Positions 1 through 42,759 of a stretch of 42,759 nucleotides of DNA are shown here, in pieces; positions within the stretch are counted from its first letter, which is position 1; every line of letters starts with the position of its first letter. Location of the stretch: the NCBI RefSeq assembly GCF_014859695.1, contig NZ_JACUTS010000011.1:1-42759 (forward strand), written 5' to 3'. Position numbers and translations under genes: made by a program. The DNA comes from Sulfurimonas sp. Its GTDB lineage: Bacteria > Campylobacterota > Campylobacteria > Campylobacterales > Sulfurimonadaceae. The notes beneath the pieces were generated by a model, which saw nothing but the letters and a program-made list of their open reading frames with translations, was not told the origin of the DNA and did not search any database.

Positions 1-97
1 ACTCTTTAAACCCGTAACGCTCAACCAAAGTTTCCAAAATATGCTGCAGATTGACGCCATGCAACGGATTGTTTTTGTTTTTTTCTTCTTCGCTCAT
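1..97 (-). CDS. VF530/DUF2132 family DNA-binding protein, N-terminal part only
   Basis: The first 32 codons of a minus-strand gene that runs off the left edge. After a charged Lys/Asn/Glu-rich start the peptide reads NPLHGVNLQHILETLVERYG, which matches the conserved opening of the VF530 (DUF2132) family, small proteins of about 70-80 residues. The ATG at 95-97 is preceded by an AAAGGA ribosome binding site, which supports this start. Family members are described as DNA-binding on structural grounds; their cellular role is not established. The neighbour at 181-1623 lies upstream on the same strand, about 80 bases away. Confidence 0.75.
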   Translation of the reverse strand, partial: MSEEEKNKNNPLHGVNLQHILETLVERYGFKE

Positions 98-180
98 TTT
101 TTTCCTTTAGTTGTATTTTTACTATTCAAACATGTCTGAATACTATTTAGATAAATTACTCTTAGTTGGTTGTTTGACAT

Positions 181-1623
181 CTATTTTCTCCGGGTGTTTT
201 GTTTGATTGAAACTATGAATTGGTAGATAAGATATACTACTGCGCTTTTAAAAATAAGCAAATCAATCGTTATTGTTTCAGTTGTCATAATTGAAAATGG
301 ATTTATTAAATTTGAAATATTGTCCAATGTCATACTACTATATAATAAAAAGAGCATCATGGTAATAAAATGTGCAGTTGTTATGCAGTTTAGTTTTTTT
401 ATAAATAAAAATTTTTTACAAATCAAAATAAACATACTTATAAAAGCTACAAATAAACCAGCAAATAAAACTCTGTCTGGTAAATATACAAAACCATCTT
501 TTAAAAACTTGTAAACATAAGAAATATTAATTATCCAAAGCAAAACCAAAACCCAATCTTGCGAATGATTAGATGAAATTTTATGGAGTTTAAAAACAAT
601 CCAATCCTTAAAATTATCTTTTTTAATTTCTGAAAGCTCTTCATCTCTTTTGTGCATCTCTAACGCATAAAATTTATTAGCTTCAATAATATTGTCTTGC
701 TTTTCAAAAGAGTGTTTGATGATTCTAGCAGTTTCACGGTTTTCAATATTTTTAGCTTTTAAGACATTTTCATTCTCATTTTTCATATCTAAAAAATTCA
801 CTTCTTTTTTAAAAATTGCATTTTTGAGATCAATTGTTTTATGTACTATTGCTTCATTAAAAAATACATTTTCCTCAAATAAACAATAATTAAATTTTGT
901 ATCTTCATAAAAATGTGTTTTGACAAATATAGCCATACCTCCAAAACGAGCTTCATTAAATTTAACTTTTTTTAAATTGCTTTGGCTAAATGATGCAGAA
1001 TCCATAAAATTTATATTTTCCATATTCAGTAAAGCTATATTGTTGCAATCTATTAAATGAAATAATTTATAAAAAGTTTTATCATTTAACTTGAGTTTTT
1101 GATCTTTAAAATCACAACTTCTAAATTCAATATAAGCATTAAGTGAGTCATTCAGGTGCACTTCTTTTTCAAAAGTACAGTTGTTAAAAATTACAGATTC
1201 TTTAAACTCGTACCGTTGTAGATTTACCTCATCTAAGAAAGTGCAGTTATTAAATTCGATATGGCATTTTTCTATCAGCTTGTCGACATAATAACCTTCT
1301 GGGCTTTGTTCACAATCATGGTTGAGGTAACTTTCATGAAGAAAATAAAAATTGCTAATTTCTGAAGTTGCGTCATATCGGTCATCTTCATAATCTTTTT
1401 GAAATTTTGGAAAAACAATAGAATTATATTGAATATAATAGTGATCTAACTCTTCTTGTCCTCTTTCACAAGTATATTTTAAATTTAAATCATTTTGAAT
1501 TTGTTGCCAAAATTTATCTTTGTTTTTATTCAGAGAATGGAGGATACATAAATTAAATTTAGTACCAAAAATAGTATTTTTTTTAAATTCTTGATTACAT
1601 TTTAAACAACTAAAAAATTTCAT
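181..1623 (-). CDS. Pentapeptide-repeat protein with four C-terminal membrane segments
   Basis: A 480-residue protein. Residues 6-29 carry a possible zinc site (C6-x2-C9 and C26-x2-H29). Residues about 120-280 hold degenerate pentapeptide-like repeats, with phrases such as FNNCTF, FRSCDF and FNEARF. A charged linker (about 295-335, ETARIIKHSFEKQ and following) is of the kind that often joins such repeats to membrane domains. Four hydrophobic segments follow at about 356-374, 385-407, 413-433 and 452-473. The ATG overlaps the end of the upstream FRG gene by four bases, so the two are probably co-translated. The gene is more AT-rich than the ATPase gene two steps upstream. Its biochemical function is unknown; a membrane effector or channel partner of the FRG protein is my inference from architecture and coupling. 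Confidence 0.7.
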   Translation of the reverse strand: MKFFSCLKCNQEFKKNTIFGTKFNLCILHSLNKNKDKFWQQIQNDLNLKYTCERGQEELDHYYIQYNSIVFPKFQKDYEDDRYDATSEISNFYFLHESYLNHDCEQSPEGYYVDKLIEKCHIEFNNCTFLDEVNLQRYEFKESVIFNNCTFEKEVHLNDSLNAYIEFRSCDFKDQKLKLNDKTFYKLFHLIDCNNIALLNMENINFMDSASFSQSNLKKVKFNEARFGGMAIFVKTHFYEDTKFNYCLFEENVFFNEAIVHKTIDLKNAIFKKEVNFLDMKNENENVLKAKNIENRETARIIKHSFEKQDNIIEANKFYALEMHKRDEELSEIKKDNFKDWIVFKLHKISSNHSQDWVLVLLWIINISYVYKFLKDGFVYLPDRVLFAGLFVAFISMFILICKKFLFIKKLNCITTAHFITMMLFLLYSSMTLDNISNLINPFSIMTTETITIDLLIFKSAVVYLIYQFIVSIKQNTRRK

Positions 1624-2630
1624 TTTTCATCTTTACTAGAAAATACATTTTTGATATGCTGACTTGAATATTCTATTTCAGGATACACTTTGTCAATAGT
1701 TACACCTAGTGTACCTAAGGCTTTCCTAATGGAATCAGCAAAGCTTTTATCACACATCATAGCTTCTGCGCCAAAGTCACATAGCTTAAAAGTATTCAGT
1801 TTAAAATGTTCATCATCTGCACATTCTTCCAAAGAAAATGCTTCTTTTTTTCCATCATTTAAACCAAATATTGCGAACAATCCAGCTTGATTGATTATTC
1901 GTTGAGAGTTATGTTTAGGCTTGACAAATACTACTGACTTATCTAAGTGTTCCATCCAAATCATATCTTGAAAATAAGGCTTTTCACCTTTAATTTCATG
2001 AAGTAAATATTGTAAATCATGATTATTTTGAGTTATCAATTTTCCTAAATCATTTTTTAAATTTTTATTTAATTTTTTACTTTCTGATGAATTTATATAT
2101 GAAAATCCTCTTTTACCCATTCTTTTGCATACGTTATATTTTCCTATATTTCCATTATCGTTGAAATAATTATCAACAATATTAACATTAAAACTATCAT
2201 CTATTTTTGAAAAATTTGCAAATACAGAAACTGCATCGCTATCGTAGTATTTTATTTTATTTTTTTTTATGGCAACGATTTTGATAGTTGAGCAAAAATT
2301 CGCATAATCATCTGTGTCAACAGCCATATAAAGTGCCAATAGTGGATTTGTGGTAAAATCAAGCAACCTCGTAGGCAGTCCATAGTGTTGCATAATAGAA
2401 AGTTTGTCAATTGTAGTTTTTGCATTATCAAAAATATTTGGATATCTCAGCTCAAGTTCTCTAAAAATTTTGTGCTCATTTTTTAAAAAACCATCCCTGA
2501 ATATACTTGGAGTTGTCGACTCATGAAATTTATTTTCACCACGATAAAATATTTCGTAATTATGCAAATCTATGGATTCTTTAGTTATGTACTCATCTAT
2601 TTTTTTTAGAAAGTTTGTTATTGGTTCCAT
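1620..2630 (-). CDS. FRG domain-containing protein
   Basis: A 336-residue protein with the two FRG family signatures: the name-giving F-x-R-G at residues 28-31 (FYRG) and the block MQHYGLPTRLLDFTTNP at 80-96. The FRG domain is common in phage and bacterial accessory regions, often alone or fused to other conflict domains; its activity is not settled. No membrane segment or signal peptide is apparent. The gene starts nine bases after the ATPase gene ends and its stop overlaps the pentapeptide-repeat gene by four bases (ATGA), giving a tight three-gene unit. It is very AT-rich with long A/T runs, which suggests acquisition separately from the flanking backbone genes. Confidence 0.8.
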   Translation of the reverse strand: MEPITNFLKKIDEYITKESIDLHNYEIFYRGENKFHESTTPSIFRDGFLKNEHKIFRELELRYPNIFDNAKTTIDKLSIMQHYGLPTRLLDFTTNPLLALYMAVDTDDYANFCSTIKIVAIKKNKIKYYDSDAVSVFANFSKIDDSFNVNIVDNYFNDNGNIGKYNVCKRMGKRGFSYINSSESKKLNKNLKNDLGKLITQNNHDLQYLLHEIKGEKPYFQDMIWMEHLDKSVVFVKPKHNSQRIINQAGLFAIFGLNDGKKEAFSLEECADDEHFKLNTFKLCDFGAEAMMCDKSFADSIRKALGTLGVTIDKVYPEIEYSSQHIKNVFSSKDEK

Positions 2631-2639
2631 ATTTTTCCC

Positions 2640-3788
2640 TTATTTCTCATAATCATACTCAAGCCCGATATCCAATCTTCCCTCAAGTGCAACCATTTTA
2701 TCGTCATGTTGCTGCAAGAGGATTTTTAAAAATATATCTACTATCTTGTACTCGCCTTTTTGCAGTTTTGCTATAAGTCCCATGTTTTCTAGTGATACTC
2801 TAGTGTTGTAAAGTGTGGCTGAATCCACATCATGACTAAGGTTATTTGCCATTTCATAGACCACTTCAAAATGGTGCTTTTTAGATTTAAGTTTTGCTAT
2901 AAGCTCGTCAAGATAGGCTCTGTTTTCTATTACCCTAAAGCTTATAGCCTCAAGAGCGGAGCTGTAATCTATGGGCTTTTTTTCTAACATGGCGTTTATG
3001 TAAAGCGTTTGGAGTACTTTTGCGCTGTACTCAGGATGACCTTCTAAAAAAGTTATGGTGCTACGCAAAAGCTCTGCGTCATAGACAATGCCTTGTTTGT
3101 CAAACTCTGTTTTGGTGTAGTCAAAAAGTTCATCAGCGTCAAGACCGTCTAGCTTTATCACACTTGCAAAATGAAAAAATGGGGATGCTTTGCTCTCAAA
3201 GATTTCAGTCATTATCGATTCGATGCTTCCTAAAAAAACATATGTAATATTTTCATGGTGCTGTGCAACTGAACGAAGCACTTCTAGGATATTTTTGTCA
3301 TAGAGTTTTGTGATGTCTTGAAACTCATCAAATATAACTTTGATATTTGCACCTTTTGAGGTCGCTATGCTATCTACTACGTTTAAAGAGTGGATAAAAA
3401 GCTCTATGGGGTCACTCTCTTTACTAACCAAATCAATAGTCACTTCTGCCATGTCAGGAATGGAGATGGTTTTGATAGATTTTAAAAGCTTTAAAAGTGA
3501 GTTTTTTGTCTGTCTGATGAAGTTTTCAATCTTTACAAAACTATATGCACTGTCTACTATTTGTTTGGACAACGAATCTAGAGAGTGATGCAGTCTTATG
3601 TCAATGTAGATAAAATCATAACCTTTTTCGTAGTCAAACATATGCTTGATGAGCGATGTTTTTCCAAATCTTCTAGGAGCTTTTATCATAATATGCTGAT
3701 TGTTATCAAGATATGATTTGAAAAGTGGGAGATGTTTTTTTCTATCTATAAAATCTTTTCCTTTTACGGGGCTTCCACTTTGAAACAT
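2640..3788 (-). CDS. P-loop ATPase of the archaeal ATPase/STAND-like group
   Basis: A 382-residue protein. The Walker A region APRRFGKTS lies at residues 37-45 and the Walker B VIFDEFQD at 151-158. A C-terminal section (about 285-365) has the look of a winged helix (VYEMANNLSHD, then TRVSLENMGLIAKL). This layout matches PF01637-type ATPases, which combine an N-terminal NTPase with a winged-helix tail. The start ATG has an AAAGGA site five bases upstream. It is the first gene of the unit with the FRG and pentapeptide-repeat genes. Base composition is closer to the backbone than that of the two genes after it, so the ATPase may be older in the genome and the other two added behind it. Its client or trigger cannot be read from sequence. 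Confidence 0.75.
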   Translation of the reverse strand: MFQSGSPVKGKDFIDRKKHLPLFKSYLDNNQHIMIKAPRRFGKTSLIKHMFDYEKGYDFIYIDIRLHHSLDSLSKQIVDSAYSFVKIENFIRQTKNSLLKLLKSIKTISIPDMAEVTIDLVSKESDPIELFIHSLNVVDSIATSKGANIKVIFDEFQDITKLYDKNILEVLRSVAQHHENITYVFLGSIESIMTEIFESKASPFFHFASVIKLDGLDADELFDYTKTEFDKQGIVYDAELLRSTITFLEGHPEYSAKVLQTLYINAMLEKKPIDYSSALEAISFRVIENRAYLDELIAKLKSKKHHFEVVYEMANNLSHDVDSATLYNTRVSLENMGLIAKLQKGEYKIVDIFLKILLQQHDDKMVALEGRLDIGLEYDYEK

Positions 3789-3823
3789 TGGTATCCTTTG
3801 TTGGAAAAATATAAATTGCTTGT

Positions 3824-3829
3824 ATTATA
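3824..3829 (-). promoter_or_regulatory. Candidate -10 box for the ATPase/FRG/pentapeptide unit
   Basis: A perfect TATAAT on the minus strand about 36 bases before the ATPase ATG. Upstream (3830-3868) lie repeated CTATATAG/TATATA palindromes that could bind a regulator or simply form a bendable AT tract. No canonical -35 box is seen, which is normal for epsilonproteobacterial sigma-70 promoters. Confidence 0.5.
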
Positions 3830-3961
3830 CTATATATAATATACTTATATAGTTTTTTTCTATATAGAAAATATTTAGTTAAAATACAAAGGTAGCATTT
3901 TTTACCTCTATGATGGTAGATTTTATACCCTTATGCTATAGAATTTTATAAATTCTTTCAT

Positions 3962-4012
3962 GAGATTGCTTCACTTCGTTCACAATGACGAGGAGGCTTT
4001 GCTCGCAATGAC
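3962..4012. repeat. Intergenic repeat-like element with GAGATTGCTTC / GCAATGAC ends
   Basis: A 51-base block in the gap between the AddB-like gene and the ATPase gene. It starts with GAGATTGCTTCACTTCGTTC, contains CACAATGACGAGGAGG and ends TTTGCTCGCAATGAC. Its ends (CATTGCGAGC and GAAGCAATCTC when read on the minus strand) resemble a short dispersed intergenic repeat found in several bacterial genomes. Only one copy is seen in this window, so repeat status rests on resemblance. Confidence 0.45.
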
Positions 4013-4024
4013 AATTATTAAACA

Positions 4025-6370
4025 TCACTCCCTACCGCACATTACTCTATAGTCGCAAAACAGGCAGTTTTTCGCATCTTCACACTTGCTAAAGTTTACA
4101 TCTTCTATGTTTAGCAAATCATTCACATGCGACTCCAGAAGTGCCAATTTCTCTTTTAAAAGCGGTTCATCTACTATTTTGGACTCTTTTAGGTCGTAGT
4201 ATCCGCACTCTGTTATATTGCCTAAGCCGCCCGCCAGCAGATAGTAGAACTCCAGCTGGAAGTCTGTAGCCTCTGTGAAGTTTTTCTCAGTGTAGAGAGG
4301 ATATGCGCCTGTTTTGTAGTCAAGTACGGCTATCTCATTTGCACATTTATCTATTCGGTCTATTACGCCCTCTAGTGTCACTCCTGCGAAGCTTGTCTGC
4401 ATCTTCTCTTCACATCTATATACCTGCCAGCCCTTTGCAAATCTCTTTACTTCGTTTTCGCAAAACAGTTCCATTCTTCTCTTTTGCATAGCTATAAGGT
4501 ACTTCTCAAGCTCACTCTCTCCGCACGCATTATCAAGCTCTGCATGCAGATCTTTTTTCAGCATCTCTACGTCGTCATAAGAGCTTTTTTTGCCATAGAG
4601 CTCTTTTAGCGCTTCATGAACATCCAAGCCGATTTCATACTCTTTAGGCATATCTTTTGGTATCTCATGTCCCTCTATATGCTCTATATATTTGTGGTAA
4701 TATTTTCTCTTGCATGTAAGAAATGTTTTTAGTTTTGTGGCTGAGAGGTTTTTGCCCCTGAAACTGTACTCTAAAACTATCTCCTCTTCCTCTTTGACTT
4801 TTGGCGCTGGGCTTGCAAAAAGCACTCCGGCATAAGAGTCTTCGCCGTAGATGCTACTCTCTTTTATGCCAAGCTGTTTTAAAAACCTTGAAGCGCTGCT
4901 CTCTTTGGATTTTACAAAGGAGATTGCGACCTCTTTGCTTGAGTTTATAAGCATCTCATAGTAATGTTTTTGCAGATTTTCCCTGTCGCTCATGGTCGGC
5001 AGGTTTGCCATCTCTCTTACATGTGTGTTTAAAAACATATCTTTATCGCTTTTTTTAGGAACGTTACTGTCGCTAAAATCAACTATCACAACCGCGTCAA
5101 ATTCAACAGAGCGGGTCTCTAAAACACCCATGACGGTTATCTTTCCGCCTCTTACATCATCGATTGTCCGGCTTGAGAGCCTTTGGAGGAAAACAAGCAG
5201 CAGAGATTTCACGCTCATCTCTCTCATAAAAGGGAGGATGTTTTTAAGACCGTAAAGCTCCTCATTAAAAATCTTAAGCTCTCTTTTGGAAGAAAAACTC
5301 TCTTTGTAGCTCTTTAAAAACTCTAATATCTCTGTATCTTTGCTTTTTTTTGCATAGATTGAGCGAAGCGGAGCGTAAAACTCATCCCCGACTCTCTCTA
5401 GTCTCGCCTCATTCTCTTTAGAATCCTGCTCAATATAGCTGCATGTCGCATCGAGTTTCTCATAGATGGAGGTTGTGCTAAACGGCTCTCCCATGGCAAA
5501 GTTAAAGTTTGATTTTGTATCGAAACTCTTAAGCAGCTGCGCAAACTTCTCATCGGGCAAAATAACTGCAATGTTTTCAGCCCTGTAGCCCATCTGCACA
5601 AAGTCATATATCTTTTTTTTGACAAATGCCGCCTGCAAAAGAGGCTCGCTAAAGGACTCACATGTCACTTTAGTGTTTTGCTCTATCATCTGTTTGTGAA
5701 ATATCTCTTTTGTATTTAGCGAGATTTTATATCTGTTTCCAGCCTCGAGTCCTATGCCTAAAGATAAGAATTTTTTTTGCATCTTGGTGTTAAATCTGCT
5801 CGCACTAAAGAGAATATTTATGCTGCTGAACTCGCAGCACTTCTCTAGAAGTTCAAGCTCAAAGTTTGTCAAATGACCATCAACATGAAGCTCTATATTT
5901 TTATATTTTTTTATGTACGCTCTGTTGAAAGTGTAGAGTTTTGGCAGAAATATTCTATCTAGAAGTTTCCGCTCCCTGCAGAGTGCCTCATATCTTACAT
6001 ATAGCTCCCCAAGTATGGCTATATGCTCCTCATACTCGCCGTAGATGTCCGAGGTTGCCAAATCTTTTATGTCGTACATCTCTGCACTTAACTCTTCAAA
6101 AAATTTAAATATGTAGGATGAGTTTTTTGTAAAGGTGAAAAAGTTTCTCTGGATTTGAAGATTTGTGAAATTTTTAAAGTCGCTTGCCTCAAGCAGAAGC
6201 AAAATCCTGCCATCTTCATCGAGCGCCTTAAAATCTTCGACCATACAGAGCTTTGAGATAAATTCACTCATAGTAATATAGTTTGGAAGAAAGAGGGTAG
6301 AACCCTCTACATGGAGAAGTTTTTGTCTTATTGCGCGAGCCGAGGGGAGGACAATCAAAGATTCATTCAT
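4025..6370 (-). CDS. addB: AddB-like nuclease with iron-sulfur PD-(D/E)XK domain
   Basis: A 781-residue protein with an N-terminal inactivated superfamily I helicase-like region (no Walker A lysine motif; LPSARAIRQKLL at residues 8-19) and a C-terminal RecB-family nuclease. The nuclease core includes GLDVHEAL, then GVIDRID, LDYKTG and QLEFYYLLAG, which supply the usual His, Asp, Asp-x-Lys and Gln/Tyr residues. The final residues form a C-x2-C-x5-C cluster (NCLFCDYRVMCGRE), with an earlier cysteine in FLTCKRKYYHKY, as in the four-cysteine iron-sulfur site of AddB. AddB works with AddA to process double-strand ends for recombination; addA is not in this window. The gene follows the FixH-like gene by 14 bases, but its function is unrelated to respiration and a weak ribosome site precedes its ATG. 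Confidence 0.8.
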   Translation of the reverse strand: MNESLIVLPSARAIRQKLLHVEGSTLFLPNYITMSEFISKLCMVEDFKALDEDGRILLLLEASDFKNFTNLQIQRNFFTFTKNSSYIFKFFEELSAEMYDIKDLATSDIYGEYEEHIAILGELYVRYEALCRERKLLDRIFLPKLYTFNRAYIKKYKNIELHVDGHLTNFELELLEKCCEFSSINILFSASRFNTKMQKKFLSLGIGLEAGNRYKISLNTKEIFHKQMIEQNTKVTCESFSEPLLQAAFVKKKIYDFVQMGYRAENIAVILPDEKFAQLLKSFDTKSNFNFAMGEPFSTTSIYEKLDATCSYIEQDSKENEARLERVGDEFYAPLRSIYAKKSKDTEILEFLKSYKESFSSKRELKIFNEELYGLKNILPFMREMSVKSLLLVFLQRLSSRTIDDVRGGKITVMGVLETRSVEFDAVVIVDFSDSNVPKKSDKDMFLNTHVREMANLPTMSDRENLQKHYYEMLINSSKEVAISFVKSKESSASRFLKQLGIKESSIYGEDSYAGVLFASPAPKVKEEEEIVLEYSFRGKNLSATKLKTFLTCKRKYYHKYIEHIEGHEIPKDMPKEYEIGLDVHEALKELYGKKSSYDDVEMLKKDLHAELDNACGESELEKYLIAMQKRRMELFCENEVKRFAKGWQVYRCEEKMQTSFAGVTLEGVIDRIDKCANEIAVLDYKTGAYPLYTEKNFTEATDFQLEFYYLLAGGLGNITECGYYDLKESKIVDEPLLKEKLALLESHVNDLLNIEDVNFSKCEDAKNCLFCDYRVMCGRE

Positions 6371-6384
6371 AGGCTAATTATAAC

Positions 6385-6891
6385 CTAATATTCTATGATT
6401 TCCTTGGCTCTCGTATCTGCTTTTACGTTGTAAAATCTATGAAGTTCCTCTACCGCTACTTTAGCCATAACGTCCCATCTTCCCTCTTGCGGAAGCTCAA
6501 TCGAGTCAAAAGTGTAGACTCCGTTTTCTATTTTTGGATTGCTTAACTCTTGATCATGCTTATGGTTGTTTGGTCTGGTTACAATAACTTTTATTTGGGC
6601 ATCATTTACAGGGTTAGAATCAATATCGCTAACTCTATATTTTATAGTGCTGTTTTGCGTACTGAGTCCATCTGTTATATACTCTATTTTATACTTTTTG
6701 TTAAATGCTATAGCAGATTCTAAGATATCGTTTACTTTTGCATTTGCTTCATGATAATCCATCATATAGGTATCACTTTTCTCAACAGGAAGAGTATTGG
6801 CAACTATTACCGTAGCTACACAAGCGCCAAATATAAATATGATTGAAGCAGCAATCGAGTAAGGCCAAATTCTACCGTTGCTTAGATTCAT
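6385..6891 (-). CDS. FixH family membrane protein
   Basis: A protein of 169 residues when started at the ATG at 6889-6891. That start has AGAAGG seven bases upstream, whereas the longer in-frame start at 6942 lies deep inside the upstream gene and lacks such a site. A membrane anchor (about residues 8-32, WPYSIAASIIFIFGACVATV) precedes a periplasmic beta-rich domain typical of FixH/CcoH (KYRVSDIDSNPVNDAQIKVI, then VYTFDSIELPQEGRWDVMAK). FixH/CcoH proteins assist cbb3 oxidase maturation, and this gene ends the cco cluster, which fits. It overlaps the TPM-like gene by 20 bases. No ccoG, ccoI or ccoS is present here. Confidence 0.75.
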   Translation of the reverse strand: MNLSNGRIWPYSIAASIIFIFGACVATVIVANTLPVEKSDTYMMDYHEANAKVNDILESAIAFNKKYKIEYITDGLSTQNSTIKYRVSDIDSNPVNDAQIKVIVTRPNNHKHDQELSNPKIENGVYTFDSIELPQEGRWDVMAKVAVEELHRFYNVKADTRAKEIIEY

Positions 6892-7564
6892 TTTTTTGCC
6901 TTCTAATATATAATTTTCTTTTAATGTAAAGAAATATACCATAAAAAATAAAACCGTAGAACAACACTTTTACAAGAAAAATGCTCGTCTGATTTGCACT
7001 GCCCACTGCATTCTCTAGCACAATTCCCTTGCTTTTGGCAATCTGCTCTGCAATATCTGCATAGCCGTTAAACATAGAACCTGAATACTTCCCTAAAAGC
7101 TCGTCCTCTTTTGCTTTTTGAGCAAGCAGAGGCAAAATCGTACCGCCGCTGCTCATGTCGCTAAAATCCATGTTGAGAAGTGCGACAACAAATGCTTGAA
7201 CGGATGATGAAACAGGGCTTAACACCTGTTTTTTATCAAAATACTCATATAATGATGTCTGGTTTGCATAAATATCAACTTTTGAGTCCATTTCAGAAAA
7301 CGTAAGCAAAATAGTAGGCTCGCTAAAATCTTTCATCAGCTCTTTTTCATACTCTACTATACTCATCTTCTGCGGCAACTCTTTAAGCATTACAAGCCTT
7401 AGAGATATTCCGGTTTTTTGATGTAGCTCTAAGCCAAGTTTTTCAACCTCTACATTAAACGCAGGATTAAAAATAAGTTCATCTTTATATAAATAGTTTG
7501 CAAAAAGAGAAGTGTTAAAAAGCAGTGCTAGTATGAGGGCACCGAGCCCTCTTGAAAACTTCAA
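6872..7564 (-). CDS. Membrane protein with signal peptide and TPM-like domain
   Basis: A 230-residue protein with a cleavable-looking signal peptide (residues 1-22, ending SLFA-N), an extracytoplasmic domain and one membrane helix near the C-terminus (about 195-215), followed by a basic tail (KRKLYIRRQKNESKQR). The domain pattern resembles TPM proteins: a helix (VEKLGLELHQKTGISLRLVM), then a strand and a turn (ILLTFSEMDSKVDIYAN). That resemblance is by eye and moderate. The position inside the cco cluster, between the 29-aa peptide and the FixH-like gene, suggests a role in oxidase assembly or stability. No catalytic motif is recognised. Confidence 0.6.
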   Translation of the reverse strand: MKFSRGLGALILALLFNTSLFANYLYKDELIFNPAFNVEVEKLGLELHQKTGISLRLVMLKELPQKMSIVEYEKELMKDFSEPTILLTFSEMDSKVDIYANQTSLYEYFDKKQVLSPVSSSVQAFVVALLNMDFSDMSSGGTILPLLAQKAKEDELLGKYSGSMFNGYADIAEQIAKSKGIVLENAVGSANQTSIFLVKVLFYGFIFYGIFLYIKRKLYIRRQKNESKQR

Positions 7565-7573
7565 AGAAATTTC

Positions 7574-7663
7574 CTAGCCGATAAAAAGATGATTTGGCGT
7601 TAAAACCGCGTAAAGAGTATACAGAGCCATTATAACCAGACCCCATGAAATGATTTTTTCCAT
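7574..7663 (-). CDS. 29-residue single-span membrane peptide in the cco cluster
   Basis: A short ORF that fills the otherwise empty 109 bases between the DUF4006 gene and the TPM-like gene. It begins MEKIISWGLVIMALYTLYAV and ends with a short polar tail and TAG. The ATG (7661-7663) is preceded by GGAGTG with good spacing, and the sequence is one hydrophobic helix with a charged N-terminus. The size and setting resemble the tiny accessory subunits found with terminal oxidases (CcoM/CydX-like in concept), but no homologous family is recognised, so the role is inferred. It leaves nine bases before the next ATG. Confidence 0.6.
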   Translation of the reverse strand: MEKIISWGLVIMALYTLYAVLTPNHLFIG

Positions 7664-7673
7664 TCTACACTCC

Positions 7674-7883
7674 TTACTTAACATCTACCAAATGCTTAGC
7701 GTTATCAACGCTCTTCATTTGTATAAGATGCTCATCTTTAATATCATAAAAATTTGTCGCACTTGTGTTTTGAACATTTATTGCCCAAGCTGTTAATCCA
7801 ACCAAAATAACTAAAAGCAAAACAGTTGCTATTAGCATGCCGGTTATACCGTCGAGAGAAAATATACTTCTGTTATCATTCAT
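7674..7883 (-). CDS. DUF4006 family small membrane protein
   Basis: A 69-residue protein with one membrane helix (about residues 13-35, ITGMLIATVLLLVILVGLTA) and a polar C-terminal segment. It matches DUF4006 proteins, which typically follow ccoP in Campylobacterota. It starts ten bases after the ccoP stop, with GGAGTCAGGG upstream of its ATG, so it belongs to the same transcript. Its function is unknown; the constant association with cbb3 oxidase genes suggests an accessory subunit or assembly factor. Confidence 0.8.
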   Translation of the reverse strand: MNDNRSIFSLDGITGMLIATVLLLVILVGLTAWAINVQNTSATNFYDIKDEHLIQMKSVDNAKHLVDVK

Positions 7884-7893
7884 CCCTGACTCC

Positions 7894-8820
7894 TTATTTA
7901 CTTATGTTAACGATGTAAGCGCCAACAGCTTCTTTTTGCTTATCGTTAAGTCTGTCAAATTTGGGCATAACTCCGATTATGCCTTTTTTGCCATGTGTGA
8001 GAACATTGTTAACCAATGCAATATCAAATTCTCTAACATTTGGGCTTAAACCCTCGACACCTCTACCGTCCTCTCCGTGGCAAGATGCACAAGTACCTGC
8101 AAATATATCCGCGCCCTTACCGCTAAAACCGTTAGCGACATAAGCAGAAACTATATCTATTTCAGCATCGGTTATAGGAGCATAGCCTGTGTTGGCATTC
8201 ATTAACCCATTGCGATCGGGCATCGGCATCTCAAAACCTATAAGTTGGTTGTTTGAACCATTCTCAATAACAGCCTTGACTGATGCTTCATCCATTCTAA
8301 TATTTAAATTAGCCGCTTTCCCGTCAATACCATCAGCACTGAGACCATGGCAAACTTTACACTCTGCCAAGAAAACAGATTCGCCCATCTCCACAAGCTT
8401 ATCGCCCGTAATGTCTTTATATTTTACTTCAAATTTTGCATTGTGCGCAGCAACATCTTCGTTGTACTCACCGATTTGTGAATATGCATTTACCGGATAA
8501 CCGATTGTAAAATACCACATTCCCCATACCATAGTAAGTAAAAACATAACTGCCCAACCGGTCGGAACACTGTTTTTAAACTCGCCAATTCCATCCCAAT
8601 TTTCATCCGCAAGCTCACCGGATGCAGTATCGACCTGCATCTGACGTACATACTTGATTACGACGAAAACAGTAATTATTACTAGTGCAATCGCTCCCGT
8701 AACTGCAAGTACATTGACAATATCATCATTTAAACCGCCCTTTGATCCACCGACAGATAAATATGTCAGTATCAACATCAAAGCAGTAAATATGATTCCC
8801 CCAAGATAAAGCTTATTCAT
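7894..8820 (-). CDS. ccoP: cbb3-type cytochrome c oxidase subunit III (CcoP), dihaem
   Basis: A 308-residue membrane-anchored dihaem cytochrome c. Two N-terminal hydrophobic helices (about 5-23 and 36-57) and a further helix at about 88-106 precede two haem-binding motifs, CKVCH at 154-158 and CASCH at 244-248. Likely axial methionines lie downstream of each (for example in MPMPDRNG and GVMPKF). CcoP passes electrons from soluble cytochromes to CcoO/CcoN in the microaerobic high-affinity oxidase. The ATG overlaps the ccoQ stop by four bases. Confidence 0.95.
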   Translation of the reverse strand: MNKLYLGGIIFTALMLILTYLSVGGSKGGLNDDIVNVLAVTGAIALVIITVFVVIKYVRQMQVDTASGELADENWDGIGEFKNSVPTGWAVMFLLTMVWGMWYFTIGYPVNAYSQIGEYNEDVAAHNAKFEVKYKDITGDKLVEMGESVFLAECKVCHGLSADGIDGKAANLNIRMDEASVKAVIENGSNNQLIGFEMPMPDRNGLMNANTGYAPITDAEIDIVSAYVANGFSGKGADIFAGTCASCHGEDGRGVEGLSPNVREFDIALVNNVLTHGKKGIIGVMPKFDRLNDKQKEAVGAYIVNISK

Positions 8821-9053
8821 ATCTCTCTCCTATTTCTCTGCGCACCCTCAAGGGTGCTTTTGTCATCAGACTTCGGTGACACCGGAGCATCATCCAAGTC
8901 GTCTTTAAGTGCCATATCACTATAACTCTCATAATCTACTCCATCAACATCTTTCTTCTTGGTATAGAGATGGTATATATAACCATACAACGCTATGACA
9001 AGCAATATTATTAATGTAAAGTATCCGTATGCTTGTAATTGTGCTATATCCAC
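8817..9053 (-). CDS. ccoQ: cbb3-type oxidase subunit CcoQ
   Basis: A 78-residue protein with a single membrane helix (about residues 10-30, YFTLIILLVIALYGYIYHLY) followed by a charged, Asp-rich cytoplasmic tail, the normal CcoQ architecture. It sits between ccoO and ccoP with a nine-base gap and a four-base overlap. CcoQ stabilises CcoP in the complex in other bacteria. Identification rests on position, length and topology, because the family is poorly conserved in sequence. Confidence 0.85.
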   Translation of the reverse strand: MDIAQLQAYGYFTLIILLVIALYGYIYHLYTKKKDVDGVDYESYSDMALKDDLDDAPVSPKSDDKSTLEGAQRNRREI

Positions 9054-9062
9054 TACAAACCT

Positions 9063-9755
9063 CTACTTAAGACTATTCATATATGCAATTAATGCGACTA
9101 TCTCAGGAATCTCGCCACGTGCCACAGCATCTTTGACATCTTGATCTCTCATATCTGCTGCAATAAGCTTCGCCTCTTGGAGTGCCAACTCATTTGCTTC
9201 TGCTATACTAGCGCCCATTTTAACAATTTTTTTAGAACCGTCTCTCATAGGTACCGGCTCATTGTAAGGAACTGAGAAGTATTGTGCTACCGTCAACTGC
9301 TCTGCAAAAGCAGTATCAATATCTGCTTTATTTGCAAACATCCACTTGTATGCAGGCATAATCGAGCCTGGAACAACAGAAGCAGGATCTTTCATATGAT
9401 TTTCATGCCAGTCGGTAGTTCTATAGTTACCAACACGCATCAAATCAGGTCCAGTTCTTTTTGAACCCCATAAAAATGGTCTGTCATATGCATACTCGCC
9501 GCTTAGAGAGTAGTGACCGTAGCGGTCAGTCTCTGATTTAAACGGACGAACAAGCTGCGAGTGACATGCATTACAGCTGTTTTTAATATAAACGTGACGA
9601 CCTGCCAGCTCTAAAGTAGAGTATGGAGCCGTACCGATTACGGGACGAGATGCTTGAGCAAAGTTTGGAAGAATTTCAACCAGACCGGCAAAAGCAATTG
9701 TTACGAATACACCTACCGCAAAAAAGAACGGATGTTTTTCTAACCAATGAAACAT
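9063..9755 (-). CDS. ccoO: cbb3-type cytochrome c oxidase subunit II (CcoO), monohaem
   Basis: A 230-residue protein anchored by an N-terminal helix (about residues 9-28) with one haem c motif, CNACH at 61-65, followed by SQLVRPFKSE as usual in FixO/CcoO. The segment WGSKRTGPDLMRVG and the later methionine in GSIMPAYKW fit the axial-ligand region. The subunit carries electrons from CcoP to the haem-copper subunit. It begins 15 bases after ccoN ends. Confidence 0.95.
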   Translation of the reverse strand: MFHWLEKHPFFFAVGVFVTIAFAGLVEILPNFAQASRPVIGTAPYSTLELAGRHVYIKNSCNACHSQLVRPFKSETDRYGHYSLSGEYAYDRPFLWGSKRTGPDLMRVGNYRTTDWHENHMKDPASVVPGSIMPAYKWMFANKADIDTAFAEQLTVAQYFSVPYNEPVPMRDGSKKIVKMGASIAEANELALQEAKLIAADMRDQDVKDAVARGEIPEIVALIAYMNSLK

Positions 9756-9770
9756 ATTAAATCCTTTCTA

Positions 9771-11264
9771 TTACGCGCCCATAGGCGATGCATTTTGTAG
9801 CTCACGCTCTTCAACAGGGCGAGCAGACATAGTTTTATAGATGTTATAAGCAAACATCAAGAAACCAACTAAATAGAGTAGACCACCTATACCACGAATA
9901 GTGTAGTAAGGATGTAAAACAGTAACCGTATCAATAAATGAGTATGCTAAGTTACCAAACTCATCATGCGCACGCCACATCATACCCTGCGTAATACCTG
10001 CAATCCACATAGAAGTGAAGTATAGAACAACACCCAGTGTTTGGATCCAGAACTGCGCAACCATTAAAGACTTAGAGTAAATCTCACGTTTAAATACACG
10101 CGGAGCCATATGGTAAAGCGCAGCCATAATCATAAAGCCTACCCAACCAAGAACACCATCATGAACGTGACCAACAATCCAGTCGGTAAAGTGTGCTATC
10201 GCATTAACTGATTTAATCGCTTGAATAGGACCCTCTAATGTTGAGAACATATAAAAAGTCGAAGCTAAAATCATAAACTTAATCAACGGAGAAGCCGCAA
10301 CTTGTTGCCACTCACCCTTCATTGTAAGAAGCATGTTGATAGCCGAACCCCAAGACGGAAGAATCAATATTATGGAGAATATTGAGCCCATTGTCTGCAT
10401 CCAATCCGGAACGGTTGAATACAAAAGGTGGTGCCCGCCAGCCCATAGATAAACAAACATTAGTCCCCAGAAAGAGAGAAGTGAGAGTTTATATGAGTAG
10501 ATTGCCTGACCAGACTCTTTTGGTAAAAAGTAGTAGATCATAGCAACAATAGGAACCGTAAAACCAAATGCAACTGCATTATGCCCGTACCACCACTGAA
10601 CTAACGCATCATTTGTACCTGCGTACATAGAAACAGAGTGATACCATGCACCTATGCCAGATTCACCTGCAGCCGATGCTCCAAGCATTGTAGGAATAGC
10701 CATATTGTTAAAAAGATAAAGCATAGCTATACCTAAGAATGTAGCAATATAGTACCAAATAGAGATATAGAGTGATTTTTCACGGCGTATACCGATAAGA
10801 CCGAAAAGACCCATACCCCAGATAACCCATACAACTACAACTCCAATATCAATCGGCCACTCAAACTCCGCATACTCTTTTGAAGATGTAACACCCGCAA
10901 AAAGCGAAACGACAGCTGCTGTAACAACAACCAAATAGAGCCAGAAGTGTATCTTGCCCAAAGTCATCAAGAACTTTGACTCCGCCATTGACACTTTTAA
11001 AACACGTTGACCAACATAATACCACGTTGCAAAAACACCGCTTAGCGTAAAACCAAATATAACCGCATCTGTATGCAGCGGACGAAGACGACTAAAGTTA
11101 GTGTATTCAGCCAAGCCTTCTCCAAGAATTAAGTTAACCCCTGGAAAAGCAAGCTGAAACGCTAAAATTACACCGATGAGCATACCAACAATTCCTAAAA
11201 CAATTGTTGTAAACATGAACATCTTTGCAACTGTATAGTCGTACTCTAATGGACGATTCTCCAT
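9771..11264 (-). CDS. ccoN: cbb3-type cytochrome c oxidase subunit I (CcoN)
   Basis: A 497-residue, about 12-helix haem-copper subunit. Histidines in the expected places are H64 (RPLHTDAVIFGF, low-spin haem), H228 (WWYGHNAVAF, CuB), H278-H279 (GGHHLLYSTVPDW, CuB) and H366/H368 (GHVHDG, haem ligands). It reduces oxygen to water and pumps protons in the inner membrane, and is the first gene of the cco operon. The ATG has a strong AAGGAGG site seven bases upstream. The cluster order N-O-Q-P is conserved. Confidence 0.97.
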   Translation of the reverse strand: MENRPLEYDYTVAKMFMFTTIVLGIVGMLIGVILAFQLAFPGVNLILGEGLAEYTNFSRLRPLHTDAVIFGFTLSGVFATWYYVGQRVLKVSMAESKFLMTLGKIHFWLYLVVVTAAVVSLFAGVTSSKEYAEFEWPIDIGVVVVWVIWGMGLFGLIGIRREKSLYISIWYYIATFLGIAMLYLFNNMAIPTMLGASAAGESGIGAWYHSVSMYAGTNDALVQWWYGHNAVAFGFTVPIVAMIYYFLPKESGQAIYSYKLSLLSFWGLMFVYLWAGGHHLLYSTVPDWMQTMGSIFSIILILPSWGSAINMLLTMKGEWQQVAASPLIKFMILASTFYMFSTLEGPIQAIKSVNAIAHFTDWIVGHVHDGVLGWVGFMIMAALYHMAPRVFKREIYSKSLMVAQFWIQTLGVVLYFTSMWIAGITQGMMWRAHDEFGNLAYSFIDTVTVLHPYYTIRGIGGLLYLVGFLMFAYNIYKTMSARPVEERELQNASPMGA

Positions 11265-11481
11265 ATATAGCCTCCTTAAAGATTCAAAGCAATTAAGTCT
11301 ATTAAATTAAGCTAAATTTATTAAACTAATTAACAGGTAGTATAATAACAGTATAAATGTTTAAAATTTCTTAAATAATGACAACTTTTTGACAAACTTT
11401 GCAAATTTGTTAATTATTTGTTTACAATTAACGTAAAATTAACAATTTGCTGTTATATGAAGGATTTGGACGGACGAATCC
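11265..11481 (-). promoter_or_regulatory. Promoter region of the cco operon
   Basis: A 217-base, very AT-rich gap between carA and ccoN, both on the minus strand. Two TATACT boxes on the minus strand (11350-11355 and 11339-11344) are the best -10 candidates. Short repeated TTAATT and AAATTTG words lie upstream. A seven-base-stem hairpin (AAGGATT...AATCCTT, 11460-11483) overlaps the carA stop codon and could act as the carA transcript end, though no U-run follows. No certain FNR-like box was found. Confidence 0.4.
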
Positions 11482-12618
11482 TTATCTTTTTATCAAAGAT
11501 AAGAACTCATTGAAGATATATCTGCTCTCTTTTGGTCCAGGACTTGCTTCGGGGTGATGCTGCACTGAAAAAATTGGGGCATTTTTGTATTTTAGTCCCT
11601 CAATCGTATTGTCAAAAAGATTCATATGCGTAATCTCTGCAACCTCTACAATATTCTCTGCAACATTGTAGTTGTGATTTTGAGCCGTAATCTCAACAAG
11701 CCCTGTTTTTATATTTTTAACCGGCTGATTTCCGCCATGGTGACCAAACTTGAGCTTGTATGTATCGTATCCATGAGCGATTGAGAGAAGCTGATGCCCC
11801 AAACATATTCCAAACATAGGTACTTTTGCGTCTATTAGCTTTTTTATCTGCTCTTGCTCATGCTTAAGAACCAATGGATCGCCTGGGCCGTTTGAGAGGA
11901 AAACACCGTCAATCTCTTTTTTGTTGTATCTATCTATAAGGTTTTGCGCGCTAAAGTCATTTGGAATAACCTCAACACCCATCTTCGCACCCACTAGCTC
12001 GTTTAAAATATTTCTCTTTACGCCAAAATCCAAAACTACTATATTTGCTTCGGGCTGCGGCGCTGCATTATACTCAAACTCTCTATCATCATAAACGGAC
12101 TGTGTATGCATATATGGAGTTTTCGTGCTGACCTGCTCTATATAGTTGACATTTTCTATTCTAGGGCTATTTTCTAAAATCTTTTTAAGCTCCTCTTTGT
12201 CGCTTATCTCTGTTGAAGCAACCATCATCATAGCGCCTTCGCGTCTTAACATCTTTGTTATATATCTTGTGTCAATGTCGCAAATACCCATAACATTTTG
12301 CTCTTTTAAAAAATCGGCAAGCGAACCCTCTGCTCTAAAGTTAGAGTATCTCTCTTGATATTTTCTAACAATCACTCCCTTTGCATGGGCAGCACTGCTC
12401 TCCATGTCTTGAGAGTTGACTCCCACATTGCCTATCTCAGGCATAGTAAATGTCACAAACTGTCCTGCATAAGAGGGGTCTGAGACTATCTCTTGATATC
12501 CGCTCATAGAGACGTTAAAAACAACCTCTCCCACTACGTTGCCCTCAGTGCCGAAACTGTTTGCTTCTAAAAAAGTTCCATTTTCAAAATATAACCAAGC
12601 TTTTTTCAAACTACTCAT
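11482..12618 (-). CDS. carA: Carbamoyl-phosphate synthase small subunit
   Basis: A 378-residue glutamine amidotransferase subunit that supplies ammonia to CarB for carbamoyl phosphate, used in arginine and pyrimidine synthesis. The N-terminal CarA domain (YFENGTFLEANSFG) is followed by a class I amidotransferase domain with FLSNGPGDP, the nucleophile C272 in GICLGHQ, and H355/E357 in HHPEASPGPKES. I place the start at the ATG 12616-12618, because GGAG lies eight bases before it. An in-frame GTG six bases earlier overlaps the DUF507 stop but sits too close to that site. carB is not in this window. Confidence 0.95.
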   Translation of the reverse strand: MSSLKKAWLYFENGTFLEANSFGTEGNVVGEVVFNVSMSGYQEIVSDPSYAGQFVTFTMPEIGNVGVNSQDMESSAAHAKGVIVRKYQERYSNFRAEGSLADFLKEQNVMGICDIDTRYITKMLRREGAMMMVASTEISDKEELKKILENSPRIENVNYIEQVSTKTPYMHTQSVYDDREFEYNAAPQPEANIVVLDFGVKRNILNELVGAKMGVEVIPNDFSAQNLIDRYNKKEIDGVFLSNGPGDPLVLKHEQEQIKKLIDAKVPMFGICLGHQLLSIAHGYDTYKLKFGHHGGNQPVKNIKTGLVEITAQNHNYNVAENIVEVAEITHMNLFDNTIEGLKYKNAPIFSVQHHPEASPGPKESRYIFNEFLSLIKR

Positions 12619-12623
12619 GTTCA

Positions 12624-13175
12624 CTACTCCATGCCTCTTTTTGAAAGCTCTTCTTTATAAAGCTTTTCATATAAAATATCAAATTCATCAGTTCCGGGAA
12701 TATATCTTTTTTTATATGTTCTGATTTTATCCATGATGATAGTATCAAGTTCAGAAGCTTCCGTAATAAATGATGTGATTGCATTATAAATAATATTTTT
12801 TATACGATTTTCCGTCACATCAAAGTGGATTAAATCCTCTTCATAAAGCTCATCTAGAATTTTGTGTGAGAGATCAGAGTATCTCTCCTCATAATTCAAA
12901 AGCACGCCGAACTCCGGAGCTAATTTCTTTTTAATCATAAAAAAGAGCTGTCTCTCATCGACGAGATTAAACTCTATCTCCTCTTCATTTTCTTCACATA
13001 TCTCATGCACCTTCTCTTCAAGAGCCATCTCCTGCTTGACATCATGTACTAATATCTTCTCGGCCTCTTTTGCAACGTTCTCAAGACCCTTTGTCATCGT
13101 AACAACACCACTTTTATTTAAATCAATTGCGATCTTATTGGCTATATGAGGTATAGTTTTAAGTGATATTTTCAT
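12624..13175 (-). CDS. DUF507 family protein
   Basis: A 183-residue, highly charged, mainly helical protein. It begins MKISLKTIPHIANKIAIDL and contains the DUF507-type segments LVDERQLFFMIKKKLAPEFG and YEERYSDLSHKILDELYEED. DUF507 proteins are found in Campylobacterota and Aquificota, and the gene is commonly beside carA; the function is unknown. There is no membrane segment. The ATG has AAGG eight bases upstream, and the stop lies within six bases of the carA start, so the two genes form an operon. Confidence 0.85.
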   Translation of the reverse strand: MKISLKTIPHIANKIAIDLNKSGVVTMTKGLENVAKEAEKILVHDVKQEMALEEKVHEICEENEEEIEFNLVDERQLFFMIKKKLAPEFGVLLNYEERYSDLSHKILDELYEEDLIHFDVTENRIKNIIYNAITSFITEASELDTIIMDKIRTYKKRYIPGTDEFDILYEKLYKEELSKRGME

Positions 13176-13279
13176 CGACGGACCTTATTTGTTCAGAATT
13201 AAATTTTTGTATTTTACAATAAGTAAGGTTAGTTTACGATTAGAAAAAGGTTATTTTGACAAAAGTGTGCCAAGCTTTT

Positions 13280-15145
13280 CTAGCTTCTTGAGTTTACGCC
13301 AAAATACTCTTCAAACATATCTTTGGTTAATGGCTTAGAGAAGTAGTAGCCTTGCAATATATCACAACACTCTTTGATTAAAAACTCTTTTTGCAACTCT
13401 GTCTCTACGCCCTCTGCAACAATCTTTAGGTTTAAATTTTTGGCAATATTTAGTATGGTTTTTACCATATTTGTACTATCGATTGAATTATTCAACTCAA
13501 ATATAAACGATTTATCTATCTTTAGCTCATCTATAGGGATTTGACTCAGATAGCTAAGGGATGAGTATCCGGTACCAAAATCGTCCATGGAGAAACGAAT
13601 ACCACATTTTTTTAGCCTGTTCATCTTTTTAATGATAATGCTCACATCCTCAGCAACACTTGTCTCAGTCATCTCAAAGACTATTTTTGACCTTAGCTCA
13701 TCACTTAGATACTCTTTGCAGAGTTTCTCTACATCATCTATAAATGTTGTGTGAAATATCTGTCTCATGCTTATGTTAATGGAGAACTGTTCAAGTTCTA
13801 TACCTTTTTCATGCCACTCTTTAAATGTTTTAAACGCCTCTTGGAGAATAAAGTAGCCAAGCTCTATAATAATGCCCGTCTCCTCTGAAATAGGTATAAA
13901 TTCATCTGGAGAAATAAAACCAAGCTGTTCACTGCTCCAGCGAGCAAGAACTTCACACCCTATTACCTTGCCTTTAAAATTTAACTGAGGCTGGTACACA
14001 AGTGTTATTTCTCTATTTTCAATGGCAAAGTGCAAAAGCCTCTCAACTGAAAGCTTTCTCTCTATTCTGATGGAGAGCTCATTGTTAAACATAATAACAC
14101 TGTCTCTGCCTTTTGCCTTTGCTTCATACATGGCAATATCGGCCTCTTTAATCAGCGTAGCGGCGCTGAGCGTTGGCTTGTCAATAATGCTTGCGCCAAG
14201 GCTGGCACTAATGTAGAGATAATGATCATCTATAATATATGTTTGTTTTATGCTATTTAGCAACTCTTTTGCAAAAATTTCTGCATCTGCAATGCACTCG
14301 TCTTTTGTTTTAAATTCAGCACTGAGTATGCAAAACTCATCACCGCCGAGCCTGGAGATATTTCCGTTATGCTCTTTTGTAAGATTTTGCATCCTCTCTG
14401 AGACCTCTATAAGCAATTTATCGCCTATATCATGCCCCAATGCATCGTTAATAGTTTTGAAGTGATCTAAATCAATAAGTATAAGATACATATATTTATT
14501 GCTACTTTTTTGAATTTTTATAGCGTCTTCAAGCAAATCTATAAAGTGGCGTCTGTTCCCAAGTTTCGTCAGGTAATCTCTGTATGCCTGCGCATGATTT
14601 TTTATTAGATAGTTATATGTATTTCTTGAACCGTATAAGAGAACCCATGCAAGAACAAGCGTAAGTATGGCTATTACATAAGAGTAGAACTCTCCTATAA
14701 AAATAAGGTAAATTGTAATTGGAAACATTGACGAGATAAGGATTAAAACTGCCAACTTTTTTTCTGAAACAAGAATGGTGGTGGCAACTACAGAGACGCC
14801 GAGCTGGGTAAAAATTGCCAGATAATGAAGTTGTAAATTATCTCGGGCGATATAGACCAGAAACATTATCGTCCATGTCGAGAAGTAGAAAAAGATAAAA
14901 TATCTTACCTTGCTTAGCCACTCCTCTTTTTGTTTAATCGTATACTCGTTATCAGCGTATGCCCTATAGAGAATATACCCCCAGTATGAAACACCGAGGA
15001 CTAAGAGGTACCACAATATTTCTATAAAATATGATTCATATACTATGCCAAATATTACATAGGAGAAAGCCGTTGTAGAAAAAAGTGCTATTAGTACGAG
15101 GATTTGTCTATGCATAAAATCGTAAAAACTAATATTTTTAAGCAC
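13280..15145 (-). CDS. Membrane-bound GGDEF-EAL cyclic di-GMP protein
   Basis: A 621-residue protein with about six N-terminal membrane helices (residues 12-172) and no recognisable periplasmic sensor loop. An intact GGDEF domain follows (RLGGDEF, 265-271), then an EAL domain with an EVL variant (GCEVLARW, 397-404). The EAL domain keeps NISMRQ, EMTETS, DDFGTGYSSLSYL, KIDKSF, AEGVE and QGYYFSKPL, so the residues for metal binding and catalysis appear complete. No RxxD inhibitory site is seen just before GGDEF. Both synthesis and hydrolysis of cyclic di-GMP look possible; which dominates cannot be read. The GTG start has AAGGG six bases upstream. It is apparently a single-gene unit. Confidence 0.9.
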   Translation of the reverse strand: MLKNISFYDFMHRQILVLIALFSTTAFSYVIFGIVYESYFIEILWYLLVLGVSYWGYILYRAYADNEYTIKQKEEWLSKVRYFIFFYFSTWTIMFLVYIARDNLQLHYLAIFTQLGVSVVATTILVSEKKLAVLILISSMFPITIYLIFIGEFYSYVIAILTLVLAWVLLYGSRNTYNYLIKNHAQAYRDYLTKLGNRRHFIDLLEDAIKIQKSSNKYMYLILIDLDHFKTINDALGHDIGDKLLIEVSERMQNLTKEHNGNISRLGGDEFCILSAEFKTKDECIADAEIFAKELLNSIKQTYIIDDHYLYISASLGASIIDKPTLSAATLIKEADIAMYEAKAKGRDSVIMFNNELSIRIERKLSVERLLHFAIENREITLVYQPQLNFKGKVIGCEVLARWSSEQLGFISPDEFIPISEETGIIIELGYFILQEAFKTFKEWHEKGIELEQFSINISMRQIFHTTFIDDVEKLCKEYLSDELRSKIVFEMTETSVAEDVSIIIKKMNRLKKCGIRFSMDDFGTGYSSLSYLSQIPIDELKIDKSFIFELNNSIDSTNMVKTILNIAKNLNLKIVAEGVETELQKEFLIKECCDILQGYYFSKPLTKDMFEEYFGVNSRS

Positions 15146-15204
15146 TAAAAACCCTTACACCTAATTGCTCTCAATCAATTCTAACTAAGATTTCTTAATA
15201 TTAA

Positions 15205-15717
15205 TTATTTTGATAACAGCAAAGTCAATTCCGATGCTCTTTTTGCATCCATTTTACTCAAAATAGTTCCGACTGTTTTTGGTTTTAAAGAAGTAAGTAT
15301 AGCTGCGGCATCTTGGGGCTCCATCTCTGAGAGTACGCTTGCCGCGCTTGCCGCTTTCATTTTTGCAAAAGTCTCGGACATTTTGTCCATCTTGACATCT
15401 TTTATCTCTTTTAAAATCTCTTCATTTTTTTTGAGCATTTTTTTTATCGTATTCTCTTTAGTTGAGATTTCTGCCAATTTTTTCTCAACCACCTCTTCAT
15501 CTTGAGAAACCGTTACTTCTCTTTTTTTGAGCAGCTCTTCCGTTGCCGTCTTTAGCGCGCTAAGAGCCTGTTTTTGCTCATCTATTCTCTCAAGCTCTAC
15601 AAGAAGTTCGCTCTTTCTTGCTTTAAATATCTCCGTACACTCAAAAAGTTTATCGCTGGTCTCTAGCGCACTCAAAGTTGCTAAAGTAAAAAAAAGAGCT
15701 GTGAATAGTTTTATCAT
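15205..15717 (-). CDS. MotE-like flagellar chaperone (MgtE N-domain type)
   Basis: A 170-residue secreted protein. It has a signal peptide (residues 1-18, ending LSALE), a long coiled coil (about 35-115, Lys/Glu-rich) and a C-terminal helical module (MSETFAKMKAASAASVLSEM, then DAAAILTSLKP and KTVGTILSKM) of the MgtE-intracellular-N type seen in MotE. MotE acts in the periplasm on MotC and stator assembly in other bacteria. The ATG overlaps the stop of the FliJ-like gene by four bases, which supports a flagellar role. Confidence 0.75.
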   Translation of the reverse strand: MIKLFTALFFTLATLSALETSDKLFECTEIFKARKSELLVELERIDEQKQALSALKTATEELLKKREVTVSQDEEVVEKKLAEISTKENTIKKMLKKNEEILKEIKDVKMDKMSETFAKMKAASAASVLSEMEPQDAAAILTSLKPKTVGTILSKMDAKRASELTLLLSK

Positions 15718-16133
15718 TTTTTCTTCCCGTTATAAGCCATCAAAGCAATTTCATCCAGATTTTTTGCCTCTGCTACTTTTCTCTTATTAAGCTCTTGTTT
15801 TATCTCTTGAAGTTCTAAGTATTGAAATTTTTCATGTTCCATCATATCGACTTTTAGTTGCTTTTTTGCTTGAGTGACCTGATTTGAAGCAAATGAAACC
15901 CACTCTTTGTTATGAAGTATGAGCTCTCTTTGAGATCCAAGCAAAACTCTTGAAGCGAGCATATCGCTCATCTTACCGCTCTTTGGCGGTTCAACGTCCT
16001 CAAGCGAGTTGTAAGACAACTCCAGCGCAATAGCAGCGCTGTTTAGGTTAGCGTTAGCTTTTTGTAAAGACTGTTCACTCTTTTGCATCCTGTTTTTTTT
16101 AAACTTGACCAATGGAGTAAAGCGAGTCTTCAC
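15714..16133 (-). CDS. FliJ-like flagellar export protein
   Basis: A 139-residue, almost entirely coiled-coil, basic protein opening KTRFTPLVKFKKNRMQKSEQ, the FliJ-type start. FliJ links the FliI/FliH ATPase to the export gate. Sequence conservation in FliJ is low, so the call rests on the N-terminal pattern, coiled coil, length and the coupled MotE-like gene. The start is a GTG (16131-16133) with AAGGA eight bases upstream; no nearby in-frame ATG has as good a site. Confidence 0.7.
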   Translation of the reverse strand: MKTRFTPLVKFKKNRMQKSEQSLQKANANLNSAAIALELSYNSLEDVEPPKSGKMSDMLASRVLLGSQRELILHNKEWVSFASNQVTQAKKQLKVDMMEHEKFQYLELQEIKQELNKRKVAEAKNLDEIALMAYNGKKK

Positions 16134-16162
16134 AATCTTTCCTTAATTTTATTTCATAAAAT

Positions 16163-16330
16163 GAAGGGAACCTTCTTTTGTATTATAACGCAATCGGAAG
16201 TAATTCCGATAGCTACGCTTCTATGCTAAAGCATGACTTAGAAAAAAACTAAATTTTTTTCTGAACGCTGGGTTTTCTCACAGAAAGTCTTACGACTACT
16301 TCGGCAGGAAGCCCATCACACTAGTGTGAT
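16163..16330. repeat. Cluster of small palindromes between purA and the FliJ-like gene
   Basis: The gap contains several separate inverted repeats: GAAGG/CCTTC (16163-16175, followed by T4 on the plus strand), CGGAA/TTCCG (16195-16208), an A7/T7 stem with AGAAAAAAA...TTTTTTTCT (16240-16262), and the perfect 16-base palindrome ATCACACTAGTGTGAT (16315-16330) thirteen bases past the purA stop. One or more probably terminates purA, but such clusters can also be remnants of a dispersed repeat. Confidence 0.5.
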
Positions 16331-16342
16331 TTCAGATTTTAC

Positions 16343-17602
<1,260 letters not shown>

Positions 17603-17682
17603 TTAGTGCCTCCCTGCATTGAACTTTTAGAAGTGCTATCATATGGCACTTTCCACTCTGAATTCTTATCATTTTACCTCTT

Positions 17683-18531
17683 TTACTTCGCTTTTGTTTC
17701 TATTAACACATCTGTATAGATTGCAAAACCCACAGAACTTAGCTCTGAATTTTTATATCTTCCACCTCTTGCATATACTTCATTTTTATCTATCACTCTA
17801 AAGAAGAGCTCATCATAGTAGAGCATTTTTGCATAGTACATCGGTGCCAATACGCTGTTTTGGCAAGAGAGTGCACCGCATAGATTTTTCATTTTTTGAA
17901 GTTCCGCTTTTATCTCAGGGGGAACTATCTCAAGCAGTTCATCTACTTGATGTTCATGTTGAAGGTAGACAAGTTTCTCCAGCCAATCAACTCTTAGATT
18001 TAAAAACTTCTCTATATTTACATGGCGAAAATCTTCAAGTGTCAGTTCATCAAACATTGAAACTAAAAGTTTTGGTATCATCATATTTGAAATCTGAACA
18101 AGTGGCTTAACTTCGAGTGCATCAAAAATCTCTACCGCTATGTTTAAAACCGATGAAAGTTTGCTCTCACCCATAAACTCAACACCTATCTGGTACTGCT
18201 CATCCGTAGGGTAACGAAAAACACTCTGAATATAGAACCATTTTTTATGTTCTGTATTGCGCCCAAGTCTCTTCTCTATGATTCGCACGACATCTATGGT
18301 TGAGTCGGCTCTAAGCGAGATGGAGTTGTTCTTCTCATCGTTGACTTTGATAAGCTCTCTCTCATCGGCAATACTTTTATGCTGATGATATGAAAATATC
18401 GGAGTAACAATCTCTTCAAACCCTTTAGAGTACAAGATATCGCTAGCAACTTTTTCTATCTCTCTTTTTATCTTAGCGCTATTGCCAAAGTAGAGTTTTG
18501 AACCGCTAGGAATCTCATGCTCTAAAATCAT
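17683..18531 (-). CDS. hisZ: HisRS-like ATP phosphoribosyltransferase regulatory subunit (HisZ-like)
   Basis: A 282-residue class II tRNA-synthetase-like protein. Motif 2-type residues lie in IQSVFRYPTDEQYQIGVEFMG, and the motif 3-like C-terminus is YARGGRYKNSELSSVGFAIY. It lacks the anticodon-binding domain of true HisRS, which fits HisZ, the allosteric partner of short-form HisG in histidine synthesis. Whether this genome has a short HisG cannot be seen here; a HisRS-like paralogue with another role is the alternative. Its ATG directly follows the aminotransferase stop with no gap, so the two are one transcript. Confidence 0.75.
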   Translation of the reverse strand: MILEHEIPSGSKLYFGNSAKIKREIEKVASDILYSKGFEEIVTPIFSYHQHKSIADERELIKVNDEKNNSISLRADSTIDVVRIIEKRLGRNTEHKKWFYIQSVFRYPTDEQYQIGVEFMGESKLSSVLNIAVEIFDALEVKPLVQISNMMIPKLLVSMFDELTLEDFRHVNIEKFLNLRVDWLEKLVYLQHEHQVDELLEIVPPEIKAELQKMKNLCGALSCQNSVLAPMYYAKMLYYDELFFRVIDKNEVYARGGRYKNSELSSVGFAIYTDVLIETKAK

Positions 18532-19644
18532 CTACACACCTACTTTGAAATATTTTTCATTAAATACTCTGTTTGCAGTTCCATCATAAGGTCTGCGACC
18601 GAGTTTTGCAAGAGAGAGCTCAATGGAGTTTACAACCCATGCAATCTCATAGGGAGCAATCAATCCCATCTGGTTTATACGAAAAATCTTACCATCCAAA
18701 TGGTCTTGTCCGCCCGCAACATTTACGCCAAAATCATTTTTAAGCATTTTTCTGATTTGCGATGCGTTCTCATCGTCTACCGTTGTCATGGAGAGTGCCG
18801 GCATTTTTGGATAGATATGCAGACCCAAGGCTTCAAGCGCAGATTTAACGGCGTCGGCTCTTACCGCAGTCTCTTCGTAGAGCTTCTCTAGACCGCCGTT
18901 TTTCTCAATCGTCTCTAGTATCTCCAAAAGACCGATAGTAAGAGTTGTAGCCGCCGTCCATGCAGTAGTGTTTTTTCTTTGAGATTTTATCTCTGTTGCA
19001 AGGTTGAAGTAGTACCCTTTTCCTTTGCCTATCTTCTCTATCGCAGCATTGCTAAGACCCAAAATTGCAAGTCCGGGAGGAAGCATAAGTGCTTTTTGGC
19101 TTCCAGCGATTAGACAGTCGATATTTGTCACGTCAATCGCTTCAACACCCACAGCAGTAATGCCGTCAGCTATAATCATAATATTTGGATTAATCTCTTT
19201 AACAGCCTTTGCAATCGCCTCTACAGGGTGACGTAAGCCGCCTGCCGATTCGCTAATTTGAACTGCAATAGCATCAATGTTTGAGTTGTTTTTAACAGCT
19301 TCTACAACAGCTTCAACACTTACGGGAGTATCCCACTCGTTTTTAATCTCGATATTTCCAAGTCCATGAGCCGTGGCAATTTTGCCAAATCTCTCTCCGA
19401 ACTTTCCTGAGTTTATATTTAAGAGCGTATTGTGAGAGAGGTTTATAACAGCCGCTTCCATGGCGCCTGTTCCGCTTGAGGCAAGCATAACGACTTCATC
19501 ACTTTTAAAGAGCTCAAAAAGATATTTTCTTGTTTTTTCAAAAATAGCCTCAAATTCCGGAGTACGATGGTGCATCGTCTCATCACTCATGGCATTACGA
19601 ACATTTTGAGGTACCGGAGTAGGTCCGGGCGTGAAAAGTAACAT
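18532..19644 (-). CDS. Class V aminotransferase, alanine-glyoxylate/serine-pyruvate type
   Basis: A 370-residue PLP enzyme starting LLFTPGPTPVPQNV, the usual opening of the alanine-glyoxylate/serine-pyruvate/(archaeal-type) phosphoserine group. MLASSGTGAMEAAV binds the cofactor phosphate, D160 in IIADGIT contacts the pyridine nitrogen, and K184 in GSQKALMLPPG forms the Schiff base. The substrate cannot be fixed by sequence; serine or glyoxylate metabolism are the leading options. It is first in a minus-strand run with hisZ-like and purA, divergent from uppP. Confidence 0.85.
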   Translation of the reverse strand: MLLFTPGPTPVPQNVRNAMSDETMHHRTPEFEAIFEKTRKYLFELFKSDEVVMLASSGTGAMEAAVINLSHNTLLNINSGKFGERFGKIATAHGLGNIEIKNEWDTPVSVEAVVEAVKNNSNIDAIAVQISESAGGLRHPVEAIAKAVKEINPNIMIIADGITAVGVEAIDVTNIDCLIAGSQKALMLPPGLAILGLSNAAIEKIGKGKGYYFNLATEIKSQRKNTTAWTAATTLTIGLLEILETIEKNGGLEKLYEETAVRADAVKSALEALGLHIYPKMPALSMTTVDDENASQIRKMLKNDFGVNVAGGQDHLDGKIFRINQMGLIAPYEIAWVVNSIELSLAKLGRRPYDGTANRVFNEKYFKVGV

Positions 19645-19769
19645 ATAAAAGTTCCTAATAAATTATAATTTAAAACCTCGCATTATATCCAAATAACTTA
19701 AAGCCTTACTTTAGTTTTATGCTAGAATTGCAGCAAAGTTTCTAAACTTCTCATCACACAAAGGCTTTT

Positions 19770-20540
19770 ATGACGGTATATGATTCGATAATTTTAGGCA
19801 TAATTCAGGGTTTTACGGAGTTCTTGCCTATCTCCTCTACAGGACACCTAATAGTAGCAAGCAAATTTTTGGAGATTGAACAAAATACTGTCAATAAGGC
19901 GTATGAGGTCATCATCCAATTCTCGGCAATTCTTGCCGTAATCTTTAACTACAAAGATAAATTTACTATCAAAAAGATAGATCTCTGGATAAAGGTTTTT
20001 GTAGCTTTTCTTCCTTTGGCTATTATAGGCTTCATCTTCTCCTCCCAGATAAAGGAGCTCTTTAGCATAAATATAGTCGCTATTATGTTTATAATAGGAG
20101 GAGTGATATTTTTGATTGTAGAGAAATTTTTTGTACATGAAGATAAACAAACAATCCATGACGTAGAAAAAATAACACTCAAGCAGTCCATGATAATAGG
20201 TTTTGCTCAAGTCTTTGCTCTTATCCCCGGAACCAGCAGAGCGGGTTCAACCATCATCGGTGCACTTCTTGTAGGTCTAAGCAGAAAGGCAAGTGCAGAG
20301 TTTAGCTTTCTGCTTGCTTTTCCTGTCATGGCTGCAGTTGCCGCTTACGACTTACTGAAACATTATGAAGATTTTACACAAACAAATATCATTGTTCTAG
20401 CAATCGGGTTTGTCACCTCTTTTGTTGTCGCATACCTCACAATAAAACTCTTTTTAAAATTTTTAGAAAAATTTACCTTTGTCTCTTTTGGAGTTTATAG
20501 AATAGTTTTTGGAGTTTTTCTACTGTTTATGTTCAACTAG
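19770..20540 (+). CDS. uppP: Undecaprenyl-diphosphatase (UppP/BacA)
   Basis: A 256-residue, multi-span membrane enzyme that recycles undecaprenyl diphosphate to the monophosphate carrier for peptidoglycan and other envelope polymers. The two active-site blocks are [14 protein letters not shown] (17-30) and [20 protein letters not shown]. The glutamate at the E. coli E17 position is a glutamine here (Q13), as in many family members, while E17 of this protein and the arginine in TSRAG are kept. The ATG has AAAGG upstream. It is transcribed divergently from the aminotransferase gene. Confidence 0.95.
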
Positions 20541-20607
20541 ATTTTGCCTCTATTGTAACTCGGGAATAACATTTGCTTATGGGGGTTATAATTTATAGGG
20601 GAACTAG

Positions 20608-20700
20608 ATGCGTACTTTACTTATATATAACTCTAAACTGGAGACTTTTTTAACTAAAATGGAAGATGCTCTTTATAGGCTAAGTCTGAAAGTTCTCTAG
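20608..20700 (+). CDS. Possible 30-residue peptide
   Basis: A short ORF between uppP and rdgB that begins MRTLLIYNSKLETFLTKMED and ends TAG. Its ATG is preceded by TAGGGGAACTAG, a good ribosome site, and a TATAAT box lies about 20 bases before the ATG, so it could have its own transcript. The peptide is amphipathic and basic. A hairpin at 20699-20715 follows directly. No family is recognised, and chance is possible for an ORF this short. Confidence 0.35.
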   Translation: MRTLLIYNSKLETFLTKMEDALYRLSLKVL

Positions 20701-20715
20701 ACTTTTAGAAAGTCT
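20699..20715. terminator. Hairpin at the convergent ends of the 30-aa ORF and rdgB
   Basis: AGACTTT-TAG-AAAGTCT, a perfect seven-base stem with a three-base loop, overlaps the stop codons of both converging ORFs. No long U-run follows on either strand, so it may be a weak bidirectional terminator. Confidence 0.4.
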
Positions 20716-21292
20716 GTAGAATTACTTTTGCCAAACTTAGTGCTTTTGCGCGATGAGAGATGCTCTTTTTTGTCTCATCGTCCAGCTCGCCTAAGGTCTT
20801 GTCGTATCCAAGCGGAACAAACATAGGGTCGTATCCAAAACCGCCCTCCCCTATAGCCCTGTTTATTGCATTTCCGTACATCCAGCCGTGAACGGAGTAT
20901 TCGCCCTCTTTTGTTACTATTGCTATAGCGGCAGTGTAGTGCGCCGGTGAACTCTCTACCCCTTTTGTTTTTAGAGCATCTATGAGTTTATACAGATTGT
21001 CCTTATCCGTTGCATCCGCTCCTGCGTATCTTGCACTGTAAATTCCCGGTTCCCCGCCAAGAATATCAACGCTTATTCCGCTGTCGTCTGCCAAGACTAT
21101 TACATCTTTATCATTCAGGGCTTTAAAAACAGCTCTTGCTTTTATAAGAGCATTCTCTTTAAAGTCATCTCCATCTTCTACAATCTCGAACTCATCAATA
21201 AGTTCGCTGTAAGGAACTACCTCAAAATCTTCACAAAGCGCTTTTATCTCTCTTACTTTCCCCTTATTGGAAGTAGCCAGTACCAACTTCAC
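20705..21292 (-). CDS. rdgB: XTP/dITP diphosphatase (RdgB/HAM1)
   Basis: A 195-residue house-cleaning enzyme that hydrolyses non-canonical purine triphosphates. Signatures are [13 protein letters not shown] at the N-terminus, [26 protein letters not shown] in the middle, [11 protein letters not shown], and the C-terminal [12 protein letters not shown] place the start at GTG 21290-21292, six bases after AAGGA, so that the protein begins [12 protein letters not shown] as the family requires; a longer TTG start five codons upstream lacks a site. It is divergent from the MFS gene. Confidence 0.95.
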
Positions 21293-21400
21293 ATAACATC
21301 CTTGCAAATTACTTTAAACATAAGTTTTTTTGATTTAAAAAGTTTGTGTAAACAATCTTTTCAATATAATTACGCCATTATATAATATTTAAGGTAGATA

Positions 21401-22720
21401 ATGTTTAAAAAAGTATTTCCCCTCTCAGCAATCCTCTCTCTAAGGTTTTTAGGTCTCTTCTTGGTTTTACCGGTCATCTCCATTTATGCACTTGAGCTTG
21501 AAGGATCAACTCCTCTTCTCGTAGGTATCGTCGTCGGCGGTTATGCATTGACTCAGGCTATTTTTCAAGTTCCATTTGGGACCATGAGCGATAAGATAGG
21601 CAGAAAACCTACTCTGCTTTTTGGTCTTCTCGTATTTTTAATCGGCTCAATTATCTGTGCATACTCCGACAATATATACACTCTTATGATTGGACGTTTT
21701 CTTCAAGGTGCAGGCGCGATTGGCTCGGTTATTACAGCTATGATCTCTGATTTGGTTGCGGAGGAGATTCGCGGCAAAGCCATGGCAATTATGGGCGCGT
21801 CAATTGCTCTTAGTTTTGCTCTTGCTATGGGGCTTGGACCTGTTTTGGGTGCTGCTTATGGGGTAGATTTTCTTTTTATACTTACAGCAATTTTTGCTCT
21901 TTTGGGAATAATTCTTCTTTTTACAAAAGTTCCCACACCTCCCAAAATCAAACATACATACCATGCAACGTCAAAAACTTCAGATATATTAAAAGATCCG
22001 AATCTCTTAAATATGATTATTATCAACGCGATGCAAAAAGGTCTTATGACTATCGCCTTTGTTCTTATTCCTATTATTTTGACAAGCGACACTTTTGCAT
22101 GGGAGAAGTCAGACCTCTATATGGCGTATCTTCCTGCAATGCTATTTGGTCTTGTAGCGATGGGTCCTGCTGCAGTATTTGGCGAAAAATACAACAAACC
22201 AAAAGAGATATTTCTTCTCTCTATAGTTCTCTTTATTGGCTCGTTTTTGACTATGGGGCTTACTACTTCAAGCACCTTCTTTGTAGTTGGCGTTGTCATG
22301 TTTTTTGTTGCATTTAACATGATGGAGCCTCTTGTTCAATCAATGATTACCAAGTTTGCCAAAGTACACCAAAAAGGTACCGCTCTTGGTATCTCCAACT
22401 CTATCGCCTATTTTGCAACATTCGTGGGCGGTACGACTGCGGGGCTTCTTTTAGAGTTTAGCGATAGAGAAACAATCGGTATCTCAGTGGCTGTTGCAGC
22501 TCTCTTATGGCTTCTATGGACGCTAAAGCTTCAAAATCCGACCAGATACTCTCATCTCTACCTTCCACAAGATGATGTTGATGTCTCAAAGCTTCAAAGC
22601 CTTGAGCAAGAGCACATTGCAGAGTGGTATATAAACGATACTGAAAAACTTATTGTTGTAAAATATGTAAAAGATGCGATAGAGATGGAAGAGTTAAAAG
22701 CCAAAATAGCTAAGAAGTAA
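21401..22720 (+). CDS. MFS transporter, 12 membrane segments
   Basis: A 439-residue major facilitator protein. The A-motif between helices 2 and 3 is GTMSDKIGRKPTL, and GRFLQGAGAIGSV is the following R-x3-Q-G-x-G motif. About twelve helices are visible, with a cytoplasmic C-terminal tail of some 60 residues (from about 380) that is longer than usual and ends in a charged helix (DAIEMEELKAKIAKK). The pattern is that of drug/solute proton antiporters; the substrate is not known. The gene is monocistronic, converging on infC, with a palindrome directly after its stop. Confidence 0.9.
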   Translation: MFKKVFPLSAILSLRFLGLFLVLPVISIYALELEGSTPLLVGIVVGGYALTQAIFQVPFGTMSDKIGRKPTLLFGLLVFLIGSIICAYSDNIYTLMIGRFLQGAGAIGSVITAMISDLVAEEIRGKAMAIMGASIALSFALAMGLGPVLGAAYGVDFLFILTAIFALLGIILLFTKVPTPPKIKHTYHATSKTSDILKDPNLLNMIIINAMQKGLMTIAFVLIPIILTSDTFAWEKSDLYMAYLPAMLFGLVAMGPAAVFGEKYNKPKEIFLLSIVLFIGSFLTMGLTTSSTFFVVGVVMFFVAFNMMEPLVQSMITKFAKVHQKGTALGISNSIAYFATFVGGTTAGLLLEFSDRETIGISVAVAALLWLLWTLKLQNPTRYSHLYLPQDDVDVSKLQSLEQEHIAEWYINDTEKLIVVKYVKDAIEMEELKAKIAKK

Positions 22721-22741
22721 GGTAAGATTTAAAATCTTACC
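22721..22741. terminator. Palindromic terminator candidate after the MFS gene
   Basis: GGTAAGATTT-A-AAATCTTACC, a perfect ten-base stem with a single central base, begins right after the MFS stop codon and lies between convergent genes. A short T-rich stretch follows on the plus strand. It probably ends the MFS transcript and perhaps infC from the other side. Confidence 0.55.
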
Positions 22742-22795
22742 TCTTTCGCGAAGAGCTATTTTTCTGAAGAAAATTTGCTTCGCAACCGCTATTCG

Positions 22796-23311
22796 CTATT
22801 TTTGAGGGATAACGTACATGTTATAGTAGCGACCTTCAAACTTAGGCTCTTTGTCCATAACGCCAACATCTTCAACCATAGGCCAAATTCTTAGAAGTAC
22901 ATCTTTTGCAGCACTAGGGTTTGCCATTTCACGACCTCTTAAAAATACGCGAAACTTCACATGTTTGCCCTCTTCAAGAAACTCTCTTGCATGTTTGACC
23001 TTATATGCAATATCATTTTCTGCAATTTTAACAGAGAGCTTAATCTCTTTAACATCAATCTTAACCTGATTTTTTCTCTGTTCTTTTTGTTTCTTCTCTT
23101 CTTGGTACCTAAACTTACCGTAATCCATAATCTTAGCCACGGGAGGCTTTGCATCTGGAGCTATTAAAACCAAATCTAAACCCAACTCATTCGCTTTTTG
23201 CATAGCTTCATCAATTGAAATTATTCCTAAAGATTCTGCTCCATCTACATTACAACGCACTTCCGGTACACGAATATCGTCATTCATTATGACACGGTCT
23301 TTTTTGTTCAA
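22796..23311 (-). CDS. infC: Translation initiation factor IF-3, TTG start
   Basis: A 171-residue IF-3 with the N-domain ([39 protein letters not shown]) and C-domain ([37 protein letters not shown]). It binds the 30S subunit and checks start codon pairing. The start is TTG at 23309-23311, seven bases after GAGG, and it overlaps the thrS stop (TTTTGA). The in-frame ATG eight codons later would remove residues that align with the start of Campylobacter IF-3. A rare start codon is expected for infC, since IF-3 rejects non-canonical starts and so regulates itself in E. coli; the same logic here is inference. Confidence 0.93.
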
Positions 23312-25116
23312 AAATTTACCTCATTTATTTTAGTTTGTATAAGAGAAAGAAATTCGCTTTCACTTAAGTTATATTGTTCTCTCGTTCTTCTGTCACGAAT
23401 CGCAACAGTTCGAGATGCAACCTCTTCATCGCCTATAACTACTAACATAGGCACCCTTGTTTTTTCCGCTGTTCTGACTCTTTTGTTTAAAGAGTCATTT
23501 TTAGAGTAGATTTCACTATCTGCCCCTAAATCCATCAACTTATCCGACAACTCCTTAGCGTAATCGTTGTGCGTAGAAGCGATTGGAACGATTGCGACCT
23601 GTGTCGGAGCGATAAACATCGGAAACTCTCCAGCGTAATGCTCCGTTAATATACCAATAAAACGCTCAAAAGAACCTAAAATTGCTCTATGAATCATGAC
23701 AGGCTGAATTTTGTCATTGTTCTCGCCGTTGTACTCAAGTTCAAATCTCTCAGGCAGATTGAAATCGAGCTGAATCGTTCCGCACTGCCACTCTCTGCCG
23801 ATTGCGTCAGTTATTTTGATGTCAATTTTGGGTCCGTAAAATGCTCCGCCGCCTTCATCTATCTCATAAACAAGCCCATTTTTATCCATCGCATTTTTTA
23901 AAGCCTGTGTAGAAACTTCCCACACCTCATCACTTCCAACTGCTTTTTCAGGTTTTGTAGAGATCATCATTTTGTAATCAAACTCAAATGTGGACATAAT
24001 TTTATCTACAAAATCAACAACCTCTATAATCTGCTCTTCAATCTGGTCTGCTCTACAAAAGATGTGCGCATCGTCTTGTGTAAACTCACGAACACGAAAG
24101 AGCCCGTGAAGTGCGCCGGTCATCTCGTGACGGTGAACAACGCCATACTCAAAGTATTTAAGAGGCAGATCTCTGTACGAGTGCAAATCCTCTTCATATA
24201 CTTTAATATGACCGACACAGTTCATAGGTTTTACGCCAAACTCTATCTCGTCAATATGCGTAAAATACATATTTTCGCCATAGTTTTGGTAGTGTCCAGA
24301 CGTCTTCCAAAGATCGCTTCTTAACATCTCAGGACCGCGAACAGGCTCATATCCACGTTTTCTATGTGCTTTAAATAGAAGTGATTCTAGTCTTGCGCGA
24401 AGTCTTCCGCCTGCAGGAAGCCAGATAGGAAAGCCGGCTCCTACCTCTTCGCGGAATGCAAACATCTTCATCTCAGCACCAATTTTGCGATGGTCACGCT
24501 TCTCAGCCTCTGCCATCATGTCAAGGTAAGACTTAAGTGCCTCTTTATCAGCGAACGCTATACCGTAGATACGCGTTAGCATCTCGTTTTTGGAGTCTCC
24601 TCCGAGATATGCGCCTGCTATTTTTGTAAGTTTAAAGTATCTTATAAGCCCGATATTTGGAAGGTGCGGTCCGCGACAAAGGTCTTCAAACTCACCCTGC
24701 TTGTAGATAGAAACGGTCTCGCTCGGGATACGCTCCATGACTGCAAGTTTTAAATGGTCATCCTTGAACTTCTCTTTTGCCTCAGCCATGGAGATCTCAT
24801 ACTTCTGTATCTCATACTTCTTTTTAGCGAGTGAAAGCATCTCTTTTTCTATTGCCTTAAGGTCACCCTCACCTATCTCTTGTGTCGTTTTAAAGTCATA
24901 GTAAAAACCCTCTTTTACAGTTGGTCCCACAAAGAACTTTGCATCTGGGTAGAGCGATCTTATAGCCTGAGCCATAAGGTGTGCCGTTGAGTGTCGAAGA
25001 ACCTCCAAAGAGTCGGGCGAGTTGTCAAGATGAATCTGCTTACCCTCAAAACCAAGCTCTTTGGCTGTCTGTAAATCGATAATCTCTCCGTTATGTTTTA
25101 TTGCAATTACATTCAA
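23308..25116 (-). CDS. thrS: Threonine-tRNA ligase, TTG start
   Basis: A 602-residue class II synthetase. The N-terminal TGS part is short. The editing domain carries HSTAHLMAQ (H42, H46), and the catalytic core has motif 2 ([21 protein letters not shown] region), zinc ligands in MNCVGHI and downstream, and the motif 3 block [17 protein letters not shown]. The C-terminal anticodon-binding domain starts near [14 protein letters not shown]. The frame opens at a TTG (25114-25116) with AGGAA about eight bases upstream; no ATG or GTG fits better. It is immediately followed by infC, whose TTG overlaps the thrS stop, so the two are translationally coupled. Confidence 0.95.
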
Positions 25117-25154
25117 AATTTTTATTCCTATTTCTCTATTTTATTAATGTTAAA

Positions 25155-25235
25155 CACTGAAACGAACGCGTCCGTTTCAGTGGCAGGGACTAAAGTCCCT
25201 ACAACCCCCTGAAGCTACGAAAAACAAGTTTTTCG
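25155..25235. repeat. Three consecutive hairpins between ilvD and thrS
   Basis: Three perfect inverted repeats in a row: CACTGAAACG/CGTTTCAGTG with an eight-base loop (25155-25182), AGGGACT/AGTCCCT with a two-base loop (25185-25200) and CGAAAAAC/GTTTTTCG with a two-base loop (25218-25235). On the minus strand the outer one is followed by TTTAAC. They probably terminate ilvD transcription before thrS, though three in tandem is more than a terminator needs. Confidence 0.55.
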
Positions 25236-25257
25236 AGAACGACAAAGTATTTTTCGA

Positions 25258-26943
25258 TTAAATTTCCGTCTTTAAAACTGCTCCGTTTGAAGCATTTGAA
25301 ACTAAAAGCTGGTAGCGCTTAAGCCACTTAGATTTAACCTCATTTTTATGAGGCTTGTACTCAGCTTTTCTCTTTTGGAGCTCATCTTCGCTTACATTAA
25401 GCTGCAAGATATGCTTATCTACATCAAGCTCTATCTCATCCCCGTCTTCTACAAGCGCTATCAAACCGCCTTCTGCAGCTTCGGGAGAAACATGTCCAAT
25501 GCTGGCACCTTTGGTTGCTCCGGAGAACCTGCCATCAGTAATAAGCGCAACACTCTCGCCAAGCCCCATGCCCTGAATAAGTGCCGTAGGTGCAAGCATC
25601 TCCTGCATTCCAGGACCGCCTTTTGGACCCTCATAGCGGATGACAACAACATTGCCCGGCTTCACTTTATGACTCATTATGCCCGCGATTGCTTCACTCT
25701 GGGAGTTAAAGCAAATTGCACTGCCTTTAAACTGTCTCATTTTTAACTCAACACCTGCAGTTTTAATTACCGCGCCCTCAAGTGCAAGATTTCCAAAAAG
25801 AATCGACAAGCCACCGACTGGAGAGTAGGCATTTTCATTTGTATGGATAATGTTTTCATCTAAGATTTTAGCATCTTTTATGCGCTCGCCAAGCGTTTCA
25901 CCCGTTACCATAAGGCTGTCAAGATGAAGCAGACCGCCTCTTCTGCTTACCTCTTTCATAACCGCATTTACACCGCCTGCACTATTTATATCGTCCATAT
26001 GAACAGTTGTTAATGAAGGAGATATCTTAGCAATATGCGCTACTTTGTCTGCAATATTGTTGATCTTCTCTATCGGGAAATCAACATCTGCCTCTCTTGC
26101 GATTGCGAGCATATGAAGAACCGTGTTTGAGCTTCCGCCCATAGCCATATCAACCACAAATGCGTTGTGAACAGCTTTTTCATTCAGAATATTTTTCATG
26201 TTGTACTTACTGTTATCCGCTTTTGCCATCTCAACAATTCTCTTTGCCGCTTTTTTAACGAGCTCGATTCTTGCAGGAGTCATTGCCAAAATAGTACCGT
26301 TGCCAGGCAGTGCAATTCCCATAGCTTCGCAAAGAGTGTTCATAGAGTTTGCCGTAAACATCCCTGAACAGCTTCCGCCGCTTGGACATGCATTACACTC
26401 TATCTCATAAAGCTCTTCATCTGTCATTTTCCCCTCTGCATGTTCTCCTACAGCTTCAAAAGCGGTTGACAAGTCAATTGGAGTACCATCTTTTTTGTGA
26501 CCTGCCGCCATCGGTCCACCCGAGACAAAAATAGTCGGAACATTTACGCGAAGCGCACCCATAATCATACCCGGAACGATTTTATCGCAGTTTGGAATGC
26601 AGATGAGAGCATCAAGTTTATGAGCATTCATAACAGTTTCAATAGAATCCGCAATAATCTCGCGGGAAGGAAGAGAGTAGAGCATACCGTCGTGCCCCAT
26701 CGCTATACCGTCATCAACACCGATAGTATTGAAAACAAAGGGAACACCACCTTCTTCACGGATTGCCTGTTTTACAATTTCACCATACTCATGAAGAAAA
26801 AAATGACCCGGGATGATATCTATATAGCTGTTCGCTATCCCAATAAATGGTTTGTCAAAATCTTCATCTTTTAACCCCGTTGCACGGAGTAGTGAACGGT
26901 GAGGAGCCCTGTCAAAACCTTTTTTTATAGTATCACTTCTCAT
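25258..26943 (-). CDS. ilvD: Dihydroxy-acid dehydratase
   Basis: A 561-residue iron-sulfur dehydratase of valine, isoleucine and pantothenate synthesis. Cluster cysteines are C119 ([11 protein letters not shown]) and C192 ([17 protein letters not shown]). Other signatures are the magnesium-binding [22 protein letters not shown] and the C-terminal [23 protein letters not shown]. The length is normal for the IlvD family. It is a single-gene unit upstream of the tandem hairpins and divergent from the tRNA operon. Confidence 0.97.
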
Positions 26944-27023
26944 TAAAATCCTTCATTTTTTAATCGCTGTATCTTATATTGATGCGATTATAACATTTTT
27001 TTGAGATTTTTTTATAAAACCTC

Positions 27024-27052
27024 TTTACAAACAAAAATAAAATGGCTATAAT
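27024..27052 (+). promoter_or_regulatory. Sigma-70 promoter of the tRNA cluster
   Basis: TTTACA (27024-27029), a 17-base spacer and a perfect TATAAT (27047-27052) stand 30 bases before tRNA-Gly. A small inverted repeat CACTTAA/TTAAGTG (27059-27074) follows in the leader. This should drive the four tRNA genes. Confidence 0.7.
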
Positions 27053-27082
27053 TCCGCTCACTTAAAATTAAGTGCATAAGTT

Positions 27083-27157
27083 GCGGGAATAGCTCAGTGG
27101 TAGAGCACAACCTTGCCAAGGTTGGGGTCGCGAGTTCGAACCTCGTTTCCCGCTCCA
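27083..27157 (+). tRNA. tRNA-Gly (GCC)
   Basis: A 75-base cloverleaf including an encoded CCA. The acceptor stem is GCGGGAA/TTCCCGC, the anticodon loop reads TTGCCAA with GCC, and the T-loop region is GAGTTCGAACCTC. It is first of four tRNA genes. Confidence 0.95.
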
Positions 27158-27198
27158 TTTATTTTAAATTATTAACTGTTAAAAAAACACCCATCGTT

Positions 27199-27285
27199 GC
27201 CCGGGTGGCGAAATCGGTAGACGCAGGGGACTTAAAATCCCCCGGTAGTAATACTGTGCCGGTTCAAGTCCGGCCTCGGGCACCA
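27199..27285 (+). tRNA. tRNA-Leu (UAA)
   Basis: An 87-base cloverleaf with a long variable arm and encoded CCA. The acceptor stem is GCCCGGG/CTCGGGC in outline, the anticodon stem is GGGGA/TCCCC with loop CTTAAAA, giving anticodon UAA, and the T-arm is CCGGTTCAAGTCCGG. Confidence 0.95.
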
Positions 27286-27306
27286 TTGATTTTATATGTT
27301 TTGACT

Positions 27307-27380
27307 GGTGCCATCGCCAAGTGGTAAGGCCGCAGCCTGCAAAGCTGCTATCCCCAGTTCAAATCTGGGTGGCACCTCCA
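27307..27380 (+). tRNA. tRNA-Cys (GCA)
   Basis: A 74-base cloverleaf with encoded CCA. The acceptor stem is GGTGCCA/TGGCACC, the anticodon loop CTGCAAA gives GCA, and the T-arm is CCCAGTTCAAATCTGGG. Confidence 0.95.
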
Positions 27381-27416
27381 GTTATTAACTTAAAAAATCT
27401 TTTCAACTATAAACGT

Positions 27417-27505
27417 GGATCTTTGGCAGAGTTGGTCGATTGCACCGGTCTTGAAAACCGGCGAGGGTTATACCTCCCAGAGTTCGAATCTCTGAGGGTC
27501 CACCA
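27417..27505 (+). tRNA. tRNA-Ser (UGA), at the island boundary
   Basis: An 89-base cloverleaf with a long variable arm and encoded CCA. The acceptor stem GGATCTT pairs with AGGGTCC including G-U pairs, the anticodon loop CTTGAAA gives UGA, and the T-arm is CAGAGTTCGAATCTCTG. The accessory island begins directly after its 3' end, a typical integration site. Confidence 0.93.
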
Positions 27506-27829
27506 CTTTAAAATCCTTTAAAACTCCCTAAAATAGGCTTATAAACAACACTTTAAGCTTACGAAAAAAACTTCATTGTTACCCTATTGCTACCCATCTT
27601 TTACAAATTTACTTTTTTTGGTTAAAATTTTTGTGTTCAAACACAATGGTTTGACAAAATTGAAGTTCCTACTTTAAAAATATAAAATGCATGACACAAA
27701 GAGAGAGTGAAGTCATAGTTGACACTTTCGGATTATGCATAATGAATTAAATTAATTAAGATGTAAACTTAGAAGTTTAGCGCAAAACAAGAAGCAGAGT
27801 GGTTCTGCATTATATAATAAAAATAAGAA

Positions 27830-27868
27830 GAGTATGTCCGACTCACGCAGGAAGTAGCCGACATGCTC
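27830..27868. other. Hairpin in the gene-poor stretch, possible small RNA
   Basis: GAGTATGTC pairs with GACATGCTC (one G-U pair) across a loop that itself contains CGACT...AGTAG complementarity, giving an extended stem-loop of 39 bases. It lies between the tRNA cluster and the small DNA-binding gene. No matching RNA family was recognised. Confidence 0.35.
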
Positions 27869-27987
27869 TAAATGGAAAAAGACGAGTTCGTATCTTGCTT
27901 TATCTGCGAATTTAAGAGGAAAACGAGAGCTGAAATGTATGTTAAGTCAGTTTGAAAGCACTATGAGCTTTAAAGTTTTTCTAATGA

Positions 27988-28017
27988 TTGACATCTAGTT
28001 TAGACCCGAACTATCTT
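27988..28017 (+). promoter_or_regulatory. Promoter candidate for the small DNA-binding gene
   Basis: TTGACA (27988-27993), an 18-base spacer and TATCTT (28012-28017). The predicted transcript start would lie only about eight bases before the ATG at 28032, which agrees with the lack of a ribosome site there (a nearly leaderless message). Confidence 0.45.
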
Positions 28018-28031
28018 TAGTATTGATCATT

Positions 28032-28325
28032 ATGGAAAATATTCCTAATGTCAATCAGATCATTATCAACGAGATAAGAGATCTAAGAAAAGTTGTAGAG
28101 ACTGCGATGCTATGCAAGTGCAGCAAAGTTGATTTGTTTGATGAGTTTAATATTAGAGGCTTGGAAAAAGCCATTGAAATATTAGGTTATCAATCGACAA
28201 AAACTTTAACAAAAAGAATAAAGAAAGGGGACATATTGAAAATAAATAAACATTACAGAATTTCTGATGGTGGAAAATATAGTTTCAGTGAAAGTGCCCT
28301 TCTATCTGTAAAAGGGCTAATATAG
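28032..28325 (+). CDS. Small helix-turn-helix type DNA-binding protein (excisionase-like)
   Basis: A 97-residue protein; I start it at the ATG 28032-28034 rather than the TTG nine bases earlier. The C-terminal half (AIEILGYQSTKTLTKRIKKG, then HYRISDGGKYSFSESALL) has the layout of small MerR/excisionase-type winged helix proteins, in which a tyrosine/serine helix is followed by a basic helix and a beta wing. The N-terminal 35 residues look like a helical dimerisation segment. It is the only plus-strand gene of the island and faces res. GATCATTAT occurs at its start, within its 5' end and downstream, which could be operator sites. A role in island excision or regulation is inferred. Confidence 0.6.
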   Translation: MENIPNVNQIIINEIRDLRKVVETAMLCKCSKVDLFDEFNIRGLEKAIEILGYQSTKTLTKRIKKGDILKINKHYRISDGGKYSFSESALLSVKGLI

Positions 28326-28501
28326 AGTATAGTTTACATTTGAACTAGATAAAAAACAAATGAATGGAAATCGAGAGGTTTTGCTCATATACAAGCAAAA
28401 TTTATATATAAGTAAGTATCAAAAGTGATCATTATTTGATAACTGAAAAAAATTTAACTCTAAAAGTAAAAATGTAAGAATAGAGACACTTCAATTTAAT
28501 T

Positions 28502-28534
28502 AAAAAGGCTAGGACTAGCTACCTTAGCCTTTTT
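28502..28534. terminator. Bidirectional intrinsic terminator between the DNA-binding gene and res
   Basis: AAAAAGGCTA and TAGCCTTTTT form a perfect ten-base stem around a 13-base loop, with a U-run on either strand. It lies between the convergent plus-strand small gene and minus-strand res, 21 bases past the res stop. Confidence 0.8.
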
Positions 28535-28555
28535 ATCAAAAAAACTAACAAAATC

Positions 28556-31495
28556 TTACTTCAAAATATCCTTAATCATTTGAGATAAATCATCTTTATT
28601 TATCTTGGTCTTATACTCTACATTTACACCTTTGTCTTTTAACTCTTTAAAAAATGCTTCGGCACTTTTTATCTGCAATTTCTCTTTAGTGCTTATATCA
28701 TCAAATTTATCATACCCCTTAGTCTCAACAACAAAGTATAGTTCTTTGTGATCACTAGACTCTATTACATATCCAAAATCTGGATTATAGTTTCTTCCAT
28801 GAGCGGTCGGAATATTGACTTTTGGCAGTTTTCCAAAAACTACAATTTTTTTATCACTTGACTCATCTATTGTTATTTTTTCAATACTACTATCAACCTC
28901 CATAAAATCTTCATCATAAATTGACTTTTCTCTTACATTTTTTGATTTTATTTTATAAGTTTCAACACCTAGACTGCCCTCTTGTATAAACTCTTTCATG
29001 TTGCCATTTTTATCGGTAAGAGAAGTGTTACAAGTTTTTATCTCTCTTAAGTCATAAGATATTTTATTTATAATCGTTTCATAGATTGCACTGATAAGCT
29101 GTTCTTCTATCTTTTTAAGTGCTAAATTCTCATTTTGAGGTATTAAGTCAAACTTCTCTTTTTTAATTCCATGCATGACTTTAGCTATTGTTTGCATACT
29201 AAGTTTAGTATTGTTTGATAATGCTTTTATAAACTCATAAAGTGTAAAAATCGAGTGAGTTTCAACTGCTACAGTATCTTTTTGGCTATCATGTTTCTCT
29301 TTACTTTCAACATTCTTATCTCTTTTTATGATGATATCTTGCCCGCTTATCTCAAAGTTTGTATCTATCATCTGTATCGCTGATTTGATTAAAGTATCGC
29401 TATCAATATCATACTTTACAACTGCATCATAGTTTAGGTTGTCCCACAGAGCTTTAAACTTTTTAAAGTTGGCTTGATGAATTTTGATTTTTCCTTTTTC
29501 TTTTTTACCACTTCTATCTTTAGCTTTAACTCGGTTAGATGTTTTAAAGAAGCTATCAAAATACTCTTTTAGTTTTTTGCTATCGCACCCTTTCATCTCT
29601 AAAGACTCCAACTCTTTTGATTTTGAGCTATATTGTTCTTTTGATATAGTTATTTCACTCATGTCATCTTCATTGATAGTAATAAATCCCATCTCTTCAA
29701 GTTCATCAAGTAGTTTAGTTGCCGCTCTTGGTGTAGCTGCTATATGATTTTCTACCATAACATCTTCGTTAAACCGTTTTGAAACTTGCTTAATGCTATT
29801 TTCACTTATCTCATTTTGTATGGAAGCTACAAAGTTTTCTTCCGTTGATGGCACCACTACAAAAAGCTCATTAATAAACTCAAAATTACTATCATCCCCA
29901 GTTATTCTCTTACCATCTTGATTAACAGCCAGTCTAAGTCCACGACCAATTTGTTGGAGTTTGGATATTTTAGAGCTACTTGGGGCCAGTTTGCACAGTG
30001 TCATTACATTTGGGTTATCCCACCCCTCTTGTAAAGCCCACTGAGAGAAGATAAATCTCAAATCACTATCAAAAGAGAGTAGCTCCTCTTTTTTGTTGAG
30101 TATTAGCTCTATCGCTTCCGCTTCATCTCCCTCTTTTTTAGACTTAGCAAAGTATCCGCTATGTATCTCGTTTAGACTTTCTTTTGTTTTCAAAAGATAC
30201 TTTTTATACTCTTCATCAAGGTTTTCTCTTTTTAAAACTTCTTCTAAATTTTTAAGATACAATTTTTCAAAAAGTTTCGCTAGTTCTCCATTTATACCCT
30301 CATCTGTAAGATATTTATCAACTCTATCTATAAAGAAGAGACAAAGTGCTTTTATATCAAGTTTAAATAGCTCTTCTTCCCTCTCAAAATGATTTTTAAT
30401 AGCAGTATCTACAATAACACGCTGCATCTCATCAAGAAGCACACCATAACTCTCACTAACTCCAAGAGGCAGTGAAATATCATTGGTAAAGATTATTTCA
30501 CTTTTAGTAATCTTCTCTACCACATAGCTATTAAGATACTCTATACCCACTTTCTCGCCCAGGTTTTCACTCTTTTCTAAAACTACTTTTTGATTTTTAG
30601 AGTTTACATCTTTGTACTCAATAGTAGCTTTATAATCTTTTTGACTACTTCCAGCTACTTTTGTAAATGCAATAGTATGATTATCTACATTTTCATTTCC
30701 AACAGTATCAACCGTGATAGCTTTAACTAGACCTCGACTAAAAGCATCAACACTATCTAAAGTGTATATAAGATTTTTATACTCTTCCCCTTTGTAAGTG
30801 GCTCCAAAACGCAAGGTAAAAAGTGCATTAAACTCTTTGAGGTATTTTGCAGTCTGCTTACCCTCAAATCGATGCGGTTCATCTATGACTATTACAGGGC
30901 GAAGCTGTGCGATAGCTTGCATATAGCTCTTTGCACGACCGATGAGGCTTTGTTCTATCTTACTTTTATTTATGTTGTTAGAAGCTTTGTTAAATGACTG
31001 GTAAGTCGATACAAGCACTGAGATATTTTGATCACTCGCATTGATATAATTTAATACAGTTTTTTCACTATAGTTAAATACTGATATTTGTTTGCTATAC
31101 TCTTTTACAAAGAACTCTTTTGTGATTTTTATATTTTTGATTGTACCTTGTCGTATAGGGTTGGAAGGTACTAAGATGATAAATTTACTTAGTCCATAGT
31201 CACGATTAAGCCTATAGATAGACTCCAAAAAAGTAAAAGTCTTACCAGTACCTGTTTCCATCAAAGTATCCACTACTAGCTCATCTTTGATAGACACTTC
31301 ACCTATATCGACTTTGTTCGACTCTCGTACTTTTGTAATATTTTCTACTAAGATACTTTTTGAACTCTCAAGCTCAAAGGTCGGATTGCTCTTTCTATTG
31401 TCATTTGGTATAAAAGCTATATTTTTAAATACATCACTGATACTATCTACCGCTTGTTCTTGATAATCTAGTCTATCAAATTTTATTTTTAGCAT
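28556..31495 (-). CDS. res: Type III restriction endonuclease subunit Res
   Basis: A 979-residue helicase-nuclease. The Walker A box is ETGTGKTF (80-87), the DEAD-type box is IDEPHRF (204-210), and later helicase motifs include FSQWALQEGWDNPNV and QQIGRGLRLAV. The C-terminal nuclease has NPDFGY (P905-D906) and VVETKG (E924, K926), a complete PD-(D/E)XK core. With Mod it cuts DNA after ATP-driven communication between two inversely oriented unmethylated sites. The ATG overlaps the hepT stop by one base (TAATG), so res translation is coupled to the toxin gene rather than to mod. Confidence 0.93.
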   Translation of the reverse strand: MLKIKFDRLDYQEQAVDSISDVFKNIAFIPNDNRKSNPTFELESSKSILVENITKVRESNKVDIGEVSIKDELVVDTLMETGTGKTFTFLESIYRLNRDYGLSKFIILVPSNPIRQGTIKNIKITKEFFVKEYSKQISVFNYSEKTVLNYINASDQNISVLVSTYQSFNKASNNINKSKIEQSLIGRAKSYMQAIAQLRPVIVIDEPHRFEGKQTAKYLKEFNALFTLRFGATYKGEEYKNLIYTLDSVDAFSRGLVKAITVDTVGNENVDNHTIAFTKVAGSSQKDYKATIEYKDVNSKNQKVVLEKSENLGEKVGIEYLNSYVVEKITKSEIIFTNDISLPLGVSESYGVLLDEMQRVIVDTAIKNHFEREEELFKLDIKALCLFFIDRVDKYLTDEGINGELAKLFEKLYLKNLEEVLKRENLDEEYKKYLLKTKESLNEIHSGYFAKSKKEGDEAEAIELILNKKEELLSFDSDLRFIFSQWALQEGWDNPNVMTLCKLAPSSSKISKLQQIGRGLRLAVNQDGKRITGDDSNFEFINELFVVVPSTEENFVASIQNEISENSIKQVSKRFNEDVMVENHIAATPRAATKLLDELEEMGFITINEDDMSEITISKEQYSSKSKELESLEMKGCDSKKLKEYFDSFFKTSNRVKAKDRSGKKEKGKIKIHQANFKKFKALWDNLNYDAVVKYDIDSDTLIKSAIQMIDTNFEISGQDIIIKRDKNVESKEKHDSQKDTVAVETHSIFTLYEFIKALSNNTKLSMQTIAKVMHGIKKEKFDLIPQNENLALKKIEEQLISAIYETIINKISYDLREIKTCNTSLTDKNGNMKEFIQEGSLGVETYKIKSKNVREKSIYDEDFMEVDSSIEKITIDESSDKKIVVFGKLPKVNIPTAHGRNYNPDFGYVIESSDHKELYFVVETKGYDKFDDISTKEKLQIKSAEAFFKELKDKGVNVEYKTKINKDDLSQMIKDILK

Positions 31496-31866
31496 TACTC
31501 TAAATCACTTCTCATCTGTTTTAACACTACCAACAAATCATTAATATGGTCTTGACAAATCCCAAATATCACCTCCGCATCCAAATCAAAATAGTGATGT
31601 GAAATAAAATCTCGTATCCCTTTTATCTTTCTCCACTCTATTTGAGGATACTCTTCTAAAAGTTTTTTATCTGTAAGTTTGTCTATGTTTTTAAGGCTTT
31701 CACCTACAGCTATAAGCTTCATACATATACTATCTAACTTCTCTTGTCCCTCTTTTGTATCCATAAAGTCATTTTCACAATTCGCAAACTTACATCGCTC
31801 TTGCACTATTTCTATCGCTTCTACTATCTGGTCTAAAATATCAAGCACTAATTCTTTATCATACAT
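31495..31866 (-). CDS. hepT: HepT-like HEPN toxin (DUF86)
   Basis: A 123-residue all-helical HEPN protein. The RNase motif R-x4-H-x-Y is intact (R85, H90, Y92 in RDFISHHY). I start it at ATG 31864-31866, eight bases after AAAGGA; an upstream ATG three codons earlier abuts that site. HepT toxins cleave RNA (in some systems tRNA) and are silenced when MntA adds AMP to the motif tyrosine, which is present here as Y92. It overlaps mntA by eight bases and res by one, and is thus embedded between mod and res. Confidence 0.88.
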   Translation of the reverse strand: MYDKELVLDILDQIVEAIEIVQERCKFANCENDFMDTKEGQEKLDSICMKLIAVGESLKNIDKLTDKKLLEEYPQIEWRKIKGIRDFISHHYFDLDAEVIFGICQDHINDLLVVLKQMRSDLE

Positions 31867-32149
31867 AGATACCATCCTTTAAAATTCTTTTTTTCAAAGA
31901 TGCATTCATTTTTTCTCTAACTCTTACAATATCTACTTTTGTACCAAATGCTTTTTCCAAACTCTCTTTGAAATCATAAAGCAAAAAATAATCACTTAGT
32001 TTTGTATCAATAGCTATATCAATATCGCTACTCTCATGGCTTTCATCTCTTGCAACTGAGCCAAAAAGAGCTAGTTTTGTAATTTGATATTTTTTAGCAA
32101 ACTCATCTTTGTGACTTTTTAAATACTCTAATATCTGCTCTTTTTTCAT
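31859..32149 (-). CDS. mntA: MntA-like nucleotidyltransferase antitoxin
   Basis: A 96-residue minimal nucleotidyltransferase with the motif GSVARDESHESSDIDIAID (residues 30-48), which supplies the G-S, the arginine and the D-x-D metal site. MntA proteins neutralise HepT by AMPylation. It begins one base after the mod stop and its 3' end overlaps hepT, the usual antitoxin-first order. Confidence 0.88.
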   Translation of the reverse strand: MKKEQILEYLKSHKDEFAKKYQITKLALFGSVARDESHESSDIDIAIDTKLSDYFLLYDFKESLEKAFGTKVDIVRVREKMNASLKKRILKDGIYV

Positions 32150-32150
32150 C

Positions 32151-34001
32151 TTAACCCCTAAATCTCAACTTATCAGGTTTGATACCAAGTTTACTTATAT
32201 TGCTCTCAATCTCTAGTGTAAACTTATCGTTACTGATATTTGGGCTATAAACCGTGATATACTCACACTCTTTTTTATCGTTTAGTGCCTCAACCAACTC
32301 ATCAGATGTTATATCTCCAAGTATAAACGCTACATTTGAAGCCAAATAAAGTTTATCTTTTATAAGTTCTTCGTGTTTTGTGCTAAGTAGTAAAGCTTCG
32401 GCTACAAATAGGTTGTAAAGTATCTCTTCACAAGTTTGAATATCAGGCTTTTCCATCATCTCCACCAAGTCGTCTTGACTTACCTCTTCAAGTGATTTTT
32501 GATAGATCTTTTGTTTTTGGTCTTCTACCACTTCAAAAGTTCTAAAACCTATGTCTAAATCTTGTTTGGTTAAGTCTCCCGCTACAATCTTCTCCCCAGC
32601 TCTTTTTATTCTCTCTTTTGTGATATCAAAAATAGTCTCATACCCAGCTTTTCGTGCTTCACTCTTTTCTGGTGTAGCTTCTGCCCACTGTACACAAATA
32701 AATTTACGATTTCCACCGTCTTTGGCATTTAAGTCCATAACCGCATGCGCCGTTGTTCCACTTCCTGCGAAAAAGTCTAGGATAAGGTCGTTATTTTTAG
32801 TAGATAACTTCAAAATTTGAGATATTAACTTAGTAGGCTTAGGTGTATCAAAAGGTGCAAACCCATCAAATATATCTCTAATTTCTTTTGCAGCATCCTG
32901 GTTATGTCCAACATCTTTATACTTCCATATTGTTAAAGGAACTGTACCTTGTTGCACTTCTGATAAAAATCGTTTAATCGATGGAACATTATCTCCATCC
33001 GCTCCAAACCAAATACGATTTTCGTTTAATAATTTTTGATAATTTTCTTTCGATGTTCTCCAACATCTACTTTTAGGTGGATTTACAACTCTCCCAGATG
33101 GAAGAGTAATGGGATAATCATAGTTTTCTGAATATGTTTTAACTGAAAAATCACTTGATTTCCAATTTCCCCTTGGGTCGTTATCTGGATTTTTGTATCT
33201 ACTGTTTTGCTCCTCAGTTCTTGGCAGCAAATGAGGTCTCCAAATCTCTTTATTTTTTGTATAAACCAAAATATGATCATGATTATCACTAAACCATTTA
33301 GCATCATTTTGTGGACTGTATTTTTTCTCCCAAATCACATTGGCTATAAAATTATCTTGCCCAAAAACATCATCACAAAGCAGTCTAAGTTGTGCCACCT
33401 CATTATCATCAATAGAGATAAATATTACCCCGTCCTCTTTAAGTAAATCACGAGCAAGTAAAAGCCTTGGATACATAAAACTAAGCCACCCACTATGCGT
33501 TTTTGCTCCTTGAATATTTTCTATATAGTCTATATACTCTTTATCATATCCAAGTTCTTCAAGTGTCTCTTCTGTAGAACTTGTAAAATTATCGTTATAG
33601 ACAAATCCATCGTTTTTAGTATTGTAAGGTGGGTCGATATATATCATCTTGATAGATTCAAAATAGTTGTGTCGAAGTATCTTCAAGGCATCAAGATTAT
33701 TCCCTTTTATAAGAATATTTTCCGTCTCATCCCAATTCTTACTATCATCTTTAAGCGGTTTCAAAACCTTATAGTTTTTAGAAAAAGCACTATGGTAAGC
33801 CTCTTTCTTCCCAACCCAATTAAGCCCATACCCATCCTCTTTCATCTGGGCTTTACTAGGGTCCAAACTCATCTGCAACTTCTCTTTATCGATGATGTAT
33901 TTACCATCTTCATCAATACTCACCGCATGAGGAAAAAGCTCTTTTAGTTTTTGGTAGTTGTTGTCGTTTATACTCTTTTCTTCTATTATATTTTTTTTCA
34001 T
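32151..34001 (-). CDS. mod: Type III DNA adenine methyltransferase Mod
   Basis: A 616-residue beta-class amino-methyltransferase. The catalytic motif DPPYNT lies at residues 123-128, before the SAM-binding FFAGSGTTAH (about 405-414); this order defines the beta class and fits type III Mod. The region between them (about 180-370) should hold the target recognition domain. No simple-sequence repeat or long homopolymer suggestive of phase variation was seen in the gene. Mod both methylates host sites and gives Res its specificity. It follows the 1130-aa gene by 16 bases and precedes mntA by one. Confidence 0.95.
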   Translation of the reverse strand: MKKNIIEEKSINDNNYQKLKELFPHAVSIDEDGKYIIDKEKLQMSLDPSKAQMKEDGYGLNWVGKKEAYHSAFSKNYKVLKPLKDDSKNWDETENILIKGNNLDALKILRHNYFESIKMIYIDPPYNTKNDGFVYNDNFTSSTEETLEELGYDKEYIDYIENIQGAKTHSGWLSFMYPRLLLARDLLKEDGVIFISIDDNEVAQLRLLCDDVFGQDNFIANVIWEKKYSPQNDAKWFSDNHDHILVYTKNKEIWRPHLLPRTEEQNSRYKNPDNDPRGNWKSSDFSVKTYSENYDYPITLPSGRVVNPPKSRCWRTSKENYQKLLNENRIWFGADGDNVPSIKRFLSEVQQGTVPLTIWKYKDVGHNQDAAKEIRDIFDGFAPFDTPKPTKLISQILKLSTKNNDLILDFFAGSGTTAHAVMDLNAKDGGNRKFICVQWAEATPEKSEARKAGYETIFDITKERIKRAGEKIVAGDLTKQDLDIGFRTFEVVEDQKQKIYQKSLEEVSQDDLVEMMEKPDIQTCEEILYNLFVAEALLLSTKHEELIKDKLYLASNVAFILGDITSDELVEALNDKKECEYITVYSPNISNDKFTLEIESNISKLGIKPDKLRFRG

Positions 34002-34017
34002 TTTTTGTTTTGCCTTT

Positions 34018-37000
34018 TCAATTAAAATCTAACAAATAATGCAAGATTATTGTATCTTCTTTATTTTTTTGTCTTATCTCTTTATATAGATGAATTGTAT
34101 AACTTGGGCTATCAACTTTTTCAACATTCACTGGTAAATTTATAGTGTCAAAGCCTGTATAATTCATTTTTGATATTTTATCTTTATAATTAGTTGAATA
34201 ATTAGTAAAATCTTTTTCTTTAGTGTAAACAAATACTAAGATCAGTTTACATCCAGTGGCATTATAACCATCAAGTTTATTTAAGTGGTCTTCTATTTTG
34301 TTTTTAAAAGCTTCAAATAAAAAGAGGTTTCTATCTTTTGAGTTTTTGACAACCAAGTCTTTTTCGCCAACTCCCTCTTTGCTTCCTGAAACACCACCTC
34401 TTTTTTGATCTAAAACTTTCCATCCTAAAAAACTCTTTCTTTGTGACAATAAAGAAGTAACCCAATCGTTTATAATATCTTCTAATTCTAATTTATTGTT
34501 TTGGCTCACTCTATGTAAGTTTACTTTTCTTTCTAGTAATTCCTCGGCAATATGAAGCATAATATCTCTGATATACTCTTCAAAACTTTCCTGACTTGCG
34601 AATATATGTGCATGACTTTGATCATCCATGTCTTTTATTTGAAGCCAATAATTTTTTGCCTCATACTTGTTTAATATTCTTGAGTTTTCTAAAACTACAT
34701 GGGATGTTATCTTTTCTTTTACTTCAATAGTTATTTGATTTTTTATTTTCTCTTCAAGTTCACTTATTTTTTTTGTATCATCCTCGTTAAAACTTTTATG
34801 ATGTAGTTTTAGTTCTTCGAGATAGTTTAATGCTTCTGTAAATTGTTTGTTTTTTTGTAAAAACTTACATCTAATCTGTGCAATATAAAGATCATAGTAA
34901 TACACCTCTGGTAATTCACTCCACAGCTCAGAAAATGACTTAAAATCATCTATATCAGCATAAAGTGCCAATAAAACTTGATAATCGTAGAGTTCCTTTT
35001 CATAATTTTCTAATTTTTCTTCAAGCTTTTTATATTCACTAATTATGTGTTCAAATTTCTCTTTTTTATGTACATCATCTTTATAAGCCTCATAATAAGC
35101 TCTTAGCATATTGATTAAATACTGATGATTAGGTTTATTTTGATTTAATCGTCTTAAAATATCGTATGCAGTTAAAGGCTTTTCATCTAAATGAATCAAT
35201 GCTGTTATAAAACCTTTATAACCTGATAGTTCTAGTTTTAGTTCATTATCCTTAAAGCTTTTTGTATTTATTGATGGTAAATTTAATCTGTTTATGGCTT
35301 CTAGTTTTTCTTCTAAGGTTTTAGACTCATCATGGTAAATATCTACTAAATCTTTTTTATATTTAAGCTGTTCAAATGCTAATATCTTTGATTTTAAAAC
35401 ATCATTTAGATCTATTCTAACAGTGTTAGTATCTTTTGTTTTATCAATCTTTGTGTCTTCTTTTTTAGCACTCTTTCTTTTTAATAGCTCTTGCTTGTCT
35501 TGCTCTAGTGCTTCTTTGTATTTTTTAACTAAGGTATTTGCTATATCGTTAAAATTATGATTTAATGCAAAATTGATACTATTTTGTAAATCATTATAGT
35601 TGTGAAACTTCGCACTTTTAAAATCAAAATTCAATATTTTCGTTTTTAAAACTTCTTTTCTGTCATTTGAAATAGTGACATGATAAATCTGTAAAAGATT
35701 TTTAATATCTTTTACCTTAAAAATCTTATTTATGAATAATTGATAGTTTTCATCTTGAAAGTTATTTAATATATTTAAAAATGAATCATAAAGCTTGTTT
35801 TCATGGGTTGAAAAAAATATTCCCAACTCTTCTTCTATACCAAGTTTAATAACCAGTTCTACAATTGTTTTTTCTAGTCTTTCGTCATAAGTTTTGCTAT
35901 AAAATAAGTTCAATACTTCTAAATAGAATTTTCCTAAACTTGAAGCATAGTGCCTATCATCAGTTTGCATTTCATCTTTTAGCTTTTTAATATCTACTAA
36001 GCTCGTCCAATTGTTTTTAAACTCGTCTGAGGATAATTCATAAAAAAGATGAAAGTCTGTATCTTTTAACAATTCGGAGCTATTAATATAGAAGTGTTTT
36101 GTCTCTATACTTTTGTGCAGTGCTGTTTTTATATTTTTATAAATACCAGTTGTGATCTTTGCTTTTAAAGTGCAATAGTCTTCATCATCAACTTTCTCTC
36201 TTTGAATAAGATTTTTTAAATACCAATTTAAAATAAAATAGGAATCTTTTTGAATACTATCATTATGTTCAAACAGTTTAATTTGTCTTTTAACTAGTTC
36301 CTCAACAATAGTGTTAAAAAGCAAGGTATCATCTTTTAAAACTAATGAACCTAACTTATTTAAAAGTTTCTCTAATGATAAAGTGACTAGCTCCTGTTTT
36401 GACTTAAAATAGCTTTGAGCCAAATAATTTAATACATAAAAAACTATTTGAGCTATATCATTTTTATTACTATGCATTAGAGTTGAAATAAATATATTAA
36501 CAGTTTGATTAGATATGAGTTCAAGCCATTGTTTACGGTAATCAAACTCATCACTTTTTACTAAATTGTTCACATAGATATGCATAGTAATAATATTTAA
36601 AAAACCATAATGGCAATATTGTGAATTTGATAATAAATAAGTATTAAACCTTACTTCTTCACTACTTAATATCTCTCCAACGACAAAGTAATCATCTTTT
36701 AGCTCAACTAAAAGCCTATTTATTCTTGAATAAGAATCATTATTATAATAATATGGACGAGGGACTTCATGCTGTATTAAGCACCAAACAAATGAAGCTT
36801 TTGTATCAATGCCAAATCTGTCAAATAAAAAGTCTTGATATTTATTCTCTTTAAAAAATTTATAAATATCAAAATAATTATCAAAACTTTTTGGAATTCT
36901 AGTTATATCAAAATACCTATGATAGGATGGTCTATTGGTTTCATATTCCTCAAACCTTTTTATCCAATCCTCTTTTATTTCCTTATTCTTAATAATATAC

Positions 37001-37410
37001 TCTGTTATTTCATCTAAAAAGTATTCTCTTATTTCTTCAATTAAAGAGAGTTCAACTAACCAATACCAAAAGCCATAACTTTCAAATAGTTCAATTATTT
37101 CTAGCCATTTTTTTAATGCTATTTCTTTATCATCAAAGTACAACCTTTCAAATATTTCTATGCCTATTTTTGAAAAATTATTTGGATAACTATACTTTAT
37201 TTTGTTATCTTCAATTAAAAGAGCTTCATCATATTTTTCATTGAAATTTTTTACTTCATTTTGTAGTTCTTTTTTTTCAAAAACTGAAAACACAATATCA
37301 ACCAGCTCTTTACATTGAGTGTTTTCAATAAAATTTTGTTCTTCTATATGGTTTGAGTATAAATTTAATTTTTTTTCTAAATCTAATATTAGTTCAGTTC
37401 CCTTAACCAC
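34018..37410 (-). CDS. 1130-aa helical-repeat protein with C-terminal PD-(D/E)XK-like motif
   Basis: No full-length family is recognised. Most of the protein (residues 1-640 and 680-900) is rich in aromatic and charged residues in a helix-after-helix pattern that looks like an alpha-solenoid, with a lysine-rich linker near 640-665 (KRKSAKKEDTKIDKTKD). Near the end, DQKRGGVSGSKEGVGEKDLV (about 1000-1020) followed by LFEAFK gives D1018 and E1033-x2-K1036, the spacing of a PD-(D/E)XK nuclease core; the run after it (KIEDHLNKLDGYNATGCKLI) resembles the tail of the same domain in other conflict proteins. It starts at GTG 37408-37410 with TAGGA seven bases upstream and overlaps the 39-aa ORF. I infer a defence effector or sensor-effector, working with ABC-3C or R-M. 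Confidence 0.8.
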   Translation of the reverse strand: MVKGTELILDLEKKLNLYSNHIEEQNFIENTQCKELVDIVFSVFEKKELQNEVKNFNEKYDEALLIEDNKIKYSYPNNFSKIGIEIFERLYFDDKEIALKKWLEIIELFESYGFWYWLVELSLIEEIREYFLDEITEYIIKNKEIKEDWIKRFEEYETNRPSYHRYFDITRIPKSFDNYFDIYKFFKENKYQDFLFDRFGIDTKASFVWCLIQHEVPRPYYYNNDSYSRINRLLVELKDDYFVVGEILSSEEVRFNTYLLSNSQYCHYGFLNIITMHIYVNNLVKSDEFDYRKQWLELISNQTVNIFISTLMHSNKNDIAQIVFYVLNYLAQSYFKSKQELVTLSLEKLLNKLGSLVLKDDTLLFNTIVEELVKRQIKLFEHNDSIQKDSYFILNWYLKNLIQREKVDDEDYCTLKAKITTGIYKNIKTALHKSIETKHFYINSSELLKDTDFHLFYELSSDEFKNNWTSLVDIKKLKDEMQTDDRHYASSLGKFYLEVLNLFYSKTYDERLEKTIVELVIKLGIEEELGIFFSTHENKLYDSFLNILNNFQDENYQLFINKIFKVKDIKNLLQIYHVTISNDRKEVLKTKILNFDFKSAKFHNYNDLQNSINFALNHNFNDIANTLVKKYKEALEQDKQELLKRKSAKKEDTKIDKTKDTNTVRIDLNDVLKSKILAFEQLKYKKDLVDIYHDESKTLEEKLEAINRLNLPSINTKSFKDNELKLELSGYKGFITALIHLDEKPLTAYDILRRLNQNKPNHQYLINMLRAYYEAYKDDVHKKEKFEHIISEYKKLEEKLENYEKELYDYQVLLALYADIDDFKSFSELWSELPEVYYYDLYIAQIRCKFLQKNKQFTEALNYLEELKLHHKSFNEDDTKKISELEEKIKNQITIEVKEKITSHVVLENSRILNKYEAKNYWLQIKDMDDQSHAHIFASQESFEEYIRDIMLHIAEELLERKVNLHRVSQNNKLELEDIINDWVTSLLSQRKSFLGWKVLDQKRGGVSGSKEGVGEKDLVVKNSKDRNLFLFEAFKNKIEDHLNKLDGYNATGCKLILVFVYTKEKDFTNYSTNYKDKISKMNYTGFDTINLPVNVEKVDSPSYTIHLYKEIRQKNKEDTIILHYLLDFN

Positions 37411-37522
37411 AATTTTTTCCTACTTTATTTAAATAGTTCTTGGTCTTATGTTGAAAAGAAGATGCTGCTTGTATTAATTCTTGTTTATACATAAGATTTT
37501 TTAGTTGAGCTATCTCACTCAT
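37403..37522 (-). CDS. 39-residue ORF bridging the ABC ATPase and 1130-aa genes
   Basis: The ORF begins MSEIAQLKNLMYKQELIQAA and ends in a basic KVGKNCG tail. Its ATG overlaps the ABC ATPase stop by eight bases and its stop overlaps the GTG of the 1130-aa gene by eight bases. It fills the only sizeable gap (104 bases) between ABC-3C and the large gene. The sequence is a plausible amphipathic helix. It could be a real small component, a translational coupler or the decayed start of a longer gene. The ribosome site (TTAGGT) is too close to be convincing, so expression would rely on coupling. Confidence 0.45.
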   Translation of the reverse strand: MSEIAQLKNLMYKQELIQAASSFQHKTKNYLNKVGKNCG

Positions 37523-39254
37523 ACCTAACATCCACCTTCACACCCAAAAGCTTCTCACTATCATCTTCATCAGTTAGAGTCAAAATCGTATTTTGCTCTA
37601 TGATCTCTTTGTACTCTTGCTCTGTTAGTATCGATTTAACTTCGTTGAGTTGGTTTTGATTTACTGTAGCGATGTATTGGAAATCTGTACCATTAAAGAG
37701 TTCATTTACTACTTTAAATATCTCCGCTTTGTGTTTTTCGTCTATGCCGTCAAAAAGTCTGCTATCATGAAAGCTAAACTTTACATTGTGTCCGTGCCCT
37801 TTAAATAGCATCGTCATGTCATAGCAAAATATTTTTACATTGTTGATACCATCTGAATTATCGGACTCTATTTTTGCTTCTATGGCGTAGCGTTGTTGGT
37901 TTTCTCCCTCATTGTTATACACGGTAATACCCGATGCATTGTTAGGGTAAAATCGTTTTGCCAACTTTCTAAAAAATTCTTGCTTCTCTTTTATGACAGG
38001 TTTTATCTCTTCAAGATATTCTTCCGTTTTTTGTGCGTATTTTATGAAGCTCTCTTTAATCTCTAAAGATTTTTTATGGTAGTTTCCTATAAGCTCTTCA
38101 TAGTTTTGAAGTTTCTCTTTTTGAGCTTCTAAGTCTTTAAGGCGGTCACTCACTTTTATGACTACATCAAGTGCTTGATGTGCTCCTAAGTATTTCATCT
38201 TATTATCTAGCTCTTTTTTAAGCTCTACCTCTTTTTCAAGGTTCTCTTCTAGTCTTTTTGAGATGAGTTGTTTTTGTTCTGAGAGCTTTTGGATTCTATT
38301 ACTTGTGAGTTTTGCATAAAACGATTCAAGGTCATGAAGTGTTTTAGAAACATTTTCAGGAAAAACTACCTTTACCTCTTCATAGACTTTCTCTATAGAG
38401 TCTCTTCCAAGGTCAGGTGAAGTTTTTAAGCTTTTGGTGATGTTTTCTATCTGATTGCCTAAAAGCACTATTTCGTTGTGTTTTTTTGCAAGCTCTTTTT
38501 CGATGGTATCCGCTTCTATTTTGACATCGTAGTAGTCTTCTGCCACTTCATATTTTTCTCTGCTCTCTCGAAGCTTTTCTATCTCATCTTCTAAGTCAAT
38601 GATTTTTAAATTGACATCTTTGTCTTGAGTAAAAAACTCTTTTAGCAAGTCATCATTTTTAATATTTTTTTCAAGCTCTTCAACTCTCTCTTGTTCTTTT
38701 CTGAGTTTATATTTTTCTTGTACGAGATTTGTATCTAATCCCATCAAAAATGAATTTACTATAAGCTTTTGATAGTCTGTAAAAAAGTTTGATGGGTTGT
38801 CAGCATCTACATATGATTTTTTAAGAGGTCTTATAAAAAATGGTAGAGTATTTCTAAAAGTCAGATTTTGTATATCTGCTGGAAAACTAAATACCATCTG
38901 TCTTATTTTTTCATAAAAATTATCTACCGTCATAGGATCTTCATCATCGAAGCATATCTTTGTTGGTTCACTCATTTTTCGTGAGATTACATGCTGTGTG
39001 CCATCTATCTCAACGGTCAAATAAAATACCCAGTCAGGCAGTTTCTCTATAAACGAAGTGTAATGATCTTTTTTTGCTCCCAAACAAAAATGGATAAGTA
39101 AAACAATCAGTGATTTACCTACACCGTTATATGTTTTACTATTATCACTTGACTCTGGATTTTTTTGTTTAGCTATTACAAAACTAAGTCCAGATTTGTT
39201 AAATGTTACGGTTTTAAAGCTTTCTTTGTTTGCCGACAGCTCAATGAGTTTCAT
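37515..39254 (-). CDS. DUF2326 (Rad50/SMC-like) ABC ATPase of an ABC-three-component system
   Basis: A 579-residue coiled-coil ABC ATPase. Walker A is NGVGKS (43-48) early in the protein, long coiled coils occupy about 185-430, and the DUF2326-type C-terminal half carries the Walker B-like FSFHDSRLFDGID. This is the architecture of the SMC-like ATPases of ABC-3C systems, which are predicted to detect foreign DNA or replication structures and trigger the effector. It overlaps the middle component gene by 14 bases and starts MKLIELSANKESF. The aspartate and serine after the Walker B strand replace the usual DE, as is common in DUF2326 proteins. Confidence 0.88.
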   Translation of the reverse strand: MKLIELSANKESFKTVTFNKSGLSFVIAKQKNPESSDNSKTYNGVGKSLIVLLIHFCLGAKKDHYTSFIEKLPDWVFYLTVEIDGTQHVISRKMSEPTKICFDDEDPMTVDNFYEKIRQMVFSFPADIQNLTFRNTLPFFIRPLKKSYVDADNPSNFFTDYQKLIVNSFLMGLDTNLVQEKYKLRKEQERVEELEKNIKNDDLLKEFFTQDKDVNLKIIDLEDEIEKLRESREKYEVAEDYYDVKIEADTIEKELAKKHNEIVLLGNQIENITKSLKTSPDLGRDSIEKVYEEVKVVFPENVSKTLHDLESFYAKLTSNRIQKLSEQKQLISKRLEENLEKEVELKKELDNKMKYLGAHQALDVVIKVSDRLKDLEAQKEKLQNYEELIGNYHKKSLEIKESFIKYAQKTEEYLEEIKPVIKEKQEFFRKLAKRFYPNNASGITVYNNEGENQQRYAIEAKIESDNSDGINNVKIFCYDMTMLFKGHGHNVKFSFHDSRLFDGIDEKHKAEIFKVVNELFNGTDFQYIATVNQNQLNEVKSILTEQEYKEIIEQNTILTLTDEDDSEKLLGVKVDVRYE

Positions 39255-39489
39255 TTTTCACCACCTTCGCATTTTCTTCTTTGACAGCATCTATAGAGTA
39301 TAAAAATAAAATGGTCATAATCAAGTTATCAAAACTGTGTTTTGCAAAATAAAACTCGTTTTGTAGGTCTTGCTGATATTTCTGCCATAGTTCATCTACA
39401 CTTTTCGGTTCACTTAGATTTTGAAGTATATAACTACCGAACCCTAAAAGTGATTCTGAGAAGTTAATGTGCTTTGCAGGCATTATCAT
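39241..39489 (-). CDS. ABC-3C middle component, MC6-like
   Basis: An 82-residue protein that begins MIMPAKHINFSESLLGFGSY, the signature opening of the MC6 family of ABC-3C middle components (PxKHixxxxSLLGxG). A short wHTH-like helix bundle follows. Middle components bridge the ATPase and effector; no catalytic motif is present or expected. Its ATG overlaps the effector stop by four bases and its end overlaps the ATPase start by 14. Confidence 0.85.
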   Translation of the reverse strand: MIMPAKHINFSESLLGFGSYILQNLSEPKSVDELWQKYQQDLQNEFYFAKHSFDNLIMTILFLYSIDAVKEENAKVVKNETH

Positions 39490-40382
39490 TGCACAGGCTC
39501 CTCAAAAATATCGCATGTTTCAAAATACATCGACATAATCACTATAGATGAAGCTTGATACTCTGCACTGCTTCGTGGTGAGATTTCATTTACAAGTTCC
39601 CAAAAAAGTTCACTTCCACCGTAGGATTTCGCAAGTTCTTTATACATGGCATTGATTTTATTTTGAAGTTCTTGGGCGGCAAAGTCACTATTGTTTTTGA
39701 GATACTCACTTAAAGTTCCAAGCTGAAAGTAGCCGTTTGTAAGTCTTACACTTTCATTGATAGTCAAATTATTAAACTTTATTTTTTCGTCCCAATCAGG
39801 AGCTACAATTTTTTCGGCTCCATTGTTTAACGACTTCCCTTTTAGGTGTTCTAATATCTCATTTAAAATGTCATAATCCAATGATGTTAAATTTGCAGGA
39901 TCTGGAATATGTCCTGCAATAGCCATAATCTGATCATCATCAAGACTATAAAGCATATTTTCCAAGTCTTTCGCTACGATAAACTTGCATCCTTTGAGAC
40001 TATTTGATTGCTTTATTGTTTCGAGTAGCTGGAGAGCATCAGGATTTACACCTTGATATTTGTCATTCAATACATAGTAAAATTCTTGTATATTTCCCCA
40101 ATGGCTTTGTAATCCATTAAAATCAGTTTGTATTTTTTTTATAATTTCATGATACGATTTTTTTACATCCTCAGGTGCATGGACTTGAAAATATATCCCT
40201 TTGCTTAAAACACAACCGTCATTTTTTCTATCACCAATATTCCCCCAAGGCTTTACCTGTGTGAATTCAGGCTCTTTATAGTTCATAATGGCACTAAACA
40301 TATCTTCAAACTTTTGCCCATCTGCTTCATGGATTTTATTTTTAAAAAGTATTCTTGAAATATGCTTTTCGTCTCGTGTCAT
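39486..40382 (-). CDS. ABC-3C effector with unusual REase-like N-terminal domain
   Basis: A 298-residue protein. I start it at ATG 40380-40382, which has AGAGG five bases upstream; the ATG six codons earlier has none. The N-terminal domain shows E26 (QKFEDMFSAIM), D51 and D55 (GNIGDRKNDG) and the strand YFQVHAPE (64-71), matching the restriction-endonuclease-like effectors of ABC-3C systems, where Q-x-H/Y-A-P-E stands in for the classical E-x-K. The C-terminal part (about 110-298) looks helical and probably binds the middle component. It is the first gene of the ABC-3C unit. Whether it cuts DNA or only binds is open, since the catalytic lysine is absent. Confidence 0.85.
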   Translation of the reverse strand: MTRDEKHISRILFKNKIHEADGQKFEDMFSAIMNYKEPEFTQVKPWGNIGDRKNDGCVLSKGIYFQVHAPEDVKKSYHEIIKKIQTDFNGLQSHWGNIQEFYYVLNDKYQGVNPDALQLLETIKQSNSLKGCKFIVAKDLENMLYSLDDDQIMAIAGHIPDPANLTSLDYDILNEILEHLKGKSLNNGAEKIVAPDWDEKIKFNNLTINESVRLTNGYFQLGTLSEYLKNNSDFAAQELQNKINAMYKELAKSYGGSELFWELVNEISPRSSAEYQASSIVIMSMYFETCDIFEEPVQ

Positions 40383-40415
40383 TGTGTCCTCTTTATGCAT
40401 TTTATTTTATCAAAA

Positions 40416-40421
40416 ATTATA
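40416..40421 (-). promoter_or_regulatory. Candidate -10 box of the ABC-3C operon
   Basis: A perfect TATAAT on the minus strand, 34 bases before the effector ATG, with a second one at 40441-40446. The surrounding 80 bases are almost pure A/T. No canonical -35 box is seen. Because no other obvious promoter region occurs until 28.5 kb, this could drive the whole run down to res. Confidence 0.5.
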
Positions 40422-40479
40422 TTCTAAAAAGCTTTTGTCTATTATATTCATTAATATTTAATAACGCTAATAAATAATT

Positions 40480-40704
40480 TTAAAACCCTTGCCTCTTCAA
40501 CTCTTTCGCAAACTCACTAAGCCCTTGCTCTATTTTTTCCATAGCAGTGATGTTACTCACTGGAACTAACTGAACCATACCGTTTACAAAGTTGGTTTTG
40601 AAAATTTGTTCTGTCTCTTTGTGGATAACCATATCATCATAATCTTTGTGAAAATCATAGTTTTTTGTAAACTCTTCTTGCATTACGGTTTTAACTTGTT
40701 CCAT
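40480..40704 (-). CDS. 74-aa protein following AbiEii, unknown
   Basis: A short, mainly helical, charged protein without membrane segments (VIHKETEQIFKTNFVNGM, then EFAKELKRQGF at the end). It starts 17 bases after abiEii ends and has GGAG eight bases before its ATG, so it is likely expressed with the AbiE pair. No family is recognised. It may be a third component of the toxin-antitoxin unit or an independent small regulator. Confidence 0.65.
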   Translation of the reverse strand: MEQVKTVMQEEFTKNYDFHKDYDDMVIHKETEQIFKTNFVNGMVQLVPVSNITAMEKIEQGLSEFAKELKRQGF

Positions 40705-40721
40705 TGCTACTTCTCCTTATT

Positions 40722-41642
40722 TTAGATTTTTAGTGTATCTTTTAGCTTCTGTAAAACTTCAACTTTTTTGGCTTTTGGCATTTTCTCAAGGTTGAGCATT
40801 TTCCACTTTACAGATGGAAGTTCTTTTATGTTCTCAAAAGGAAGCAAACTCCAGTCAGGATTACCCTCTTTAAAGCCTATCAAAAAATCACGATGATTTT
40901 GAGTAAGTTTAGAATGAATTGTGCTAACAAGCTCTACTCTAGTTTCTTCTAAAACTTCCAATGGCATTGGAACTATGGGCATCCCGACAAACTGTTGGGC
41001 GTAAATTCTTTTGATGTCTATCAAGTTTGGTTGCAGTAGTTTTGATATAGGTTGATTACTGCTTATCAAGTACACTATAAAAACATCCATAAGAGTATCG
41101 CTTATACCCTCATTGTCAAGCAGTCCTCGTACATCAAAAAAATCTCTAGGGTGTTGTCTATCAAGTGCTGCACACAATTTTCCAGCATACAGATCGTCCA
41201 AGTGAACTACGCTAGTCTCTGCAAAACCAAATTCCTCTTCCACCCTTGCCGATACACTTAGCACACTCGGTTCTCTCACTGTTCCTCTGATCACTGGTGA
41301 AGCTTCTATTTTGATGCGAACACTGTTTTTTTCAATTTGAAGTTTAGAGAGTATTCCATCTCCTTGTTGATCTAGTCTATATACTTTTACACCTCGCATT
41401 GAAGACTCTATAGAACGAGCAATTCTTTCAAACGACTCGGCAATATTTTGAAGGCTGGTTTGTCGATCTTCTACTGGAAGATACATAAGATCTATATCTA
41501 CGGAGAGTCGTGGCATATCTCTTACAAACATATTGATAGCCGTACCGCCTTTGAGAGCAAAGCACTCCTCTTTTGAAACAAAAGGCAATACTTCCAAAAG
41601 TAGCTGCACTTGTTTATAATAAATAGAATTTTTATCTAGCAT
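40722..41642 (-). CDS. abiEii: AbiEii/AbiGii-type nucleotidyltransferase toxin
   Basis: A 306-residue nucleotidyltransferase. The signature ALKGGTAINMFVRDMPRLSV (29-48) and the metal site D49-x-D51 are intact, followed by HLDDLYAGKLCAALDRQHPR (about 147-166) and DFFDVRGL, as in AbiEii (DUF1814). AbiEii toxins stop growth after phage infection; related toxins add nucleotides to tRNA. It overlaps abiEi by eleven bases, the usual antitoxin-first arrangement of this type IV system. Confidence 0.9.
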   Translation of the reverse strand: MLDKNSIYYKQVQLLLEVLPFVSKEECFALKGGTAINMFVRDMPRLSVDIDLMYLPVEDRQTSLQNIAESFERIARSIESSMRGVKVYRLDQQGDGILSKLQIEKNSVRIKIEASPVIRGTVREPSVLSVSARVEEEFGFAETSVVHLDDLYAGKLCAALDRQHPRDFFDVRGLLDNEGISDTLMDVFIVYLISSNQPISKLLQPNLIDIKRIYAQQFVGMPIVPMPLEVLEETRVELVSTIHSKLTQNHRDFLIGFKEGNPDWSLLPFENIKELPSVKWKMLNLEKMPKAKKVEVLQKLKDTLKI

Positions 41643-42402
41643 GGTACTCCTTTGGTACTGTTATTAAAAACTCGTTGTCAAAGACACCGTTTTTTACTAT
41701 TTGCATTCTGCCAGTTCCCAGTTTTAAACCCTCTTTTTTTATATGCTTTGCCCAAGGGTGGTTAAAGTAGCTTGTCAAAAAAAGAAAAAGGCGTTTGACT
41801 TTTATATTTTCACACATAGTTAAAAGTTCATTGACTAAAGATGGTCGAAGAGTTGTTAATCCCTCAAATATCTCTGCTGCAAACTCAAAGCTAAGTCCAT
41901 CGGGTTTTACTTGATAAAGAAGCTCCATGATAGCTCTCTCAGGAGATGAGACTACCATTTCCCAATCTTTTATATTTGATGGTATGCTTTTCAGACCTAT
42001 TGTCTTAAAATAGGGCTTTTTCATCACATAAAACTCTTGTTCAAGTTTTATATTTTTAAACCATGCTGGAAGTTTTTGAGTGCCGTACAGATATATTGTT
42101 TGTGAGTTGTTCAATGGAAGATAATGAGCATAACCTTGAAGATTAAGAGATGTTACACCACCTATGTGAAATGGCTGATTGCTAAGTTTTTGCAGTCCTA
42201 AAACAGCTCCCTGCCAAGATGGCTTCGCATCGCCTCTTATGTATGAGCCTCTTGAAGTTTTTTTGAGCCAACCGCTTTTAGTGTACTGATAAAGTAGCTG
42301 CATAGAATAGCCCTGCTCTGCAAGCCAAGAAGCTGGAGCAACTACCCCCTCTGGTAACATTTGATATAGTTGTTTTATTTTTATATCATTTTGTAAATTC
42401 AT
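41632..42402 (-). CDS. abiEi: AbiEi-type antitoxin/transcriptional repressor
   Basis: A 256-residue protein with an N-terminal winged helix (residues about 8-60, QLYQMLPEGVVAPASWLAEQ to SRGSYIRGDAK) and a C-terminal AbiEi antitoxin domain (GGVTSLNLQGYAHYL, then VSSPERAIMELLYQV). AbiEi represses its own operon by binding inverted repeats and counteracts AbiEii. The ribosome site before the ATG is weak. The region just upstream (42403-42507) is AT-rich, with no clear inverted repeat recognised by eye. Confidence 0.88.
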   Translation of the reverse strand: MNLQNDIKIKQLYQMLPEGVVAPASWLAEQGYSMQLLYQYTKSGWLKKTSRGSYIRGDAKPSWQGAVLGLQKLSNQPFHIGGVTSLNLQGYAHYLPLNNSQTIYLYGTQKLPAWFKNIKLEQEFYVMKKPYFKTIGLKSIPSNIKDWEMVVSSPERAIMELLYQVKPDGLSFEFAAEIFEGLTTLRPSLVNELLTMCENIKVKRLFLFLTSYFNHPWAKHIKKEGLKLGTGRMQIVKNGVFDNEFLITVPKEYHAR

Positions 42403-42507
42403 AATTTATATTTTAGCTATTTTTTAAAACAAAAGCAAGAAGTTTGTTTTCAATTTATATCTTTTTATAAAATATTAGTTTATAAAAGTAGGTATTTTGG
42501 AAACAAA

Positions 42508-42660
42508 CTAAAAAAACTCTCTCAAAGAGTCTCTAAATGGTTTGTAGTATGTTGCAAGTAGTGCAACAACAATCATCATCAAAATAACAAACGACGCATT
42601 CTGCTCACCACGAACTAAAGCAAAAATAAATAGTGCGATTAAAAGTAGTAAAAATGGCAT
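42508..42660 (-). CDS. 50-residue membrane peptide
   Basis: A short ORF of two hydrophobic helices joined by a polar turn (MPFLLLLIALFIFALVRGEQ, then a second span and a YKPFRDSLREFF tail). Its ATG is preceded by AGGA seven bases upstream, and it lies in the gap to the right of AbiEi. No family is recognised. The sign of selection is the ribosome site and a hydrophobic pattern without stops. Confidence 0.55.
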   Translation of the reverse strand: MPFLLLLIALFIFALVRGEQNASFVILMMIVVALLATYYKPFRDSLREFF

Positions 42661-42710
42661 ATAAGTTTCCTGAACGAAGCAATTTAATACTTCTATTTTA
42701 CTATCTGACC

Positions 42711-42758
42711 TTACGCACCTTTTAATTTCTGCAATTCTGAATAAGTGATTTGGTTAGC
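42711..42758 (-). CDS. Possible C-terminal end of an upstream minus-strand gene
   Basis: The last 48 bases read as an open frame ending SELQKLKGA then TAA, 50 bases before the 50-aa peptide. The stretch is too short to recognise a family; it is listed because spacing and strand suit an upstream operon gene running out of the window. Confidence 0.35.
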   Translation of the reverse strand, partial: ANQITYSELQKLKGA

Positions 42759-42759
42759 C

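Follow-up and report, generated by a model that had tools for sequence, protein, structure and literature searches.

The stretch of DNA analysed here (hereafter, the window) comprises 42,759 nucleotides from Sulfurimonas sp. and carries on its minus strand a cbb3 oxidase operon in the order ccoN-ccoO-ccoQ-ccoP-ccoX-ccoY-ccoZ-ccoH. The gene of the catalytic subunit, ccoN (9771..11264), encodes a product matching CcoN of PDB 3mk7 (phmmer E 1.7e-135), and is followed by ccoO (9063..9755), encoding the monohaem cytochrome c subunit and matching the open reading frame in the ccoO slot of Campylobacter jejuni (phmmer 5e-101), ccoQ (8817..9053; PF05545, with TIGR02736 above cut-off), and ccoP (7894..8820), encoding the dihaem cytochrome c subunit with domains PF14715, PF13442, and PF00034. 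Next come ccoX (7674..7883), a 69-aa orthologue of Cj1486 with the domain DUF4006 (PF13179, E 3.3e-30) and a counterpart reading frame in C. jejuni locus L185, then ccoY, the subject of this study, and ccoZ (6872..7564), which starts with TTG and encodes a 230-aa TPM-like orthologue of Cj1484 (phmmer 9e-21 to the C. jejuni frame in the same slot) whose TPM domain scores below the Pfam cut-off (PF04536, E 0.064). The last gene, ccoH (6385..6942), encodes a FixH-family orthologue of Cj1483 (PF05751, E 1.5e-10; phmmer 2e-17 in L185). Comparisons with the PDB returned zero matches up to E 1 for CcoZ, and for the CcoX profile only six weak matches, all to one calcium channel, at E 0.56 or worse. 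With ccoN, ccoO, ccoQ, ccoP, ccoX, ccoZ, and ccoH all identified around ccoY, the placement inside a cbb3 oxidase operon proposed by a sequence-only reading of this DNA was confirmed.

Other features of the locus were also observed. The ccoH frame taken from its first ATG overlaps ccoZ by 71 nt, and an internal ATG at 6891 (MNLSNGRIWPYS) looks the likelier start. Downstream of the operon, on the same strand, lie genes for a 781-aa PD-(D/E)XK nuclease protein (PF12705, window 4025-6370), an ATPase_2-type ATPase (PF01637, window 2640-3788), and an FRG-domain protein (PF08867, window 1620-2630); a defence pair made up of the last two is no more than a guess.

The ccoY frame occupies 7574..7663 of the minus strand, starting with ATG at 7663 and ending with TAG, and its direct translation is a 29-aa single-helix membrane peptide, MEKIISWGLVIMALYTLYAVLTPNHLFIG, present in one copy in the source genome. 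It lies 10 nt from the ccoX stop and 9 nt from the ccoZ start, and a ribosome-binding site region with the motif AAGGAG (7664..7675) sits in the ccoX-ccoY gap, just 5' of the ATG, overlapping the ccoX stop codon. As judged from Kyte-Doolittle hydropathy alone, the peptide contains one hydrophobic stretch, with a 19-residue mean of 1.92. The good ribosome site, the single hydrophobic helix, and the close fit between the DUF4006 and TPM-like genes that had been claimed for this frame are therefore all present. An alternative in-frame ATG at 7684 would extend the product to 36 aa and run into the DUF4006 gene; this longer reading was disfavored, as no in-frame ATG, GTG, or TTG occurs upstream of ccoY in any of the 29 closest other loci (L002-L030), which makes 29 aa the likely length.

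The ccoY frame is a real gene. Among 72 distinct coding sequences of close homologues (protein identity of at least 69%), pN/pS was 0.195, with pN lower than pS in 2556 of 2556 sequence pairs, and K3, A13, T16, V20, T22, N24, H25, and L26 were invariant. An ATG start was found in 71 of the 72 and a Shine-Dalgarno-like motif in 68. As a frame control, reverse frame 1 gave a pN/pS of 0.38, a low value that we suppose to arise because wobble positions mirror coding ones, and it was interrupted by a stop in 69 of the 72 sequences. Both strands of the 42.8-kb window hold six comparable frames (26-45 aa, with a hydrophobic stretch and a Shine-Dalgarno-like motif), and the short length of ccoY is the one point that speaks for a chance open frame in the intergenic gap. 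However, small frames defined by 26-45 codons, a one-helix hydrophobic stretch, and a Shine-Dalgarno-like motif appeared in only 50 of 3460 dinucleotide-shuffled post-ccoX stretches (1.4%), and together with the pN/pS value, the homologues found across genomes, and the constancy of the slot described below, this rules out a chance origin, to which we attach a negligible probability. It is also very improbable that ccoY acts only in cis, as a leader whose translation sustains the passage of ribosomes from ccoX to ccoZ while the peptide itself is idle: the tight spacing on both sides would suit such a role, but the low pN/pS and the identity of T22, N24, and H25 in all 72 homologues indicate selection on the residues.

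The position of ccoY between ccoX and ccoZ proved to be highly constant. The first 50 loci, which were fetched via the peptide itself, all showed the order ccoX, peptide, ccoZ, with about 1.5 kb between ccoX and the peptide in four of them (L031, L035, L046, and L048) and ccoH missing in two (L021 and L047), both of which end early. Independently of the peptide, loci were fetched by ccoX/DUF4006, and a small one-helix frame followed ccoX in 85 of 85 distinct loci, 101 loci having been reduced to 85 by dropping 16 whose 300-nt stretch duplicated that of a counted locus with a profile hit. One part of this set was limited to the best 80 of 329 relatives of ccoX and hence is mostly close kin of the window, and a further 23 loci include 17 of family f14, picked largely since CcoY is weak or missing there. 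A CcoY profile match lay beside ccoX in 68 of the 85 loci (64 of 64 named public records, and four of the 21 loci picked largely for a weak or missing CcoY), and the remaining 17 held in the slot a one-helix frame of 26-45 codons with a Shine-Dalgarno-like motif.

When all distinct ccoX loci followed by 200 nt of sequence were pooled, peptide-fetched loci included, a gene or small frame was found in the slot in 173 of 173: 145 had an adjacent profile hit (-60 to 120 nt, a range chosen by us, like the cut-offs), six a displaced one, and 22 were assigned by position only. In one of these loci, L115, the adjacent profile hit fails the small-frame criteria. The full set of ccoY, ccoN, ccoO, ccoP, ccoX, ccoZ, and ccoH was available for 99 loci, a number considered too small for an analysis of coevolution between CcoY and its partners. 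True absence was considered for the 22 loci without a profile hit (E 0.01) and was rejected, since all 22 carry a one-helix frame with a Shine-Dalgarno-like motif ahead of it in the slot. No ccoX locus lacking a small frame was found among the loci examined, and no complete ccoN cluster lacking ccoX, ccoN having been searched in part of the 397 genomes of the wider sample described below. Conservation of the frame in related cco clusters, on which the sequence-only reading had been made to depend, was thus unbroken in the pooled loci as in those fetched by ccoX.

A single-sequence search detected CcoY at E up to 0.1 in 80 of 99 genomes, the source genome included. All of the 19 unmatched genomes except G089 can be accounted for. 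Six of them (G029, G068, G071, G074, G088, and G091) gave no match to ccoN, and the single one in G061 scored far below the cut-off; the contigs of G079 and G095 stop short of the place of ccoX; the CcoY profile does match G065, G073, G084, G085, and G090, and marginally G067 (E 0.093); and the slot holds a frame in G072, G060, and G066, read by eye in the last two clusters. The wider sample comprised 397 genomes of the phylum, all labeled with the same genus, family, or order, of which 281 were matched by the CcoY profile (E up to 0.1, with marginal scores in the weakest cases) and 380 by DUF4006. The 17 genomes without DUF4006 comprise 15 without a ccoN match and two with contig ends, within ccoN in G451 and just after ccoP in G302. 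Some genomes gave a second profile match. The match in G378 runs through a TAA that probably precedes the start, as a 30-aa open frame remains. Restriction of CcoY to the source genus was rejected, given the matches beyond it in both genome and profile searches. Neither DUF4006 nor ccoN was matched in G249, G283, and G368 (genus g41, family f11) or in the f16 genomes G074, G091, G114, G123, G124, G165, G296, G367, and G444, all rated 96-100% complete, which suggests that whole lineages have either lost the cbb3 oxidase or never acquired it.

Two families showed diverged forms of the peptide. In family f14, probably Helicobacteraceae, DUF4006 is present while a CcoY match is mostly missing, and the 21 f14 loci read share a peptide type of their own, roughly M(K)xTxLEKIL...P..FLHLV. 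In family f9, probably Arcobacteraceae, most loci read have another type, roughly MEKIIG...RVFVG, with the usual tail in L197. Comparison by hhalign of CcoY with the diverged forms from the loci without a profile hit gave a probability of 75% (E 2.5e-5) in local mode and 8.7% (E 0.001) in global mode; their homology to CcoY may be regarded as moderately supported, with caution because hydrophobic helices can align by composition. Among individual loci, L179, L180, and L182, from three single-contig genomes of 1.5-1.6 Mb (genus g39, perhaps Helicobacter), have a 35-codon one-helix frame, MKFTTLEK(I/V)LALMVVATILMTI..., right after ccoX and overlapping its stop (ATGA). In family f9, genome G402 contains a pair of cbb3 clusters, L194 and L195, and in L194 the ccoX gene and a ccoY-like frame are followed by a 524-aa frame, without a match to ccoZ or ccoH. 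Two DUF4006 matches were observed in G437.

The gene in the ccoX-ccoZ slot of C. jejuni provides the identity of the peptide. Part of a published cj1485c primer matched five of 120 f11 genomes with up to two mismatches, and exactly in G180 and G163. For the ten gene-specific parts of the cj1483c-cj1486c primers, nine were exact in G180 and one had two mismatches, whereas G163 matched three exactly and five with one or two mismatches and gave no match for the other two; on these matches G180 was taken as C. jejuni. Its slot holds a 33-aa frame, MSKALEYLIVIGLVAAAAITAWSVLTVNHLHIG, matched by the CcoY profile at E 9e-15 and accompanied by seven other cluster genes. The window peptide and this frame are identical at 15 of 29 residues without gaps, a value reached by none of 100,000 shuffles. 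From the shared slot, the profile match, this identity, and the primer-identified genome, the window peptide is assigned by sequence comparison as the orthologue of C. jejuni Cj1485 (CcoY), a member of a known, little-studied family. The two differ in length (29 and 33 aa) and in the tail, where P and F of the window peptide correspond to V and H in C. jejuni. Searches of the 29-aa protein against the Pfam and NCBIfam models returned no family at E up to 0.1.

A 33-aa one-helix protein yields few tryptic peptides. The C. jejuni genes between ccoP and ccoH were named in 2021 as ccoX (cj1486c), ccoY (cj1485c), and ccoZ (cj1484c), and Cj1485 was described as a protein of 33 residues with one helix, so that the slot and the single helix are shared with the window peptide, as is a similar C-terminal tail (PMC8267372). 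According to the same study, ccoX is essential for cbb3 activity, whereas deletion of cj1485c or cj1484c significantly lowers cytochrome c oxidase activity, assayed with ascorbate/TMPD, yet leaves some, and copper fails to rescue either deletion (PMC8267372). The knockout cassette is said there to limit polar effects, a statement made of the ccoI and ccoS mutants; genetic complementation of the cj1485c mutant was not found in the available text, where the word "complementation" is absent and "complemented" applies to ccoNOQP and copper, and a residual polar effect on ccoZ or ccoH is therefore possible (PMC8267372). Mass spectrometry of BN-PAGE gel bands named CcoN, CcoO, CcoP, CcoH, CcoZ, CcoX, QcrA, QcrB, and QcrC, and CcoY is not named in the text available (PMC8267372). 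In our literature search, which left most subscription papers outside, this was the only study of these genes by title or beginning of abstract. In a transcript study of 2020, cj1485c appears under the description "putative periplasmic protein" (PMC7099621). The suggestion that the protein had been missed is consequently not supported, as it was cataloged in 2020 and named a year later (PMC7099621; PMC8267372), while the view of it as a conserved one-helix gene of the oxidase operon was borne out, its C. jejuni orthologue being needed for full cbb3 activity (PMC8267372). The first observation is true and the guess sound, but the protein already had a name and a published phenotype.

The distribution of charges and conserved residues suggests how CcoY may be arranged in the membrane. 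Lysine and arginine were more numerous on the N side of the helix in 130 of 133 distinct CcoY sequences and on the C side in none, the count covering those of the 141 distinct sequences that were long enough, with the diverged f14 forms left out. By the positive-inside rule, the end rich in lysine and arginine stays cytoplasmic. CcoY would accordingly place its N-terminus in the cytoplasm and its tail outside. The tail motif TPNHL(Y/F)(I/V)G is the most constant part of the protein: with weighting, and with rows not reaching the tail left out, the T and G that bound it do not vary, H reaches 90%, and N 86%. Among the helix residues, A17 and V24 of the profile (A13 and V20 of the window peptide) are conserved at 98% and 96%, and T20 (76%) and L13 (78%) fall on the same side in steps of 3-4 residues, a pattern that would be expected for packing on another protein. 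CcoY may thus be pictured as spanning the inner membrane once, with a cytoplasmic N-terminus and the conserved tail TPNHLFIG in the periplasm. There it would most likely bind the CcoNOQP oxidase or the partner proteins CcoX, CcoZ, and CcoH, and stabilize or help assemble the active enzyme from within the membrane, so that its loss would lower oxidase activity without abolishing it. That ccoY is a gene of the cbb3 oxidase operon whose one-pass product binds and stabilizes or assembles the oxidase or its partners is, in our judgment, quite probable, and CcoY is likely to serve alongside CcoX, CcoZ, and CcoH as an accessory subunit or an assembly factor.

A FixG/CcoG-like ferredoxin protein of 477-489 aa is encoded between ccoX and ccoY in some f4 and f18 members, on the plus strand of L031 (4753-6207), L035 (4564-6033), and L046 (4640-6073), and in the same slot of L048, L201, and L204; the Pfam FixG_C model matched in L031 and L046, the two of the six loci that were run. 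The insert is not present in L033, also of f4. In all six loci where it parts ccoY from ccoX, ccoY is kept beside ccoZ and ccoH, although these loci come from two families only and hence represent few independent events. This arrangement would fit a biogenesis helper that works with CcoH and CcoZ during assembly and then leaves, without becoming a lasting subunit, an explanation that is also favored by the resemblance of the insert to CcoG, a biogenesis factor (PMC8267372, Table 1), and by the BN-PAGE bands in which CcoY was not named (PMC8267372). However, cluster L194, in which ccoX and a ccoY-like frame occur but neither ccoZ nor ccoH is matched, stands against a close tie of CcoY to these two proteins, and loss of CcoI or CcoS is partly rescued by copper while loss of Cj1485 is not (PMC8267372), although the latter argues only against a role in copper delivery. 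We regard a purely transient helper as a possible but unlikely explanation.

The TPM-like neighbor raises another explanation, namely that CcoY, together with CcoZ, is part of a bridge linking the Qcr (bc) complex to the oxidase, so that the CcoY tail docks on the periplasmic face of the supercomplex. Ascorbate/TMPD feeds the oxidase directly, bypassing Qcr. The fall in activity of the cj1485c mutant in an ascorbate/TMPD assay (PMC8267372) therefore places the defect at least partly at the oxidase, against a role confined to such a bridge, and the PDB search with the CcoY profile gave nothing convincing. In favor of the bridge, CcoZ is reported to be structurally similar to the mycobacterial supercomplex protein MSMEG_4692 and to occur together with Qcr and Cco proteins in a single BN-PAGE band (PMC8267372), and the protein of the next tag, MSMEG_4693 (CtaJ), is also modeled in the mycobacterial supercomplex CIII2CIV2 (PMC8523172), the adjacency of the two genes being deduced from their numbers. 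The CcoY tail, if outside, would also be on the same side as the CcoZ domain. Nevertheless, CtaJ following a TPM-like protein, as CcoY adjoins TPM-like CcoZ, is an analogy only, since MSMEG_4693 has at least 78 residues (PMC8523172) and the CcoY profile matches no CtaJ chain in the PDB. Such a bridge appears improbable, more so than the transient helper.

As an accessory subunit or assembly factor, CcoY would at most work in the manner of other small one-helix partners of terminal oxidases, such as CcoM, CioY, and CydX. At E up to 10, the CcoY profile matched only two MacA sequences in the PDB, at E 2.6, and no CcoM chain, and homology to CcoM was rejected on this search. Entry 5djq, within the PDB set searched, presumably holds CcoM. 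In the cbb3 oxidase of Pseudomonas stutzeri, CcoM is a single-helix subunit of 36 aa (PMC10433244), said to be needed for the stability of the complex and not for activity, whereas loss of CcoY lowers activity in C. jejuni (PMC8267372). The C. jejuni CioAB oxidase has CioY, of 34 aa and one helix, which co-precipitates with CioA (PMC11955535). Like CcoY, CioY and CydX are very small proteins with a single helix that accompany terminal oxidases, although these oxidases are of the bd type and the operons are different.

What is added here to the published work on C. jejuni is the spread of ccoY through the order sampled, its diverged forms, the tail motif, and the charge pattern indicating an N-in/C-out orientation. 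Campylobacter, Helicobacter, and the free-living bacteria related to them reduce oxygen at high affinity mainly with the cbb3 oxidase. A tentative extension, which we hold to be somewhat less likely than not to be right in full, is that CcoY is a constant and so far unmodeled subunit of all campylobacterial cbb3 oxidases wherever ccoN-ccoX occurs, including the drifted lineages that appear Helicobacter-like and Arcobacter-like, and that its periplasmic tail, with the near-invariant histidine, docks on or tunes the oxidase together with CcoX, CcoZ, and CcoH. A gene of about 29-41 codons that accompanies the cbb3 cluster so constantly, yet is without a Pfam, NCBIfam, or convincing PDB match, is easily skipped or called hypothetical, and the family and its diverged forms tell structural and proteomic workers which additional one-helix density or intact peptide to expect. 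The function of CcoXYZ is ranked among the major unanswered questions in PMC8267372, and the CcoY family offers a clear genetic test of it.
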